DNA of 64,000 bases from the NCBI GenBank assembly GCA_002862125.1, contig PHSP01000003.1:1178001-1242000 (forward strand), given 5' to 3'. Below, in pieces: positions 1-64,000 of the stretch (within the stretch, counting starts at the first letter, position 1; the number at the start of each line of letters is the position of its first letter). A program made the translations under genes and the position numbers. The notes below the pieces were generated by a model. That model was given only the letters and a program-made list of their open reading frames with translations. It was not told the origin of the DNA and searched no databases. This DNA comes from Methylobacter sp. KS41. Its GTDB lineage: Bacteria > Pseudomonadota > Gammaproteobacteria > Methylococcales > Methylomonadaceae.

Positions 1-303
1 ATCCGTTACCACCACCTGCCGTTTTCCTTCTAACGGTTCAAAAAACATGAACATATTACTCACACCATTACGTTCATACTCCGTATCATACTTTTCGACT
101 GAGCCTGGTTTTGCCGGTATCGGTTGACGTGTTTCCTTAAGGTGTTGCTTGCTGCTTTCGTCCATGCAGATCAATGGATGCGTTTCATCGTACGAGCGTT
201 TATAAACATCCAGAACATCTTCCATAGCACAAACAAATTCTGCATTTTCTTTAGTCGGAATGCACCATTCTTTATTTTGCCAAGGCTTCAATTCATTTTT
301 TTA
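1..303 (-). CDS. IS630-family transposase, DDE domain part (OrfB), incomplete
   Basis: Reading the minus strand in the frame minus-1 to OrfA after the A7 tract gives a continuous protein, NELKPWQNKEWCIPTK and onward. It contains ICMDES, the first catalytic aspartate of the IS630 DDE motif, and an arginine-proline-rich stretch typical of this position. The frame stays open to base 1, so the second D and the E lie outside the window. It has no convincing start codon of its own at the junction, which supports expression as a frameshift fusion with the upstream half. Confidence 0.65.
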
Positions 304-748
304 ACGTTTGCCGGATAGTTTCGTGTGATACGCTTTCCACATGCCCCAATTCAACCATGTGCTGCCCAAGCAATCTCAGTGTCCAGCGACTACGCCCTTC
401 AGGGGCATCTCCACAGGCTAACGCTAGCAGATGCGCTTCCTTTTCGCCATCAATGACACGGCTTTTAACTCGGATCGGTTTGGCCAGGTTTAAGGCGGAC
501 TCTATACCTTCTTGAACTAAGCGTTCCCGCACTCGTTCAACGGTGCGCGTTGAAATGCCAAAGGCTTCACTGATTTGGTTATCCAACCATTTTGCGCCCA
601 ATTCACTAATATCGGCCTTGAGCAATATTTCAGCATGAAGCCTTTTATGCGCGGCCACTTTTCCTTTATAAATCAAACTTTCCAGATAAAGGCGCTCATC
701 TTTCGCTAGTTGTACAATATATTTCTTTGCCAATTGTGTCAGTGCCAT
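293..748 (-). CDS. IS630-family transposase, N-terminal helix-turn-helix part (OrfA)
   Basis: A 151-residue protein with a homeodomain-like DNA-binding region: the segment ISEAFGISTRTVERVRERL (about residues 59-77) is a typical recognition helix of IS630/Tc1-type transposases. It ends at a TGA just after an A7 tract, and the minus-1 frame continues directly into a DDE catalytic domain. This indicates that the full transposase is made by ribosomal frameshifting, as is common in this family. The role would be binding the element ends for cut-and-paste transposition at TA dinucleotides. No clear ribosome-binding site precedes the ATG. It could also be a genuine broken gene, since only part of the second frame is visible. 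Confidence 0.75.
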   Translation of the reverse strand: MALTQLAKKYIVQLAKDERLYLESLIYKGKVAAHKRLHAEILLKADISELGAKWLDNQISEAFGISTRTVERVRERLVQEGIESALNLAKPIRVKSRVIDGEKEAHLLALACGDAPEGRSRWTLRLLGQHMVELGHVESVSHETIRQTLKK

Positions 749-972
749 TAATGAATAAACTCTTTATATGGGGGACTGTGATCCGACATAACAATGCTGA
801 CAGAGTACTAGGGCACCGTCAAACGAAAGGGACGGAAACAGACAAGCCAAACCTAATGCTACCGCGCCACATCTCGACTCTACCTAAATTTGCCTTTTGC
901 AATCCACCTTCCCTAGTTTCAGCTAAATGATTGTAAGCAAACGGTCAAATTTCCCGATTTCTTGGAAACCCA

Positions 973-1005
973 CAAAAAATGCCCCGCTAGTTTCCTAACA
1001 GGGCA
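973..1005 (-). terminator. Rho-independent terminator of rne
   Basis: On the minus strand a 10-bp stem (bases 1004-995 pairing with 990-981, two G-U pairs) closes a GAAA tetraloop and is followed by ATTTTTTG. It lies about 80 bases past the rne stop codon and points in the right direction. Confidence 0.85.
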
Positions 1006-1085
1006 ATTTTAGCTTCAAAACAGTCTCAATAAATCAACACAATTTCAGAGGGTCATGCAGTCTTTGTAGCATTTTTCCTTAAAAC

Positions 1086-3449
1086 CTATCCTTGAACCTC
1101 TTTTTCTTTTATTTCTTCAAGCGCTTTGAGTGCGGATTCGGTGACAGATTTTTGCGGTTCAGGGGTAGTTGAAATCGTGGCATGAGCTTCTGATTGCACG
1201 GTTCTATTCACGCTTTCAGCAAAATTGCTATCATAAGACCGGGATTGTAACGGTCGGGCTTCTCCTTGTGTTACTGTTACTGTTTCGCCGCTATCACCGC
1301 CGTTTGAGTCACTCTCACCCTCAATTTTTTTATAGTTGGGATTACGCGGTCTTCTCCGGTTTGGACCTCTTCTGCTGGTATTTTTTCGAGCTGTTTGCAC
1401 TGCTTGCTCTTCAGTTGGTGCAGAAATATCAGGTCTGGCTGATGTCGCTTCTTTTATTAGTGTATTATCTGCAGCTGTCGTTTCGCTTTTTGCAAATTCA
1501 ATAGCCTCATCATCAACAGCATTATTGACTGGCGCAAGATTAGCTCTTACGTTTCGCCCCGGTCCCCTTATATTACGATTAGGCCGGGGTTCCTTGTCTC
1601 GTTCCGGCTTAGCGTCCTGCTCTTGTGGGACGCGACTAGGACGCGGTTCCTGGTTTTTTTGACCTTGATTTCTACCGCCTCTTCTTCGACTTCTACCCGG
1701 CTGGCTTTCGTCAGCTGGTTTCGCTTTTTCAACAACGCGCGCCGGGGCTGCTTTTACTTCAGGTTCAGCACTTGGACCTATAAGCTTATTCCAGAAGCGT
1801 TTAATCAAGCTGGCTGCTTCATTTTTGGTCTGCACGGGCGCGGGCGAATCGTGCATGAATTCCTTGATCGCTGCTCTTTCAACTTTCGGTTTTATTTGTT
1901 GCGCAAACTCTGGAATGGTAATGTCTTCCGGTTTTATTTGTAAGTAACTGGGCTTTTCTTCGGTTATCTCTTTTTCCTTGATGCGTTCAATGTCATAAGC
2001 CGGAGTTTCGAGATGCTTACTAGGCAAAATGATAATGCCTACCTTCAGTCTGGTTTCGATTTGTTCAATCGCATGGCGCTTTTCATTCAACAAAAATGTT
2101 GCACACTCGATAGGCAAATGGGCAATAACTTTTTCCGTGCCTTTCTTCATGGCGTCTTCTTCAAGAATTCTCAAAACCGAAAGCGCGACCGATTCAACAT
2201 TACGAATAGTTCCTTGTCCCTTACAGCGTGGACAGGGCAGTTGCGTAGAATCGCCAAGAGACGGGCGCATTCTTTGTCTTGACATTTCCAGCAGGCCGAA
2301 ACGTGAGATACGGCTGGTTTGGATACGGGCTCTATCAATTTTAAGCGCATCACGCAGATGGTTTTCAACCGTACGTTGATTTTTATTGGACAGCATATCG
2401 ATAAAGTCGATAACAAACAAACCGCCCAAATCCCGTAACCTTAGTTGGCGGGCAATTTCATCGGCCGCTTCCAGGTTAGTATTCAGCGCGGTTTCTTCAA
2501 TGTCACTGCCTTTTGTGGCGCGCGCGGAGTTGATATCTATTGAAGTCAATGCTTCGGTATGATCTATAACCAGTGAACCGCCGGAAGGCAGTGAAACTTC
2601 ACGGCAGTAAGCGACCTCTATTTGAGATTCAATCTGATAACGGCTGAACAAAGGGACCGCGTCCCGGTACAGTTTCGCTTTAGGTAAAAAATGCGGCATT
2701 ACCTGCTTGAGAAAGTCCTGAACGAGTTTAAATGAGTCCTCATTATCGATCAATATCTCATCAATATTGCCGCGCAAATGGTCACGCAGGGCTCTGATAA
2801 TAACATTGCTTTCCTGAAACACCAGGAAGGGCGCTTTCTGCTCATTAGACGAGCGCTCGATGGCTTCCCATAGTTGCAGAAGATAATTTAAATCCCATTG
2901 CAATTCTTCAGCGTTTTTTCCGCAGCCCGCCGTTCTGACGATTAAGCCCATGCTTTCAGGAATTTCCAGCGAAGCCATAACCTCGCGCAAATCGCTGCGG
3001 GTTTCTCCTTCTATGCGCCGTGATATGCCGCCGGCCTTGGGATTATTGGGCATTAATACCAGATAAGTCCCTGCCAGGCTGATGTAGGTAGTTAGGGCGG
3101 CGCCTTTATTACCGCGTTCTTCTTTCTCAATCTGAACCAGGATTTCCTGGCCTTCTTTAATCAGGTCTTTTACAGATGGACGACGGCCTTCTTCCGCGCC
3201 TTCGTGGGGAGTTTGCCGGTAGAGCGGTGAAATTTCTTTAAAAGGCAAAAAGCCGTGTTTGTCAGCGCCATAATTTATAAAGGCAGCTTCCAGGCTCGGC
3301 TCTACGCGGGTAATAATACCTTTGTATATATTTGATTTTTTTTGTTCTTTTGAAGGAACTTCTATGTCAAAATCATAAAGTTTTTGACCGTCTACCAAAG
3401 CGACTCGCAGTTCTTCAGCCTGCGTAGCGTTGATAAGCATTCTTTTCAT
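1086..3449 (-). CDS. rne: Ribonuclease E
   Basis: Endoribonuclease that cuts single-stranded A/U-rich RNA and organises the degradosome. It acts in mRNA decay, rRNA and tRNA maturation, usually at the inner membrane. The N-terminus MKRMLINATQ is characteristic; an S1 RNA-binding domain follows (about residues 36-125), then the RNase H-like and DNase I-like catalytic segments, and the zinc-link CPRCKGQG near residue 400 that joins dimers. The C-terminal third is low-complexity with arginine-rich patches (SRRRGGRNQ, SRRGPNRRRP), as expected for the RNA-binding scaffold. At 787 residues it is shorter than the 1061 of E. coli, so the scaffold arm is reduced. The start is supported by AAGGAT about 8 bases upstream. 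It is divergent from rluC, the same arrangement as in enterobacteria. Confidence 0.96.
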   Translation of the reverse strand: MKRMLINATQAEELRVALVDGQKLYDFDIEVPSKEQKKSNIYKGIITRVEPSLEAAFINYGADKHGFLPFKEISPLYRQTPHEGAEEGRRPSVKDLIKEGQEILVQIEKEERGNKGAALTTYISLAGTYLVLMPNNPKAGGISRRIEGETRSDLREVMASLEIPESMGLIVRTAGCGKNAEELQWDLNYLLQLWEAIERSSNEQKAPFLVFQESNVIIRALRDHLRGNIDEILIDNEDSFKLVQDFLKQVMPHFLPKAKLYRDAVPLFSRYQIESQIEVAYCREVSLPSGGSLVIDHTEALTSIDINSARATKGSDIEETALNTNLEAADEIARQLRLRDLGGLFVIDFIDMLSNKNQRTVENHLRDALKIDRARIQTSRISRFGLLEMSRQRMRPSLGDSTQLPCPRCKGQGTIRNVESVALSVLRILEEDAMKKGTEKVIAHLPIECATFLLNEKRHAIEQIETRLKVGIIILPSKHLETPAYDIERIKEKEITEEKPSYLQIKPEDITIPEFAQQIKPKVERAAIKEFMHDSPAPVQTKNEAASLIKRFWNKLIGPSAEPEVKAAPARVVEKAKPADESQPGRSRRRGGRNQGQKNQEPRPSRVPQEQDAKPERDKEPRPNRNIRGPGRNVRANLAPVNNAVDDEAIEFAKSETTAADNTLIKEATSARPDISAPTEEQAVQTARKNTSRRGPNRRRPRNPNYKKIEGESDSNGGDSGETVTVTQGEARPLQSRSYDSNFAESVNRTVQSEAHATISTTPEPQKSVTESALKALEEIKEKEVQG

Positions 3450-3964
3450 TCAATTATCCTTGTAGTTTCCTGCTCCATTGTCAGAGTTTACTGAATGTAG
3501 ACTGGTTTTGGTCGTCGCATCAAACACTATGTCAATGCAAACACGAAGCGGCATGTCCAAGCAAAAACACAATCAGTTGGGTTTTTACGGTCTTATGTTC
3601 CGTCATCTACGTATTTTTGTCGTCAATTTAAACATCAACAGTGAAGTCGCTTAAAGTAAGCACAGACAGTGCTAAGTTAATATTTATTTCAGTCTTTCAG
3701 TGGTAAATTCTGTTTAAAACAGGTGTTAAAAATCGTGCATCTAGGGTCGAACGATGAACCCGAAAATCTTATAATATGAAGTATTAATTACGTGATAGTT
3801 GCTGTTTTAATCTTCATTTAAGTCGCTCAAATCCGGTTTCTTTGTTGAAACCTGCAGAGCGTTTACGTTATGTTTTTTTAAAAACTCGCCTAATATAACA
3901 ACCTTATCGTCCCACATCAATTTTAAAGAATCAATTAACGCCGGATACTGGTATTATTCGCACA
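3450..3964. other. rne-rluC divergent intergenic region
   Basis: About 515 bases without a supported gene separate the divergent rne and rluC starts. In enterobacteria the rne leader is several hundred bases long and folds into hairpins through which RNase E controls its own mRNA; the length here would allow a similar leader. I cannot assign specific promoters or the autoregulatory hairpin by eye. Confidence 0.5.
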
Positions 3965-4921
3965 ATGAATATAGATGAAAACACGTTACCACACGTTATA
4001 TATGTGGAAATTACTGAAAACAATAGCGACCAGCGATTGGACAATTTTTTAATCACCCATTTAAAAGGAGTGCCAAAAAGCCATATTTACCGGATTGTGA
4101 GAAAAGGCGAGGTAAGAGTTAATAAAGGGCGCATAGACATCAAATACCGCTTGGTTGCAGGTGATATAGTCAGAATTCCTCCGGTCAGAGTGGCAGAAAG
4201 AACAGAAGAGTCGTTTGTTACTCAAAGTTTGAAAGACGCTCTGTTACAAGCAATTTTATTTGAAGATGACGCTTTTTTAATTCTGAATAAACCCGCTGGT
4301 TTCCCTGTGCACGGCGGCAGCGGCGTAACTTCCGGCATTATCGAAGGGTTGCGTGTAATAAGGCCCGAAGCGCATTTTTTAGAGTTAGTGCATCGTCTTG
4401 ACCGGGATACCTCCGGGTGCCTGATAATAGCTAAAAAACGCAGCGCCCTGCGTAAATTACACGAACTGTTCCGGGATGATCTGGTTCAAAAAACTTATCA
4501 AGCCTTGTTATCAGGACAATGGGCCAGAAAAAAACAGCTGGTAACCGCGCCCTTGTTAAAAAATATCAGTAAAGGCGGCGAGCGCATGGTAGTAATCAGT
4601 CAGTCCGGCAAGGCCGCTGAAACACACTTCAGACGCTTGAAGTTATTCCGTAACGCGACTCTGGTTGAGGCCTCTCCAAAAACCGGACGCACGCATCAGA
4701 TACGCGTGCATGCGGCAAGTCTAGGTCATCCAATCGTCGGCGATGAACGTTATGGGCTGGATGAGGTCAATAAAGTTTTTAAAAACAAAGGTTACAAACG
4801 TATGTTTCTCCACGCGGAAACATTAAAATTTCAGCACCCTGTCACCGGTGTCCAAATGAGCATTTCAGCCCCGTTACCTCCACATCTGGAAAATTTGTTA
4901 AAACATGAAGAACAGGTTTGA
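3965..4921 (+). CDS. rluC: 23S rRNA pseudouridine(955/2504/2580) synthase RluC
   Basis: Converts uridines 955, 2504 and 2580 of 23S rRNA to pseudouridine. An S4 RNA-binding domain (about residues 18-75, containing RIVRKGEVRVNKGRI) precedes the RluA-type catalytic domain with the active-site motif HRLDRDTSG, where the second D is the nucleophile, and the later conserved GRTHQIRVH. Length (318) matches E. coli RluC closely and the alignment by eye is collinear end to end. It is the first gene of a rightward group with a HAD phosphatase (overlapping by 17 bases) and sppA, a common gammaproteobacterial order opposite rne. Confidence 0.95.
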   Translation: MNIDENTLPHVIYVEITENNSDQRLDNFLITHLKGVPKSHIYRIVRKGEVRVNKGRIDIKYRLVAGDIVRIPPVRVAERTEESFVTQSLKDALLQAILFEDDAFLILNKPAGFPVHGGSGVTSGIIEGLRVIRPEAHFLELVHRLDRDTSGCLIIAKKRSALRKLHELFRDDLVQKTYQALLSGQWARKKQLVTAPLLKNISKGGERMVVISQSGKAAETHFRRLKLFRNATLVEASPKTGRTHQIRVHAASLGHPIVGDERYGLDEVNKVFKNKGYKRMFLHAETLKFQHPVTGVQMSISAPLPPHLENLLKHEEQV

Positions 4922-5552
4922 TTTGATTATCTTTGATTGGGACGGCACCCTGATCAATTCGATAGACTGGATTACCAGTTGCCTGCAACATGCAGCGGTA
5001 CAGTATGATTGTCCCATTCCTGAGCCGCAGGCGGCAAAGGATGTTATTGGTTTAAGCATTATCAAGGCTATGCAAACGTTATTTCCTGAAGCGGACAAAC
5101 AAATGCAGGAACAATTGGTTAGCAGTTACAGCCGGAAATATTTTTCGAAACAAATCAGCCAGGATGATTTGTTTCCGGGCGTTTACGGGATGTTGGTGCA
5201 ATTGAATGAAGCAGGCTACCGGCTTGCTGTCGCTACCGGAAAAACCAGAACCGGACTACAAGAAGCATTGCAGGCGACAGGAACTGAAGAGCTGTTTTGT
5301 ATTACCCGGTGTGCTGACGAAACTGCATCCAAGCCTGATCCTAGAATGATAAACGAGATTATTCAACATACCAGTACGGCAAAAGAACGCTCATTAATGG
5401 TCGGTGATTCCATACATGACTTGCAAATGGCCCGCAATGCCCATATTTCAGCCATGGCTGTTTCATGCGGCGCGCACTCGGCAGAGTATCTGCAACAATA
5501 CAATCCGCTGCTGTGTTTGCAACAGCCTACGGAATTACTGAATATTATTTAA
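4905..5552 (+). CDS. HAD-superfamily phosphatase (phosphoglycolate phosphatase-like)
   Basis: A 215-residue HAD-IA hydrolase. Motif I is FDWDGTL at residues 9-15 (first D nucleophile), motif II is the threonine of VATGKT, motif III the lysine of ASKPDP, and motif IV GDSIHDLQMA. A helical cap lies between motifs I and II (subclass IA). It probably dephosphorylates a small metabolite, by similarity to Gph/YjjG-type enzymes; the substrate cannot be read from the sequence. The start codon lies inside the end of rluC (17-base overlap), implying translational coupling, and sppA follows 12 bases later. Confidence 0.88.
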   Translation: MKNRFDLIIFDWDGTLINSIDWITSCLQHAAVQYDCPIPEPQAAKDVIGLSIIKAMQTLFPEADKQMQEQLVSSYSRKYFSKQISQDDLFPGVYGMLVQLNEAGYRLAVATGKTRTGLQEALQATGTEELFCITRCADETASKPDPRMINEIIQHTSTAKERSLMVGDSIHDLQMARNAHISAMAVSCGAHSAEYLQQYNPLLCLQQPTELLNII

Positions 5553-5564
5553 GGTTAAGAACTC

Positions 5565-6542
5565 ATGGAAAATCAACAAGACCACCTGGTTAAATCAGAC
5601 GTTGCCAGGGAACCCGGTTGGGAGCGCGAAGTCATTGAAAAACTGGCTTTAGCAGCTGTAACAGAACAAACAAGAGCGAGACGCTGGGGTATTTTCTTCA
5701 AGTCATTGATATTTGTTTACTTATTCGCTCTGTTCGGGATAGCGGTTTATCCAAAAATTAAGCAGGATATTGGCGTTGATAGTAAATATCATACTGCTGT
5801 CATAGACGTGGTAGGGGTTATTGCTGAAGATAAAGATGCAAATGCCGTCAACATTATTGAAAGCTTGAGGGATGCGGTAAAAGACAAACAAACCAAAGGT
5901 ATAATTCTGCATTCAAATTCGCCCGGCGGCAGTCCTGTCCAATCGGCTTATGTTTATGAAGAAATTCGAAAGATAAAAAAAGAACATCCGGATTTGCCGG
6001 TTTATGCCGTGGTTAGCGATATTTGCGCATCGGGTTGTTATTATATTGCCTCGGCCAGCGACAAGATTTTTGTCAATCAAGCCAGCCTTATTGGTTCAAT
6101 AGGCGTACTAATGGATGGCTTCGGTTTTGTTGATATCATGCAAAAAATGGGGGTAGAGCGTCGGCTGTTAACCGCAGGCGCGCATAAGGCCATGCTTGAT
6201 CCTTTTTCGCCGCCTAAAGCAGATGAAACCGAATATATGCAGGGCTTATTGGATCAGGTGCATCAGCAATTTATAAACGCGGTCAAAGCGGGGCGGGGTG
6301 ATAGGCTGAAAGACGCGCCCGAGATGTTTTCGGGCCTGGTTTGGACGGGAGAAGCGGGCGTGAAGCTGGGTATTGCTGATAGCTTTGGCAGTGATGATTA
6401 CGTCGCCAAGGACATTATCGGCGCAGAGAAGATAGTTGACTTTACCCAGCAAGGCCGTTTGATTGATAGATTAGTCGGCAAACTGGGCGCCTCTTTTGGG
6501 CAAGCCATCGGCAGTTTAATTCAGGCCCCGGCATTACGTTAA
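5565..6542 (+). CDS. sppA: Signal peptide peptidase SppA, short 36-kDa type (S49 family)
   Basis: Membrane-anchored serine protease that digests residual signal peptides and other membrane peptides. One membrane span lies at about residues 46-64 after a charged N-terminal tail. The S49 core contains the nucleophile serine in DICASGCYYIA and the general-base lysine in AGAHKAMLDPF, plus the conserved NSPGGS oxyanion region. At 325 residues it is the single-domain form, not the 600-residue double-domain E. coli enzyme. AAGG lies about 12 bases before the ATG. It is the last gene of the rluC group; the 275 bases after it hold no supported gene. Confidence 0.93.
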   Translation: MENQQDHLVKSDVAREPGWEREVIEKLALAAVTEQTRARRWGIFFKSLIFVYLFALFGIAVYPKIKQDIGVDSKYHTAVIDVVGVIAEDKDANAVNIIESLRDAVKDKQTKGIILHSNSPGGSPVQSAYVYEEIRKIKKEHPDLPVYAVVSDICASGCYYIASASDKIFVNQASLIGSIGVLMDGFGFVDIMQKMGVERRLLTAGAHKAMLDPFSPPKADETEYMQGLLDQVHQQFINAVKAGRGDRLKDAPEMFSGLVWTGEAGVKLGIADSFGSDDYVAKDIIGAEKIVDFTQQGRLIDRLVGKLGASFGQAIGSLIQAPALR

Positions 6543-6817
6543 TGAGCTCAGTCAAGATCAGGCATTCCCCGGATGTTGCATGACCCGGGCAATAATTTTA
6601 GACTAACAAGCTCCTGCTTCGCCCAATGAGTTGCGAAATGACTTAAGTATCAACTCCTGCTTCCGTTCTTTCGCGCCTTGTTTTGACTAGAAGCAAGGGC
6701 GGCGCAAGCAAACTGCCTAACTTATTGCCGGGCTATGTTGCAGAAACCCAAGCGCATTGATTTTCTGATGCCTGATTTTACTGGCTCTCTATTGAGCCGG
6801 TAACTTGGTGGCTGTGA

Positions 6818-7180
6818 TTACATCGCCATATTGATCGGCTTATCGTCATTCAATGCATTCCAGCCAAGGACGATTCTATAGACTAGCCAAACGACTGTTA
6901 CAATCAGGGTAAAAAACCCTATCCCCATTTCCAGGGTCAGCCCGGACACTGCAAAGCCAGCCAAAGTTATCCAAACGGTTTTTATTTGCCAGTTGAAATG
7001 GGATTCCAGCCAGGTTCCCTGTACTTCATTCCTCTTGTAGAAATTAATTGCCACACCCAGCAGCAATGGCAATCCAGCCAGCATGAAGGTTAGCGCCTGA
7101 CAAATATATACGGCGGCCGCCAGCTTTTTTAACGTCTGCAATTTTTCAGAATCTTTTTCTTCACCCGTTATATCATTCAT
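6818..7180 (-). CDS. Small multi-span membrane protein (DUF4870-like)
   Basis: A 120-residue protein with a charged 18-residue N-terminus, then three hydrophobic helices. Between the first and second is the segment KRNEVQGTWLESHFNWQIKT, typical of a widespread uncharacterised membrane family (DUF4870-like) found in Neisseria, Xanthomonas and methanotrophs. Function unknown. It stands alone, leftward, 122 bases downstream of the start-side of no other gene in the same frame, with an ATG at 7180 preceded by a purine-rich AAAAGGCAG stretch that may serve as its ribosome-binding site. Confidence 0.8.
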   Translation of the reverse strand: MNDITGEEKDSEKLQTLKKLAAAVYICQALTFMLAGLPLLLGVAINFYKRNEVQGTWLESHFNWQIKTVWITLAGFAVSGLTLEMGIGFFTLIVTVVWLVYRIVLGWNALNDDKPINMAM

Positions 7181-7302
7181 AATAAATCTGCCTTTTGAAT
7201 TTTTCTTATAGTTAAACCGCCAAACACTAACGGTTTCAAGCTATTTTATTTCCGTTAGTTCAGTTAGCAAGCGCATGTTTTTTCCGATATGATTTAAAAC
7301 TA

Positions 7303-7842
7303 TCAATGTACGACCGGCTTATGATAAAGGCTATTTAACAACTTGACCACAACAAATATCATGGCTTGTGTGAACCCAATGGCGGGTACTCGACCGACAT
7401 TGTAAGAAGCAAATTCATCAATGGATTCATTCAGGAATTTTATCAGCCCAATTTGAACCTGGTTCTCGTTATGCTTAACAAAGCGCTCATGCAGTTTTCT
7501 TCTCTTCGTTTCATCAACCGGTTGGCCTTCCAGCAATGACTGGATCTCGGCTTCCGATAGAATGGCCTGCCTTTCCATCCAGGCAGGGTCATCTATAAAT
7601 TTTGGTGTATCGCCAGACGATTTCTGATAGACGCAAACCACATCAAAGCATAAATCCATAAACAGATTTGCCATATCCTGATTTTGTCCGGCGATAATAG
7701 AAGGGAATATGCCAAAAATTGTTCGAAAAAGCAGGGGTTGATCGGCCTCAAATTGAGACAGTATTCTTTTACCATTTTCCTCGTCCATGTTTTTGGCATA
7801 TTCCAGGGCTTGATATAACTCGCGTTCAGTCAGTTCGTGCAT
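7303..7842 (-). CDS. Hypothetical protein, mostly helical
   Basis: A protein of unknown function. The frame is open from 7908, but the ATG at 7842 (protein beginning MHELTERELYQ, 179 residues) is preferred because GGAGC lies six bases before it. The sequence is mostly amphipathic helix, with an acidic N-terminal half and a hydrophobic C-terminal segment (IGFTQAMIFVVVKLLNSLY) that could be a membrane-associated helix. I do not recognise a family. It reads leftward with 122 bases to the membrane-protein gene downstream, so co-transcription is possible. Confidence 0.7.
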   Translation of the reverse strand: MHELTERELYQALEYAKNMDEENGKRILSQFEADQPLLFRTIFGIFPSIIAGQNQDMANLFMDLCFDVVCVYQKSSGDTPKFIDDPAWMERQAILSEAEIQSLLEGQPVDETKRRKLHERFVKHNENQVQIGLIKFLNESIDEFASYNVGRVPAIGFTQAMIFVVVKLLNSLYHKPVVH

Positions 7843-7911
7843 GATGCTCCGGTTTATAGTGCATAAAAGCACACCATGATAATTTAAGTTATTTTTCTGT
7901 GTTTTCAACGA

Positions 7912-8082
7912 TTAGTTATCTTCGAAGGTTCTTCCGCTCTGTTCAACGAAGAGGGCGCTTTTTAACGTGGAAATAACTTCAGGACAAGTATCATAAATGA
8001 CGGAGATATTTTTGAAATAATTAATCGCACCGCCGCTTATGCTTTCGTCCGGCTTGCCGCATGGAAAAGGTCTTGCCAACTG
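7912..8082 (-). pseudogene. 3' fragment of an unidentified gene cut by IS1634-type element
   Basis: On the minus strand a 56-codon open frame (QLARPFPCGKPDESISGG and onward, ending in GRTFEDN and TAA at 7912) begins exactly at the inner edge of the IS1634-type inverted repeat. In the inverted repeat the same frame has a stop codon, so no start exists. The composition looks like real coding sequence, so this is probably the C-terminal end of a gene whose remainder was lost. I see no matching N-terminal part on the other side of the element. Confidence 0.5.
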
Positions 8083-10199
8083 TTAACCCATCTTCGTGAA
8101 TTCTACTGATAATTTCTTGTTATTTCAATAAGTTAAAATTTTAATTTATCTCAAATGGCACTACATATTTTTTCTTATCAATAATCGTCTTACATTTACC
8201 TATCAGGTCAGGTTTGATACTTAAGGCTGCGTATAGTTGTTTTTGGCGTGTTTCGGCTTGGGTTGTTGTGCGCAGGTGAATGGTCTTATTATCCTCTGTC
8301 GGCAAGGTAATCGTGAGGCGTTGTTGGGTCGACATAATGTTGCGTATGCTGTCCCAGCTTAAATGGATACCCTGCTGCTTGAGTTGATAGCGCAGGGTAT
8401 GCACCAGATGGTAGGCCATTAAAGTAATGAACAAGTGTCCGGTGACGCGTTCTTCTTTATGGTGGAAAACTGGACGTAAGCCGAGGTCGGTTTTCAAGCT
8501 TCTGAACGTGGCTTCGATCTCGGTCAGCATGATATAGGTTGACCACAATTGTTCTTCCGACCAGTCCGGAGTAGTGGTTCTCAGGCAGTAAACTCCGCAG
8601 TGCCGGTCTTTTTGTTCACTTTTGGGTTCACGCTGCCATTCAATACGGATGGCGTTGTTTTTCGCGTCATCAGCAATGACTTCAATGCGGTAGTCTTGCG
8701 CGACGCGGCTGTTTTTTTCGCGCAGCCGGCCAATGCGTTCGAGTATTTTCGCGTAGTTTTTGATCGTGCCTTTTTTGTCCAAACCGGCATGGAGCTTGTC
8801 GAGCCCCTCTTCCAGACGAACGTGGAAGCGGTTGCGGATGGCCTGTTCTTTTTTGGCTTTTTGATCGGAGTGGCAATAGAGCCGGGTTTCCCCGGTTTCT
8901 GCATCGATTGTGCGGTAAACGCTGACTTTGCTCTGTCCGGTTTCCCTAACCAGTACGGCATTATCCTGGTCTCTGGGATCTTGTAGGTAGCGTTCCCGGC
9001 TGACCACCAGGTAAAGATAACCGCGCGCGCTTAACCAGGCGAGATTGTCAGCGCTGGCAATGCCGGCATCCATGATAATGACCGGTTTTTCTCCGGCTAA
9101 TGGATTTTTCCCCTGCAGACCGTCCAGCATCAGCGCCAACGTGGCGGGCTCGCTGGCGTTGCCTGGAAAGACCTGGCTGCTGAGCGGGAAGCCATTGCCA
9201 TCCAGAACCAGACCTAAGGTCACCAATGGGCAATCACGGCGTTTTTCTTTGGAGCGGCCGAACCGGGCCTTGGGGTTTTGGGCGCACTGGCCTTCAAAAT
9301 AGGTGTTGGTCAAGTCGTACAAGACGATGCTCCGGTTTAAATCGAATAAGGTCTGCTCCTGAGCACCCAGAAAAGTTTCCAGCGCCGACTGGTGTTTGAG
9401 CAACTTATCGCTGATGGTGTACAGGCGCGTCAGACTGGTGCTGCCGTAGTCATGATCAAGCAGTTCACCCAGGCCGGTACGCGCTTGCAGCCAGTCATGG
9501 GTCTGCAGTTCGCTGCCGGGTGAAATCATGCGCCCTATGATGCTGCCCAATGCCGCCGCGGCATCGATTTTGTTAAAGCCCAGTGCGGCAAGCTTCTGAT
9601 CCAGCTGCAACTGCATGACCGCATGCAACGCCAACGTTTCCCCGCCGATGCTGCGGGCTTGATGGGCTTCGATATGATTAATGCCGACACTATGATAATC
9701 CTGCCCGGGCGTCGCTGCCGCCACCGGTTGCGCCAGTTTCGCGATGATGAGGTCGCTATAGCGCACGGCGGCGGCCTCCAGAAGTTGACCGGCATCATCC
9801 TCTAAATGAAACAACTCGTCTTGGCGCGGCGCTGAGCCTTGCAGAAGCTGTTCAATTCTGGCCGCAAGCAAGGGCCAGTGCGCGGGCTCAATGGCAAAGT
9901 CTTTGCCCAGATTGAGTAGCGTACGTTGCTTGACTTGTGTTCCCTCACGCACGGATTCAACGATCCGATAGGTATAGGAATCTTCGCCATGATCCGCTGT
10001 TTTAGTTTTGGTTCTTCGAATATACATGGCTCTAGCATGGGCGCTATTCCGGAAAAAATCAAGATGCAAACCTAAATGGATGGCACTACAAGAGAGAGCG
10101 AAAAATGAGCATTGATTTTAAAGGGTTTTTTCGAAATGAAAACCGCCGGTAACCAAAAATCAATAACTTAGGGAGACTGGAGTCACGAAGATGGGTTAA
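8083..10199 (-). mobile_element. IS1634-family insertion sequence, complete
   Basis: One large transposase ORF is bounded by a perfect 17-bp inverted repeat: bases 8083-8099 (ttaacccatcttcgtga) and their complement at 10183-10199. I could not find a matching target duplication on the two sides (CAACTG against GCCCGG), which suggests either an old insertion or a rearrangement across the element, consistent with the orphan gene fragment on its left. Confidence 0.85.
8141..10027 (-). CDS. IS1634-family transposase
   Basis: DDE transposase of the IS4 superfamily, 628 residues from the ATG at 10027 (MYIRRTKTK, the usual start of this family); an in-frame ATG at 10069 would add 14 residues. Visible family landmarks are the N-terminal dimer region, the catalytic segment with YDLTNTYFEGQ (first D), IIMDAGIAS (second D) and the helical YREK-like region near the C-terminus (TEIEATFRSLKTDLGLRPVFH, glutamate). 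The frame is intact, so the element may be active. Confidence 0.9.
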   Translation of the reverse strand: MYIRRTKTKTADHGEDSYTYRIVESVREGTQVKQRTLLNLGKDFAIEPAHWPLLAARIEQLLQGSAPRQDELFHLEDDAGQLLEAAAVRYSDLIIAKLAQPVAAATPGQDYHSVGINHIEAHQARSIGGETLALHAVMQLQLDQKLAALGFNKIDAAAALGSIIGRMISPGSELQTHDWLQARTGLGELLDHDYGSTSLTRLYTISDKLLKHQSALETFLGAQEQTLFDLNRSIVLYDLTNTYFEGQCAQNPKARFGRSKEKRRDCPLVTLGLVLDGNGFPLSSQVFPGNASEPATLALMLDGLQGKNPLAGEKPVIIMDAGIASADNLAWLSARGYLYLVVSRERYLQDPRDQDNAVLVRETGQSKVSVYRTIDAETGETRLYCHSDQKAKKEQAIRNRFHVRLEEGLDKLHAGLDKKGTIKNYAKILERIGRLREKNSRVAQDYRIEVIADDAKNNAIRIEWQREPKSEQKDRHCGVYCLRTTTPDWSEEQLWSTYIMLTEIEATFRSLKTDLGLRPVFHHKEERVTGHLFITLMAYHLVHTLRYQLKQQGIHLSWDSIRNIMSTQQRLTITLPTEDNKTIHLRTTTQAETRQKQLYAALSIKPDLIGKCKTIIDKKKYVVPFEIN

Positions 10200-10275
10200 G
10201 CCCGGAATGTCCAACTCAATGCTCCATGTATAGTAAGATATGAAATAATATCATACCATTCACTGAGTCTACGTT

Positions 10276-10761
10276 ATGCCGAGCCGAGTCACAACTGAAC
10301 AATTAAAATCTGATCTTATCCTGCCTTGGCTTATCCAGGGCATTATGGCGGCTGCGCTGGCGGCTTATGTGTTCCTCTGTCTAACGTTCGGCGACCAGCT
10401 ACAACAGCCATTGCCGGAAGCTCAGCGAGTGCTGATCAGAACAATTTTATACGTTGTAGCTATCGTAACATTTCCGATGACTAATTTGATCCGGCACATT
10501 CAACTGCGGCTCAATCAAACCATGCCGCTTTCTCAGGCAACTCCGCTGATCGAAGCGAAAAAACGCTATTTAGTGACAATTATTGTGTCCATGTCGCTCA
10601 TTGAAAGCGTTGGGGTCTTTGGCTTTACCATGTTTATTTTAGGTGACAACTTTAATACCTTGTACATATTTTCGGGATTATCCGCCTTAGGGCTTTTTTT
10701 ATACCGGCCCAAAGTGGATGAATACGCAAAGGTTGTTGAGGCGCTCACTACTGAAAAATGA
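10276..10761 (+). CDS. Hypothetical integral membrane protein
   Basis: A 161-residue protein with four hydrophobic segments at about residues 15-38, 52-70, 98-122 and 124-142, giving a probable four-helix inner-membrane protein with both ends cytoplasmic. The loop between helices 2 and 3 is basic and polar. No motif suggests a function. It is monocistronic, between the IS1634 element and the convergent end of rluB. The 230 bases between its stop and that of rluB hold no supported gene. Confidence 0.72.
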   Translation: MPSRVTTEQLKSDLILPWLIQGIMAAALAAYVFLCLTFGDQLQQPLPEAQRVLIRTILYVVAIVTFPMTNLIRHIQLRLNQTMPLSQATPLIEAKKRYLVTIIVSMSLIESVGVFGFTMFILGDNFNTLYIFSGLSALGLFLYRPKVDEYAKVVEALTTEK

Positions 10762-10991
10762 ATGACTTTTCGGCTGACGCGGAATCTGCGTTAAATGCGG
10801 TTTGTGCCTTCCACATTGTCCAACTTCCGCCTTGACTTAAAATAAAAACAAATCGCCTCGCGGACGCATAGCCTTGATTCAGGCTTGGGCAGGCCATCAT
10901 CTGAAAACATCGGAAAAACTGATTGAACATCTTGATAACCGCCTGTTATCCAGGTCCTGTGACAAAGTGAAAAATGAATACAAAATCGAGG

Positions 10992-11993
10992 CTATCTTTT
11001 TCCGGGAGTAAAACTTTTAAGTTCCGGCTTGCCTGTTGTAGTTGCCGGCTCCGTTCTTTCCAAGCCGGCAAATTCGAATAACAAATCCAGTTCTTTATCA
11101 GTCAATTCATAAAAAGTACGCGCTTTTAGACGTTCCGGTAATACTACGGGTCCATAGCGGACGCGCATTAGGCGGCTAACGACAACTTCCTGGGCCTCCC
11201 ATAAGCGCCTGACCAGCCTGTTGCGCCCTTCGCTAACGATTACGTTATACCATTTATTAGCGCCTTCGCCGCCGCTAAAATGAATCGCATCGAACCTGGC
11301 TTTGCCATCTTCAAGCTCTACGCCTTGCTTGAGTTTTTCAAGCGTTGCCTCGGAAACGTCTCCTAAAACACGCACTGCGTATTCGCGCTCCACCTGGGTT
11401 GACGGATGCATTAACCGGTTGGCCAGTTCGCCATTATTGGTAACCAGTAACAACCCCGAGGTATTAATATCCAGCCTGCCAACGGAAATCCAACGGGCCG
11501 TGGCTAATGCCGGCAATTGGGTAAACACCACGGGGCGGCCTTCCGGGTCGCGGCGCGTCACTACTTCGCCGGTGGGCTTGTGATAAATCAGTACCCGTGT
11601 AGGTTGCACGGCAAATTTTTCCCAATGAACCACGCGCTCATTAAGTTGTAAATGATCGCCTGTTTTTAACCGGTCGCCCAACTTTACCGCGCACCCGTTA
11701 AGCTTTAGGCGGCCTTCCGCTATCCACCGTTCAATTTCTCTACGGGAACCCACGCCGCCCCGTGCCAGCACTTTTTGAATGCGCTCGCCTGCGTCTTCCT
11801 GATTGCCGCCGGTATTTTTTGCCGTCTTGAGTTCGCTTGGCTGTTCCGGTGAACTACTGGACGGTTTGCGGCCGGATTCTTTTGGCCTGTTTCTTTCCTG
11901 GTTTTTACGCTGTTGTTTGGGTGACTTATTTGTTCTCTTCGGCGAACTGCCCGGCTGCTTCGAAGAATCGTTGGTTGGCTTCTTGCTTTTCAC
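10992..11993 (-). CDS. rluB: 23S rRNA pseudouridine(2605) synthase RluB
   Basis: RsuA-family pseudouridine synthase modifying U2605 of 23S rRNA. A lysine/serine/proline-rich tail fills the first 65 residues, an S4 domain follows (IQKVLARGGVGSRREIERWI), then the catalytic domain with GRLDINTSGLLL, whose D is the nucleophile. The basic tail is longer than in E. coli and may bind RNA. Its start overlaps the end of scpB by 68 bases, and it closes the leftward group yciO-like, site-2 protease, scpA, scpB, rluB, an order seen in other gammaproteobacteria such as pseudomonads. Confidence 0.93.
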   Translation of the reverse strand: MKSKKPTNDSSKQPGSSPKRTNKSPKQQRKNQERNRPKESGRKPSSSSPEQPSELKTAKNTGGNQEDAGERIQKVLARGGVGSRREIERWIAEGRLKLNGCAVKLGDRLKTGDHLQLNERVVHWEKFAVQPTRVLIYHKPTGEVVTRRDPEGRPVVFTQLPALATARWISVGRLDINTSGLLLVTNNGELANRLMHPSTQVEREYAVRVLGDVSEATLEKLKQGVELEDGKARFDAIHFSGGEGANKWYNVIVSEGRNRLVRRLWEAQEVVVSRLMRVRYGPVVLPERLKARTFYELTDKELDLLFEFAGLERTEPATTTGKPELKSFTPGKR

Positions 11994-12552
11994 TCGTTAC
12001 CTGCATAGGTTGTTGCGTTGTATCTTTCGGTCCGCCAAGATTTTGTATCTCTTGCAAAACCGGAAGTTCATTTAATGATGTAATGTTAAAATAATCCAGA
12101 AATTGTCTGGTTGTGCCATATAAACCGGGTCTGCCTGGCACTTCTTTGTGCGCTACCACTTTCACCCACTCACGTTCAAGTAAAGTCTGGATAATGCTTG
12201 AACTGACGCTGACGCCGCGTATATCTTCAATATCCGCCCGTGTTACCGGTTGCTTGTAGGCGATAATTGCCAGCGTTTCCAGCAGCGCGCGCGAATATTT
12301 CGGCGGTTTTTCTTCAAACAAGCGTGATACCCAGCGGGATAAATCCGGCTTGATCTGAAACCGGTAGCCGCTAGCCACCTGTTTTAGTTCAATAGGCCGG
12401 GGTCTGTATTCCTCGGTAATCGCCTCTATTGCCGACAGTATCTCCTGGAGTTCAGGCTGTTCCAGTTCAGGAAAAACCTGCTGTACCTGTTTAGCTGTCA
12501 TCGGGCGCTTGGCGGCAAATAAAATGGCTTCAACAATACGCTTGATGTTCAC
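11926..12552 (-). CDS. scpB: Segregation and condensation protein B (ScpB)
   Basis: Winged-helix subunit that works with ScpA and SMC in chromosome condensation. The conserved core runs from IKRIVEAILFAAKRPM through LLETLAIIAYKQPVTRADIE to GRPGLYGTT. The family normally begins just before this core, so the GTG at 12552 (208 residues) is chosen, although the only ATG in the open frame is at 13083, deep inside scpA. The frame stays open through the 254 bases between the scpA stop and this GTG, encoding a polar segment with a short duplicated KAQEN unit, so a longer N-terminus from a non-ATG codon is possible. Confidence 0.85.
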   Translation of the reverse strand: MNIKRIVEAILFAAKRPMTAKQVQQVFPELEQPELQEILSAIEAITEEYRPRPIELKQVASGYRFQIKPDLSRWVSRLFEEKPPKYSRALLETLAIIAYKQPVTRADIEDIRGVSVSSSIIQTLLEREWVKVVAHKEVPGRPGLYGTTRQFLDYFNITSLNELPVLQEIQNLGGPKDTTQQPMQVTSEKQEANQRFFEAAGQFAEENK

Positions 12553-12805
12553 GTTTACTTCAAGTTTTTCAGTGACGGGAAAGGGTGTGTCCAATATTGC
12601 CGGTTTTATCTGTCCGGGCCGTGTTCTGAGTCTTTTGGCTACGCTCAGGATATCCTTGGCGTAAGGACGAAGCCTGCTTGCCGCAATAGCTAGTTCTTCA
12701 GCAGGGTTTTCCTGAGCTTTGCCTAAGGAGTTCTCTTGGGCTTTGCCGGAGAAGTCACGATTAACTACCGGGTTTAAATCAATAACAGCAGGCTTTACCC
12801 GTGGT

Positions 12806-13630
12806 TTAAATACCTTCTCCGGCGGAGCCGGCGTATCTGACCCGTATTTCGCTGAAGGGTTCTGACTGGATGATTTCGATGAGTCCTTCTTTTCCGAGTT
12901 CGAGGACGGCCAGAAACGAGACAACGACTCCGTGCCGGCCTTCTTTTCGGATAAATAATTGCGAGAAAAGGAGACTATCTTCTCCTTTAAGGTTTGCCAA
13001 AATGGCTGCCATTCGTTCACGGACAGATAAAGCTTCCTTGGTAATTTGGTGGTGGCTAAGCTGGTCAATCCGTTTAAGGACATCCTGAAATGCCAGCAGC
13101 ATGTCTCTTAAACAAATATCCGGTAAATGCTGTTTAACATTTAATGAAGATGTATCGACATCTATGGCAAATATATCACGTTCAACCCTGGGTAAAAAAT
13201 CGATCTCTTCAGCGGCGGTCTTGATGCATTCATATTCCTGCAGTCTGCGAATTAAGGTAGCCCTGGGGTCTTCTTCGTCATCTTCTTCTCCGGTCTGTCT
13301 GGGCAGCAGCATCCTGGACTTTATCTCCGCCAACAGCGCGGCCATTACCAGATATTCCGCCGCCAGCTCCAGATTTAACACGCCCATTATTTGAATATAA
13401 GCGATGTATTGATGGGTAATCTGGGCGATAGGTATGTTCACAATATCCAGATTCTGCCTTCTGATCAAATACAGCAATAAATCCAGCGGCCCCTCAAACA
13501 GGTCCAGAAAGACTTCCAAGGCATCCGGCGGGATATAAAGATCGTCCGGCAGTTGATTAAAAGGCGTTCCGTTGACCATTGCGAAGGCGGGCGTTTCCTC
13601 CATAATCGCCGTTGCTAGGTCACCGCTCAT
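12806..13630 (-). CDS. scpA: Segregation and condensation protein A (ScpA)
   Basis: Kleisin subunit bridging SMC heads. The hallmark N-terminal segment LFEGPLDLLLYLIRRQNLDI lies at about residues 44-63, followed by the helical EYLVMAALLAEIKSRMLLPR region, an acidic linker, and the C-terminal winged helix that contacts the SMC head. Length 274 is usual for gammaproteobacteria. It follows the site-2 protease gene by 90 bases and precedes scpB on the same strand, so the two kleisin-complex partners are co-expressed. Confidence 0.93.
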   Translation of the reverse strand: MSGDLATAIMEETPAFAMVNGTPFNQLPDDLYIPPDALEVFLDLFEGPLDLLLYLIRRQNLDIVNIPIAQITHQYIAYIQIMGVLNLELAAEYLVMAALLAEIKSRMLLPRQTGEEDDEEDPRATLIRRLQEYECIKTAAEEIDFLPRVERDIFAIDVDTSSLNVKQHLPDICLRDMLLAFQDVLKRIDQLSHHQITKEALSVRERMAAILANLKGEDSLLFSQLFIRKEGRHGVVVSFLAVLELGKEGLIEIIQSEPFSEIRVRYAGSAGEGI

Positions 13631-13720
13631 TTGGCCGCCGTTGGAACCGGGTTACGTTAATCCAGTCCGCATGAACTTTCAAAACCTGATTCCCAGGAAA
13701 AGCGTGATAATTTGAAAGAA

Positions 13721-14380
13721 TCACAATCCGGCAATTGAAAAAAACACTTTCTGTGCAATAAACATCGGATAAGCCAATATTGCACCCAACAATTTTGTGT
13801 AAAGCAATAACAATAAAATAATGAACCCGTACTGTTCCAGGCGATTATATTGCCACGCCCAGTAACCGGGTAACATACCGGTCAGTATACGGCTGCCGTC
13901 CAGCGGTGGAATCGGCAGTAAGTTAATCAACGCCAAAACCAGATTAATTGAAATCCCCGCAACCCCTGTATAAATCAATGGCAAGGAGACAGCTTCAGCG
14001 CCTGCGCCGATGGTAACGCCTAAACGTGCGACCAGAGCCCAGCCGACAGCCATCAGTAAATTTGCCACAGGCCCGGCCAAAGCCACTATAGCCATGTCAT
14101 GCAAGGGTTTTTTAAAATTCCGAGGATCAACAGGGACCGGCTTCGCCCAGCCAAAAATAAAACCCGTGCCGGTCATTAACAATATCCCCGGAAGAATAAT
14201 AGTGCCAAACAAATCGATATGCTTGATCGGGTTTAGGGTCAATCGGCCCTGAACAGAGGCCGTGTTATCGCCGTATTTTTTCGCTACCCAGCCGTGCGCC
14301 ACTTCATGCACTGTGATTGCAAAAATCACCGGCAGCACCCAAACCACTATGCGCTGAATTAACGTCAATTCATTCATCAT
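13721..14380 (-). CDS. Site-2 protease family protein (peptidase M50)
   Basis: Intramembrane zinc metalloprotease-like protein of 219 residues. The HEXXH motif is HEVAH at about residues 25-29 in the first membrane helix, and the third zinc ligand lies in NLLPIPPLDGSRIL near residue 160. Four to six hydrophobic helices are visible. The group is the short form without PDZ domains, and its substrate is unknown. GAGGGG upstream supports the ATG at 14380. It sits 17 bases after the yciO-like gene and before scpA, matching the gene order in other gammaproteobacteria. Confidence 0.9.
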   Translation of the reverse strand: MMNELTLIQRIVVWVLPVIFAITVHEVAHGWVAKKYGDNTASVQGRLTLNPIKHIDLFGTIILPGILLMTGTGFIFGWAKPVPVDPRNFKKPLHDMAIVALAGPVANLLMAVGWALVARLGVTIGAGAEAVSLPLIYTGVAGISINLVLALINLLPIPPLDGSRILTGMLPGYWAWQYNRLEQYGFIILLLLLYTKLLGAILAYPMFIAQKVFFSIAGL

Positions 14381-14397
14381 ATTGCGTTCCCCTCAAT

Positions 14398-15021
14398 TTA
14401 ATATAACATGGGTGCGAGACCCTTGCCCTGTCTGATGATCTCTGCGCCGCTGCTGGAAAATTCGATTACGGTCGTTTCTTCATAGTCAATAATTCCCGCA
14501 TCAATCACTAAATCCAGCTCATGTTCAAGTTTATTTCTTATGTCGTAAGGGTCCGTCATGGATTCGCTTTCCCCAGGCAATATCAAGGTAGAACTAAATA
14601 AAGCCTCTCCCAGTTCCTGAAGCAGCAATTTTGTAACCGGATGACCGGGAATGCGTATGCCTATGGTTTTTTTTCTGGGGTGTTGCAGCCTGCGCGGCAC
14701 TTCACGCGTAGCATCCAGAATAAAAGTAAAAGGCCCGGGCGTTAACGCTTTAATCGTCCGGTAGGCGTCATTGCCGATTTTTGTAAACATCGAAACCTGC
14801 GTCAAGTCCTTGCACACCAGGGTGAAATTGTGTTTATCATCCAGCTGCCTTATACGCCTTATCTTATCCATCGCTTGTTTATCGCCGATGTGGCAGGCAA
14901 GCGCATAAGATGAATCGGTCGGATAAACAATTACGCCGCCTTTGCGAATAATTTCCACGGCACGATGAATCAACCTCAGTTGCGGATTTTCCGGATGTAT
15001 TTCAAAAAACTGGGCCATCAT
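14398..15021 (-). CDS. YciO/Sua5-family L-threonylcarbamoyladenylate synthase-like protein
   Basis: A 207-residue YrdC-fold protein. The nucleotide and RNA-binding pocket is recognisable in GGVIVYPTDSSYALAC near residue 29 and in the TPGPFTFIL motif. TsaC/Sua5 enzymes make threonylcarbamoyl-AMP for the t6A37 tRNA modification; this copy resembles the YciO branch, whose cellular role is less certain. It is probably the first gene of the leftward group ending with rluB. Confidence 0.88.
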   Translation of the reverse strand: MMAQFFEIHPENPQLRLIHRAVEIIRKGGVIVYPTDSSYALACHIGDKQAMDKIRRIRQLDDKHNFTLVCKDLTQVSMFTKIGNDAYRTIKALTPGPFTFILDATREVPRRLQHPRKKTIGIRIPGHPVTKLLLQELGEALFSSTLILPGESESMTDPYDIRNKLEHELDLVIDAGIIDYEETTVIEFSSSGAEIIRQGKGLAPMLY

Positions 15022-15986
15022 TATTACTGAATTGAAGAAAATTTCTCAGATTATACCTTACATACCCACAAGCTTGCAGTATGAATAGATGATGAGACAT
15101 TTGCGCTGTACCGGTTTCCAGTTTCACTGGCGAAAAAAGGGGCGGATATTTCGCCTCAAAATTTTTTTGGACGACAAATACGCGGCATTTGACGGTTTCG
15201 GCTTCCGGATATCGAAAAATTCATCGGCGCCTGTTTTTAGGCGCTACGTTCCCCTGACGGTGTTATCGGCTATTTTGGGCCGGTAAAATATTAAAGCCAC
15301 AAGCCTGTAACAAGGAAGGATTACGATACAGTTCCCGTTTCGCTTACCGCGCTGCGCTCCAATCGCGGTCCGGCAGGTGATCACGCTCCGGAAAAAAACG
15401 CTCCAGATCCGAACGTGTTTCGATGGCATCCCAATGATTAATGTGGTGGCAACCCGAGCCATAAAATAAATTGGACTTCATGGACGATGTGAACGGGACG
15501 ATGACTTCCAGTAGCGTGCTGGCAAATAATGCAGAGCGCTCCCGGCCCAGTTCGGTATCGGAAAATTAGGCTTGGAATGGGCGTAAAAGATCATGTATAA
15601 AGAACATGAGCGAGGCTATTTTATTTGTATAATCAGCGATTTAGAATCCCGCATTATGCGCCAAGACAAAGCCTTATCAATCAATAAGTTGTTTTTTTGA
15701 AGAATAATTTACTGATTTGCAAATATATATTCAGAGTTGGCTAAAATTGTTCGAAAATTGGCATGCTCTAATATTTGTGCTCCCAAAAATTGGGAAATTT
15801 CAGTTATATAAGTACAATGAACGTAATAATCAAGAGCAGTCAGTTATGATGGTTTTTTGTGTATTCCGGAACCTGATTTTATAAGAAGCGCGCTCGAAAG
15901 TTTCTTTTTTAAATTAAAGTTTTCCCATTTACTGCCGAAAAAGTCTCTGCTAAGAAAAGAATCAATCCAATTCAATAGGAGATAGC
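15022..15986. other. Long gene-poor region upstream of yciO-like gene
   Basis: About 965 bases without a convincing complete gene. The left part (15089-15300) has only short overlapping frames. A protein-like minus-strand fragment lies at 15344-15565 (listed separately). The part from 15570 to 15960 is A/T-rich and looks like regulatory or decayed sequence; it leads into the small ORF at 15987. Confidence 0.6.
15344..15565 (-). pseudogene. Possible gene fragment of unknown family
   Basis: A 74-codon open stretch on the minus strand, bounded by stops, ending at TAA 15344-15346. It contains an ATG at 15481 that would give 45 residues beginning MKSNLFYGSGCHHINHWD, but the protein-like sequence extends upstream of that ATG (LFASTLLEVIVPF). 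The balanced residue use with W, H and C suggests remnant coding sequence. I do not recognise the family. Confidence 0.3.
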
Positions 15987-16172
15987 ATGACTATAAGTTC
16001 AGTTTCATCTGCATCAAGCAACATAAACATCGCACAGATTAAGCAGTCAGCGCCTGCTCAGGCCGGCGCAAAGGCGAATGACGGCGATTCTGATGACGCC
16101 GGCGCCAAAGTTCAGCCTTCCGTTAATTTAAGCGGTCAGGCCATTGGAGCTAATATCAGCGTAAAAGCATAA
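15987..16172 (+). CDS. Small alanine/serine-rich protein of unknown function
   Basis: A 61-residue protein of low complexity (MTISSVSSASSNINIAQ at the start, VNLSGQAIGANISVKA at the end), with an acidic patch DGDSDDAG in the middle. AGGAG lies seven bases before the ATG and a strong terminator follows 13 bases after the stop, so it looks like a real single-gene transcript. Short proteins with the same serine-rich start and SGQ...G...N.. ending occur in other proteobacteria without known function. Confidence 0.6.
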   Translation: MTISSVSSASSNINIAQIKQSAPAQAGAKANDGDSDDAGAKVQPSVNLSGQAIGANISVKA

Positions 16173-16184
16173 CGATACGAAAAT

Positions 16185-16209
16185 AAAACCGGCAAACCAT
16201 GCCGGTTTT
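16185..16209. terminator. Bidirectional rho-independent terminator
   Basis: A perfect 10-bp stem (AAAACCGGCA with TGCCGGTTTT) encloses a five-base loop at 16195-16199, with A-tract and T-tract at the two sides. It separates the 61-residue gene (plus strand) from the small membrane-protein frame ending at 16215 on the minus strand and can serve both. Confidence 0.88.
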
Positions 16210-16214
16210 ATGTA

Positions 16215-16388
16215 TCAGCCGCCGTTTTTATCAGCATACACTTTTTCAACAAGCTTTTTAAACCAGATTGGCCGAAAGATCACTATAAACAATCCTATGG
16301 TACTGGTGATTGGAAATAAAGGAATCAACATAAAGGTAATAAGGACCAGTGCGCATTTGATTCTGGCAAAGAAGGAAACTGATGTCAT
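16215..16388 (-). CDS. Possible small two-span membrane protein
   Basis: The frame is open from a GTG at 16469 (84 residues), but the ATG at 16388 gives a more natural 57-residue protein beginning MTSVSFFARIKCALVLITF. It has a long hydrophobic region that may form two helices (about residues 10-27 and 31-45) and a basic tail. GGAAAAAG lies a few bases before the ATG. No family is recognised. The gene ends six bases before the bidirectional terminator, which supports it. Confidence 0.45.
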   Translation of the reverse strand: MTSVSFFARIKCALVLITFMLIPLFPITSTIGLFIVIFRPIWFKKLVEKVYADKNGG

Positions 16389-16514
16389 TGTTCTTTTTCC
16401 GGCCTGTTTTTCGGGGGACACTAAAAGAAAGTTTATCAATTGCGTAAATGCTTGGACCCGGCTGAACACTCATTGCTAATGAGGACTGATTCTGCCTGAT
16501 GCTTAGCGCCGGAA

Positions 16515-17345
16515 TTAAGCGCTCGAGTAGTTTGCGCATATCTCATAAAGTGCGTTCACCGCCTGCCTGTCGCGGCAGAAAGTACAGCCGGATTCGCGCC
16601 TGGTTTCATAATATTGACCGGTCTTTTGCTGGCCGATAGGAAGGGTAGCCAGCCAGACTGGAGTCTCAGCGCCCTGATCCGGCGTTTCGTGGCCGCCAAA
16701 GCCAAGATTATTACTTAATGTAGAATTAACGTCTCCAGGATGACAGGCGTTAACGGTAATATCGGAAGGCTTTAGCTTTTCAGAAAAGGCGGCGCTCAGC
16801 ATTCGATCGGCTTGTTTGGACTGCCGGTAGGCTTGGCCGTTATCATAGCTTCGGCGGGTAAACTCCAAGTCGTTCAGATCCAGGCCGCCGGCCCAGTAGC
16901 TGGCGACATTGACGACGCGCGCGGGCGCCGACGCTTTTAGAATATTCGTGAATTCGTCGATTAACCGGAAATAGCCCAATACATTCGTGGCAAACTGCAT
17001 TTCGATGCCCTCTGGCGTCTCCTGACGGACACGCGGTGTGCAAGCGGCATTGTTGATCAATACATGCAGAGGCCCTTTCCAGCGCGCCGCTAATCTCCGG
17101 ATGTCGCCCAAACGGCTCAAGTCGGCGAGCTCAAAACGCACTCTTGGATTCCCGGTTGAACCGGCTATTTCTTTCCGAGCCTGTTCCGCTTTGTTTTTAT
17201 CACGGCATACCAGCACGACTCCGGACTCCGGTATTGCAGCCAGTTGCCGGGCTATGGCTTTTCCTATCGCGCCAGGGGCGCCGGTTACCAGAAAAACCCT
17301 GTTTCCATAATTTGGAATGCTTGAAAAATCAAAAGTGAGGACCAT
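16515..17345 (-). CDS. Short-chain dehydrogenase/reductase family oxidoreductase
   Basis: NAD(P)-dependent oxidoreductase of 276 residues resembling retinol-dehydrogenase-like SDRs. The nucleotide-binding motif is TGAPGAIGKAIA at about residues 21-32 (a TGxxxxxG variant), NNA appears near residue 98, and the catalytic YRQSK (Y and K) near residue 172. The C-terminal end contains two cysteines close together (CTFC). Substrate unknown. It is monocistronic and divergent from glcD; the intervening 350 bases hold no supported gene. Confidence 0.85.
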   Translation of the reverse strand: MVLTFDFSSIPNYGNRVFLVTGAPGAIGKAIARQLAAIPESGVVLVCRDKNKAEQARKEIAGSTGNPRVRFELADLSRLGDIRRLAARWKGPLHVLINNAACTPRVRQETPEGIEMQFATNVLGYFRLIDEFTNILKASAPARVVNVASYWAGGLDLNDLEFTRRSYDNGQAYRQSKQADRMLSAAFSEKLKPSDITVNACHPGDVNSTLSNNLGFGGHETPDQGAETPVWLATLPIGQQKTGQYYETRRESGCTFCRDRQAVNALYEICANYSSA

Positions 17346-17699
17346 AAGCTAGGAACATCGTAATTACCTGGAAGGATAACATTATCATAATTATGAAAAA
17401 GTCTCAGTTTCTTCGTTTAAGTGTATAGGATTGGTTTGTTGGCCTATAGTTCTTGCTTCGCGGACCTGACATTTTTTGCAAGAGGATACAGAAAATATAT
17501 GCCAATCGCCCTAGATTATGCCGGTATGACGCATAGTTGGGTTGCCGGTTTTTTTGTAATTTCACTAAATCCCTGCATCCTGGCTGATCAGCATAATTTT
17601 CGTACTTGACGCAGGATAAATAAAAAGCCTTTTCTCCATTTGTTGTTTGGTGAGAATATGTATGTTTTGACCATGTTGCAACTTCTTGAACCGACGCCG
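17346..17699. other. Divergent intergenic region between SDR gene and glcD
   Basis: About 350 bases with no supported coding sequence; overlapping short frames here are not convincing. It must contain the promoters of both divergent genes. I could not identify specific operator sites. Confidence 0.5.
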
Positions 17700-19196
17700 A
17701 TGAATCATTCTGAACACCCCGCCGAACATATTGCCCACTCGGCCGATAAGGCCGCGTTTCTGCGCCAGATAAGTCAGTTTCTTGAGTCCGGAAATATGCT
17801 GTCCGAACCCGAAGCCATGCGCCCCTACGAGTGTGACGGCATGGCAGCCTATCAGGTGTTGCCATGGCTGGTGGTATTGCCGGAAACTATTGAGCAGGCG
17901 CAAGGGGTGTTGCAATTGTGTCATCAATACGGTGTTCCAGTGGTGGCGCGCGGCGCGGGTACGGGGCTTTCCGGCGGCGCATTGCCGGTGGCAAACGGGG
18001 TGCTGTTGAGTCTGGCTAAATTCACCCGTATCTTGAAGATTGACCCCGGTAATCGTAGCGCTTGCGTGCAACCGGGTGTGCCCAATCTGGCCGTTTCGGA
18101 AGCGGCGGCTCCTTTCGGCCTTTATTACGCGCCCGATCCTTCATCTCAAATCGCCTGCACAATAGGCGGCAATGTGGCGGAAAATTCCGGCGGGGTGCAT
18201 TGTCTGAAATATGGGCTGACTGTGCATAATCTGCTCGCGCTCAAGATACTGACAATCGACGGCGAATTGATTTCGCTGGGCGGTGCGGGCCTGGACAGCG
18301 CTGGTTATGATTTGCCGGCGGTATTGACGGGTTCGGAGGGTTTGTTGGGCGTGATTGTTGAAGTTACGCTCAAATTATTACCGTTGCCGGAAACTGTTTC
18401 GACATTACTGGCGGTTTTTGCCGGCATCGAGCAAGCGGGCGAGGCGGTCACGGCAATTATAGGCGCAGGACTATTGCCTGCCGGCCTGGAAATGATGGAT
18501 AACCTTGCGATTCGCGCCGCCGAAGCCTTTGTTCATGCGGGGTATCCGGTGGAAGCCGCCGCGCTGGTGTTGTGTGAAATGGATGGCATGGCTGTACAGG
18601 TTGCTGCTGATTTGGCAAGGGCGCAAGCTATTTTGCTCGCTAACGGCGCGACTGAAGTCCGGCAAGCGCAGAGTGAAGCCGGGCGTAAAAAGTTTTGGGC
18701 GGGCCGCAAGGCGGCATTTCCTGCAGTCGGACGCTTGTCGCCGGATTATTATTGCATGGATGGCACGATTCCCAGAAAGCGATTGGCTGAAGTGCTGCGT
18801 GGAATCGCGGCGTTATCGGAAGAATTTGGTCTTGCCGTGGCGAATGTGTTTCATGCCGGCGATGGCAATTTACATCCCTTGATTTTGTATGATGCTAATC
18901 AACCGGGCGAACTGGCGCGAGCTGAGGAATTCGGCGGTAAAATTTTGCAGTTGTGCGTGGCGTCCGGCGGAACAATTACCGGTGAACACGGCGTGGGCAT
19001 GGAGAAAATCAACCAGATGTGCGTGCAGTTTTCCGGCGCCGAATTGCGCCAGTTTCATGCGCTCAAGGCGGCATTTGATCCACGCGGCCTGCTGAATCCA
19101 GGCAAGGCGATTCCGAGTCTACCGCGTTGCGCCGAATTTGGAGCGCTGCATGTGCATCATGGTCATGCTCCTCACCCCGGACTTGACAGGTTTTAA
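17700..19196 (+). CDS. glcD: Glycolate oxidase FAD-linked subunit GlcD
   Basis: FAD-binding subunit of glycolate dehydrogenase, which oxidises glycolate to glyoxylate and passes electrons to the quinone pool through GlcE and GlcF. The PCMH-type FAD domain is seen in GAGTGLSGGALP and PDPSSQIACTIGGNVAEN, and the FAD-oxidase C domain ends with ITGEHGVGMEKINQMC. The ATG at 17700 gives 498 residues, close to the 499 of E. coli; upstream in-frame ATGs at 17640, 17658 and 17673 are possible, and the one at 17658 has GGTGAG before it. The protein aligns over its whole length with E. coli GlcD. It is the first gene of the glcDEF operon. Confidence 0.95.
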   Translation: MNHSEHPAEHIAHSADKAAFLRQISQFLESGNMLSEPEAMRPYECDGMAAYQVLPWLVVLPETIEQAQGVLQLCHQYGVPVVARGAGTGLSGGALPVANGVLLSLAKFTRILKIDPGNRSACVQPGVPNLAVSEAAAPFGLYYAPDPSSQIACTIGGNVAENSGGVHCLKYGLTVHNLLALKILTIDGELISLGGAGLDSAGYDLPAVLTGSEGLLGVIVEVTLKLLPLPETVSTLLAVFAGIEQAGEAVTAIIGAGLLPAGLEMMDNLAIRAAEAFVHAGYPVEAAALVLCEMDGMAVQVAADLARAQAILLANGATEVRQAQSEAGRKKFWAGRKAAFPAVGRLSPDYYCMDGTIPRKRLAEVLRGIAALSEEFGLAVANVFHAGDGNLHPLILYDANQPGELARAEEFGGKILQLCVASGGTITGEHGVGMEKINQMCVQFSGAELRQFHALKAAFDPRGLLNPGKAIPSLPRCAEFGALHVHHGHAPHPGLDRF

Positions 19197-20270
19197 GTGA
19201 TGATTGAATCAGGAGGTGATGCAAGCTCCTTGTTACGCGAGCATGTGTTAGCCGCGATTGCCGGCAAAATCCCGGTGAATATCATCGGTAGCGGCAGCAA
19301 GACTTTTTATGGCCGGCCCGCGCAAGGCGAGCCGCTCGAAGTTGCTCAACACCATGGCGTCATCAGTTATGAGCCGACCGAACTGGTTATTACTGCCCGT
19401 TGCGGCACGCGTCTGGCTGATATTGAGGCGGTTTTGGCGGATCGCGGGCAAATGCTGGCATTTGAACCGCCATATTTCGGACCCGATGCGACTTTGGGCG
19501 GCGTCGTGGCGACCGGCTTGTCCGGTCCTCGCAGACCTTATGCTGGAGCGGTGCGCGATGTTGTGCTGGGAGTAAAGATGCTGAACGGTCATGGAGAAAT
19601 CCTCAAGTTCGGCGGCGAGGTGATGAAGAATGTCGCCGGTTTTGATGTGTCGCGTTTGATGGCGGGCGCACTCGGCACGTTGGGCGTGATACTGGACATT
19701 TCCATGAAAGTGTCGCCCAGGCCGGAAGCTGAGACTACATTAATATTTTTTATGACCCCGGATGCCGCGCTGGCGCAAATGAATCGCTGGGCGGGTCAGA
19801 ACTTACCGCTGTCAGCGGCCTGTTTTGATGGCGAAGCGGTGCGGATTAGGCTTTCAGGCGCGCAGACAGCCATTGCAAGCGTGCGCCAAAAGCTCGGCGG
19901 CGATGCGTTGCCTGATGATGAGGCTGGCTCGTTTTGGGCGGATGTGCGCGAGCAAAGACTGGGCTTTTTTCAGGATGAGACACCGCTTTGGCGTTTGTCC
20001 CTGTCTTCAGCAGCAGCTCAACCCGATTTGCCGGGTGCATGGTTCATTGATTGGGGAGGCGCTTTGCGCTGGCTGAAAACCGGTCAACCCGCAGAGACGG
20101 TTTTTCAAACGGCACATGCTTTAGGCGGTCATGCCTGCCGGTTTCGTTCGCCCATGGGCGGTGAATTTCAGCCCTTGTCTGTTGGTTTGGAGAAATTGCA
20201 CCGCAACATCAAGCAGGCATTTGATCCGCACGGGATTTTTAATGCCGGGCGATTGTACAAAGGCTGGTGA
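19197..20270 (+). CDS. glcE: Glycolate oxidase subunit GlcE
   Basis: Second FAD-binding (PCMH-type) subunit of glycolate dehydrogenase, about 357 residues. Recognisable motifs are ITARCGTRLADIEAVL, PYFGPDATLGGVVATGLSGP and the FAD-domain segment GGEVMKNVAGFDVSRLMAGALG. It starts directly after the glcD stop at a GTG followed by ATG (19200), so either codon can be used. It ends one base before the glcF ATG, giving tight translational coupling. Confidence 0.94.
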   Translation: MMIESGGDASSLLREHVLAAIAGKIPVNIIGSGSKTFYGRPAQGEPLEVAQHHGVISYEPTELVITARCGTRLADIEAVLADRGQMLAFEPPYFGPDATLGGVVATGLSGPRRPYAGAVRDVVLGVKMLNGHGEILKFGGEVMKNVAGFDVSRLMAGALGTLGVILDISMKVSPRPEAETTLIFFMTPDAALAQMNRWAGQNLPLSAACFDGEAVRIRLSGAQTAIASVRQKLGGDALPDDEAGSFWADVREQRLGFFQDETPLWRLSLSSAAAQPDLPGAWFIDWGGALRWLKTGQPAETVFQTAHALGGHACRFRSPMGGEFQPLSVGLEKLHRNIKQAFDPHGIFNAGRLYKGW

Positions 20271-20271
20271 C

Positions 20272-21492
20272 ATGCAAACCCGTACGCTGACTTCACTAAA
20301 AAATACTGAACAGGCTCAGAAAGCAGAAGCCATTCTGCGCGCCTGTGTGCACTGCGGTTTCTGCAATGCCACTTGTCCAACCTATCAACTATTGGGTGAT
20401 GAACGCGATGGTCCGCGCGGGCGCATTTACCTGATCAAGCAGGTATTGGAGGGGGGTGCGGCTGGTGAAGAAACCCGGCAACATTTGGATCGCTGCCTGA
20501 CTTGCCGCTCCTGTGAAACGACCTGTCCGTCCGGGGTAAATTATGGTCGTTTGCTGGACATAGGCCGCTCTGTTGTTGAGCATCAAGTCCGACGTCCGCT
20601 GCCAGAGCGGGTTAAACGTCTCATGCTGCGCAGCGTATTGCCGTATCCTCAACGTTTCGCCTTGTTGTTCCGGTGCGCGCAAATCTTTAAGCCTCTATTA
20701 TCAGCCCGTTTACGCGGCAAAATTCCTGCTGAGCGCCGGAACCGCCTGACAGAGCCGCTAAAGATCCACAATAGAAAAATGCTGGTTTTGGCAGGCTGTG
20801 TGCAACCCATACTCGCGCCTGCAATTAATAAAGCGGCAGCCAGGGTTTTGGACCGGTTGGGAATTAGCCTGCTCTACGCACCGGCAGCGGGTTGCTGCGG
20901 CGCGTTAAGTTATCATCTGACGGCACAGGCGGACGCTCTGGATTTTATGCGCCGCAATATCGATGCATGGCTGCCTTATCTGGAGCAGGGCGTTGAAGCA
21001 ATTGTGATGACAGCGAGTGGCTGTGGCTTGATGGTGAAGGAATACGCGGATATCTTTAAGCATGACCCATTTTACGTGGATAAGGCGCAACGTATTTCTG
21101 CCGCGACGCGGGATTTGGCCGAAGTTCTGGCAGCCGAGGATTTAACAGCATTAAAACCCGAGATTTCCGGTACGATGGCGTTTCAATCACCTTGTACTCT
21201 CCAACACGGTCAACGTTTGGGCGGCGCAGTGGAAACAGTGATGCGCGGCTTGGGTTTTAACCTAAATACTGTGGCTAATCCGCATATGTGCTGCGGTTCG
21301 GCTGGGACTTATTCACTGCTGCAGCCGGAATTATCGCAGCGATTATTGCGGGATAAAGTCAATGCCCTGGAAAGTTTGGAGCCCGATGTTATTGCCACCG
21401 CTAATACCGGCTGTCTGACGCACATTCAAAGCATGACCTCCATCCCGGTCCGGCACTGGATTGAAATACTGGATGCGGCGTTAAAGGATTAA
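20272..21492 (+). CDS. glcF: Glycolate oxidase iron-sulfur subunit GlcF
   Basis: Electron-transfer subunit of glycolate dehydrogenase, 406 residues. Two ferredoxin-type 4Fe-4S motifs lie near the N-terminus (CVHCGFCNATCP and CLTCRSCETTCP), followed by two CCG domains with CCGALSYH and CCGSAGTY that hold a further cluster or contact the other subunits. The frame opens at 20131 inside glcE, but the ATG at 20272, one base after glcE, matches the family's start (MQTRTLTSLKNTEQ). The operon would recycle glycolate made by phosphoglycolate phosphatase or oxygenase side reactions. Confidence 0.95.
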   Translation: MQTRTLTSLKNTEQAQKAEAILRACVHCGFCNATCPTYQLLGDERDGPRGRIYLIKQVLEGGAAGEETRQHLDRCLTCRSCETTCPSGVNYGRLLDIGRSVVEHQVRRPLPERVKRLMLRSVLPYPQRFALLFRCAQIFKPLLSARLRGKIPAERRNRLTEPLKIHNRKMLVLAGCVQPILAPAINKAAARVLDRLGISLLYAPAAGCCGALSYHLTAQADALDFMRRNIDAWLPYLEQGVEAIVMTASGCGLMVKEYADIFKHDPFYVDKAQRISAATRDLAEVLAAEDLTALKPEISGTMAFQSPCTLQHGQRLGGAVETVMRGLGFNLNTVANPHMCCGSAGTYSLLQPELSQRLLRDKVNALESLEPDVIATANTGCLTHIQSMTSIPVRHWIEILDAALKD

Positions 21493-21522
21493 AGCGGTTC
21501 TGCCGTAAAGTTTGTTTTTTGG

Positions 21523-21807
21523 CGAAATGGAACCGATTTCAATGATCTGCGTATTAAAGTCCGTCAAAGCAGAATGATTGCACCCATTTATAACTGGTGG
21601 TCACTGCTTGTCAGATTGGCGGAACCGGATAAGCATTATGAAGCCATCGTTTCCAGACCTCTACTGCATGGCTTGCATCACTCAAACAGCCATTTTGCAG
21701 TCACTTTACTGACAATCAGGCTCCAAAGAGATAGGGTTTGTTACAAATTAACAACTCAATGCCCATTTTGGTCAACACAAAGGGGCGGCGATAAGGGCAT
21801 TTCCTAA
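21523..21807 (+). pseudogene. C-terminal remnant of an IS1380-family transposase
   Basis: The plus-strand frame through 21523-21807 encodes a segment with IYNWWSLLVRLAEPDKHYEAI followed by SRPLL, a highly characteristic C-terminal signature of IS1380-family transposases. Nothing resembling the catalytic part is present upstream, where glcF ends at 21492. It is therefore a decayed tail of an element. A weak hairpin followed by T6 (21861-21880) lies downstream. The rest of the 480-base gap to the next gene holds nothing I can identify. Confidence 0.7.
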
Positions 21808-21972
21808 TTTTACTTTAACTTTATTAATACTGGCGCATTAATAACTTAACTATCGATTATCTGGCAATAGCCGGTTTTTTAATCTCTTGTCAGTCAATCT
21901 TCGGCAATGCTGGCATTAAAATTGATAGAAAGATAGGATTGGAACTTGTATTGACGCGGAAGCAAAAACCCT

Positions 21973-22794
21973 ATGACCACCTATGCCATTGGCAGTGTAA
22001 ACGGCTGTTATCAATCCCTTCTAAAATTACTGGAAAAAATACAGTTCGACCCGGAAAATGACAACTTATGGTTTGCCGGAAATTTAATCAATAAGGGACC
22101 GGAGTCTCTGGCTATTTTAAAATTTGTCAAAGGCTTGGGTAAAAAGGCCGTTACGGTGCTAGGTGATCAGGAATTGCGCTTATTCAGGTTAGCTAATGGT
22201 TTTATACCATTGGAAGCCAACGATAGGCTGGCAGAACTTCTGGATGCGCCGGATCGGGACGAACTTCTCAAGTGGTTGCGCCAAAAGCCGCTTATTCATC
22301 ATGACGCCAAACTCAACTTTACGCTGGTGCATTCAGGCATTCCTGCTGAATGGAGTTTTAGCCAGACATTAACCTTTGCCTACGAAGTTGAATCGGTGCT
22401 CTTGCCCGGTAAATACCAACTGCTGCTCGAAAATCCGGAACCCGATCAATCACGATGGCATGCAAAACTACGGGGGTGGAAACGCCTGCGCTTTATCGTC
22501 AACGCCTGCACTTTGATGAAATATTGCAGCCAGCAAGGAAAACTCGATTTCAAAACTCTTGGTCCGATCAGTACGCAAACCCAGGACTTAGTGCCATGGT
22601 ATCGGCTAGCTAACCGCCTGACCGCTGATTTGAATATCATTTTTGCTGATGACGCTGATTTTCAAGACGACGATTTCCCAGGCATCTACCCCTTACCGGC
22701 ACAAGCAAGCTTGTCGGCTTTAAAGTTGGGAACGAGCCCTGAATTAATAAGTATCGCCCGTGTCGAGCAAGAACTTGAAGCAATTGGTTGCTAA
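21973..22794 (+). CDS. ApaH-like protein with degenerate metallophosphatase site
   Basis: Collinear with symmetrical diadenosine tetraphosphate hydrolase ApaH over its whole length (273 residues), including PWYRLANR-type C-terminal regions. However, the metal-binding motifs are altered: GDVHG is GSVNG (residues 7-11), GDLVxRG is GNLINKG (36-42), GNHD is GDQE (64-67), and the late GHW motif is absent. Only the histidine of VHSG (about residue 120) remains. Because at least four normally invariant metal ligands are gone, it probably does not hydrolyse Ap4A by the family mechanism and may bind nucleotides or regulate instead. The frame is intact with no stops, which argues for a kept function. 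It is monocistronic. Confidence 0.85.
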   Translation: MTTYAIGSVNGCYQSLLKLLEKIQFDPENDNLWFAGNLINKGPESLAILKFVKGLGKKAVTVLGDQELRLFRLANGFIPLEANDRLAELLDAPDRDELLKWLRQKPLIHHDAKLNFTLVHSGIPAEWSFSQTLTFAYEVESVLLPGKYQLLLENPEPDQSRWHAKLRGWKRLRFIVNACTLMKYCSQQGKLDFKTLGPISTQTQDLVPWYRLANRLTADLNIIFADDADFQDDDFPGIYPLPAQASLSALKLGTSPELISIARVEQELEAIGC

Positions 22795-22977
22795 ATAACG
22801 GTACTTTTTACAGCGCTGACTTGTAAAAATAAACAACGCCCTGGAAGACAACGGACCAGAAAAACCGTATGTAAATTCTGAATTGGAGGAATGTAAACCG
22901 AAACGATGTTAACGCGCACAGTCTGCCCGAAATGTGCGCCGTATGGCGGCGAACGCGACCGGGCCAATCAATATTAT

Positions 22978-23679
22978 TCAGATAATGATTTGTTGGAAAG
23001 CCGGTAGAGTTTGTACTCGGTACGTTCCGAGGGGCAGGTCCGGTGATTCCGCGTCAACTTCGAACACGCTTTCAACATGGGCCAGATCGATCTCATAGCA
23101 CTCCAAGTACAGTGTTTTGATCTCTTCGGCAACACCAAAAGCTTGACGCGGGGTCTCCATTTCTTCTGCGTCCTCGGTGGCCAGCAAAAAAACGTTAGTG
23201 GTTTCCGGCACGATCAGCCTTAAGCGGGCAACATAGAGGGCACGGATGTCTTCCTGCAGCGCCGTGAGCGCCAACCGGTCATAAACCGTATCGATCTGTC
23301 CCATATTCCTTGGTCAGCGAGAAGTAACTAAGCCGCCCATGTTCCCGCAAAATGAATTTACCGGCCTGTCGCCGTGTAGTCTGTAATTGGTTCTCCCGGA
23401 AAAAAGCCTGAACTGCGATAGGATTCAACTCAACGCCGGTAACTTCATGACCTTGTTTGGCAAGACAGATCATGTCCTGACTCTTGCCGCACAGGGGGTG
23501 GCAAATACGGCCAGATCAAGACTGGGCCAGAATCTGGCAAGAAGTTGCTTTACCGGTTTCTGGTTGAAATCTGTTCGCCGGCTGCGCCAGCATTGCAGCC
23601 AAAGGACACTGTCACGACTGATCAGGTAGTCCGTATCTGAACCGGAGACGGTCTTGTGCTTGACGAGGTAATAGGGCAT
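22978..23679 (-). pseudogene. tpm: Thiopurine S-methyltransferase-like gene, frameshifted
   Basis: Three successive minus-strand frames together encode a TPMT-family SAM-dependent methyltransferase, an enzyme that in bacteria methylates selenite, tellurite and thiopurines. The first frame (23470-23679) has WLQCWRSRRTDFNQ and [12 protein letters not shown]; the second (23279-23473) has [19 protein letters not shown] with the SAM-binding region; the third (22978-23304) has [16 protein letters not shown] and the C-terminus. One frameshift falls at a five-base G tract (23494-23498) and the second near the GGG at about 23301-23303. Both sites are short homopolymers, so sequencing error is an alternative to true decay. 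Confidence 0.75.
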
Positions 23680-23782
23680 AGAGGTTTCTTCTCATAAGGA
23701 GCTGGTTGTGGGGCAGGATACTGCCAAAACCGTAATTTCACTTCGGCTCCGGTAGGCTTTCATGCAACATTCAGATGCTGAT

Positions 23783-24472
23783 CTATTTCCGTTTAAATTT
23801 CAGTTTTGTCAGCGATTTATGAAGAACATCCTTTATGCCTTCCGCGTAAATGATGACAAAATACGGTATTGCACAACCCGCCAATACACAGAGCAGCAAT
23901 ATAGCTGAAGTTAAATTTGTCCAATCGACCGGGTAAACATCGGCCCTGACCGGGGCGCTGATACCGGGAATGCTTGGTAAATCTCCGTCGCCGCCAGCAA
24001 CTTTTAGTTGCGCTTTCATGCCTTTTTCCATGTGCTGCGGAACTTCGCAATGGACAAGATAGGTTTTTTTCTGGCTGGGCAAAATCAGGGATGCCTGCAA
24101 TTGGCCTTGTCCGTAAAGCTCAAGATGAAACATGCCTTCGGGATACAAATAACCGGGCAAACCATGAATCATCAATTGGTGGCGTATCTGGTCATCGTTG
24201 ATAAAGGTGATGTTGATTTTGGCGCAGGGCTTGACATCCCATTCCTGCTGGTCAAAGGCAAACATTTTTCCGGTGAATTTCCGCGCGTATTTTTGACCCG
24301 CATGAATTGTTATATCCACATTTTCTGAAATTTTCGTGCAGTCGCGGGGAAGGTCGTCGCTATTGGCATTCATTATCATGCCTTTTTCATCCATCAACAT
24401 GCCGCCGTGATTCATCGCAGAAGCCATTTCGATTGCGCCCAGCATCATTAAACCAATTAGTAATGCTTTCAT
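23783..24472 (-). CDS. Membrane-anchored cupredoxin-domain protein
   Basis: A 229-residue copper protein. An N-terminal signal peptide (MKALLIGLMMLGAIEMASA) is followed by a methionine/histidine-rich stretch (MNHGGMLMDEKGM), then a cupredoxin fold with type 1 copper ligands: a histidine in QIRHQLMIHG and C-x4-H-x4-M in VHCEVPQHMEKGM. A membrane helix at about 188-210 and a basic tail anchor it, with the cupredoxin domain in the periplasm. It overlaps the multicopper oxidase gene by four bases (ATGA), so the two are translationally coupled, and it is a likely electron or copper partner of that oxidase. Confidence 0.85.
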   Translation of the reverse strand: MKALLIGLMMLGAIEMASAMNHGGMLMDEKGMIMNANSDDLPRDCTKISENVDITIHAGQKYARKFTGKMFAFDQQEWDVKPCAKINITFINDDQIRHQLMIHGLPGYLYPEGMFHLELYGQGQLQASLILPSQKKTYLVHCEVPQHMEKGMKAQLKVAGGDGDLPSIPGISAPVRADVYPVDWTNLTSAILLLCVLAGCAIPYFVIIYAEGIKDVLHKSLTKLKFKRK

Positions 24473-26244
24473 TGCTTTTGTTTCCGTTTATAAGCCAGCG
24501 CGCTAAAAACCAGTAGACCGATGATTAAACCCGCGACCAAGCCAAAAATGATGATATGCAAATAATCCGGCGCGAGTAAGCCGGCGTCGGCTAATACTGG
24601 CGCGAAATCGCCGCTTCCCCATGCCGCCATCTTTTTGGCATAGTAATCTTTATTAAATACCTGATCGAATAATTCATCATGCATTTTTGGCATGCCCTGG
24701 TCGTCGAGTAAAGGCCGGTAAGCGAGGATTGCCATATTGCCGCCTGGCTCCATGCCGTTTGAAGTTGTGCCCGTTGGCACGTGGTCATGAAACATCCACA
24801 GTCCCGGGCCGTAACTGTTCAAGCCATCGTTTTTGGTTTGCAGAAGTAAATCAGCCCGTTGCGCCGGGGCAATGTCAAATACATCCCTTGTCACTTGCAA
24901 TCCTGCGGGCTGGTCAACGCCGTCCAAAGCGGTGACCGTTGCTTTATGTCCGTGGATATGCAGCGCAATTGAGGAACGCTGCAAGTTGGCGACATGCAAT
25001 TTAATATCTTCATTTTCATTGGCGATAATCATTCCGTCACGCAGAGTATAAGGGAAAGAGCGGCCATTCAGCATAAAGTAGTTTTCAAACGATTCGGTCA
25101 TGTTATAGTCACGAGCCATTCGTTGGGCAACAAGTCTGGGGTCATTCACTGTCTGGACAATTTGCGCCAGATTTTTATCCACGGACTGATAATGTAAATC
25201 ATATTCCTGGCTGTAGGATTTTTTTACTGCAACCGATGGATGGCGCACTTGTCCTGCACCGATATTGAAGGTCTGCAACCAGTTATTGGGCTGATTTTCT
25301 TCAACAATAAACATACCGCTCAAACCCATCATAAAATGCTGTGCGGTTTGCACATGGCAATGATAAAGCATGGTGCCGGCATGTCTGGGCTGTATTTCAT
25401 AGGTGTGGCTTTTTCCCGGAAAAACGGCATGTTCTTCCATACCGTCATTATCTTCGCCTTTGGCGGTCATCCAGGTATGATCAACGCCATGAAGATGAAT
25501 GGTATGGGGTAAATAATGCGTGTTCTCCAGCGTAATATAAACCTTGTCGCCTTGCTCAACGCGAATAACAGGGGAGGGGGCGCGCAACAAGGGGTTGGCT
25601 ACCACTGAATTAAAGTTTTTAAGCGCCATGCCGCGTGATTTGGGTGCATAAACCCAAAGCCCCGGCTGAATTCCGGGGGCAATATCAAAGGTGTTAATTA
25701 AAAATTGTCCATCCGGACTAAAGCCGTTGAGTTCGACGACTTCCAGTTTAATATGAATTACGTCCGGGTCCCCATCATTATCCAGATCGTCGGTCATGGT
25801 TAAAGCATCTTGCGCCAGATTAGTCTGCATCAGGGTCGCCATTGACACATTGTTCGCGCCTTTGACCGACACTGCTATGTCATAGGGATTGTCTGGTTCG
25901 CACGATGGAGCTTCATCAATAGTAACGCCCTCAATAACTTGCGCGGGGCGCCAGCCAGGATGTTCATTAGAGCAAGGTTTTTCAATGCTGCTATTACCTT
26001 CGGTACGGTTATAAACCGTTGCGGGCGGGAAAATACCCGCTTTTTGCTGCAACCCTGGCGCAACAAAAATGGCGATGCTAACTAATGCAAAGAGGATTAG
26101 TATCAATAATATAGTGCGTTTCTGCATTATGAGCCGGTTGAATAATTTTGAAATTGCCGCCATTGTAAAGGGCGGATTGGTTAAAGACCAGGTAAGTCCC
26201 AGGTAAAGATCAAGGCGGCGGAGATAAGTTCCGAATCCGCTCAT
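24469..26244 (-). CDS. Multicopper oxidase, membrane-anchored
   Basis: A 591-residue multicopper oxidase with an N-terminal membrane helix (about 42-64) and a C-terminal one (about 560-582). Copper motifs are HTIHLHG (247-253), YHCHVQTAQHFMMGLSGM (294-311), ALHIHGHK (427-434) and MFHDHVPTG (484-492). The type 1 cysteine occurs in the first cupredoxin domain, whereas the last domain has HDH in place of HCH. Such enzymes oxidise Cu(I), Mn(II) or phenolic compounds; the substrate is not evident. Start choice is uncertain: ATGs at 26163 and 26127 are alternatives and none has a clear ribosome-binding site. It precedes the cupredoxin gene. Confidence 0.87.
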   Translation of the reverse strand: MSGFGTYLRRLDLYLGLTWSLTNPPFTMAAISKLFNRLIMQKRTILLILILFALVSIAIFVAPGLQQKAGIFPPATVYNRTEGNSSIEKPCSNEHPGWRPAQVIEGVTIDEAPSCEPDNPYDIAVSVKGANNVSMATLMQTNLAQDALTMTDDLDNDGDPDVIHIKLEVVELNGFSPDGQFLINTFDIAPGIQPGLWVYAPKSRGMALKNFNSVVANPLLRAPSPVIRVEQGDKVYITLENTHYLPHTIHLHGVDHTWMTAKGEDNDGMEEHAVFPGKSHTYEIQPRHAGTMLYHCHVQTAQHFMMGLSGMFIVEENQPNNWLQTFNIGAGQVRHPSVAVKKSYSQEYDLHYQSVDKNLAQIVQTVNDPRLVAQRMARDYNMTESFENYFMLNGRSFPYTLRDGMIIANENEDIKLHVANLQRSSIALHIHGHKATVTALDGVDQPAGLQVTRDVFDIAPAQRADLLLQTKNDGLNSYGPGLWMFHDHVPTGTTSNGMEPGGNMAILAYRPLLDDQGMPKMHDELFDQVFNKDYYAKKMAAWGSGDFAPVLADAGLLAPDYLHIIIFGLVAGLIIGLLVFSALAYKRKQKQ

Positions 26245-26358
26245 GGTTCAAGTAAGCCTCTTCTGCGCGTAGTTGAAGGGCTAAATTATCGTCTTAACCT
26301 TAATTTGACACGCCTTAAGTTGACAGACGATATTAAGTTTAGTTTGATTTTTATGTAT

Positions 26359-27705
26359 TTAACGCCGTTTGCGTTTGCGCCAGATGATGAATCCAGCGCC
26401 AAGCAGCAATAACGGCATGACAATTAAAAAGCCAAAACTAATGATTGCAACATCTATCCGGGTTAAGTGCAGGCTTTTATCGCTTGCGGTTATTGCCGGA
26501 ATATCGATAAACCGGTCTTCATGAATGAGCCATAAAACCATCCTTAGCCCCATATCCAGATTGCCGACATTGCCAATATAAGCGTTGGATAAAAAGTCGC
26601 CGTCGCCGCTAATAATTATGCGTTGTTGAGATTTTTTTGCGGCAGTCCGGGTCAATGCGTAGGCAAAAGCAAGCGGCCCCTGTTTTTCCTGGCTGTTCGC
26701 GTCAAAACGGATTCTCCCTTCTATAGAACCGGTTTCTGTCCATGATTTGAGTGCGCTGCCTAGCAGCAAGGCGCTGGTAAAATCGCTTTTCCCGTCAATT
26801 TCAAGCGCCGCTACAGCCGGGTAAAGGGTAATGGTCATAAAGCCCTTGGTGACCGGGTGTTTAGGGTACTCGCTGACGAGTATGAAAGTGGGGTCGTTTA
26901 TGCCATAAAGATTGGAGCTGTTGTCAACTATGACGCCTTGAAGCTGCTTAATGCCCAATAGTTTTAGCAAAGGGGTTAGTTGTTCGTTATCCGGATCGCT
27001 TAGCAATAGCAGATTGCCGCCGCGTTGAATATAAGCCTTGATTACATCAATTTCACCGGAAAGCAACGGAACTTTCGGCGCGGCAATGACCAGTAACGAG
27101 GAATTATCGGGAATGGCGGGCAGCGTCGCCAAATTGAGAGTTCGAACATTAATCTTCCGACGGGCCAGTTCTTTGCCAAATTGCCCTAAATCGAAATTGG
27201 CTATGCCCTCGGGCGAGCGTTCACCGTGACCGGTCAGGAAGGTTAGCCAACGTTCATCGGCATTGGCAAGTTGCAGTAGAGCATTGGTCAGCGAGGATTC
27301 GTCGACGAAGCTTAGCTTTTCTATACGCCCTTGATATTCAACAAGAATAATGCCTTCAGGTCCTATGTTCAAGTCACGGGCTTTTTCAGGAGCTGATTCA
27401 GGGTCGGTAAAATTGAGGATTACATTGTTTTTAAACCGGCTATAGCGATTTACTAATTGTTCAATCTGCGTTCTGAGCGGCTGGCCTTTTTTTATGTAAG
27501 CAGTGACGGTTACTCTATCAGGCAATGACGACAGCAGTTTTTTCGATGCTTGCGATAAGGTATTGCCGGCATTGCCGGTAATGTCTGTTTGTACATTATA
27601 GCGCGTATTTAACCATGCCACGGTGCCGAGCAGACACAATAGCAACGCAGTAACGAAGGCGTTTTTTAAACGCAGTTGCTGGTGAATGCGTGGCGATAAC
27701 TTCAT
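26359..27705 (-). CDS. GldG-family ABC transporter auxiliary protein
   Basis: A 448-residue periplasmic-facing protein anchored by a helix at both ends (about 15-33 and 420-440). It matches the ABC_transp_aux/GldG family: TLSQASKKLLSSLPDRVTVTAY near residue 48, FLTGHGERSP at about 154, and a C-terminal basic stop-transfer RKRKRR. In Bacteroidetes GldAFG is linked to gliding motility; in proteobacteria the homologous transporter is of unknown substrate. Its start overlaps the permease stop by four bases. Confidence 0.88.
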   Translation of the reverse strand: MKLSPRIHQQLRLKNAFVTALLLCLLGTVAWLNTRYNVQTDITGNAGNTLSQASKKLLSSLPDRVTVTAYIKKGQPLRTQIEQLVNRYSRFKNNVILNFTDPESAPEKARDLNIGPEGIILVEYQGRIEKLSFVDESSLTNALLQLANADERWLTFLTGHGERSPEGIANFDLGQFGKELARRKINVRTLNLATLPAIPDNSSLLVIAAPKVPLLSGEIDVIKAYIQRGGNLLLLSDPDNEQLTPLLKLLGIKQLQGVIVDNSSNLYGINDPTFILVSEYPKHPVTKGFMTITLYPAVAALEIDGKSDFTSALLLGSALKSWTETGSIEGRIRFDANSQEKQGPLAFAYALTRTAAKKSQQRIIISGDGDFLSNAYIGNVGNLDMGLRMVLWLIHEDRFIDIPAITASDKSLHLTRIDVAIISFGFLIVMPLLLLGAGFIIWRKRKRR

Positions 27706-28460
27706 TTTTGCAAGCGCTCGTTATTCAGGGTGCTTATGCTCAGGATGATGAATGTTGCAGTAAATAGTAAAAAGTAGCTTACATCGGCTGAGCTGATCAG
27801 TCCGCTTTGAATATTCTGGAAGTGCCTTAAAATTGACAGATATTCAAAGAGTTCGCTGCGCTGGTCTTGCATGCTGGTAGTCCAGTCTAAAATCCAAAGC
27901 AGCAATAAAATACCGAAAGTCCCCATGGCGGCAACAGTAGGATGACCGGCTAGCGTTGACATAAAAAGACCGGCGGAGCTGAACGCGGCAGCCAGCAGAG
28001 ATAAGGCCAGCAGGTTGGCGAATAATTTGCCAATATCAAGTTCCCCGCCCATCAGTAAAGATAACGGCATCAGGGTAATCAGAAAAACTATAAGTAACAG
28101 TAAGCCAAGGATACCCAGGTATTTGCCGATTATAATATCGGCATTGGAAATGGGCGCCGACAACAACAGGGACAGGGTTTTGTTTCTGCGTTCTTCACAG
28201 ATAAGGCGCATGGTTAATAGCGGCGTAACGAGCAACAAGATAATGCCGGCGTTACCATATAATGGCGTCACGACAATATCGGTTAAGCCGGGCGCGCCTT
28301 CAATTGCGGCTAATTTTGGCTGGATCAAGTTGAAGGTTTCAACTTGGGTTAAAAATAAATAGGCCAGAATGCATTGCAGGATAGCTAATACCGTCCATGC
28401 CAGCGGAGATAAAAACAGGGTTTTGAACTCACGCCCGGCTATGATTAAAATCATGCTCAT
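27702..28460 (-). CDS. ABC-2 type transporter permease (GldF-like)
   Basis: A 252-residue inner-membrane permease with six hydrophobic helices. The cytoplasmic segment RLICEERRNKTLSLLLSAPISNADIIIGKYLG is the classic ABC-2 coupling helix region. It overlaps the ATPase gene upstream and the GldG-like gene downstream by four bases each, so the three are one coupled transcription and translation unit. Confidence 0.9.
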   Translation of the reverse strand: MSMILIIAGREFKTLFLSPLAWTVLAILQCILAYLFLTQVETFNLIQPKLAAIEGAPGLTDIVVTPLYGNAGIILLLVTPLLTMRLICEERRNKTLSLLLSAPISNADIIIGKYLGILGLLLLIVFLITLMPLSLLMGGELDIGKLFANLLALSLLAAAFSSAGLFMSTLAGHPTVAAMGTFGILLLLWILDWTTSMQDQRSELFEYLSILRHFQNIQSGLISSADVSYFLLFTATFIILSISTLNNERLQK

Positions 28461-29383
28461 GAATCGCTGCCCCGGGTCAAAGCAATAAAAATATCCTCCA
28501 TAGATTTTTTTACAGGCGTAAGTTCCAGCAGTCCCCAGCCCGAGGCAATTATGGTTTCGGCAATGTGCCGGGTAGGATCGCCGCTGACGTTGTAGTGAAT
28601 TCTGAGTTGATTGCCGGCAATATTCTCAATAGAGCTTACTCCGGGAATGGCTAACAATACGCTGGTTTCAGGCGACAGCCGGGTGGTGACTAGAAGACTG
28701 CCGGTATCCATAGTCTGATTTAGACCAGCGATGCTTTCACTCAATATCAATTGCCCCTGATGAATAATCTGAACATGCGAGCAGGATTCCTGTACTTCAG
28801 AAAGAATATGCGTAGACAGAATAACGCCGTGATCTTGCCCCAACTCACGTATTAAGGCGCGGATTTCCCTGATCTGTATAGGGTCGAGACCAACTGTAGG
28901 TTCGTCGAGAATAATCACGTCCGGATTGTGCAGGATTGCCTGGGCAATGCCAACACGCTGTTGAAACCCCTTTGACAGATTGGCGATTAAGCGTTGAGAA
29001 ACATCGTTTAAACCGCAGCGTTCCTTGGCATTATTGATGGCAGGAGCGATGGAATCAGCGGGGATGCCATTGATTTGGGCGCAATAGTATAAAAACTCCT
29101 GAACGCTCAGGTCCTTATAGAGCGGCGGAGTATCGGGTAAATAGCCAAGACTGCGTTTGGCGTTGTTGGGCTGATCCAGCAAGTCAAAACCGTTGATTTT
29201 AATTTGCCCCGAACTAGGCGCGAGATTACCGCTCAGCATTTGCATAGTGGTGGTTTTACCCGCGCCGTTGGGACCCAGAAAACCAAGCACCTCGCCTTTG
29301 GCTAAGGTAAAACTGACATCATTAACTGCGCAGTATTTGCCGTAATACCGGCAAAGATGCTCGACCGTTATGAGCTTTGCCAT
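28457..29383 (-). CDS. ABC transporter ATP-binding protein (GldA-like)
   Basis: A 308-residue ATPase: Walker A GPNGAGKTT near residue 38, signature LSKGFQQRVGIAQAI near 140, Walker B VIILDEPTVGLDP and the switch histidine in STHILSE. The C-terminal 80 residues form the DUF4162-like extension typical of ABC-2 exporters. It powers the GldF-like permease. It begins eight bases after the hflD stop, so hflD and the transporter genes probably share a transcript. Confidence 0.93.
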   Translation of the reverse strand: MAKLITVEHLCRYYGKYCAVNDVSFTLAKGEVLGFLGPNGAGKTTTMQMLSGNLAPSSGQIKINGFDLLDQPNNAKRSLGYLPDTPPLYKDLSVQEFLYYCAQINGIPADSIAPAINNAKERCGLNDVSQRLIANLSKGFQQRVGIAQAILHNPDVIILDEPTVGLDPIQIREIRALIRELGQDHGVILSTHILSEVQESCSHVQIIHQGQLILSESIAGLNQTMDTGSLLVTTRLSPETSVLLAIPGVSSIENIAGNQLRIHYNVSGDPTRHIAETIIASGWGLLELTPVKKSMEDIFIALTRGSDS

Positions 29384-29391
29384 ATCGGAGG

Positions 29392-30018
29392 CTAGACTTT
29401 CTTTAGCAGAATTTGTAATTCAGCCTGTATCTTTTTGCGGAAAAAAAGAAATTTCCATCGAGCGCCGCCACATTGTTTCCACAAGATGGCTGAACGTATC
29501 CCTGCCAGCAAACAGGCTCGTATTTTATTGGCTATGTCAGGCCTGGACAAATACTTCTCTTCGCCATTAACCATGATTCTCGGCTGTAGCGTACTGATTG
29601 TGCTCTGATAAACTTCGCCAAGATTAGCCAGTACATTTTCATGCAACAAACCGAAGTGTTCGCTTTGAGCCTGGGCTTTAGTGATTCCGGTTTGAATGGA
29701 TTTAAGCAGGTCCTTGCGGCCGGATAACTGATTTTCGAGAAAAACCAGCGAAGCGGAATAACGCGCCTGTTCCGGATTGACAATTTTAAAGCCGTTCATC
29801 TGCACGTTAAGTTGCGTCAAGCCCAGTTTTATTCCGGCCAAGCTGCCGCCATATACATCGATAACACTATCTGAATCTATTTTTAAGATGCTGGCAATGC
29901 TTGTTTCCATGGCCGCCGGGTCGGCCGTTCCGGTGGTCGCCAGTTGCTGTACCAGCGCCGCCGCCTGAGCAATGCCGGCAAGCGCAATGGTTTGGTTAGT
30001 GATCGTGTTTAATTGCAT
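29392..30018 (-). CDS. hflD: High frequency lysogenization protein HflD
   Basis: A 208-residue peripheral membrane protein of the HflD/YcfC family, collinear with the E. coli protein: ALAGIAQAAALVQQLATTG at residues 12-30, VYGGSLAGIKLGL in the middle and RACLLAGIRSAILWKQCGGAR near the end. In E. coli HflD sequesters the lambda CII activator; its host role is unclear. It usually follows mnmA (tRNA 2-thiouridylase), but here the upstream side is occupied by an ISAs1-type element and copZ, so the usual linkage has been broken. Confidence 0.93.
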   Translation of the reverse strand: MQLNTITNQTIALAGIAQAAALVQQLATTGTADPAAMETSIASILKIDSDSVIDVYGGSLAGIKLGLTQLNVQMNGFKIVNPEQARYSASLVFLENQLSGRKDLLKSIQTGITKAQAQSEHFGLLHENVLANLGEVYQSTISTLQPRIMVNGEEKYLSRPDIANKIRACLLAGIRSAILWKQCGGARWKFLFFRKKIQAELQILLKKV

Positions 30019-30098
30019 AAGTCAATAAATACAGGTGATTTGGGCGCTTATCGTACCAAGAACGAACCACGCAGTTCAATGGATACTTGACTTTGTTT

Positions 30099-31307
30099 CA
30101 GGGCTACCTCATTAAAAATTTCGGTGGCAAAATAGAAAAATTATGAACTTTTCCCAGCAGGCTTGATTAGTGAAACCGGAAGACATGGATTTTTTAGATG
30201 TATTTGGTCAATTGGACGATCCCCGGATTGAGCGCAAGAAGCTCCATCCGATGCCGGAAATTTTATTGTTAACATTATGCGCGGTAATATGCGGGGCGGA
30301 AAGTTGGGATGATATCGAAACATTTGGTGAATCCAAAGTGGAGTTTTTGCGCAGGTATCTGCCGTATGAACACGGCATACCCAGTGATGACACGCTCCGA
30401 CGCTTTTTTAGAGCCATTGACCCAAAGCAATTCCAGCGACTGTTTGTTGAATGGATTCGGACATGGTTGAATCCCGAAGTGGCTGACAAAATCGTGGCGA
30501 TTGATGGCAAAACACTGCGTGGCAGCCGCGATGGTGAGCAATTGCCGATTCATTTGGTGTCAGCCTTTGCCAGCGAAGCAGGAATTGTTTTGGGGCAAAT
30601 AAAAACCCCGGAGAAGTCGAACGAAATCACGGCTATTCCCGAACTCTTGGAGTGGTTAGATGTGCGCGGCGCCATTATCACCATCGATGCGATGGGGTGC
30701 CAGAAAGCCATTGCCGAAAAGATTATCGACAAAGGCGGTGATTATCTGTTGGCGCTCAAGGGCAATCAGAGCCGCCTGCATGATGATGTTCGCTTACATT
30801 TTGAAGAGCCCGGTCCTCAGGCATTTACCCGGATGGAACACGCGGAAACCGTCGATAAAGGTCACGGACGCATCGAGGTCCGACGCTGCCGTGTCAGTAC
30901 GGATATTGGCTGGCTCAAGGCGCTTCACCCGGAATGGAAAAATCTCAACAGCATTGTCGCGATAGCCAGTGAGCGGCGCATCGGCGAGACCGTCACTCAC
31001 GAAACCCGGTACTTTATTAGCAGTTCTCTGATCCCCGCCGAACGAATGCTAGCTGCCGTACGCTTGCATTGGGGTATTGAAAACCAGCTGCATTGGGTTT
31101 TGGATATGTCGTTCGGCGAAGACCAAAGCCGTATACGCAAAGGTAATGCGCCCAGCAATGTCGGTATTATCCGTCATGCGGCATTAAACATGATAAGACG
31201 TTCTAAAAAGAAACGCATGTCTATTAAGCGGATGCGTAAAGCGGCCGGATGGGACGATGTGCTTTTAACCGATGTATTGGCTCAAGTATTTTAATGAGGG
31301 AGCCCTA
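30099..31307 (+). mobile_element. ISAs1-family insertion sequence with 10-bp target duplication
   Basis: A 1209-bp element with imperfect terminal inverted repeats (left CAGGGCTACCTCATTAAA, right the complement of TAGGGCTCCCTCATTAAA). The 10-bp direct repeat GACTTTGTTT flanks it exactly at 30089-30098 and 31308-31317. The intact duplication and ORF indicate a recent insertion, between hflD and the copZ promoter region. Confidence 0.92.
30170..31294 (+). CDS. ISAs1-family transposase
   Basis: A 374-residue DDE transposase (N-terminal DUF4338/DDE_Tnp_1-assoc type). Landmarks: FGQLDDPRIERKKLHPM near residue 13, the first catalytic D in IAIDGKTLRGS, TIDAMGCQ with the second D, and the C-terminal HWGIENQLHWVLDMSFGED carrying the glutamate. 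The frame opens with a GTG at 30170; an in-frame ATG at 30185 is the likely real start. The ORF is intact. Confidence 0.92.
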   Translation: MKPEDMDFLDVFGQLDDPRIERKKLHPMPEILLLTLCAVICGAESWDDIETFGESKVEFLRRYLPYEHGIPSDDTLRRFFRAIDPKQFQRLFVEWIRTWLNPEVADKIVAIDGKTLRGSRDGEQLPIHLVSAFASEAGIVLGQIKTPEKSNEITAIPELLEWLDVRGAIITIDAMGCQKAIAEKIIDKGGDYLLALKGNQSRLHDDVRLHFEEPGPQAFTRMEHAETVDKGHGRIEVRRCRVSTDIGWLKALHPEWKNLNSIVAIASERRIGETVTHETRYFISSSLIPAERMLAAVRLHWGIENQLHWVLDMSFGEDQSRIRKGNAPSNVGIIRHAALNMIRRSKKKRMSIKRMRKAAGWDDVLLTDVLAQVF

Positions 31308-31423
31308 GACTTTGTTTCGTAGTTAAGCCGTGAAAATAAAGCAAACAAGTTGTATCATGATAAGCGGCTATTAGTCGAGCATGATATTAAAGGTCAAATT
31401 AACTAATTTTTAGGAAAAGAGAA

Positions 31424-31633
31424 ATGATTGAATCAGTAGTTTTAACAGTAACCGGTATGAAATGCGGCGGTTGTGAGACAAATATTAAAAGTAAACTGGA
31501 AGTTATTAATGGTGTAAATTCAGTCAATGCATCGTTTAAGAACAAGGAAGTGAGTGTCGAATATGATGATGAAATAACCGGCCTGGATATTATAAAAGAC
31601 ACCATTACCAGCGAAGGTTTTACAGTAGAATAG
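31424..31633 (+). CDS. copZ: Copper chaperone CopZ (heavy-metal-associated domain)
   Basis: A 69-residue single HMA domain with the metal site GMKCGGCETN at residues 11-20. It carries Cu(I) in the cytoplasm to the CopA ATPase. AGGAAAAGAG precedes the ATG. It lies 36 bases before copA and shares the direction, so the two form an operon. The ISAs1-type element ends about 117 bases upstream and may supply or disturb the promoter. Confidence 0.92.
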   Translation: MIESVVLTVTGMKCGGCETNIKSKLEVINGVNSVNASFKNKEVSVEYDDEITGLDIIKDTITSEGFTVE

Positions 31634-31669
31634 TGCTTAAATTATCGAACTTTCAGCTTAGGTGGATTT

Positions 31670-33904
31670 ATGAGCACAGAAGAGAATTCTGCCGAGATAC
31701 GGCTATCCATTTTGGGAATGCGTTGCGCCGGTTGCGTGAGCGCTGTTGAAGGCGCATTGGGCGCAGTTGATGGCGTCACTTCTGTCAGCGTCAACTTTGC
31801 CGATCACTCCGCGGTCGTCAAAGGTCATGCTGATCCTGACGCTTTAACCTTGGCAGCAAAAGAGGCGGGTTATGATGCGGCCGTGATGGAGGGCCTGGAA
31901 GATCCATCCGAGCAGGAAGAGCAGGAGTTGCAGCATTACCGCAAGCTGATGAAGAAAGCCACTGTCGCCGGAATTTTTGGCGCAATCCTTATGCTGGCTG
32001 AGCATCTAGGCTGGCTGCCTAAAATAGGCTCAGCAGCCGGGCAGTGGCTTTGGCCGGAAATCGCGCTTGTCACCTTGAGTATAATGGTGTATTCAGGCTG
32101 GGACTTTTACAGCGGAGCAATCAAGTCGTTAACCTTGGGCCAAGCCAACATGGATACGCTGATTGCGTTGGGTACTGGTTCGGCATGGATTTATTCCTGC
32201 ATCGTTATAGACTATTCAGATACTTTGCCTGCCTTGGCAAAACATGCTTATTTTGAAGCTGCGGTAGTGATTCTGGCATTTATTAATCTGGGCACCGGGC
32301 TGGAAACAATGGCCAGAGGTAAAACCTCCAGCGCTATCCGGCAATTAATTGGCCTGCAGCCACGCACTGCCCGAGTGGTTAGAAATGGCGAAGAAATTGA
32401 CATTCCCATTGAGCAAGTGGGTTTAGGTGAAACGCTCAGAGTCAGGCCCGGTGAAAAAGTCGCGGTTGACGGCGTGTTACTGGAAGGGCATTCCACGCTG
32501 GATGAGTCCATGCTGACAGGGGAACCGATGCCGGTAGAAAAAAGTGCCGGCTCACAAGTAGTAGCGGGCACCATGAACCAGACCGGCAGTTTTATGTTTA
32601 AGGCAACCCGCATAGGCCGCGATACGGCATTGGCGCAAATTATTAAAAGCGTACGGCAAGCGCAAAGCAGCAAGCCGGAAATCGCCCGCTTAGCCGATAA
32701 AATTTCCAGCTATTTTGTGCCGGCCGTGGTTGCGATTTCGGTGTTGACTTTTCTTGTCTGGTACGCTTTCGGACCTGATCCGTCATTGGGTTACGCTTTC
32801 ATAACGTCAATGACCGTCCTGGTTATCGCTTGTCCCTGCGCGCTGGGTTTGGCAACGCCTATTTCCGTGATGGTGGCGGTTGGCAGAGCCGCTCAGTCGG
32901 GTATTTTGATTCGCAAGGGGGATGCGTTGCAAACGGCGGGCAAACTGACCTGTTTGATCCTCGATAAAACCGGTACCGTAACCGAAGGCAAACCGGCGGT
33001 CACCACGATTGAAGCCATTGATGATTATACCGGGGAGCTAGTGCTGCAATTAGCTGCAAGCATCGAGTCAGGTTCTGAACACCCGTTGGCGGCTGCTATT
33101 TTAACGGCGGCGGAACAAAGCCAGATCAAACTGGAAAAAGTCAGGCGATTTGAAGCAATAGCGGGTTTTGGCGTTACGGCTCAAATTAACGAACAAAATG
33201 TGACCTTTGGTAACGCGGCGTTAATGGACGCCAAAGGCATCGGAATTACCAGCCACAAGGACAGGCTGGAAGAGCTGTCAACCCTGGGTCAAACGCCTAT
33301 GCTGCTTGCCGTGGATGGTAAAATGGCCGGTATTATTGCGGTTTCAGACCCTATTAAAAAAGACTCCGCGCAAGCGGTGTTAAGTCTGAAAAACCAGGGG
33401 CTGCGCATCATAATGGTAACCGGGGACAATCAGATAACAGCGCATGCCATAGCCAAGCAGGCGGGTATTGCTGAAGTTAGGGCGCAAGTGCTGCCGCAAG
33501 ATAAAGCCGAAGTGGTTAAAGAGCTGCAGCAGCAGGGCGAGATTGTCGGCATGGTCGGCGATGGCATTAATGATGCGCCCGCATTAGCTCAAGCCAATGT
33601 CGGACTGGCTATCGGCACTGGAACCGATATCGCAATTGAAAGCGCTGATGTGGTTATTTTGCTGGGCTCGTTGTTAAAAGTCCCCGAAGTCATCGAATTA
33701 TCCAAAGCGACAGTTATCAATATTAAACAAAACCTGATCGGCGCATTTTTCTATAATACGATCAGTATTCCGGTTGCCGCGGGTTTGTTGTACCCGTTGT
33801 TCGGGGTTTTGTTAAACCCCATGATCGCAGGCGCGGCAATGGCGATGTCTTCATTGACTGTTGTGACTAATGCCAATCGTTTGCGTTGGAAAAAATTTGG
33901 TTAA
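31670..33904 (+). CDS. copA: Copper-exporting P1B-type ATPase CopA
   Basis: A 744-residue copper-translocating ATPase. One N-terminal HMA domain has [10 protein letters not shown] (about residues 16-25), eight membrane helices are expected, TGE occurs in [12 protein letters not shown], the metal-binding CPC is in [12 protein letters not shown], the phosphorylated D is in [10 protein letters not shown], and GDGINDAP forms the hinge. It expels Cu(I) to the periplasm, relevant for an organism handling much copper. It follows copZ directly. Confidence 0.95.
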
Positions 33905-34073
33905 GGGAAAATGATTCCTGTCCAGGCAATGCCTTTTTACGTTGTGCGAATTAATGAACGCGCATTTTATTTGGGGATGGCTGGCATTAACAGTCGGTTC
34001 AAATTAAAATGGAAGGTTTGTATTGAGAGCGCTCAATTATCATACCGTGAAACTCAACCACGTCGGACTTTTA

Positions 34074-34982
34074 ATGACTGATCATAAACTAACACACCTT
34101 AAAGAGCTGGAAGCGGAAAGTATTCATATTATTCGTGAAGTAGCGGCTGAATTCGAACGTCCTGTCATGTTATATTCCGTCGGCAAGGATTCGGCTGTCA
34201 TGCTTCATCTGACCATGAAGGCCTTTTTTCCCGGCAAGCCGCCATTTCCCTTGATGCACGTCGACACGACCTGGAAGTTCAAGGAAATGATCGAATTCCG
34301 TGACCAGATGGTTAAAAAACTGGGGCTGGAGTTGCTGATTTATATTAATAAAGACGGCGTTGATCAAGGTATCGGGCCTTTTACCCACGGCAGTAAAAAG
34401 CACACGGATGTCATGAAAACAGAAGGCCTCAAACAGGCGCTGGACAAATACAAGTTTGACGCAGCCTTTGGCGGAGCCCGCCGTGACGAAGAAAAATCAC
34501 GTGCGAAGGAACGGGTTTATTCATTCCGCGATAAAAACCATCGTTGGGATCCCAAAAACCAGCGTCCTGAATTATGGAACATCTACAACGGCAAAATAGA
34601 CAAAGGCGAAAGCATCCGGGTATTTCCTTTGTCCAACTGGACGGAGCTGGATATTTGGCAATACATCCATCTTGAAAATATCCCTATCGTGCCGCTGTAT
34701 TTTGCCAAGGAGCGCCCCGTTGTTAACAAAGACGGCATGTTAATCATGGTTGACGATGAGCGCATGCCCATCGGCCCCGATGAAAAAATTGAAATGAAAA
34801 AGGTGCGTTTTCGCACGTTAGGCTGCTATCCGTTAACCGGTGCCGTTGAATCAAACGCCACCACGCTGCCGGAAATCATTCAGGAAATGCTGTTGACCAC
34901 CACCTCTGAACGCCAGGGACGGCTGATTGACCATGACCAGTCCGGTTCCATGGAGCAGAAAAAGCGCGAGGGCTACTTCTGA
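34074..34982 (+). CDS. cysD: Sulfate adenylyltransferase subunit 2 (CysD)
   Basis: ATP pyrophosphatase subunit of ATP sulfurylase; makes adenosine 5'-phosphosulfate from sulfate and ATP with CysN. The PP-loop is [11 protein letters not shown] near residue 40, and the conserved [15 protein letters not shown] lies in the middle. The ATG at 34074 gives exactly 302 residues, the E. coli length; a TTG at 34023 would add 17 residues. CysN is encoded 358 bases downstream, separated by a small extra gene. Confidence 0.95.
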
Positions 34983-35021
34983 TAATGATCAGATCCTATT
35001 ACACATTAGTAAAATGGAATC

Positions 35022-35300
35022 ATGAAAAAAATTATTTTAATCATCATTGTACTAATGGGTTGGTATGGAAATTACAAGTACAAGCAGGGTCGGTTTGTGG
35101 CAACTTCGACAGGATCGTCAATTGAAGATAATGAGCTAACAGAGCCATCGATCAATAGAAATTACGAATGTGATGGAAGGATTTATTGCTCACAAATGAC
35201 CTCTTGCGCGGAAGCAACATTTTTTATAAATAACTGTTCCGGTACCAAAATGGACGGTGACAACGATGGCATTCCCTGCGAAAGCCAGTGGTGTCAATAG
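35022..35300 (+). CDS. Small secreted excalibur calcium-binding domain protein
   Basis: A 92-residue protein with an N-terminal hydrophobic signal or anchor (residues 1-15), a polar linker and a C-terminal excalibur domain: paired cysteines (CDGRIYCSQMTSC, NNCSG) and the calcium loop DGDNDGIPCES. Excalibur domains occur in extracellular nucleases and surface proteins. It lies between cysD and cysN on the same strand, with 39 and 40 bases to its neighbours, so it is co-transcribed with sulfate assimilation genes, an unusual position. A purine-rich GGAAT sits just upstream of the ATG. Confidence 0.82.
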   Translation: MKKIILIIIVLMGWYGNYKYKQGRFVATSTGSSIEDNELTEPSINRNYECDGRIYCSQMTSCAEATFFINNCSGTKMDGDNDGIPCESQWCQ

Positions 35301-35340
35301 GGCTTTTTGTGCCTTGAACCTTTTACCTTGAACCTAAAAT

Positions 35341-36966
35341 ATGTCCCACCAATCCGATTTAATCAGCACCGATATTGACGCCTATTTGGCGCAACATGAA
35401 CGCAAGGAATTATTGCGTTTTTTAACCTGCGGCAATGTCGACGACGGCAAAAGCACGCTGATAGGCCGCCTGCTGCACGATTCCAAAATGATCTATGAAG
35501 ATCAACTGGCCGCTGTTCAGGCGGACAGCGTCAAATCAGGCACCACCGGCGCAGGCAATATCGATCTGGCGTTACTGGTTGACGGTCTGCAAGCCGAACG
35601 CGAACAAGGCATTACCATCGATGTGGCGTATCGCTATTTTTCCACGTCCACGCGTAAATTTATTATCGCCGATACTCCTGGGCATGAGCAATATACCCGC
35701 AACATGGCCACGGGCGCCTCAACCTGTGATTTGGCCATCATCCTGATTGACGCCCGCTACGGAGTGCAAACCCAGACCAAACGGCACAGCTTTATCGCTT
35801 CATTACTGGGGATTCAGCACATTATCGTTGCGGTCAATAAAATGGATTTGATCGATTACAGCGAGGCCGCCTTCAACAAAATTAAACAGAGTTACCTGAG
35901 CTTCACAGACACGCTTGATTTACATGACATCCGTTTTATCCCGATGTCGGCGCTGGACGGCGATAATGTCGTGAATCGTAGCGAGAATATGCCCTGGTTT
36001 ACCGGCGAACCGTTAATGGAAGCGCTAAATAGCATAGAAATCGCCAATGACCACAATTTTAATGACGCCCGCTTTCCCGTTCAGTATGTCAACCGGCCCA
36101 ACCTCGATTTTCGCGGCTTCTGCGGCACCGTGGCTTCCGGTATTTTTCGAAAAGGCGATCTGATTACCGCCTTGCCTTCGGGTAAAAGCAGCAAAATCAA
36201 GGCTATTGCTACCTATGACGGTGAACTAGACGAAGCCTTTCCACCCATGGCGGTAACTTTAACGCTGGACGATGAGATTGATATCAGCCGCGGCGATATG
36301 CTCATCGGCACGGAAATAATGCCGGCAACCGTCGCTGACAAATTTAAAGCCACTATCGTCTGGATGACTGAAAAGGCCTTGACGCCTGGCCGTCAATACA
36401 CCCTTAAACTGGCAACACGCAGTGTCTCCGGCTCTGTTGCCTTGATTCATCACAGAATTGATGTCAATACCCTGGAACATCATGATGCCGTTGCTTTGCA
36501 ATTAAATGAGATAGGCTCCTGCACGGTATCAGTTAATGCGCCGGTTGTCTTCGATTCTTACAAAATCAACAAGGGTACGGGGGCGTTCATCATTATCGAC
36601 CGCTTGACTAACGGCACTGTAGGCGCAGGCATGATTACCGGTGTTACTGATGATGAAAATGAGCTGCCGGTCAGCATAGAAGAACGCGCCGCGCGTTTTA
36701 GCCAAAAAGCCGCCGCCATTGCCTTAACTGGTTCAAGCAGCAAGGAAACCGCCTATAAACTGGAAAGAAAACTTTTTGATAATGGTCATGCAACCACGGT
36801 TCTGGAAACTCAAAATTCAGCGCTCATACAGGATATCAAAAACGCCGGCTTGATTTGTTTGTGCATTAATTACAGCGTGAATCTGGCCGATATAAATTTT
36901 GATACTGACAAACAGTCCATAGATGACATTTACAGTGCGTTGAAAGAGGAGAAGATTGTTTTTTAA
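35341..36966 (+). CDS. cysN: Sulfate adenylyltransferase subunit 1 (CysN) with degenerate APS-kinase-like tail
   Basis: GTPase subunit of ATP sulfurylase. G1 is GNVDDGKST near residue 35, G3 DTPGHEQ, G4 NKMD; the EF-Tu-like beta-barrel domains follow. At 541 residues it exceeds the 475 of E. coli CysN but is far shorter than CysNC fusions (about 630). The last 84 residues (nucleotides 36712-36963) resemble a shrunken Cys[20 protein letters not shown] in place of a P-loop [21 protein letters not shown], and a C-terminal [13 protein letters not shown]. The P-loop lysine-threonine pair is not preserved and about 100 residues of the kinase core are missing, so PAPS synthesis must come from elsewhere. 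Confidence 0.93.
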
Positions 36967-37208
36967 CCGGCTCTAATCAGTCATGGTTATCTCTGTAAAT
37001 CCTCCTTTATTCAGGAAAACCCAGGAGGACTGCCGGAGATACCGGCTAAGTTTATGGCGAAACGGTTGAATGCTAACTGTTGCTGCGCAGGTTTAAAGCA
37101 GTTGCGAAATCACTTAAAATATTCGATATTCAAATAAATCAGATTCAGCCGGTTTTGTTTAATAACAAACCGTCAGGCCGGTTTTACAACTATTGGAGGT
37201 TACAAAAG

Positions 37209-37505
37209 ATGAAAAAAATGATTATTTTAGGATTGACAATGGCCGCCGTTGCGTTAAACGCGCTTGGCGTATGCGCTGCCGACAGCAAATATCCAGCGGC
37301 GGATTTTGAGCCTAAAGTCATTTACATTGCTAAGGATGCAGTATCCGGCAGTCAGACTCAAAATGAATCCGACCCAAAATACCCGGCCTCGAACTTCACG
37401 CCTACAGTCATTTTTGTCGACAATCGACTCGCCGACCAAGCTCAAGATCAATATGATCCAAAATATCCCGCCGCATACTTTAAACCAAAAGTCATTTACC
37501 CCTAA
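37209..37505 (+). CDS. Secreted protein with three KYPA repeats
   Basis: A 98-residue protein starting at the ATG at 37209, chosen because GGAGG lies about ten bases before it. A signal peptide (MKKMIILGLTMAAVALNALGVCAA) is followed by three similar units of about 30 residues, each with KYPA, an aromatic residue, P and VI (KYPAADFEPKVIYI, KYPASNFTPTVIFV, KYPAAYFKPKVIYP), separated by acidic/amide linkers. Function unknown; exported to the periplasm or surface. It is a single gene. Confidence 0.75.
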   Translation: MKKMIILGLTMAAVALNALGVCAADSKYPAADFEPKVIYIAKDAVSGSQTQNESDPKYPASNFTPTVIFVDNRLADQAQDQYDPKYPAAYFKPKVIYP

Positions 37506-37859
37506 TAAATAGCAGGCCGTAGCTATTTTAATCCGGCGCAATTTGCCCATGGTTTAGCTTGCGCCAGTAAAGAACATGCTGCTTTATCCGGTTTTCCTTA
37601 ATGCTATGTCAAGGTTGCAGTCATAAGACAGCCAAGGGCTGGCTTAAAACCTAAACAAGACCGGAGGCGGCGAACCAATATAGCGTAACAAGGATGAGAT
37701 TATGCACCTGGAAATGATCCGCTTGAGGGTTCTAATCAGGCAATGATAGCGGTTTTGGCAACAGTCAGGGGAATACAGTCGTGCGCGCTGACCTTTATAA
37801 TAGGCAAGCGTATTGGTGGGTCAGTGGTTTTATATGAGTTGAGGAGCGGGGGAAAACAG

Positions 37860-37888
37860 AAAAACCTCCAAGGCTGTTAAACCTTGGA
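37860..37888 (-). terminator. Probable terminator of the 54-residue membrane protein gene
   Basis: On the minus strand a 7-bp stem (TCCAAGG with CCTTGGA, loop of eight) is followed by GG and five T. It lies 52 bases past the stop of the small minus-strand ORF. Confidence 0.6.
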
Positions 37889-37939
37889 AGTCTTCAAAAC
37901 GTTCGCTTATGAAATTCAGGAAATTGCACTTTAATCGCA

Positions 37940-38104
37940 TCAAAATTGTCCTGATTTGATTTGTTTACGGTTCATTTTAACGTTACTGGCAATGGCTGCC
38001 GAGGCGAATAGCGTGGATGAAATGATAAATTCGCCTGAAATAAAGCCAACCAGACCGGTTATAAACACTGCTGAGATTAAAATATCTTTTTGAAGATCGT
38101 TCAT
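37940..38104 (-). CDS. Small (54-residue) membrane protein
   Basis: A short ORF below the usual length cut-off: it starts MNDLQKDILISAVFITG and ends NRKQIKSGQF. Two hydrophobic helices at about residues 8-24 and 26-42, then a basic tail, suggest a small inner-membrane hairpin protein. The terminator just downstream supports a real transcript. No family is recognised. Confidence 0.5.
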   Translation of the reverse strand: MNDLQKDILISAVFITGLVGFISGEFIISSTLFASAAIASNVKMNRKQIKSGQF

Positions 38105-38485
38105 GGGTATGTTCTCGTATAAAGTTGAAAGGGTTTTTTAAACTACGACTCAACTATACAGAAGTCTCATATTGTTGACAATAACGTTGTTATTATATTT
38201 ATTGTTTCCTTATTTGTTACAATCGATTCATAATCTATTCATATAAATTGGGTACATTAGCCCGGATTGCTATCGGGATTGTGAAAATGGCTTCAAAAAA
38301 ATGTCTCGAACGGGTAAATGAAAGCATAAGTTTCAATAAGTTTTGGCTTTTTATTACCAGTTTGTCAGGGTTTTAGATTTAACCGGATTTTGTATGCCTC
38401 CGTTTCTCGACAAGTTATCCGCCGGATGACGCCAACATGCAGCATGATAGGTCAGGCATCATTGCCTATAGGAACTCGCTGTTAT

Positions 38486-38895
38486 TCATGATTGCCATAC
38501 CGTTTTACGTTTAAGCATCAACATGCGTTTAAGAATAGCCTGTTCCATACGGTGCAGGCTTTCCCGTGTTGCACGCAAATTTTCTTCCTCGGCTATCAAT
38601 TCTTGTTCCAGCAAAATGCTGATTCGTTTCAAGTCTGTATCTAACAGGAAATGCCGGGAGCTTATTGTCAATTCATTGTTATTAAAATAGACAAGCGCAC
38701 CGGGTAAAGCCAGGTATTGCCAGTTTTCAGCTTCCAGGCGAAAACGAGCCAAGCCAAAAACCAGCGTAGTCATAAACCGGGCATGATTGGGTAATATCCC
38801 AAAACTGCCCGAGGCATCTTCGCCAATAAAAGAAGTGACGCCTTTGATGCGTTGTTCATGGGTAGCATCAAACAGGTTCAGCACGAATTGGTTCA

Positions 38896-38896
<1 letters not shown>
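38486..38896 (-). CDS. atpC: N-type ATPase epsilon subunit (AtpC)
   Basis: Central-stalk epsilon subunit of the alternative (N-type, often sodium-translocating) F-ATPase, 136 residues from the ATG at 38896. The N-terminal beta-sandwich contains FGILPNHARFMTTL, a form of the family's GILPGH motif, and the C-terminal part forms the two-helix hairpin. The ATG overlaps the atpD stop by one base (TAATG), so translation is coupled. In N-ATPase operons atpD and atpC come first, followed by atpQRBEFAG, but none of those is present downstream. Confidence 0.85.
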
Positions 38897-40305
<1,409 letters not shown>

Positions 40306-40526
40306 TTATAAAACAAACATCCTGACGAAAATAAGGGAATGGGGTTCATGGGGGAATCATCCATTTTCTGGCTAATGTATACCAGGGTTTGCTCTAATGC
40401 CAAGAAAAGAGTATTGACGTATTGATGGCAACTGCAGTCATGAGTGAAATTATGCATGTATGCCGGAGCCGTTTCGTGCCTTTATCATTCATAATACCAA
40501 AAACAAATGAATAAATAACATACATT

Positions 40527-42281
40527 ATGGACATAATATTTAAAGAATACTGCAAGGTTGTCTGGCAGAAAAAAGGCTACTTCCTGCTGGCTTTATTAGC
40601 CTTGGCCGGCTCCGTCATCCTGGATTTATCAGCTCCCGTTTTTTATAAAAACATTGCCAACGGTCTTGCCGCGCCTTATTCCGAGGCAACCCAGTCCTTG
40701 TTGCTGGAAAATTTGCGGCATCTAGGTTTTATCTATGCGGGTATCTGGGTGTCATGGCGATTACTTGAAATCGCCATCGTGCCGCTCGATGGCGGCGGCG
40801 TTAATTTATTGGAAAAACGCTGTTTTGATGTCCTTAGAAAACAAAAATACGCGTTTTTTGAAAACAGTTTTTCAGGCAGCTTAATCAAGCAGTCCAACCG
40901 TTTTTCACGTTCCTTTGAAATCATAATGGACTGGTTTTTATTTCAGTTCTTCATGAATAGTCTGGCGGTGGTGGTTTCATTTGCAATTTTTTACCAGCAA
41001 CAGCGCGAATTTGCGTTCTACTTCCTGCTGTGGGTTTGCCTGTTTATCACCTGGAATATCGCTTATTCGCTATGGAAACTGCGTTTTGATCAGGCTGTTG
41101 CGGAAGCGGATTCAAAGGTTGGCGGCGTTTATTCCGACGCCATCAGCAATATTTTTATAGTCAAAAGTTTCGCGATGGAAAACCGTGAGCAGGAGTGCAT
41201 AAACAAGGCGTCGGATTTAGTTTACCGGAAAAAGAAAATTGCCTGGATATTGATGTTTATCTCTTTTGCCGTGCAAGGCTTGATGACTTTCGGCATTGAA
41301 TTGCTGTTGGTATATTTGATGATCAAAAAGTGGAAAACAGGCCATTTTCAGGTTGGCGAGTTTGTGTTATTTCAGTCGATTATGATCATGCTGATTCAGC
41401 GTTTATGGGAGTTTGGCCGTAATTTCAGGACCTTTTTCACTGCCTTGGCCGATGCTTCGGAAATGGCGGAGGTTTTCAGGCAGGAAGATATTGAGATAGA
41501 TGCCGGTCATGCGCTCCCGCTCAAAATAAACAAAGGCGCAATTAGCTTTAACAGGCTATGTTTTACCTATAATCAGGCAAATGACCGTAACACACGTTTG
41601 TTTGAGGATTTTTCATTAAATATACAAGCGGGTGAAAAGATCGCGCTGGTAGGTCAATCCGGTTCCGGTAAATCCACTTTAACCAAACTGCTGTTTCGTT
41701 TTCTTGATCCGCAAAACGGTTCTATTACCTTTGACGGTCTTGACGCGAAAGATTTTACCTTGGAATCTCTCCGAAGACAGATAGCCATGGTGCCGCAACA
41801 GCCGGATTTATTTCACCGTTCGATACGCGATAATATTACGCTGGGCGCTGATATTTCCGAAGAACGCCTAGTTGATGTTGCCCAAAAGTCCCGAAGTCTT
41901 GAGTTTATCAATTGTTTGCCTGAACGTTTTGACACGATGGTCGGAGAACGGGGCGTCAAGCTTTCCGGCGGTGAAAGGCAGCGCATCGCCATTGCCCGCG
42001 CTTTTCTGGAAGATGCGCCTGTCGTAGTGCTGGATGAAGCTACCAGCGCCCTGGATTCGCTTACCGAAAAACAAATACAAGTGGCTGTTTTTGAATTGAT
42101 AAAAGGCAAGACTGCGATAGTCATCGCGCATCGGCTTTCCACTATCTTAAAGATGGATCGCATTGTTGTTCTGGAAAAAGGCCGGATCATAGAGCAAGGC
42201 ACTCATCAGCAGTTACTCGCAAAAAAAGGCAAATACTTCGTCATGTGGCAGCATCAAAGTGGAAGTTTTCTGGTTGAGTAA
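40527..42281 (+). CDS. ABC transporter, fused permease and ATP-binding protein
   Basis: A 584-residue half-transporter of the MsbA/exporter type: six membrane helices in the first 320 residues and a C-terminal ATPase with Walker A GQSGSGKST, signature LSGGERQRIAIARA, Walker B VVLDEATSALD and the H-loop IAHRLST. It would form a homodimer exporting a lipid, peptide or drug; substrate unknown. It is single, with no adaptor gene adjacent. Confidence 0.92.
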   Translation: MDIIFKEYCKVVWQKKGYFLLALLALAGSVILDLSAPVFYKNIANGLAAPYSEATQSLLLENLRHLGFIYAGIWVSWRLLEIAIVPLDGGGVNLLEKRCFDVLRKQKYAFFENSFSGSLIKQSNRFSRSFEIIMDWFLFQFFMNSLAVVVSFAIFYQQQREFAFYFLLWVCLFITWNIAYSLWKLRFDQAVAEADSKVGGVYSDAISNIFIVKSFAMENREQECINKASDLVYRKKKIAWILMFISFAVQGLMTFGIELLLVYLMIKKWKTGHFQVGEFVLFQSIMIMLIQRLWEFGRNFRTFFTALADASEMAEVFRQEDIEIDAGHALPLKINKGAISFNRLCFTYNQANDRNTRLFEDFSLNIQAGEKIALVGQSGSGKSTLTKLLFRFLDPQNGSITFDGLDAKDFTLESLRRQIAMVPQQPDLFHRSIRDNITLGADISEERLVDVAQKSRSLEFINCLPERFDTMVGERGVKLSGGERQRIAIARAFLEDAPVVVLDEATSALDSLTEKQIQVAVFELIKGKTAIVIAHRLSTILKMDRIVVLEKGRIIEQGTHQQLLAKKGKYFVMWQHQSGSFLVE

Positions 42282-42459
42282 CAGTGTAATCTTGGACTGA
42301 CTGCGATGTAAGTTCTAAAAAACAATGTTGTTGTCATAATGGTTTAATTTTCTGGCTCTATGATGCTTTTGAGCCGGGTTGGATCACTGTTATTTTGGTG
42401 GATACGGCTCGAACTAAAGTTTTCAATAAAAAACAATCTTGAGACAGGATATCATCCAC

Positions 42460-43761
42460 ATGAAAAAATCAATTGCAACCATGGGTCTGTTGGGCGCCGC
42501 GCTAGCTGCGCCGGCATTCGCATCAGAGGGTCCCGGACCGGTTCCGGGCGTTCGTCATCTTGATCACGTTTTTGTGATTATGATGGAAAACCACGGTTAT
42601 AACCAAATCATCAATAACCCAAATGCGCCTTTCATCAACAAATTGGCCGTCAGCGCTAATTTGGCGAATAATTATTTTGGCGTTGGTCATCCAAGTTTGA
42701 CCAATTACCTGGAAGTGGTTGGCGGCTCTAACTTTGGCATACAAAATGACCACAATACTGATTGGCACAATGCAAATTGTATCCCTGATATCGTAGCAAA
42801 AACAGCAAATAACGAAGCCACCACTGCAGATATCTGCCCCATTTCAGGCATCGGTACAGATGCTGTAACCCCCCCGATTGATACCACTAATGAAACCACT
42901 GGTCTTCCCGGACTCAATAATATTGACGGTATCAAATCAATTGCAGCGGCTAAAGATATTTCAGGCATGACGATTGCCGACCAACTGGTACAAGCTGGAA
43001 AAAGCTGGAAAAGCTACCAGGAAAGCATTCCAGTAACCGGTATCGATCAGGTGAACTATAGCGACGGCTTGTTTACCAACCTGACCGATTTCACAAAAAT
43101 ATTGCCTGCCTTGTCTCCGGCTTTGAACCAAAGCCAAGTCGTAAGCCTTTATGCCGCCAAACACAACCCGTTCGTTTACTTTCAAACTGTTCAGGAAGGT
43201 AAAAATCCTAATTTGAGCCTGAAAAATACAGTGGGTTTTGATGCTCTGTTTGCCGACCTTGGCAGCGGAGACGTGCCTAATTTCTCTTTAATTGCTCCGA
43301 ATCAATGCAATGATCAACACGGACGTGGTAATGCAGGACCTTTTTGCAATTACGACCCAAGTTCTGACGGTTCTCAAAACGGTCTGAATCCCGCGCTGAT
43401 TCAATCCGGTGATGTCGCCGTGGAAAAAATCGTGACCGCCATCCACAACTCCCCGGTTTGGAAAGAAGGCAATAGCGCTATTGTCGTGCTTTGGGACGAA
43501 AACGATTACAGCACTGCTCCTAACACCAATCAGGTAGCAGTCATCGTTGATACCAACTATGGCGTTCAAAGCGTGCAAAGCAACAACTACTACAATCATT
43601 TCTCACTGTTAAAATCAATTGAGTCAGCATTAGGGCTGCCTTGTTTGAACCATGCTTGTGATAATGACGTTAATGTAATGTCCGATCTTTTCGGTGCCAA
43701 TATCAACGGTGACGACAATGACGACAGGCGCCATCATCAAAATAAGGGTAGAAATTGGTAA
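42460..43761 (+). CDS. Secreted phosphoesterase (phospholipase C/acid phosphatase family)
   Basis: A 433-residue exported protein of the alkaline-phosphatase-like phosphoesterase family (PF04185). A signal peptide (MKKSIATMGLLGAALAAPAFAS) is followed by the metal-binding VFVIMMENHGYNQI, GHPSLTNYLEVVGGSNFG, and a C-terminal WDENDYS and NHFSLLKSIESALGLP. It hydrolyses a phosphodiester or phosphomonoester in the periplasm or outside. The ATG at 42460 has AGGAT at a suitable distance; an upstream TTG at 42439 is not preferred. The end is histidine/aspartate rich (DDNDDRRHHQ). A strong terminator follows. Confidence 0.9.
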   Translation: MKKSIATMGLLGAALAAPAFASEGPGPVPGVRHLDHVFVIMMENHGYNQIINNPNAPFINKLAVSANLANNYFGVGHPSLTNYLEVVGGSNFGIQNDHNTDWHNANCIPDIVAKTANNEATTADICPISGIGTDAVTPPIDTTNETTGLPGLNNIDGIKSIAAAKDISGMTIADQLVQAGKSWKSYQESIPVTGIDQVNYSDGLFTNLTDFTKILPALSPALNQSQVVSLYAAKHNPFVYFQTVQEGKNPNLSLKNTVGFDALFADLGSGDVPNFSLIAPNQCNDQHGRGNAGPFCNYDPSSDGSQNGLNPALIQSGDVAVEKIVTAIHNSPVWKEGNSAIVVLWDENDYSTAPNTNQVAVIVDTNYGVQSVQSNNYYNHFSLLKSIESALGLPCLNHACDNDVNVMSDLFGANINGDDNDDRRHHQNKGRNW

Positions 43762-44478
43762 CTCCAGGGTATTCATAATGATTTTCTACTTGTGAGAGTT
43801 ATTAAATACCTGCTCCGGACCACAAGCGCGCCAAGCAAAAAATGAGCTGCAATTGCAGCTCATTTTTTGGCGTTAAAAGACTATCAACGTTCCTGTCTTT
43901 TATATCTTTTCTCCGCTAACATTTGCCCACGCTAAATTTGCGTGGATATATACAGGCGGCAAGACGTCTAAAGCCAATGGGCATGGAGGCGGCATTTTTA
44001 AAGACCGTCATGTGCCTTCCACAGGCTCCCATTTATCCTTTCATTTAACCGGCATGATTAACCCCGGACACCGTGGCAGAGCTAAGCCGGTCAGCGCATT
44101 TTTTACCGTGACGGCATTTCCACTGCCACCAGAGCGCAAGGTAAAATCAGTTTTCTGGTAAGTGTTGTACCGGAAAATGAATGGTAAATCAGATATGTGA
44201 TGCAGCGAAGTCCAGGTTAACTGCTTACCAGCAAGTTCTTCGTATATTGGTTTGCGCTTTCTAGTTGTGAAAGTCAATTTGACATTCATTAAAGTAATAG
44301 AGGCGGCTAGTAAACGATTCATATAAAGATGGAAATGCCCAGTATATGAGCATTCCCGACTTACAATGCAAAACTAAAATTGCAGATTAAAAAACCGGAT
44401 AAGGAATTTGTAATTCAATGTTGGTAGAATGCATAAATCAAGTTTTAAAGAAGTAATTAAATTGAATCGTTTAATCAT
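43762..44478. other. Gene-poor region upstream of the Dnd-like operon
   Basis: About 715 bases. The palindromic terminator (43836-43869) closes the phosphoesterase gene. A minus-strand open frame at 44041-44322 lacks a ribosome-binding site and family likeness and is not accepted. The last 150 bases are A/T-rich and must hold the promoter of the Dnd-like operon, but I cannot name a promoter box. Confidence 0.55.
43836..43869. terminator. Perfect palindromic terminator
   Basis: A perfect 34-base palindrome: 17-bp arms, with GAGCTGCAA at the core flanked by A6 and T6 tracts. It lies 75 bases after the phosphoesterase stop and can terminate transcription in both directions, insulating the downstream island. 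Confidence 0.9.
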
Positions 44479-45612
44479 ATGAATCAAACAATAGTTAATC
44501 ATCAAGGGATACTCGCTGATACCTTAATTGATACAAGAGCTATTCTGAGAGAGAATTTTCTCGCAGATAACCGTCCTTGGGTCATTGCTTACTCAGGCGG
44601 TAAGGATTCGACACTGGTATTGCAACTTGTTTATGAAATGCTGTTGTCATTAACGCCAGCGCAACAAAAGCCTGTTCATATCATTTCTTCGGATACTCGT
44701 GTTGAAGCTCCAAATATAGAGGAATACTTAGAAAACAGCCTCATGCAACTTGAGCAACACGCCCAAACTTCCAGGCTGGATTTAACCGTACATCTGGTCA
44801 AGCCGGAAATTGAAGATAGTTTTTGGTCTTTGATCATCGGCAAAGGCTATCCCCCGCCAAACCGCTGGTTCCGCTGGTGTACGACCAAGTTAAAAATCAG
44901 GCCGGTTAGAAAAGTCATCGACGAGATTACTTCCGGGTATGGGAGTGTTATTTTGCTGATTGGCACACGGAAAGCGGAAAGCAGCAACCGTTCTCGCCAA
45001 ATTGAAAATCGGCAGTACAATAGTAGAGGGCTTAATCAGCACACAGAAATTCCCAATGCCCTGGTTTTGCAACCCATTGTTCATTGGACTACCGACGAAG
45101 TCTGGGAATATCTTTTTACTCATAATCCGGCACCTTGGAATTTTGACCACGATCGGATGCTCGCGCTCTACCGACAAGCGAATAGTGGCGAATGCCCTGT
45201 TATTACCGATCTGGATACGCCTTCATGCGGTGGTAGTCGATTCGGTTGTTGGACGTGTACTGTTGTAAAAGAAGATAAGTCGATGAAAGGGTTTATTGAA
45301 ACAGGGGATGAATGGATGGAGCCTTTATATGACTTTAGGTTATGGCTTAGAGACCTCCATGGTAAAGAGGAATTAAGAAATCAATATCGACGTAATGACC
45401 AGCCTGGGCTTGGGCCTTTTAATTCGGAAGCCAGAAAAATGATACTTGAGAAGCTATTAAAAACTGAGCAGGAAGTCGGCAAGCAACTAATTAGTAACGA
45501 AGAACTTCTTAATATTCAAGATATTTGGACGAAGGAATTTGATATTATGCACTCGGCGTTGAGAATCGCTTATAAATATCATCGCAAACCAAAGGAAGTT
45601 ATTGCTGCATGA
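44479..45612 (+). CDS. dndC: DndC-like DNA phosphorothioation PP-loop sulfurtransferase
   Basis: A 377-residue PP-loop ATP pyrophosphatase related to DndC, which activates the DNA backbone or sulfur for phosphorothioate formation. The P-loop is AYSGGKDSTLVLQL near residue 36. Cysteines for an iron-sulfur cluster are WCTTK (near 135) and GCWTCTVVKEDKSM (near 260), the latter highly characteristic of DndC. The family also relates to PAPS reductases, but the DndD and DndE neighbours decide the assignment. It opens a six-gene operon; its stop overlaps the next ATG (ATGA). Confidence 0.88.
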   Translation: MNQTIVNHQGILADTLIDTRAILRENFLADNRPWVIAYSGGKDSTLVLQLVYEMLLSLTPAQQKPVHIISSDTRVEAPNIEEYLENSLMQLEQHAQTSRLDLTVHLVKPEIEDSFWSLIIGKGYPPPNRWFRWCTTKLKIRPVRKVIDEITSGYGSVILLIGTRKAESSNRSRQIENRQYNSRGLNQHTEIPNALVLQPIVHWTTDEVWEYLFTHNPAPWNFDHDRMLALYRQANSGECPVITDLDTPSCGGSRFGCWTCTVVKEDKSMKGFIETGDEWMEPLYDFRLWLRDLHGKEELRNQYRRNDQPGLGPFNSEARKMILEKLLKTEQEVGKQLISNEELLNIQDIWTKEFDIMHSALRIAYKYHRKPKEVIAA

Positions 45613-45821
45613 GCACAGAAACCATCAGCCAATTTATCGAGCGTACTTTATATGAATTAGCGGCCCAACCCGAGTATCGTATACCCACTAGTATTATTCC
45701 TCAGATTGCACACTTGGTAGAAAAATACCCTAACCTTGATGCTAATGGCTCAAAAGCCGATTTAAGTGAAGATCTTACCCTTCTAATTGAGAACGTTAGG
45801 AAGCAAGGAGCATTGGACTAA
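45609..45821 (+). CDS. Small protein of unknown function in Dnd-like operon
   Basis: A 70-residue, mostly helical, acidic protein (MSTETISQFIERTLYELAAQ at the start; two predicted helices separated by a proline-containing loop). It overlaps the dndC-like gene by four bases and abuts the dndD-like ATG with no gap, so it must be co-translated. There is no recognised family; its position between DndC- and DndD-like genes suggests an accessory or scaffold in the modification complex. Confidence 0.72.
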   Translation: MSTETISQFIERTLYELAAQPEYRIPTSIIPQIAHLVEKYPNLDANGSKADLSEDLTLLIENVRKQGALD

Positions 45822-47837
45822 ATGTATTTTAAATCATTGACGATTACCAACTTGTTTTCCTATTATGATGAGTGCCTTTTTGATTTAACGCCTACCGAAG
45901 ACGACAATCGCAATATTGTGGTTATCCAAGGGCGAAATGGCCATGGTAAGACCAGTTTTCTCAATAGCACAAAAATGTTATTTGTTGGCGTATCTGAAGA
46001 AATTCGCCGCACTGCACAACGCAAACGGATACCGTCACCCAAACAATATGTTTGCGGCATTGAAAATGAACTTTGGGGTATCTTGAATCAACAAGCTCGA
46101 CAAGAAGGTAAAACTTCTTGTGGAGTCAAAGCTGTTTGGGAATCGGACGAAGGTGAAGTCATCGCCAGCAGAACATGGGCCATTGACTTCAGCAAACGCG
46201 ATTATGAAGAAAGTGTTAGTGTCATAACACCATTTCAAGGCGAATTAGTGGATGAAAAGGCAGATGAGTTTCTGGATCGCTGTTTGCCAAGAGCCTATAT
46301 ACCTTTTTTCTTTTTTGACGGGGAAGAAGTTCAAGCGTTAGCAGAAGCCAATGACAGCGATGTCATAAAAAAAATGGAGTTGCTACTCAATATAAAGCCT
46401 TTGGAAAATATACAGGATATACTCAAGGACTTACGTCGAAACTGGAATCGCGGAGCGATGAGTTCAGAAAAAAAACTGGAACTGACGGAAAAAGAAAATC
46501 AAAAACGCATCAAAGAACAGGAAAATGCCATCCTTGAACAAAAAATATTAGCGCATAACGCTGATATTTTAGAAATTGAAGATTATCTGGCGGCCATAAG
46601 TCGTAAATTGCGCTTGTTGCGTGGCGCGCCTGAACAGGCTAGCGAAATCAATATTAAATCGCAAATCCAAACCAAACATGAGCAAGTGCAACAGCTAATG
46701 AGAGAAATAGCTGATGCATTTCAACGCGATGCATTTTTGCGAGTTACACCTGATTTACTGGGAAAAACACTCAAAATAACCGAGGCGCTGTTGCAAAAGG
46801 AAAGTGGTACTCAACTTGAATTGCTGGATAGCTTAAAGCAGGAATTGCCCGAGATATTCTCGAAGCCCCCCTATCCAAGCCCTAGGCTGGAACAATCTCA
46901 GGCCTATTTTTATCAACAAAGGATTGTGCGCGTTTTGGAAAGTTATGCAATCACAGAAAACGAAGAAACCGCTTTTCATGTCGATGGCAGCAGAGCCAGG
47001 CAATTATCGAGATTGTTGTCAATTTATCAGCAAATCAATAAGCCGCATCAGGCTTTGCAAAATAAGCTAATTGAAACTCGTGAGTTAAGTCAGGCGATAC
47101 AGAAATTGGAACAGCAATTAAAAGACGCGGGTGATATGTCTAATAAACACCGCTCTGAATTATCGAATCTATTGGGCGAAGAAGAAAACCATAAAGAAAA
47201 ATTGCTTGATCTCAAAGATAGGCTTCGAGCGGCAGACACTCAAAAACAAACTATCGGTAGAGATTGCAGCCGACTGGAAAATGAAATAAATGACTTGGAA
47301 AGTAAAGTTCGTCAAGCGGGTGAAATGGAACGGCAATTAAATTTTACAGAGCGGCTTCGAGCAGCATTAAATGAAGTCAAAGAACGGCTGAAGCGTCAAA
47401 AACGGGCTGAATTGGAGGAAAGTTACAACCGGCATTTAAAACAATTGCTGGATTCCAATAGCTTAATTTATCAGGTAAAAGTGAATGATCATTTTGAGAT
47501 CAGCTACATTGATGCTTCAGGCAATACAATAGGCATGAGTACAGTTTCTGCCGGTATGAAGCAATTATCAGCGACAGCCATGTTATGGGGATTAAAAGAG
47601 GTTTCAGCGCGTGAATTGCCTATTATCATTGATACGCCCATGGGGCGTATTGATCGGCAGCATCAGGATAATTTGTTGCAGCAGTATTACCCTAAAATAG
47701 GCAGGCAAGTTATTTTATTACCGACCGATTCGGAGCTGGATGAGCGTAAACATGCACTCTTGAAACCTTTTATTTATCGGGAATATCACCTATCGAATAA
47801 AACCGGTAAAAAAACGCATATTGAAAGGATAGCGTAA
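45822..47837 (+). CDS. dndD: DndD-like SMC-type ATPase
   Basis: A 671-residue SMC/Rad50-like ATPase. Walker A is IQGRNGHGKTSFLN near residue 36. The characteristic DndD segment FFFFDGEEVQALAE is near residue 163. A long coiled coil fills about residues 190-530, interrupted by a hinge-like region. The signature and Walker B are VSAGMKQLSATAML and IIIDTPMGRID, with the D-loop Q following. DndD provides ATP-driven DNA binding in phosphorothioation. It ends one base into the ATG of the next gene (TAATG), a coupled junction. Confidence 0.88.
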   Translation: MYFKSLTITNLFSYYDECLFDLTPTEDDNRNIVVIQGRNGHGKTSFLNSTKMLFVGVSEEIRRTAQRKRIPSPKQYVCGIENELWGILNQQARQEGKTSCGVKAVWESDEGEVIASRTWAIDFSKRDYEESVSVITPFQGELVDEKADEFLDRCLPRAYIPFFFFDGEEVQALAEANDSDVIKKMELLLNIKPLENIQDILKDLRRNWNRGAMSSEKKLELTEKENQKRIKEQENAILEQKILAHNADILEIEDYLAAISRKLRLLRGAPEQASEINIKSQIQTKHEQVQQLMREIADAFQRDAFLRVTPDLLGKTLKITEALLQKESGTQLELLDSLKQELPEIFSKPPYPSPRLEQSQAYFYQQRIVRVLESYAITENEETAFHVDGSRARQLSRLLSIYQQINKPHQALQNKLIETRELSQAIQKLEQQLKDAGDMSNKHRSELSNLLGEEENHKEKLLDLKDRLRAADTQKQTIGRDCSRLENEINDLESKVRQAGEMERQLNFTERLRAALNEVKERLKRQKRAELEESYNRHLKQLLDSNSLIYQVKVNDHFEISYIDASGNTIGMSTVSAGMKQLSATAMLWGLKEVSARELPIIIDTPMGRIDRQHQDNLLQQYYPKIGRQVILLPTDSELDERKHALLKPFIYREYHLSNKTGKKTHIERIA

Positions 47838-49339
47838 TGGCTGATATTTTTACCAGTAAAGCCGATGAATTAATTATTGATCAGGTTTTACAGTATGGAT
47901 TCTCATCTGCCAAAGCTCCGAAATACACGGTATTGCGTCTTGCTTTGGCGAAATCCTTGCGAATTTCCACTGAACCTAACGATTCATTCGATAAAAATGA
48001 AGAAGATGGGGCTGAATATACCTTAGCTGTTTTGACAGGAAAAACCCGAGATGAAGATATAAATGGCATTCGCGACTTTGATGATGCTATTTGCGCCTTA
48101 TTAAGCACCTACCATAATGAAGATTTATTCAGCAATCTGAAACGGTATAAAACTTTATTGCAAAGGCATATTCGCCGGGGCTTGTATGAAATAAAAACCA
48201 GCTGGAATCGCAGCCACGATTTTATCGTTTACTTGCAGGAAGAATTGTTTGCAGGATTAGACTTTGGTCCGAGCCAACAATCATCAACGGCTATAGAAAT
48301 TATTTTGATTGATGCTTTGAAGGAAATCGGCGTTTCGGCAGAAATAAAAAACAAAATACAAGGGCCGCGAATTGATCGCTACTTTCTTCATCTGCCTAAT
48401 ATTCAACATTTTGACCAATTAAAGCGTGGCTTGGAGAAACTCGCATTTAGGCTAGGTTTACAGCAGGAAGGGGTATTTATTCATTCCACCAGTGAGCCCA
48501 AAGTGGTTGCTATGGATATTCCAAGATCCCGCCAAAACTGGAAAACAATTAATGCCAGCCAAATTCCGAAATGGGCTGAACAAGAAAAAGGTAATGAACG
48601 TTTGACTGTTTGGCTAGGCGAAGATGTATTAGGCAAGCCATTTACATTTGATTTAATTGATACGCCTCACTTATTAATAGCCGGTACGACGGGCAGCGGT
48701 AAAAGTATCTGTTTGCATGCAATTTTGTTGTCCTTATTGTGGACACAATCTTCGGAAAACTTGCAACTTGCGTTATGTGATCCGAAACAAGTTGAATTAG
48801 CTCATTATGAACATATTCCGCATTTATATGGAAAAGGCGTTGTTCACCTGATTACTGATGTTATGGAACTATTGGAGCAATTAGTAGATGAAATGGAACG
48901 ACGGAATCAACTATTGCGAGAAGCGGGCGTAAGCAATCTGACCGAAGCAATACAACAGCGCAAATTACAATTACCTCGTATTGTTGTGGTCGTCGAAGAG
49001 TTGGCTGATTTAATGATGCAATCTCGTGAATTGGAAACACCATTGGTTCGACTTGCCCAAAAAGCCCGTTCTACAGGTATTCATCTAATTCTAGCCACAC
49101 AGCGGCCTGATTCCGTAACATTTAGTGGCTTGTTAAGGACTAATATACCCAGCAGAATTGCTTTACGCGTACAAAAAAATACTGAATCACGGATTATATT
49201 GGATGAAATGGGGGCTGAGCAGTTATTAGGCTCCGGTGATATGTTAGTTAAAATACCTCAAGTGTCAACGAATGCCATTCGTGTACATGGGGCTTACATT
49301 TCGCAGGATGATATTAAATTGTGTCTGCGTAATTTATAA
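47837..49339 (+). CDS. DndE-like domain fused to FtsK/SpoIIIE DNA translocase
   Basis: A 500-residue protein in two parts. The N-terminal 130 residues resemble DndE, the small DNA-binding protein of phosphorothioation: FTSKADELIIDQVLQYG, the LRLALAKSLRI helix and LLQRHIRRGLYEI. Residues about 260-500 are an FtsK/SpoIIIE motor with Walker A GTTGSGKSICLH, a Walker B variant VVVVEELADLMM (EE in place of DE), and ATQRPDSVTFSGLLRTNIPSRIA, the FtsK sensor region. The gene starts at the stop of dndD. Stand-alone DndE is about 110-120 residues, so this is a fusion, not a normal DndE. The DndE assignment rests on eye alignment and position. Confidence 0.8.
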   Translation: MADIFTSKADELIIDQVLQYGFSSAKAPKYTVLRLALAKSLRISTEPNDSFDKNEEDGAEYTLAVLTGKTRDEDINGIRDFDDAICALLSTYHNEDLFSNLKRYKTLLQRHIRRGLYEIKTSWNRSHDFIVYLQEELFAGLDFGPSQQSSTAIEIILIDALKEIGVSAEIKNKIQGPRIDRYFLHLPNIQHFDQLKRGLEKLAFRLGLQQEGVFIHSTSEPKVVAMDIPRSRQNWKTINASQIPKWAEQEKGNERLTVWLGEDVLGKPFTFDLIDTPHLLIAGTTGSGKSICLHAILLSLLWTQSSENLQLALCDPKQVELAHYEHIPHLYGKGVVHLITDVMELLEQLVDEMERRNQLLREAGVSNLTEAIQQRKLQLPRIVVVVEELADLMMQSRELETPLVRLAQKARSTGIHLILATQRPDSVTFSGLLRTNIPSRIALRVQKNTESRIILDEMGAEQLLGSGDMLVKIPQVSTNAIRVHGAYISQDDIKLCLRNL

Positions 49340-49350
49340 AGGAGCAGCAA

Positions 49351-50547
49351 ATGGCAAACGACTTGTTAATTTACCAATTTCATCCGTTATATTTATCGCT
49401 AGAGCATGTTGGACCTTTTCAAGATGAACCTTACGAAGTTGATTTTACCGATAAAAATAATCAACCTTGCAACTTCTTCTTGTTGGTGTCGAAAAATGGT
49501 TCCGGAAAAACAACTATTTTGGATACTATGTCCTGCTTACTGGGCTTGCTTGGACAAACTGAGCCTAAACAATATGACTTGGAGGATTTAGACAAAGGCA
49601 TTGGACGAGCCCAGCTTGATCTAAAACTCCGTGTTTATTGGCAAGGAAGCGATCATCATCTGGTGTTGTCTGTTTTGGCCGGCAATTTTAGCAACGATTT
49701 ATCGCTGAAAGTATGGGCCAATGAAGAGTTACAAATCCATAGCGCAACAAGCTGGCACCGCATGGGCTTTGTTGGGCAACAAAGCGGACTGCCTTTGAAA
49801 CCATTAGCCACTCATAAGTCTGATGATTTCGTCGGTGATTTGTTGGCTGCTATCCTATTTAATGTTGGTAGTTCACCGAGTAGTTTTGGTGAAAGTACAT
49901 TTTCTTTTCCAACAACACTGAGCTTTTCGGCTTATCGTGATATTCCCCAAATTAGAATGTCTGGAGATTTAGCACAGCCTCGTTCGATTACCAAACCACA
50001 ATATTGGGGTTACAGCCCAGTACATTGTTTTTCCGCACATAATGAAACCTGGAATTATTCCCTGGATAATCTTTTAGTTTGGTTGAAATGGCTGGAGGAC
50101 GGACGTTTTGAAAAAGCCCGCGAATATATAAACAAACATGTTTTTGATGGCTCAAGTAAATTTTTGAAAGACGTGGATCGGCCGACCTTGGAAGCCATTG
50201 TGCGCACTGGGGATAATGAACCTAACGATCACCGGCTTGATCGCTTGAGTAGCGGTGAAAAAAATCTGATGCAATTATTTTTGCGTATAGGTGCACACCA
50301 AACTAAAAATACCATTTTGCTGATTGATGAATTTGATGTGCATTTACATATCAGGTGGCAATACCGCTTGTTTTATGCGCTAAAGGCGTTAGCTGCGCGT
50401 GAAGATGCCAATTTTACTGTGATAGCAACAACACACTCGACGGAAATATTAGAAACATTTGTGGCTGGTTTGGATGTTGACGAAGATGGCTTAACAAAAG
50501 GCGGACACTTGATTAAAAAGGAAATGTTTCATGACGATGAAGAATAA
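49351..50547 (+). CDS. AAA/ABC-type ATPase (RecF/OLD/AriA-like)
   Basis: A 398-residue ABC-type ATPase. Walker A is VSKNGSGKTTILDTM near residue 51; the signature is RLSSGEKNLMQLFLRI and Walker B is LLIDEFDVHLHIRWQYRL; the switch histidine is in ATTHSTEILE. This is the AAA_15/AAA_21 architecture of OLD-family and AriA-like defence ATPases, without a nuclease domain of its own. AGGAG lies just before the ATG, 12 bases after the upstream gene. The downstream DUF4435-like gene overlaps by 17 bases, so the two products probably act together. Confidence 0.85.
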   Translation: MANDLLIYQFHPLYLSLEHVGPFQDEPYEVDFTDKNNQPCNFFLLVSKNGSGKTTILDTMSCLLGLLGQTEPKQYDLEDLDKGIGRAQLDLKLRVYWQGSDHHLVLSVLAGNFSNDLSLKVWANEELQIHSATSWHRMGFVGQQSGLPLKPLATHKSDDFVGDLLAAILFNVGSSPSSFGESTFSFPTTLSFSAYRDIPQIRMSGDLAQPRSITKPQYWGYSPVHCFSAHNETWNYSLDNLLVWLKWLEDGRFEKAREYINKHVFDGSSKFLKDVDRPTLEAIVRTGDNEPNDHRLDRLSSGEKNLMQLFLRIGAHQTKNTILLIDEFDVHLHIRWQYRLFYALKALAAREDANFTVIATTHSTEILETFVAGLDVDEDGLTKGGHLIKKEMFHDDEE

Positions 50548-51409
50548 AGGAAGCTTCAAAAGCTTGGGTAAAGAGTCAATTGTTACAGAATCAACCGCTG
50601 GCATTAAAATTTATCTTGAGTCGACTGACGATCAATACATCCTAAGAAACTGGTTTTCCACGTTTAATTTTTACGACAAACTGAGCTTTGATTCAGTTTC
50701 AGAAACTCGTGGAAATGGAGGTTGCCAACTGGTAAAGAAAAAAGTCGAGGAATCAGAATCAACCGCTTTTGGTATTGTAGACAGGGACGTTCTTTTGTCA
50801 GACCTTGGTTTTCAAGACTCATTATGGTGGGAAATTGACGATGAAGTTTTTTCATCCAGCAAACCCTATGGCGAAAAAATTTTCGTATTGCACCGCTGGG
50901 AGCTAGAAAACTATCTGCTTCATCCTCAGGCTTTAGCGTCATTAATGGCAGATAAAAAGCTTGATGCTACAACTTCACCGACTGACATTGCCAATATGTT
51001 GTTCGACCATGAAGAAAACATGGTAGCCATTACTCTTTTGTCTACTATCGCTACTAAAACAGGAACTGCACTAGCCGGAGGAACTCAACTTCTGAGGGAC
51101 AAAAGCGGTGAAGAATTGAAGGCAGAAATACAAAAGCAATTGTCAGTCCCACAAATTTTTATAGAATCAGAGCAGATAAAAATTGATCGTTTTGCTGAAA
51201 ACGAACATGACCCTATTAAGCGATGGCATAGGTTAAGCCGACTGCTTGATGGAAAAAGGATAATGCATCGGATAGATGATTTGCTTTTTTCTGGCAAAGT
51301 TAAACTAGAATCTGAACGCGGCGTTTTAGCTGGATATATTGCCAAACACAAGTTGATTGATCCCGCTTTAACTGATTGGCTTGAATGGGTTTATTCTTCC
51401 GCAGCGTGA
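50531..51409 (+). CDS. DUF4435/TOPRIM-like protein (AriB-like), putative nuclease
   Basis: A 292-residue protein with TOPRIM-like acidic motifs: IKIYLESTDDQYIL (E, near residue 30), FGIVDRDVLL (DxD, near 80) and RWELENYLLHP (ELEN, near 120). These match the DUF4435 family, which in the PARIS defence system (AriB) is an effector nuclease released by its partner ATPase. It overlaps the upstream ATPase gene by 17 bases and ends the operon. The family assignment is by motif spacing and partner context; the exact family should be confirmed by profile search. Confidence 0.75.
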   Translation: MTMKNKGSFKSLGKESIVTESTAGIKIYLESTDDQYILRNWFSTFNFYDKLSFDSVSETRGNGGCQLVKKKVEESESTAFGIVDRDVLLSDLGFQDSLWWEIDDEVFSSSKPYGEKIFVLHRWELENYLLHPQALASLMADKKLDATTSPTDIANMLFDHEENMVAITLLSTIATKTGTALAGGTQLLRDKSGEELKAEIQKQLSVPQIFIESEQIKIDRFAENEHDPIKRWHRLSRLLDGKRIMHRIDDLLFSGKVKLESERGVLAGYIAKHKLIDPALTDWLEWVYSSAA

Positions 51410-51525
51410 GTTGACCGTAATTGGCGCGAAATTTATGAGTTAGTCAATATGACTTCCTTAAATCCAGCCTACGTTATACACTTAGAAATAAAAACTTGAT
51501 TACAAAGATAACCATCGAGATTGCC

Positions 51526-51990
51526 ATGAAAAAGCCGCTTGCAAACTGCGCATTATTCCTTATATTCCTGACAGCCTCGGCTCAATCCGAGGAAATTGGC
51601 TGTATTACTACTGCATGGAAACTGATCGGCGCAAATCACAAAGTTTGTGTACAGGCATTTGATGATCCAAAGGTGCAAGGTGTCTCCTGTCATATCAGTC
51701 AAGCCAAGACCGGCGGTATAGCCGGAGCATTTGGCGTCGCTGAGGATCCATCGCAATTTTCTATAGCCTGCCGGCAGGTCGGCCCAATTAAAATTGAAGG
51801 AAAATTGCCGGAAGAAGAAACGGCTTTCAGTGAAAGCACATCCCTGTTTTTTAAAGATACCAAAGTTACCCGCTTGTTTGACGCCAAACGCAACACGCTG
51901 GTGTATGTCGCTATCAGCAGGAAGTTGATTGAAGGCGCGCCAGCCAACAGCATATCTACAGTTCCTATTATGCCGTGGAACGAGAAATAA
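51526..51990 (+). CDS. creA: CreA family periplasmic protein
   Basis: A 154-residue exported protein: signal peptide MKKPLANCALFLIFLTASAQS, then IGCITTAWKLIG, KVCVQAFDDPKVQGVSCHIS and GIAGAFGVAEDPSQFSIACRQVG, the typical CreA core with conserved cysteines. The ATG at 51526 is preferred over a TTG at 51496 because it begins the signal peptide and has GAG upstream. Function unknown although the gene is widespread in proteobacteria. It resumes ordinary chromosomal gene content after the island. Confidence 0.9.
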   Translation: MKKPLANCALFLIFLTASAQSEEIGCITTAWKLIGANHKVCVQAFDDPKVQGVSCHISQAKTGGIAGAFGVAEDPSQFSIACRQVGPIKIEGKLPEEETAFSESTSLFFKDTKVTRLFDAKRNTLVYVAISRKLIEGAPANSISTVPIMPWNEK

Positions 51991-52114
51991 ATATTAGCTT
52001 TTAGTTAGCCTGTAGCCTTTTCCTCGAGATGGCGGCAAACCAGTAACTTTTTGCGTGAGTTAAGCTAGTCATGGCGCTAAGGATTTTAATCAGCAATATC
52101 AAGGAAACAGATTA

Positions 52115-52648
52115 GTGGCAAAAATTCTTATTCTCTACTCATCCACCGATGGTCATACCGGAAAGATAGGCAGGCGGTTGCAGCAGGTGATTGAGCAGCA
52201 GGGACATACGGTAACACTGATTTCTGTTGACGACGTAACGCGGGTGGATTTGCAAACTTTCGACAAGATTGTTGTAGGCGCCAGCATTCGTTATGGAAAG
52301 CACAGCCCTAAAATTACTGACTTCATCCAACGCAATCAGTATTTACTTGATAGTAAACCTAACGCATTTTTTTCAGTTAATGTTGTCGCTCGCAAAACTG
52401 AAAAAAACCAGCCCGATACCAATCCATACCTGCGTAAATTTCTCAGGCAGATTTCCTGGAAGCCCAGAGAATTAGCGGTATTTGCCGGGAAACTTGATTA
52501 CCCGAAATACAGATTTTTCGATCGCTTAATGATCCGGTTTATCATGTTTTTAACCAAGGGGCCCACTGATCCCAAGGCAGTAATTGAATTTACTGACTGG
52601 CAGCAGGTTGAATCGTTTGGTCGAATTATCGGGACTATGTCCCTGTGA
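52115..52648 (+). CDS. hemG: Menaquinone-dependent protoporphyrinogen IX dehydrogenase HemG
   Basis: A 177-residue flavodoxin-like enzyme that oxidises protoporphyrinogen IX to protoporphyrin IX in haem synthesis. The FMN phosphate loop is ILYSSTDGHTGKIG (residues 5-18), and VVGASIRYGKHSPKI and FFSVNVVARK are HemG landmarks. The start is a GTG with AAGGAAAC eight bases upstream. It is a single gene. Confidence 0.92.
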   Translation: MAKILILYSSTDGHTGKIGRRLQQVIEQQGHTVTLISVDDVTRVDLQTFDKIVVGASIRYGKHSPKITDFIQRNQYLLDSKPNAFFSVNVVARKTEKNQPDTNPYLRKFLRQISWKPRELAVFAGKLDYPKYRFFDRLMIRFIMFLTKGPTDPKAVIEFTDWQQVESFGRIIGTMSL

Positions 52649-52761
52649 AATAGCGCTTGATGAATTATCTAAACTTTCCCATTTAAACCGTATCATGCCA
52701 TAGGCGCATTTGCACGATTTTTGAGCTAGTTAATGCATATGCACTTGGATCAATTGATAGG

Positions 52762-52787
52762 CAAAAAAAGGGGGCTCTTAGCCCCCT
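52762..52787 (-). terminator. Rho-independent terminator of ftsH
   Basis: On the minus strand an 8-bp G/C-rich stem (AGGGGGCT with AGCCCCCT, three-base loop) is followed by a run of seven T. It lies about 15 bases past the ftsH stop. Confidence 0.92.
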
Positions 52788-52802
52788 GAAAATGAGCGCA
52801 CC

Positions 52803-54725
52803 TCAAACTTGACCGGCAGGTTTGTTTTTGTTGATATTGGGTTTTACGGTGATAGTTTCAACTTTTTCCTGCTTTGCATAAGTCGGTTTATTGGCTGATT
52901 CATTGTTGTCTTCTTGCGGCGGTCTTGGATCTTTACCGGCCATCAAGTCATCAATTTGATCTTTGTTTATGGTTTCCCATTTCATTAAGGCGTCAGCCAT
53001 TTTGTGGAGAATATGAATGTTTTCCTGCAAAATAGTTTCTGCGCGTTGGTAGTTCCGGTCAATAACTGCACGAATTTCTTCATCGATATGATGTGCGACT
53101 TTGCTGGACACTTTGCTGCCTTGTGAACCGGGAAAACCCATGAAAGGCTGGCCGTTTTCCTCGCCATAAACCAGTGGGCCCAGTTTGTCGGAAAAGCCCC
53201 AGCGGGTGACCATGTTGCGCGCCAATTCAGTAGCCCGTTCAATGTCGTTGGATGCGCCTGTCGTGACGCGGTCGCCGCCATAGATCATTAGTTCCGCAAT
53301 TCTTCCGCCAAATAAACTGGCAATTTGACTTTCCAGCTTGCGTTTGCTGGCGCTGTATTGGTCTCTTTCGGGTAAAAACATGGTAATGCCCAAAGCGCGG
53401 CCTCTTGGCATTATGCTCACTTTATACACCGGATCGTGATCGGTCGATGATTGGCCAACAATACAATGACCGGCTTCATGATAAGCTGTTAATAACTTGT
53501 CATCTTCCGTCATTACCATTGTATGCTTCTCGGCTCCCATGAGAATCTTGTCCTTGGCTTTTTCAAGATCACTCATGTTGACTTGCACCTTGTTCGATCT
53601 TGCGGCAAACAATGCGGCTTCATTGACAACGTTAGCCAAATCCGCGCCTGAAAAGCCGGGCGTGCCTCTGGCAATATCTTTTAATATGACATCAGCGGCC
53701 GCGGGGACCTTTTTGATATGCACGTTCAGAATTTGTTCACGGCCTCTTACATCGGGCAAACCAACATTAACCTGACGGTCAAAGCGGCCCGGTCTTAGCA
53801 ATGCTTTATCCAAAACGTCCGCACGGTTGGTTGCGGCAATAACAATAACGCCTTCATTTCCGGTAAAACCATCCATTTCCACCAGTAATTGATTCAATGT
53901 TTGCTCACGTTCATCGTTGCCGCCGCCCATGCCTGCGCCGCCTCTTTGGCGGCCGACTGCATCAATTTCATCGATAAATATGATACAAGGAGCGTGTTCC
54001 TTGGCCTGGGCAAACATGTCCCTGACTCTGGACGCGCCAACGCCGACAAACATTTCGACAAAATCAGAACCGGAAACAGTAAAGAATTTGACTCCCGCTT
54101 CACCGGCAATAGCCCGGGCTATAAGTGTTTTGCCCGTGCCTGGAGGGCCTACCATTAGGATTCCCCGTGGAATTTGTCCGCCCAGTTTTTGAAATTTCAG
54201 GGGATCTGCAAGGAAATCAACAAGCTCGGACACTTCTTCCTTGGCTTCCTCGCAGCCCGCTACATCAGAAAATGTGGCGGTAAGTTTATCTTCTTCCAGC
54301 AGCTTGGCTTTGCTTTTTCCAAAAGCATTGCCGCCCATGCCGGCGCCTTGCGTTTTACGCATATAGATTATCCACACCGCAATTAAAAGCAGCATGGGAA
54401 ACCAGGAGATAAACATTTGCATAAAAAGCGATTGCTGCGCAGGTGGCTTGGTTCTTATCTGTACGCCGGCGCTTAAAAGATCATCAATTAAATGAGGGTC
54501 ATTCGGATTATAGGTTTCAAAGTTTTGACCATCCGCCGTACGAAGCTTGATTGTTTGCCCGGACATCTCAACACGGTCAACCAGTTTATTCTTAACCTTC
54601 GCAATAAAGTCCGAATAGGGTATGGACTCGTCTATCGGCGGCGTTGTATTTACGCGGTTATAGATTAGAAATGCACCAGATAACACAACACTCCAAAGGA
54701 GTATGTTCAGTATATATTTTTTCAT
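52803..54725 (-). CDS. ftsH: ATP-dependent zinc metalloprotease FtsH
   Basis: A 640-residue membrane AAA protease that degrades misfolded membrane proteins and LpxC. Two membrane helices at about residues 5-23 and 102-120 flank a periplasmic domain; the AAA domain has Walker A GPPGTGKT near 196, Walker [13 protein letters not shown] and the [22 protein letters not shown]; the zinc site is HEAGH near 418. Length and domain order are standard. In many relatives ftsH is followed by folP and preceded by rlmE; neither is here. Confidence 0.97.
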
Positions 54726-54844
54726 CGTTTAATCTCCTGACCTCTAAAATAAGGTCAATATGTAGCGTTGCGGTTACCTGCATCTGCTTTCAAAACCCGA
54801 TGTTTTCAACTTATCTTGTCATCAGTCTGAAATATTTATTAATT

Positions 54845-54867
54845 AATCCTACGGCTTCAGTAGGATT
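54845..54867 (-). terminator. Hairpin downstream of sigma factor gene
   Basis: An 8-bp stem (AATCCTAC with GTAGGATT, seven-base loop) 32 bases past the stop of the sigma factor gene. The sequence after it on the minus strand is A/T-rich but lacks a clear T run, so termination is only probable. Confidence 0.5.
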
Positions 54868-54898
54868 TAATATTAACTATCTTTAAAATGATTGTACA

Positions 54899-56296
54899 TT
54901 ATAAAAAGCTTATTAGTTGTTCACCAAAGCTGCGTTTTATTTTATCAAGCGCCATTACCTGAATTTGTCTGATGCGTTCCCTGGTTAAATTAAGCTCTGC
55001 GCCAATTTCCTGCAAAGTCATTTCCTTGTCCGCGCCAACACCAAAGTGGCAACGAATGACTTTAGCTTCTCTGGGATTGAGTATTTTTATGGCCTTACTT
55101 ATCAAGTTTTCAAGATCGCTTTGCGCAATTTTCATGAAAGAAGGCGAAAAAGCTTCCTGTTCCAGAAAATCAATGGGGGCAAATGAGTTTTCATCGTCCT
55201 CTTCAAATCCTTCAAGCGGCATGGATGTTTGTGAAATCGATAAAATAGAATGTACTTCGTCATTTGAAAGATTTGTCCATTCGGAAAGCTCTTTGGCAGT
55301 AGGCTCTCTCCCTGTACGCGAAATAAACTGTTCTTTAGTACGAAATACTTTATTGATAGTGGCGACTTGTCCGCAAGGCACGCGCACGACTCTTTCGCAT
55401 CTGGACAAAGCTCTGGAAATAGCCTGTCTGATCCAGTAACCTGCATAGGTTGAGAATCGAAAACCCAAGCGGTAATCAAATCTGTCGACCGCTTTTAACA
55501 AACCGGTTTGTCCTTCCTGGACAAGATCATCAAAATCTAGAAAACTACCCTTGTATTGATTAGCGATGAATAAAACCAACCTGGAATTAACAGATGCAAG
55601 TTGTTGCCTCAAACCTAGCCAGATATCTTCGGAAATAACCACATCGAAAAAATATTTATGCATATCAATACTGGATAAAAACAGAAATTGCTCATCATAG
55701 TCCAGTAACATTTCCGGCCATTTCAACGTCTTGATAGAGCAGCGGCGACTAAGTCCTTCCAATCGTTTAAATATTAGACCGGAATTATTTATGCCGCTTT
55801 GAGTAGCGGGTTGATAGCAAAGCCCTCTGAATTTGTACGCATAAACAAAAAGGTCAACCAGTTTTGTCAGGTCATGAAAAGCAAATGGAAACACTTGCAA
55901 TGCAGTTGCCAGATTTTGCTTATCAATTGCATAAGCAGCATCTGTTCTAGATTTGCGGGATGACAGGGCATGAAAATATTTTTTTATATCGGCTAATGCG
56001 CCAGTCAAATCAGACTCTTGTGTTACTTCATCATTCTGTTCACCCAAATGAACATTTTGTTTGTATTCATTAAGCAGCCATAAAGCAGTAGCGGGGAATT
56101 GAGATAATAGATGTATCAGTCTGGATTTTTCGTTATTTAACAGGCGGGCTATATGAAAATTACAATTCTCCGCAGACTCTGCCGATTCTTTGACGCTGCA
56201 TGCAAGGTGTTCAGCGGCAATTGAAACATTATCAACGACTCCTGAATCTTGTTCAGATAACTGGGTATTTAAATAAGCCATAACACCATCCCGCAA
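54899..56296 (-). CDS. RpoD-type sigma factor with atypical N-terminal half
   Basis: A 465-residue sigma-70-family protein. Region 2 is clear (SRLVLFIANQYKGSFLDFDDLVQEG, FRFSTYAGYWIRQAISRAL, about residues 235-305), region 3 contains GREPTAKELSEWTNLS, and region 4 ends with MTLQEIGAELNLTRERIRQIQ. The 230 residues ahead of region 2 lack a region 1.1 or a convincing region 1.2 and include a serine/acid-rich linker. The start is the ATG at 56296; an ATG at 56281 is also possible. It is probably an alternative sigma factor for a special regulon. It is single and followed by a hairpin, with A/T-rich DNA upstream. Confidence 0.85.
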   Translation of the reverse strand: MRDGVMAYLNTQLSEQDSGVVDNVSIAAEHLACSVKESAESAENCNFHIARLLNNEKSRLIHLLSQFPATALWLLNEYKQNVHLGEQNDEVTQESDLTGALADIKKYFHALSSRKSRTDAAYAIDKQNLATALQVFPFAFHDLTKLVDLFVYAYKFRGLCYQPATQSGINNSGLIFKRLEGLSRRCSIKTLKWPEMLLDYDEQFLFLSSIDMHKYFFDVVISEDIWLGLRQQLASVNSRLVLFIANQYKGSFLDFDDLVQEGQTGLLKAVDRFDYRLGFRFSTYAGYWIRQAISRALSRCERVVRVPCGQVATINKVFRTKEQFISRTGREPTAKELSEWTNLSNDEVHSILSISQTSMPLEGFEEDDENSFAPIDFLEQEAFSPSFMKIAQSDLENLISKAIKILNPREAKVIRCHFGVGADKEMTLQEIGAELNLTRERIRQIQVMALDKIKRSFGEQLISFL

Positions 56297-56652
56297 AGTA
56301 CCTTAAAACCAAAAGCCTTTTATAAGAGCTTTAATAGATGCAAAAATTAAACTGCTTAGTCTTAACGATTAAATAAGACCAAAAATAAATCTATTAGTGC
56401 ATCATCATGAAATTATTTATTACCTGATAATTTACTAATCATTTGCTTGCAATGTAACAACTCGAAAGTTTTATGTCAAATTATACTTTTACAAAACTTG
56501 AACAATATGTTTATAAAAGATGATGTGAATAGTGCTCGTATCTCATCTGTACTCTGGATTTTGAGTTTTATCAAAAGAGCTAAAAGCAACGGATTGAAGG
56601 GGCTGGCATATAGTTTTTCAGATAAATAATTTCCGGCTTAGTCCGGTAAAAT
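56297..56652. other. A/T-rich intergenic region upstream of sigma factor
   Basis: About 355 bases. A 60-codon plus-strand open frame (56447-56629) ends ten bases before the outer part of the IS630 element and may be a remnant of a gene hit by it, but has no ribosome-binding site. The promoter of the sigma factor should lie here. Nothing else is recognisable. Confidence 0.4.
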
Positions 56653-57942
56653 TCATACAGTGATCGCAAAATCCTCACGCATTTTTTTCATTACGCAAAG
56701 AATTTTACCGGCATCTTGCATATAAGTTTTGAAGGTTTTTATGACTGAAGCATGCAAATCTTCAAACGTTTTAAAGTACTTCAGATGGGTCGAATCCTTT
56801 TTAGTATTTTTCCAGAGTTTCTCAATAGGATTATAGTCAGGGGAAAAAGCGGGTAGCCTTTCAATCGTCAAGCGGTCCTCATACGCCAACTTAAATTCTT
56901 TAACGACATGGCTGCCATGATAAGGAGCGCCATCTTCGATGAGAATGATTTTGCCCTGATAATAAGCCAACAGCTGCTTTAAAAATTCAACATAACTCTC
57001 GCCATTAAAGCGTCCTGATGTTTCAGTATGTTGCAAGATAATCGATTGATGCTGATTAATTAGCGGCCCGCCGGCGAGACTGTTCAACGCCGTCAGGAAT
57101 AGCTGTTTGGTGGCATATTTCTGATTTTTCAGGGTCTTCAAAAGCGCAAGCAACTCTGCGGGTAACTTTGCCTCTTTCAGCAATTTAAGTGACTTTGGCT
57201 TTAACTCGTAAGCCAGTGAGTGCAAATATTGAAAGCTGCCGCCTTTTAGCTCAATCGTACCAAACATTTTCAAGCCTTTGCGAATCCCTGTTGTTTTAAC
57301 CGTCGGTTGCTGCCCTATCGGTGCCCAAGTTCGCGACAATGAACCCCACATGGCAAATGACACCTCATCGCCAAATAAAACCACGCTGTTTTCAGCTTTC
57401 GCTTTGTTGATAATAGCGGGCAAGGTTATGTCCAACCATTCTCTTCTGGTGAGCTCATACTTTTCTTCCTCGTGACGATCACTGATGAAGCGTGCCTTTT
57501 GGTAGCTAAAACCCAATTTTTTCAACAGGCAAGACAGGTAGTTCAAGTTGTAGCGAACCTCAAACTTGAGCCAGATAATCTCCGCAATCATGGCACTGTT
57601 CCATACGCCACAATGAAAGCCATTGGCTTCAGGCCCCGCTTTTATCAACTTGATTAATCCCTGCCTTTGCTCTTGAGTCAGCTTATCTTTGCGACCACGT
57701 CCTTGATAATGGAGGCCTGTTAACCAGGCAATGCCTTTGTACATAAAAGTTTTCAACCAAGTGATAATGGTTTTTCCGCACACGCCTATCAGTTTTGCGA
57801 TTTGTTTGATGCTTTCACCTTCAGAATACCAGAGTAAGGTCTGCGCTAATCGATATAACCGGATATTGCTTAATGCCAGTGCTATTTCCAGGTTCTTTTG
57901 CAGCTTTTCTACAATTGATTTTGAGAAACTGAGTGTTATCAT
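56653..57942 (-). CDS. IS630-family transposase (single frame)
   Basis: A 429-residue DDE transposase in one frame. An N-terminal helix-turn-helix (EGESIKQIAKLIGVCGKTIITWLK, about residues 41-64) precedes the catalytic domain with FGDEVSF (first D), LIEDGAPYH (second D) and SPDYNPIEKLWKNTKK (E). Unlike the partial element at the window start it does not need a frameshift. The ATG at 57942 has AAAGGAGT six bases upstream. That ribosome-binding site is held in a hairpin (listed separately). Confidence 0.9.
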   Translation of the reverse strand: MITLSFSKSIVEKLQKNLEIALALSNIRLYRLAQTLLWYSEGESIKQIAKLIGVCGKTIITWLKTFMYKGIAWLTGLHYQGRGRKDKLTQEQRQGLIKLIKAGPEANGFHCGVWNSAMIAEIIWLKFEVRYNLNYLSCLLKKLGFSYQKARFISDRHEEEKYELTRREWLDITLPAIINKAKAENSVVLFGDEVSFAMWGSLSRTWAPIGQQPTVKTTGIRKGLKMFGTIELKGGSFQYLHSLAYELKPKSLKLLKEAKLPAELLALLKTLKNQKYATKQLFLTALNSLAGGPLINQHQSIILQHTETSGRFNGESYVEFLKQLLAYYQGKIILIEDGAPYHGSHVVKEFKLAYEDRLTIERLPAFSPDYNPIEKLWKNTKKDSTHLKYFKTFEDLHASVIKTFKTYMQDAGKILCVMKKMREDFAITV

Positions 57943-57949
57943 TCAAATA

Positions 57950-57998
57950 CTCCTTTGAGGGCTTTTTCTTGGTAGAAACAAGCATATCCTCAAAGGAG
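57950..57998 (-). promoter_or_regulatory. Hairpin sequestering the IS630 transposase ribosome-binding site
   Basis: Bases 57950-57960 (ctcctttgagg) are exactly complementary to 57988-57998 (cctcaaaggag), an 11-bp perfect stem with a 27-base loop. The stem contains the AAAGGAG just upstream of the transposase ATG, so any transcript that starts outside and reads through would fold and hide the site, while a transcript starting within the loop would not. This resembles controls in IS10 and IS50 against activation by external transcription. Confidence 0.7.
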
Positions 57999-58029
57999 CT
58001 CTTTTTTACATTTTTGGAAATTTAATTTC

Positions 58030-58164
58030 TGAAAATCTATAGATTCATTGATGTGTGCAACGGTTGGCATAAACCTGGCAATAATATTGAACTGAAAGCG
58101 CTTCAGATGCGGGTAAATCATCGTTTGAATATCATGGTCTCTCAGGCATTCGGAGTAAGGGACT
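58030..58164 (+). pseudogene. Possible 3' gene fragment beside IS630 element
   Basis: On the plus strand the frame through KIYRFIDVCNGWHKPGNN to MVSQAFGVRD and a TAA near 58162 gives about 44 codons of plausible protein. It starts at the outer edge of the IS630 element and has no start codon. It may be the tail of a gene interrupted by that insertion. I do not recognise the family. Confidence 0.3.
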
Positions 58165-58167
58165 AAT

Positions 58168-60162
58168 TTAATTTGCTATCACGCCTTTCAATGGCTGAAT
58201 CTCCGGGTTTTCGAAAGCCGGAGCCGGCAAGGGGTAGAGCAGATTGATACGGTGTCCCTGCGGGTTCGCTGTCATTTCAGGCAGCGTTTTCAGGTATCGC
58301 ACAACAATTTCGCTGACATCCAGCGGGTTGCCATTTTCGTCCTTCACAACATCAATAGCGATGCCGGGTGTTGCGCAAGATCCGCAGTTGTTGATGGTCT
58401 TAGGATCGTCTGCATACCAGTAGCCCGCGACGGAATATGGTACTGATAGAGCATGAGGTGCAACGTATTTACCTTCATCGTTGGGATCGATTGCTTTTCC
58501 GCCGATCTTTATGTTGGAACCTTTGTAGCCATAAGGCGCATACACATCCAAATCGAAGGTCACGTTGCTGTAACCAAACATCCATCCGCCGGTCCAAAGA
58601 TCCGGTACAGTAGAGAATGAACCTCGGGTAGAGTTTTCGATCTGTTTTTTGAGTTGACTGCCAAAGACAGGGTAAACCTTGGCAATGCGCGCGCCTATAG
58701 GCAAATAGTGGTAAATATCCGACATGGTGATCGGGCCTGGAACAACATGGGTGCCGTAACGAAAACCGCGAAGGGTTGCAAAATCAGAACCGGCAGCCCA
58801 GCGTATCGCATCAACGATCAGGTCGTGAGAGCTGCCCTCAATGACGCCAGGATTATCCGTCTTGCTGCCGGCGAAATTTGAGCGATGCAAAGCCACGGCT
58901 GTATAACCCACCACGGTATCTACCGGGCGCAACAAGGTACTGGTGTTGCCGCCGATTGTTACCGTCTGGCCGACAACAAAAGTGCTGCTTACAAAAGGCG
59001 CGCGGACTTCTGCAATCTTACGTGCGACTGCAGCATTTTCCTTGATCTCGTCTGTGATTATATGTGGGGTCCATTTCCAGGTCAGTTTGCCATCCCCCGG
59101 GAGTTTATGACCTTTTTTGACCTTGAGACGGATTTCGCCCAGCATGGTGCCATCCTGGCCTTCTTCTACCAGGACGGTTCCAGTTTTCAGGGCAATGGGC
59201 TTGATGGTGCGTTCGTGCATGTCCGCGTTCAGAATGAAGTCAACGCCAGGGTATCTGGAAGCAAGATCAATAGTTCTGGCCAGTTCCAGTTCCGAGATCA
59301 TCACAATGATGTCAACACGCTCAACATTACGCAGTTCGTTAATGTAGTAAGGCATTTCGTTTTCACCATCGGTATATACAAAACCCTTGGTGACAACCGG
59401 ACCGACCGCGCGGATGGCTCGCGCCGTGGTCATGCCCAGCACGCCGACTTTTAAGCCATTGATAGTTTTTACCTCATAAGGCGGCAATGGACGCTGACCT
59501 GCCAACTTGGGAAAAGGAGTAGTGGCGTCGGTCGATGGGAAATCGATATAGCCTGGCACACCTCTTGTCTTTTTATCCACTCCAAGTGCCGGACGATCCG
59601 ATTCGCCAGGTTTGTCAGAAACCTGGTCAGGACAAAGAGGTTTGGATACCTCGGCGCAGACATAATATAGGTTCGCGGCGACGGTCTTGGTATCAAGCAG
59701 CGGCGGCTTACCGGGTGTGTCTACGAAAGTTTCCAGGAACCGTTCAGGCCCATAGAGGTAATCCCAATTACCCGGCTCGTCAAAATCAGGCTTCAGCAGA
59801 TTCATTACATCAATCAACGCTTGGCCTCGTGTAAACATTGCTTCGGCAGACCCTTGCAGAGTATCGCCGGTATTAAAATAGAGCGCCTTTCCAGGGTTGG
59901 CTTTGCGGATATGATTGATGACGGTAGCCATGCGCGCAAGCCCCCCTTCCATGCGGCCGGTGCCGTCGCTGCGAACATTGTGCCTGGGCGCGAGGTGGCC
60001 GTGAATATCGCCGGAATGAATCAACGTAAGTTCGCCGCTTCCGGCGAAAGCTGGTCCGGAAATTATCAATCCAGTAAGCACTGTTAATTTTCTTAAAAAA
60101 TTGACACATAGCAAGCTATGCAGCTGACCAGTTAAAAATAACCAATAAAAATTCGTATCCAT
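58168..60162 (-). CDS. SoxB/5'-nucleotidase-family metallophosphoesterase, exported
   Basis: A 664-residue periplasmic protein (signal segment FLRKLTVLTGLIISGPAFAG within the first 42 residues). The metallophosphoesterase domain has HSGDIHGHL, NTGDTLQGSAEAMFTRGQ, and GNWDYLYG, the last two very like thiosulfohydrolase SoxB (GDTWQGS, GHWEFTYG). The C-terminal 5'-nucleotidase domain has LRGFRYGTHVVPGPITMSD, again SoxB-like. The canonical GHTH motif appears replaced by NADMHERT. It could cleave sulfate from a SoxYZ carrier or act on nucleotides; no sox genes are adjacent. The start at 60162 is uncertain. Confidence 0.82.
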   Translation of the reverse strand: MDTNFYWLFLTGQLHSLLCVNFLRKLTVLTGLIISGPAFAGSGELTLIHSGDIHGHLAPRHNVRSDGTGRMEGGLARMATVINHIRKANPGKALYFNTGDTLQGSAEAMFTRGQALIDVMNLLKPDFDEPGNWDYLYGPERFLETFVDTPGKPPLLDTKTVAANLYYVCAEVSKPLCPDQVSDKPGESDRPALGVDKKTRGVPGYIDFPSTDATTPFPKLAGQRPLPPYEVKTINGLKVGVLGMTTARAIRAVGPVVTKGFVYTDGENEMPYYINELRNVERVDIIVMISELELARTIDLASRYPGVDFILNADMHERTIKPIALKTGTVLVEEGQDGTMLGEIRLKVKKGHKLPGDGKLTWKWTPHIITDEIKENAAVARKIAEVRAPFVSSTFVVGQTVTIGGNTSTLLRPVDTVVGYTAVALHRSNFAGSKTDNPGVIEGSSHDLIVDAIRWAAGSDFATLRGFRYGTHVVPGPITMSDIYHYLPIGARIAKVYPVFGSQLKKQIENSTRGSFSTVPDLWTGGWMFGYSNVTFDLDVYAPYGYKGSNIKIGGKAIDPNDEGKYVAPHALSVPYSVAGYWYADDPKTINNCGSCATPGIAIDVVKDENGNPLDVSEIVVRYLKTLPEMTANPQGHRINLLYPLPAPAFENPEIQPLKGVIAN

Positions 60163-60589
60163 AAGATGATAGTATTTGTTAAATTGAAGAGCGTTGATAT
60201 TTTTAATAGCTAAAGTTTACCGGCTTTTATAAAGTAAGTATATTAGTAAACACTTAATAACAAAAATATCATTCCTTGATATATCTCAATGAATTGATTG
60301 TTTATTTTTTGACAGTGCCTTGATAAGAGTTTTGGCAAGATTTGACGGGGGTGAATAATACCGTCCCCAATAGCCGACGGTCGATTGCTGATGCCCATCC
60401 ATGACTTTTTAATACCAAAGCCGGAAGGACATCTTCGGGTGCGAAATGTTCTTTAATCAAGCGGGAAAACCAATCAAAGCTTATATTCCTGAGTCATGGC
60501 AGAGCCGCAATATAGTGCAGAAAACGGTTGGAAATTAATGATAAGGGGAAAGGTCGCGCTGTAACTGTCAAAGCCGGATATAAATGCGA
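60163..60589. other. Intergenic region with a decayed coding remnant
   Basis: About 430 bases between the SoxB-like gene and the IS1182-type element. The first 130 bases are A/T-rich and probably hold the promoter of the SoxB-like gene. A minus-strand protein-like remnant follows (listed separately). Confidence 0.5.
60302..60493 (-). pseudogene. Protein-like remnant beside IS1182-type element
   Basis: A minus-strand open stretch (FDWFSRLIKEHFAPEDVLPA through RRLLGTVLFTPVKS to TAA at 60302) with no start codon. The same frame upstream of the TGA at about 60494 is also open towards the IS1182 end (ISNRFLHYIAALP). The composition looks like a real protein C-terminus that has gained a stop and been cut by the insertion. 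I do not recognise the family. Confidence 0.4.
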
Positions 60590-62357
60590 ACGGATACTGT
60601 TGGCGAATTGGTTTAGGCGGCCAGTGCCGCAAAGCGCGAGGTTCGTGTAGCAGCCAACGGCCTATTCGTTAACCATGCGGCGATCCGATCAAGATTAATG
60701 GCGACGGCCGATACGACCTGCTGTAAATGGGTTTTCGCCAACTTACGGTAACGTGTGCGGCGTACCCCGAAAGATCGGACGCCTTGCGATAGGGAGCCCT
60801 CAACTCCACAGCGTTTCGCATAGAGTCGCTTGCCCTCTTCACTATTTAAACGTTGTCGGGCCGCATGTAAGGCTTCATATTCTGGCTGTGGATGCAGGTA
60901 TAAGCGGCGAGGTTGCTGTTTAGCCCGAGTGCAAAGCTCTCGGGCTTGGCAAGCCAGGCACGTCGCCTTCGGAAAGTAGACCAGGTGGTACGGATTTTCC
61001 TCTGCGTTGGTATGGTCTCGCCAATACGCCGATGCTATGCCCTGAGGGCAGTGGGCTACGCGTTGTTCCCAATCGATCATAAACTGCTCGCCTGTGTAGC
61101 CACCCTCTACTTTAGTTTGCCACGTAACATTTACGCGGCCGGGTCCGACCAGATCAATGCCGTAATGAACTTGACTGCTGACCAAGAGTTCCGCAGACAC
61201 ATACGCAGAATCCACCAAGTGCTCGCGTGGCGAGAGGCCCTTGTCAACCAGGGCCTTGTGGATGGATTCGGTGCACATCGCTTCGTGGACGTCGGCGGGG
61301 GTGGTATGCACATGTGTAATCAGGTGAACGTTGTCCTCGTCGCAGGTTTCGCTTATGTGAACCATGTAACCGGTCCAGTTCATGCCGCTTTTGCTGCGGT
61401 AGCGGGCCTCGGGATCGTAAGGCGACTCCACTTTTTCTTCGGCCTGGGATACTTCATGGTCGGTTTTGAAGCGCACACTGGGCGGACCGCCGGCGGGCGG
61501 CTCTTCTCTTACGTAGTGGCGGGCCCATGCGGTGCGCAGAACCGCCACTTGCTGCAATTGGCTCAGCTGTGACGGTGCTTCCGCTGATTCGACCAAATCC
61601 AGTAGTGCAAACCCGTCCTCGCCGATGGTCTGGGCATAACTCTCACGTTTCTGGTCAGTCTTGGGCAAGCGGCGGTCTTCTATGCGTCGGCTATACCGTT
61701 CATACCAGGCTTTCGGTGCCACGCTGTGCAGCCATTCTGGCTCAATGCTGGCGATCTCATTGAGTGCCGCGCGCAAGGTCTCGCCAACGAGTTCCAAACG
61801 GCCTAATACCCGCACCGAGGCCAGCACATGGGTCGAATCCGTCCGCTGCCGACCCCTCTCTTTCAGCAACCCTAACTGGCTGCACTGGCCGAGAAGCCCC
61901 TCCAGCAATTGCATTTCGGCCTCCCCAGCGATGAGGCGGTCGCGAAATTCGCTGAGTATGGAAAAGTCGAAGCCGGGATCTGAAAGCTCAAGGCCCAACA
62001 AATACTTCCAATCAATGCGTCCGCGCACAGCTTCGGCGGCCTGGCGGTCCGGGAGACTCTCGCGGAATTGGAGAATGGTGACGAGTGCCAGACGCCACGG
62101 TGAGAACGCCGGTTGGCCGCTGGCAGGAAAGAGCGAGGAAAAATCATTATCATGGTAGAGAGTGCCCAGTTCGTCCCGCAGGGTCAGATAGGGGGAGCCC
62201 TTGGGAAAGGCGGCGTGTGCAATCTGAGCCGTCTGTTCAGGAACCGGCTCGATAAGACTAGGATGAAGAGACATGGCAATACCTCTGCAACAAATAATAA
62301 ATAGCCTTGGACTCTTGTTCTCCGGGATGGTGCGACCAATTCGCCAACAGTATCCGT
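60590..62357 (-). mobile_element. IS1182-family insertion sequence, complete
   Basis: A 1768-bp element with perfect 22-bp terminal inverted repeats at 60590-60611 and 62336-62357 (acggatactgttggcgaattgg). One intact transposase fills it. I see no clear target duplication immediately outside the repeats. Confidence 0.9.
60613..62274 (-). CDS. IS1182-family transposase
   Basis: A 553-residue DDE transposase. The frame is open to 62466, but the ATG at 62274 is chosen: it lies inside the inverted repeats, has AGAGGT eight bases upstream and gives the usual family start MSLHPSLIEPV. Landmarks are the N-terminal QFRESLPDRQAAEAVRGRID segment, the central DSAYVSAELLV with the second D, a cysteine-rich patch (CLACQARELCTRA) and VEGSLSQGVRSFGVRRTRYR near the end. 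It looks intact and potentially active. Confidence 0.9.
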   Translation of the reverse strand: MSLHPSLIEPVPEQTAQIAHAAFPKGSPYLTLRDELGTLYHDNDFSSLFPASGQPAFSPWRLALVTILQFRESLPDRQAAEAVRGRIDWKYLLGLELSDPGFDFSILSEFRDRLIAGEAEMQLLEGLLGQCSQLGLLKERGRQRTDSTHVLASVRVLGRLELVGETLRAALNEIASIEPEWLHSVAPKAWYERYSRRIEDRRLPKTDQKRESYAQTIGEDGFALLDLVESAEAPSQLSQLQQVAVLRTAWARHYVREEPPAGGPPSVRFKTDHEVSQAEEKVESPYDPEARYRSKSGMNWTGYMVHISETCDEDNVHLITHVHTTPADVHEAMCTESIHKALVDKGLSPREHLVDSAYVSAELLVSSQVHYGIDLVGPGRVNVTWQTKVEGGYTGEQFMIDWEQRVAHCPQGIASAYWRDHTNAEENPYHLVYFPKATCLACQARELCTRAKQQPRRLYLHPQPEYEALHAARQRLNSEEGKRLYAKRCGVEGSLSQGVRSFGVRRTRYRKLAKTHLQQVVSAVAINLDRIAAWLTNRPLAATRTSRFAALAA

Positions 62358-62512
62358 ACGTTTTTCTGACAGTGCATGCTAATGATGGATTATGACTTGC
62401 AGCATACATTGAAGTGGCTATCAGTCCGGTTAAAAAGAGATTGGCGGGCAAGTCAGAATTCAGCAAGCTTTTGCAAAATTAATTGCTCTAAATTTTAGAT
62501 CCGGCACTTGTT

Positions 62513-63766
62513 TTATTGAGCGCCGGCGGTTTTGTTTTGGCCATTCCAGGGCGCAACTTTAAGCAAGAGAAGCATGCCCGGTAACGCAATGACAAAGCAA
62601 AACAGGAAAAAAGTTACCCATCCGAACCATTCAACTAAATAACCAGTGGCTGCATTGGCAAAGGTGCGTGGCACGGCTGCCAGACTGGTGAATAATGCAT
62701 ACTGGGTGGCGGTGTATAGCGGATGCGTGGTGTGGGCTATAAAAGCGACGAAGGCTGTTGTGCCTAAGCCTACCCCCAGGGCTTCGATACCGATGACCAA
62801 GGCCAGCCAGGGCAGGTTGTGACCTAGTGTTGCAAGCCAGGCAAAACCCAGTATAGCGACCATCTGTATCAAGCCAAAAATCCATAAAGCTCGATTGATG
62901 CCGAGTTTGATCATCCAGATGCCGCCAAGTAACCCGCCTATGACGCTTGGCCACAATCCGGCGTTTTTAGCGATGAGTCCAATCTCTGTTTTGCTGAATC
63001 CCATGTCGAGATAAAATGGCGTTGCTAGCGCGGTAGCCATGCTATCTCCCAACTTGTAAAAGAAGATAAAGGCGAGCACTAATAAGGCTGATTTTAAACC
63101 GTTGCGGCTCGTAAATTCTTGAAATGGCTCAACCACCGCGGCTCGGAGTGTTTTTGGCGCGCCGTTTTTTAGTGCAGGTTCACTGACTAAAAGCGCCATC
63201 AAAATACCCGGCAACATGAACAAGGCGGTAATGAGAAACACGCTGCTCCAAGGTAAATGATCGGCCAGAATAAGAGATAACGATCCGGGTATCAAACCTG
63301 CAATTTTATATGCATTAACATGTATGGCATTACCCAGGCCCAGTTCGGAATCCGGCAATAATTCACGTCTATAGGCGTCCAGCACAACATCCTGCGAGGC
63401 GCTGAAAAAGGCTACCACAACGGCCAGATAGGCGATTGTCCATAAGTCCGGATAAGGATGCAGAGTTCCAAATGCCGGAATTGAAAGCAGCAACGCCATT
63501 TGCGAGATAAGTATCCATCCTCGCCGCCGTCCAAGTGGAGGAATGTACCGGTCGAACAGCGGCGCCCAAAGAAATTTCCAGGTAAATGGCAATTGAATCA
63601 GTGCGAATAAGCCTATGGCCTTCAAATCAACACCTTCAGAACGTAACCATGCCGGAATAAGGGCAATTAGAATATACAGCGGCAAACCCGAGCTGAAGCC
63701 TGTAAATATGCAGATGAGCATGCGTTGGTTGAGCAGCGCCTGTATGATTTTCGTGTTATTTGCCAC
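62513..63766 (-). CDS. AmpG-like MFS permease (muropeptide transporter family)
   Basis: A 417-residue major-facilitator protein with 12 hydrophobic helices. The N-terminal TGFSSGLPLYILIALIPAWLRSEGVDLKAIG is the AmpG signature, followed by WKFLWAPLFDRY and the cytoplasmic GRRRGW loop. AmpG brings anhydromuropeptides from cell-wall turnover into the cytoplasm for recycling and, in some species, beta-lactamase control; no ampC or ampR is nearby. The ATG at 63766 is preferred. It is monocistronic; the last 230 bases of the window hold no supported gene. Confidence 0.9.
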   Translation of the reverse strand: MANNTKIIQALLNQRMLICIFTGFSSGLPLYILIALIPAWLRSEGVDLKAIGLFALIQLPFTWKFLWAPLFDRYIPPLGRRRGWILISQMALLLSIPAFGTLHPYPDLWTIAYLAVVVAFFSASQDVVLDAYRRELLPDSELGLGNAIHVNAYKIAGLIPGSLSLILADHLPWSSVFLITALFMLPGILMALLVSEPALKNGAPKTLRAAVVEPFQEFTSRNGLKSALLVLAFIFFYKLGDSMATALATPFYLDMGFSKTEIGLIAKNAGLWPSVIGGLLGGIWMIKLGINRALWIFGLIQMVAILGFAWLATLGHNLPWLALVIGIEALGVGLGTTAFVAFIAHTTHPLYTATQYALFTSLAAVPRTFANAATGYLVEWFGWVTFFLFCFVIALPGMLLLLKVAPWNGQNKTAGAQ

Positions 63767-64000
63767 TGGATGCCTATAAAATTCAAACCGCCGTTGCGAT
63801 GGTATAGCTAAAAACTGGAGAACATGTACGCAAATAGCGGCGCAGAAGTGTTTTTGATTACGCTTAATCTCACGGATACGCTTCGCACTTATTTTTAAGG
63901 GGACGCAAAGAGCCGAAAGATGAATCAGAAAGTGATTTGAGGAAAATCAGAATTTATAATGTTCAACTGATTACGCTAAGCACAATCGGGTAAGTCCGGT

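What the first reader, a model, noticed from the sequence alone, without database searches (positions are those of the whole stretch)
44479..51409. Six-gene operon: variant DNA phosphorothioation system joined to an ATPase/TOPRIM pair
Seen: overlapping or abutting plus-strand genes for a DndC-like PP-loop protein, a 70-residue protein, a DndD-like ATPase, a DndE-FtsK fusion, an ABC-type ATPase and a DUF4435-like protein. Known: Dnd systems use DndA(B)CDE for sulfur modification and DndFGH for restriction; PARIS uses AriA ATPase with AriB (DUF4435). Inferred: here DndA, DndB and DndFGH are missing and the AAA/DUF4435 pair could be the restriction arm, so unmodified DNA would be sensed by the motor or ATPase and attacked by the TOPRIM-like protein. 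The operon is bounded by a perfect palindromic terminator on the left and chromosomal creA on the right.
Basis: partly seen in the sequence, partly recalled or inferred. Interest (0 to 1): 0.88.

Follow-up and report, generated by a model that had tools for sequence, protein, structure and literature searches.

The report
Sulfur-marking DNA operon with alarm genes
A six-gene bacterial operon joins a machine predicted to mark DNA with sulfur to an ATPase/nuclease pair that resembles a known self-sacrifice antivirus alarm, and the pair turns up again and again with this machine but can also live without it.

Summary
The six genes are real: DndC, a small protein (Sp-DndD family), DndD, a DndE-FtsK fusion, an OLD-type ABC ATPase (A) and a DUF4435/Toprim-like protein (T). 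The set is conserved: A and T follow DndE-FtsK in 19 of 21 other genomes found with the DndE-FtsK N-terminus alone, and distances between the genes correlate at r 0.82-0.95. Of 22 such genomes, DndB is found in 0 and one DndFGH-associated family in 1.

On the A tree seven copies sit apart from the Dnd core, in seven separate places; six of these pairs are full length. In three such loci a predicted phosphorothioate-binding HNH endonuclease lies upstream. I favour a phosphorothioate writer carrying a separable PARIS-like abortive arm (0.5), as published for BREX. T's nearest fold is AriB, weakly; A lies between AriA and PtuA. A phosphorothioate-gated arm stays open (0.27). Nothing was tested at the bench. 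It is a new variant of a known kind.

The parts
44479..45612 (+). C: DndC, PP-loop sulfurtransferase, 377 aa
   Evidence: TIGR03183 355.8 bits, over cut-off; residues 41-44 (GKDS) of the loop and cysteines 134, 239, 250, 257, 260 invariant in 16 aligned rows, window included
45609..45821 (+). S: small protein of the Sp-DndD family, 70 aa
   Evidence: conserved ORF, 8 rows; family PF20306 in 8 of 8 rows at E<=1; S profile matches the C-terminus of DndC in 4 loci
45822..47837 (+). D: DndD, coiled-coil ABC ATPase, 671 aa
   Evidence: TIGR03185 265.5 bits, over cut-off; no CxC or CxxC motif in 20 of 20 rows, window included
47837..49339 (+). EF: DndE fused to an FtsK-type motor, 500 aa
   Evidence: PF08870 and PF01580 over their cut-offs; 14 of 17 rows match DndE and 17 of 17 FtsK at E<=0.01, window included
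47915..48205 (+). DndE domain of EF, residues 27-123
   Evidence: PF08870 match
48578..49108 (+). FtsK motor domain of EF, residues 248-424
   Evidence: PF01580 match
49351..50547 (+). A: OLD-type ABC ATPase, 398 aa, AriA/PtuA-like
   Evidence: PF13304 65.7 bits; PADLOC AriA 1.1e-20 and PtuA 1.8e-15; model pLDDT 84.1, nearest folds PtuA
50531..51409 (+). T: DUF4435/Toprim-like protein, 292 aa, AriB-like
   Evidence: PF14491 under cut-off; PADLOC AriB in 24 of 24 rows; model pLDDT 89.1, nearest fold AriB
50618..50620 (+). E30 of T, predicted Toprim glutamate
   Evidence: invariant in 24 of 24 aligned T, window included; its Toprim role is by analogy
50780..50788 (+). D84-R85-D86 of T, predicted Toprim DxD motif
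   Evidence: invariant in 24 of 24 aligned T, window included; its Toprim role is by analogy

Best explanation
The operon is a phosphorothioate (PT) writer with a built-in, separable abortive-infection arm. DndC, its small partner S, DndD and the DndE-FtsK motor would form the writer: DndE and DndD find sites, the FtsK domain drives movement along DNA, and DndC transfers sulfur supplied by a host IscS-like desulfurase. A and T would form a PARIS-like pair: A holds T inactive and releases it when A senses a phage product, most likely a protein that blocks DNA-marking or restriction systems, and T then cuts host RNA (tRNA in PARIS) or DNA and stops growth. Shown: the genes, their families, conserved order, co-inheritance, no DndB match, and separability of A/T. 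Inferred: PT chemistry, the motor's task, the trigger, the target, and that A/T does not read the sulfur mark.
For: Family assignments. A/T downstream of EF in 10 of 11 other genomes of the order and 9 of 10 of a phylum sample; T searched on its own in the phylum sample gives 10 strong other genomes, 9 of them the EF genomes. Distance correlations r 0.82-0.95, 0 of 2000 permutations as high for each of 9 gene pairs. Seven non-Dnd A copies need seven label changes, all seven forced by well-supported branches; that these are losses is by parsimony. No DndE-FtsK beyond one 20.5-bit FtsK-alpha stretch and no DndD over cut-off in G129, G160, G206; G347 has A/T alone among genes that look like housekeeping ones and no DndD over cut-off. 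HNH proteins with a sulfur-binding domain upstream of A/T where the core is lost. Core without A/T: L027, L088, plasmids L136-L138. T's nearest fold is AriB. PARIS-like pairs are reported as recruited backups in BREX (PMC12839542, passages); PARIS works without a partner restriction system (PMC9122126, passages).
Against: A/T is the only predicted nuclease in the operon, so a writer plus an unrelated alarm leaves the sulfur mark without a reader. In plasmids L134 and L135 diverged A/T-like genes follow a second DndD-like gene and DndE-FtsK, beside a DndC, a DndD-like and a DndE-family gene, which looks like a dedicated add-on reader. A is nearer AriA by sequence for the window protein, about equal over the family and nearer PtuA by fold. 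T does not find AriB by sequence in the PDB; its fold match is weak (E 1.4e-3, TM about 0.43, none at E<=0.001) and its DUF4435 score misses the cut-off. Copies without the core could be in early decay. Two of the 33 tree rows (L089, L106) have long branches and unsure places.
Confidence: 0.5

Rival explanations
1. A/T is a PT-gated effector: the DndD/DndE-FtsK motor scans DNA, meets sites lacking sulfur and activates A, which releases T.
For: Strong linkage and co-inheritance with EF; only predicted nuclease in the operon; in L134 and L135 small protein, DndD-like, DndE-FtsK and A/T-like genes follow a separate DndC/DndD-like/DndE-family set, an arrangement like the Dnd plus PbeABCD pairing discussed in PMC10853773 section 16 (read).
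Against: Seven A copies apart from the core, three with no linked defence gene that I recognised; A/T upstream-neighboured by a predicted PT-binding HNH nuclease in cells without the writer. DndI, which restricts unmodified DNA, is toxic without the writer (PMC11662687, passages).
Confidence: 0.27
2. A/T is an autonomous defence pair whose T cuts DNA, like OLD-family Toprim nucleases, rather than tRNA.
For: OLD Toprim domains rank next after AriB in the fold search; A's nearest folds are PtuA and SMC/Rad50 heads.
Against: AriB, a tRNA nuclease, is the best fold match and PADLOC AriB matches 24 of 24 T.
Confidence: 0.12
3. The core does not make phosphorothioate; it is a DNA-scanning complex that uses the DndC fold for another purpose.
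For: No PT was measured; I came across no tested activity of a DndE-FtsK fusion.
Against: DndC over its equivalog cut-off with its cysteines kept; a TusA-family sulfurtransferase annotated directly downstream of the same core in two plasmids; cysteine-desulfurase-like genes in 21 of 22 genomes, though the search also rings in 14 of 14 control genomes.
Confidence: 0.08
4. A/T and the Dnd genes are chance neighbours, both simply living in defence islands.
For: Defence genes cluster in general (established knowledge).
Against: Same gene order at different chromosomal sites and in distant groups; 9 genomes with both, 1 with each alone and 386 with neither among 397, relatedness not corrected for.
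Confidence: 0.01

Closest known systems
DndD-linked systems with DndE fused to HerA/FtsK (PMC10853773, section 22; small protein PF20306)
   Same: DndE fused to an FtsK-type motor beside a DndD-related ABC ATPase in a subset of PT systems; a small protein family named for Dnd systems
   Different: a term search of its main text finds DUF4435 0, PARIS 0 and Toprim 2 times, neither on a Dnd effector; the nucleases it lists are HKD, HNH, REase, URI, HEPN and PIN
PARIS (AriA ATPase, AriB DUF4435/Toprim; PMC9122126, PMC12409363, passages)
   Same: OLD-type ABC ATPase gene with a DUF4435/Toprim gene; AriB is T's best fold match
   Different: T scores 22.9, below that paper's 27-bit DUF4435 threshold; A is not specifically AriA; here fixed in a Dnd operon
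PARIS-like OLD-ABC/TOPRIM modules recruited to BREX (PMC12839542, section 35 passage)
   Same: the same kind of pair attached to a DNA-modification defence system as a proposed backup
   Different: there BREX; here a Dnd system with near-constant gene order
DndBCDE-FGH and IscS-DndBCDE-DndI (PMC11662687, abstract and passages)
   Same: PT writer plus effector
   Different: no DndB match in 22 genomes, dnd_assoc_3 in 1 of 22, no DUF262-HNH DndI in the operon
PbeABCD (PMC6459918 seen only in a search listing; discussed in PMC10853773 section 16, read)
   Same: small protein, DndD-like ATPase and DndE cognate together with an effector
   Different: no helicase-HKD PbeA in the operon; no CxC motif in D

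Membership tests
Dnd phosphorothioation system | DndC over curated cut-off | tested here: met
   TIGR03183 355.8 vs 290.4 bits
Dnd phosphorothioation system | DndD over curated cut-off | tested here: met
   TIGR03185 265.5 vs 245.85 bits
Dnd phosphorothioation system | DndE | tested here: met
   PF08870 28.0 vs 25 bits as a domain of EF; NCBIfam TIGR03184 not met, 14.3 vs 71.85
Dnd phosphorothioation system | DndA or a replacement desulfurase | tested here: inconclusive
   no DndA over cut-off in 22 genomes; matches under it in 21, but also in 14 of 14 control genomes
Dnd phosphorothioation system | sulfur in the DNA backbone | not testable with these tools
   needs mass spectrometry or iodine cleavage
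DndFGH restriction module | DndFGH-associated family dnd_assoc_3 (TIGR03238) | tested here: not met
   0 in the own genome, 1 of 22 genomes in all, G093; that this family belongs to DndFGH is recalled; the other DndFGH families not tested
PARIS | DUF4435 at the published 27-bit threshold | tested here: not met
   window T 22.9 bits; 20 of 24 rows match at E<=0.01, their bits not shown
PARIS | AAA_15/AAA_21 ATPase at published thresholds (32, 27) | tested here: met
   PF13175 51.4, PF13304 65.7 bits
PARIS | A specifically AriA, not another OLD-type ATPase | tested here: inconclusive
   PADLOC AriA 1.1e-20 vs PtuA 1.8e-15 for the window, best E about equal over 24 rows; PDB profile UvrA 1.7e-12, AriA 3.3e-11, retron Ec83 ATPase 5.9e-11; AriA not among the 50 folds listed
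PARIS | effector with AriB fold and Toprim acidic residues | tested here: met
   AriB best fold match, weak; E30, D84, D86 invariant in 24 rows
PARIS | triggered by an anti-restriction protein; tRNA cleavage | not testable with these tools
   bench work needed
PbeABCD | helicase-HKD effector PbeA in the operon | tested here: not met
   no HKD match and no helicase match over a cut-off in the six proteins (EF has sub-cut-off P-loop matches to DEAD and HerA)
PbeABCD | CxC-clade ABC ATPase | tested here: not met
   no CxC/CxxC in 20 of 20 D; PADLOC PbeC label fits D best but also fits L136's DndD-like protein, which NCBIfam calls DndD over cut-off

The most novel reading that the evidence does not exclude
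A DndE-FtsK motor that patrols DNA for missing sulfur hands its verdict to an OLD-type ATPase that unleashes a Toprim nuclease: a PT-gated abortive system, in which A/T is a general output stage that can be re-plugged into other DNA-mark readers, including sulfur-binding HNH enzymes of opposite polarity and a methylase/Ptu-like system.
Probability: 0.25. Interest if true: 0.85.

Novelty: new variant of a known kind. Interest (0 to 1): 0.62.

Why it matters
Among 3416 taxa whose Dnd writer locus carries a nuclease, only 806 have DndFGH (PMC10853773 section 17, read), so what acts on the sulfur mark in the rest is open. This operon offers a compact, conserved case with one candidate effector. 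The natural experiments, a core without A/T and A/T without a core, tell in advance which deletions should be viable and make the question directly testable. If A/T is an alarm, Dnd joins BREX in carrying an abortive backup; if it is gated by the mark, a new reading mechanism exists.

Tried and rejected
Rejected or unhelpful: A/T as autonomous nuclease against unmodified DNA. PbeABCD membership despite PADLOC's PbeC label. Viral contigs: none of 162 pattern matches encodes a relative of A. T in plasmids by tblastn: no match, although profiles later found diverged T-like genes in L134 and L135 (PADLOC names no family for L135's). An exact empty insertion site was not found: of the 20 creA loci given for 28 matching genomes, I compared 19 (all but the window's own) and none shows the operon or the window's left flank in the up to 1.5 kb held on each side. 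Pattern scan: 15 promoter-like sites, 19.7 expected; 13 terminator-like, 7.4 expected, the palindrome not among them.

Results against my reading: core without A/T in 2 of 21 genomes and in 3 of the 5 plasmid loci opened, of 6 records with a long EF match (the sixth, H5, has the species and coordinates of H4); T under its Pfam cut-off; A not specifically AriA; the L134/L135 arrangement favours the rival; in the tree test 500 of 500 label shuffles are as low, that is, non-Dnd copies are scattered, not clustered.

Rows dropped: three weak partial matches (G612, G363, G493) and a second weak match in the own genome; from the tree, L019 and L083 (A in two frames), L045, L058 and L068 (partial). 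Nine of the 22 loci have the contig lengths of order-set loci and were not counted twice. The 2x2 count takes the 398-genome samples as the same, as their handles indicate.

Full report
What is there. Six plus-strand genes lie at 44479-51409, overlapping, abutting or 11 nt apart. Profiles name DndC, DndD, a DndE-FtsK fusion and an OLD-type ABC ATPase; T matches DUF4435 below its cut-off, and S matches Sp-DndD weakly, better in its relatives. The operon is 40.9% G+C against 46.2% for the window. None of the 12 order genomes with the DndE-FtsK N-terminus, other than the window's own, is in its genus, of which 35 genomes are held; the cassette is sporadic.

Is it a unit? I searched with the DndE-FtsK N-terminus only. 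In the order, 12 of 311 genomes match, one being the window's own; A and T follow EF in 10 of the 11 others. In an even sample of the phylum, 11 of 398 match, again one own; A and T follow in 9 of the 10 others. In some of these 19 loci single genes are interrupted, split over frames or cut by contig ends. T searched in the phylum sample gives 10 strong other genomes, 9 of them the same. Thus, taking the two samples as one, 9 genomes have both, 1 EF only, 1 T only, 386 neither; relatedness is not corrected for. A scan of GTDB contigs with A gave 22 loci; 13 are new assemblies, and in 8 of these EF lies directly upstream, in Desulfobulbaceae (two), Marinobacter, Halochromatium, Dechloromonas, a gammaproteobacterium, Magnetocorallium and Thiorhodococcus; 3 have no EF (L052, L065, L067) and 2 are unresolved fragments (L058, L068). 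Protein distances of C, D, EF, A and T correlate at r 0.82-0.95 over 14-21 loci, with 0 of 2000 permutations as high for each of nine pairs.

What is missing. In the 22 EF genomes (window's included), DndB is found in 0, dnd_assoc_3 in 1 (G093), DndA over cut-off in 0, weaker cysteine-desulfurase-like matches in 21. Other DndFGH families were not searched. On alphaproteobacterial plasmids, genes annotated as DGQHR proteins (two as PT-associated) lie near related cores, so DndB-like regulators may occur there.

The small protein. S scores inside the DndC reading frame in four loci, L062, L063, L088 and L089, with weak Sp-DndD matches there (E 1.8e-4 to 0.054, all under cut-off). Three further long DndC (L082, L084, L087) show no such match. 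This suggests that S works with DndC; it is modest evidence.

A and T. T models well (pLDDT 89.1); the two best PDB folds are AriB chains (E 1.4e-3 and 2.0e-3, probability 1.00, TM 0.41-0.45), then OLD Toprim domains; no match has E<=0.001. E30, D84 and D86 are invariant in 24 of 24 rows. By sequence T finds no AriB in the PDB. A (pLDDT 84.1) finds UvrA, AriA and retron ATPases by profile and PtuA first by fold. So the pair is PARIS-like, not proven PARIS.

A/T without the core. Seven of 33 A copies have no DndE-FtsK beside them. On the tree each sits apart among Dnd-linked copies: seven changes, seven forced by starred branches; L089 and L106 are long branches of unsure place. By parsimony these are seven losses of the link. 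Six of the seven pairs are full length; in L052 T matches only from residue 96. L067, L106 and L052 show no linked defence gene that I recognised, though L052 is followed at a distance by a long ORF that I did not identify. L046 has A/T after a methylase and, by inspection only, a specificity-like protein and a Ptu-like ATPase with a partner that Pfam does not name. L043/L049, L044 and L065 have an HNH_2 protein upstream, adjacent to A in L044 and L065, with two genes between in L049, one a Cap4 nuclease; those of L049 and L065 match the sulfur-binding domain SBDHga1 in the PDB (E 8e-19 and 1e-9), and L044's is 74% identical to L049's. In L044 and L049 a truncated DndC (281 and 273 aa) remains. 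G129, G160 and G206 have no DndE-FtsK N-terminus (one 20.5-bit match in G160 spans only the FtsK-alpha part) and no DndD over cut-off. A full-length relative of the SBD-HNH is in 2 of 27 genomes searched, G129 and G160, and in 0 of the 22 EF genomes; five of these 22 and G046 have weak, HNH-part matches only. This fits the published rarity of SBD-HNH genes beside dnd clusters, under 3.6% (PMC7461809, passages).

Core without A/T. L027 has a HATPase_c_3 and a Methyltransf_35 protein instead; L088 has neither A nor T downstream. Of six plasmid records with a long EF match, I opened five: L136 and L137 have C-S-D-EF followed by a TusA-family gene, in L138 a transposase follows, and none of these three has A/T; L134 and L135 have DndC, a DndD-like and a DndE-family gene, then a second DndD-like gene, EF and diverged A/T-like genes. 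Both DndD-like proteins of L135 miss the TIGR03185 cut-off, and several genes of L134 are split over frames.

How it most likely works. The core looks like a PT writer without DndB and with a motor-borne DndE. A/T is linked to it by selection or by common transfer, yet survives without it, also near an enzyme predicted to bind PT DNA. An alarm that senses phage counter-defence fits both facts; PARIS senses an anti-restriction protein and needs no partner system (PMC9122126, passages), PARIS-like pairs are recruited to BREX (PMC12839542, passages), and phages carry anti-Dnd proteins (JSS1_004, PMC12345140, abstract). The PT-gated rival is weaker but alive, because of the plasmid arrangement and because the operon has no other predicted nuclease.

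Known or new. The DndE-FtsK fusion is published (PMC10853773, section 22, read). I found no mention of a Toprim, DUF4435 or PARIS pair in a Dnd operon in the held library; supplementary files and Krishnan 2020 could not be read, so the link may be recorded there. I file it as a new variant of a known kind.

Noticed in passing
L044 9107-10093 (-), L049 3928-4914 (+), L065 5865-6842 (+): HNH_2 endonucleases, two of them matching a sulfur-binding domain of known structure and the third 74% identical to one of these, lie upstream of A/T where the Dnd core is absent; in L044 and L049 a truncated DndC remains.
   Followed up: yes
own genome, L133 8226-11741 (G000:C3:868000-887000): A second DndD-like ATPase split over two reading frames, a DndE-like ORF and HerA-like ORFs lie after restriction-modification-like genes, suggesting a DndD-DndE-HerA system tied to methylation rather than sulfur. 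Only the DndD-like part rests on profile matches; the rest is by inspection.
   Followed up: partly
L027 4017-6291: In G097 the same core is followed by a HATPase_c_3 protein and a Methyltransf_35 protein instead of A/T, a possible alternative effector pair.
   Followed up: partly
L136 and L137, about 8416-8658: A gene annotated as TusA-family sulfurtransferase directly follows C-S-D-EF on alphaproteobacterial plasmids.
   Followed up: partly
L017 7546-10078, L019, L083, L086: Genes of this operon are interrupted in several genomes: two transposase-like ORFs (istA/istB-like by inspection) inside DndE-FtsK in G081, and split frames in others.
   Followed up: no
window 47837-49339: The FtsK motor's Walker B motif reads VVVEELADL, with glutamate where a Walker B aspartate is expected (recalled); residues E387 and E388 are invariant in the 17 aligned rows.
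   Followed up: partly
window 43837-43868: A perfect 32-base palindrome ending in a T run, present once in the window, about 610 nt upstream of the operon.
   Followed up: partly
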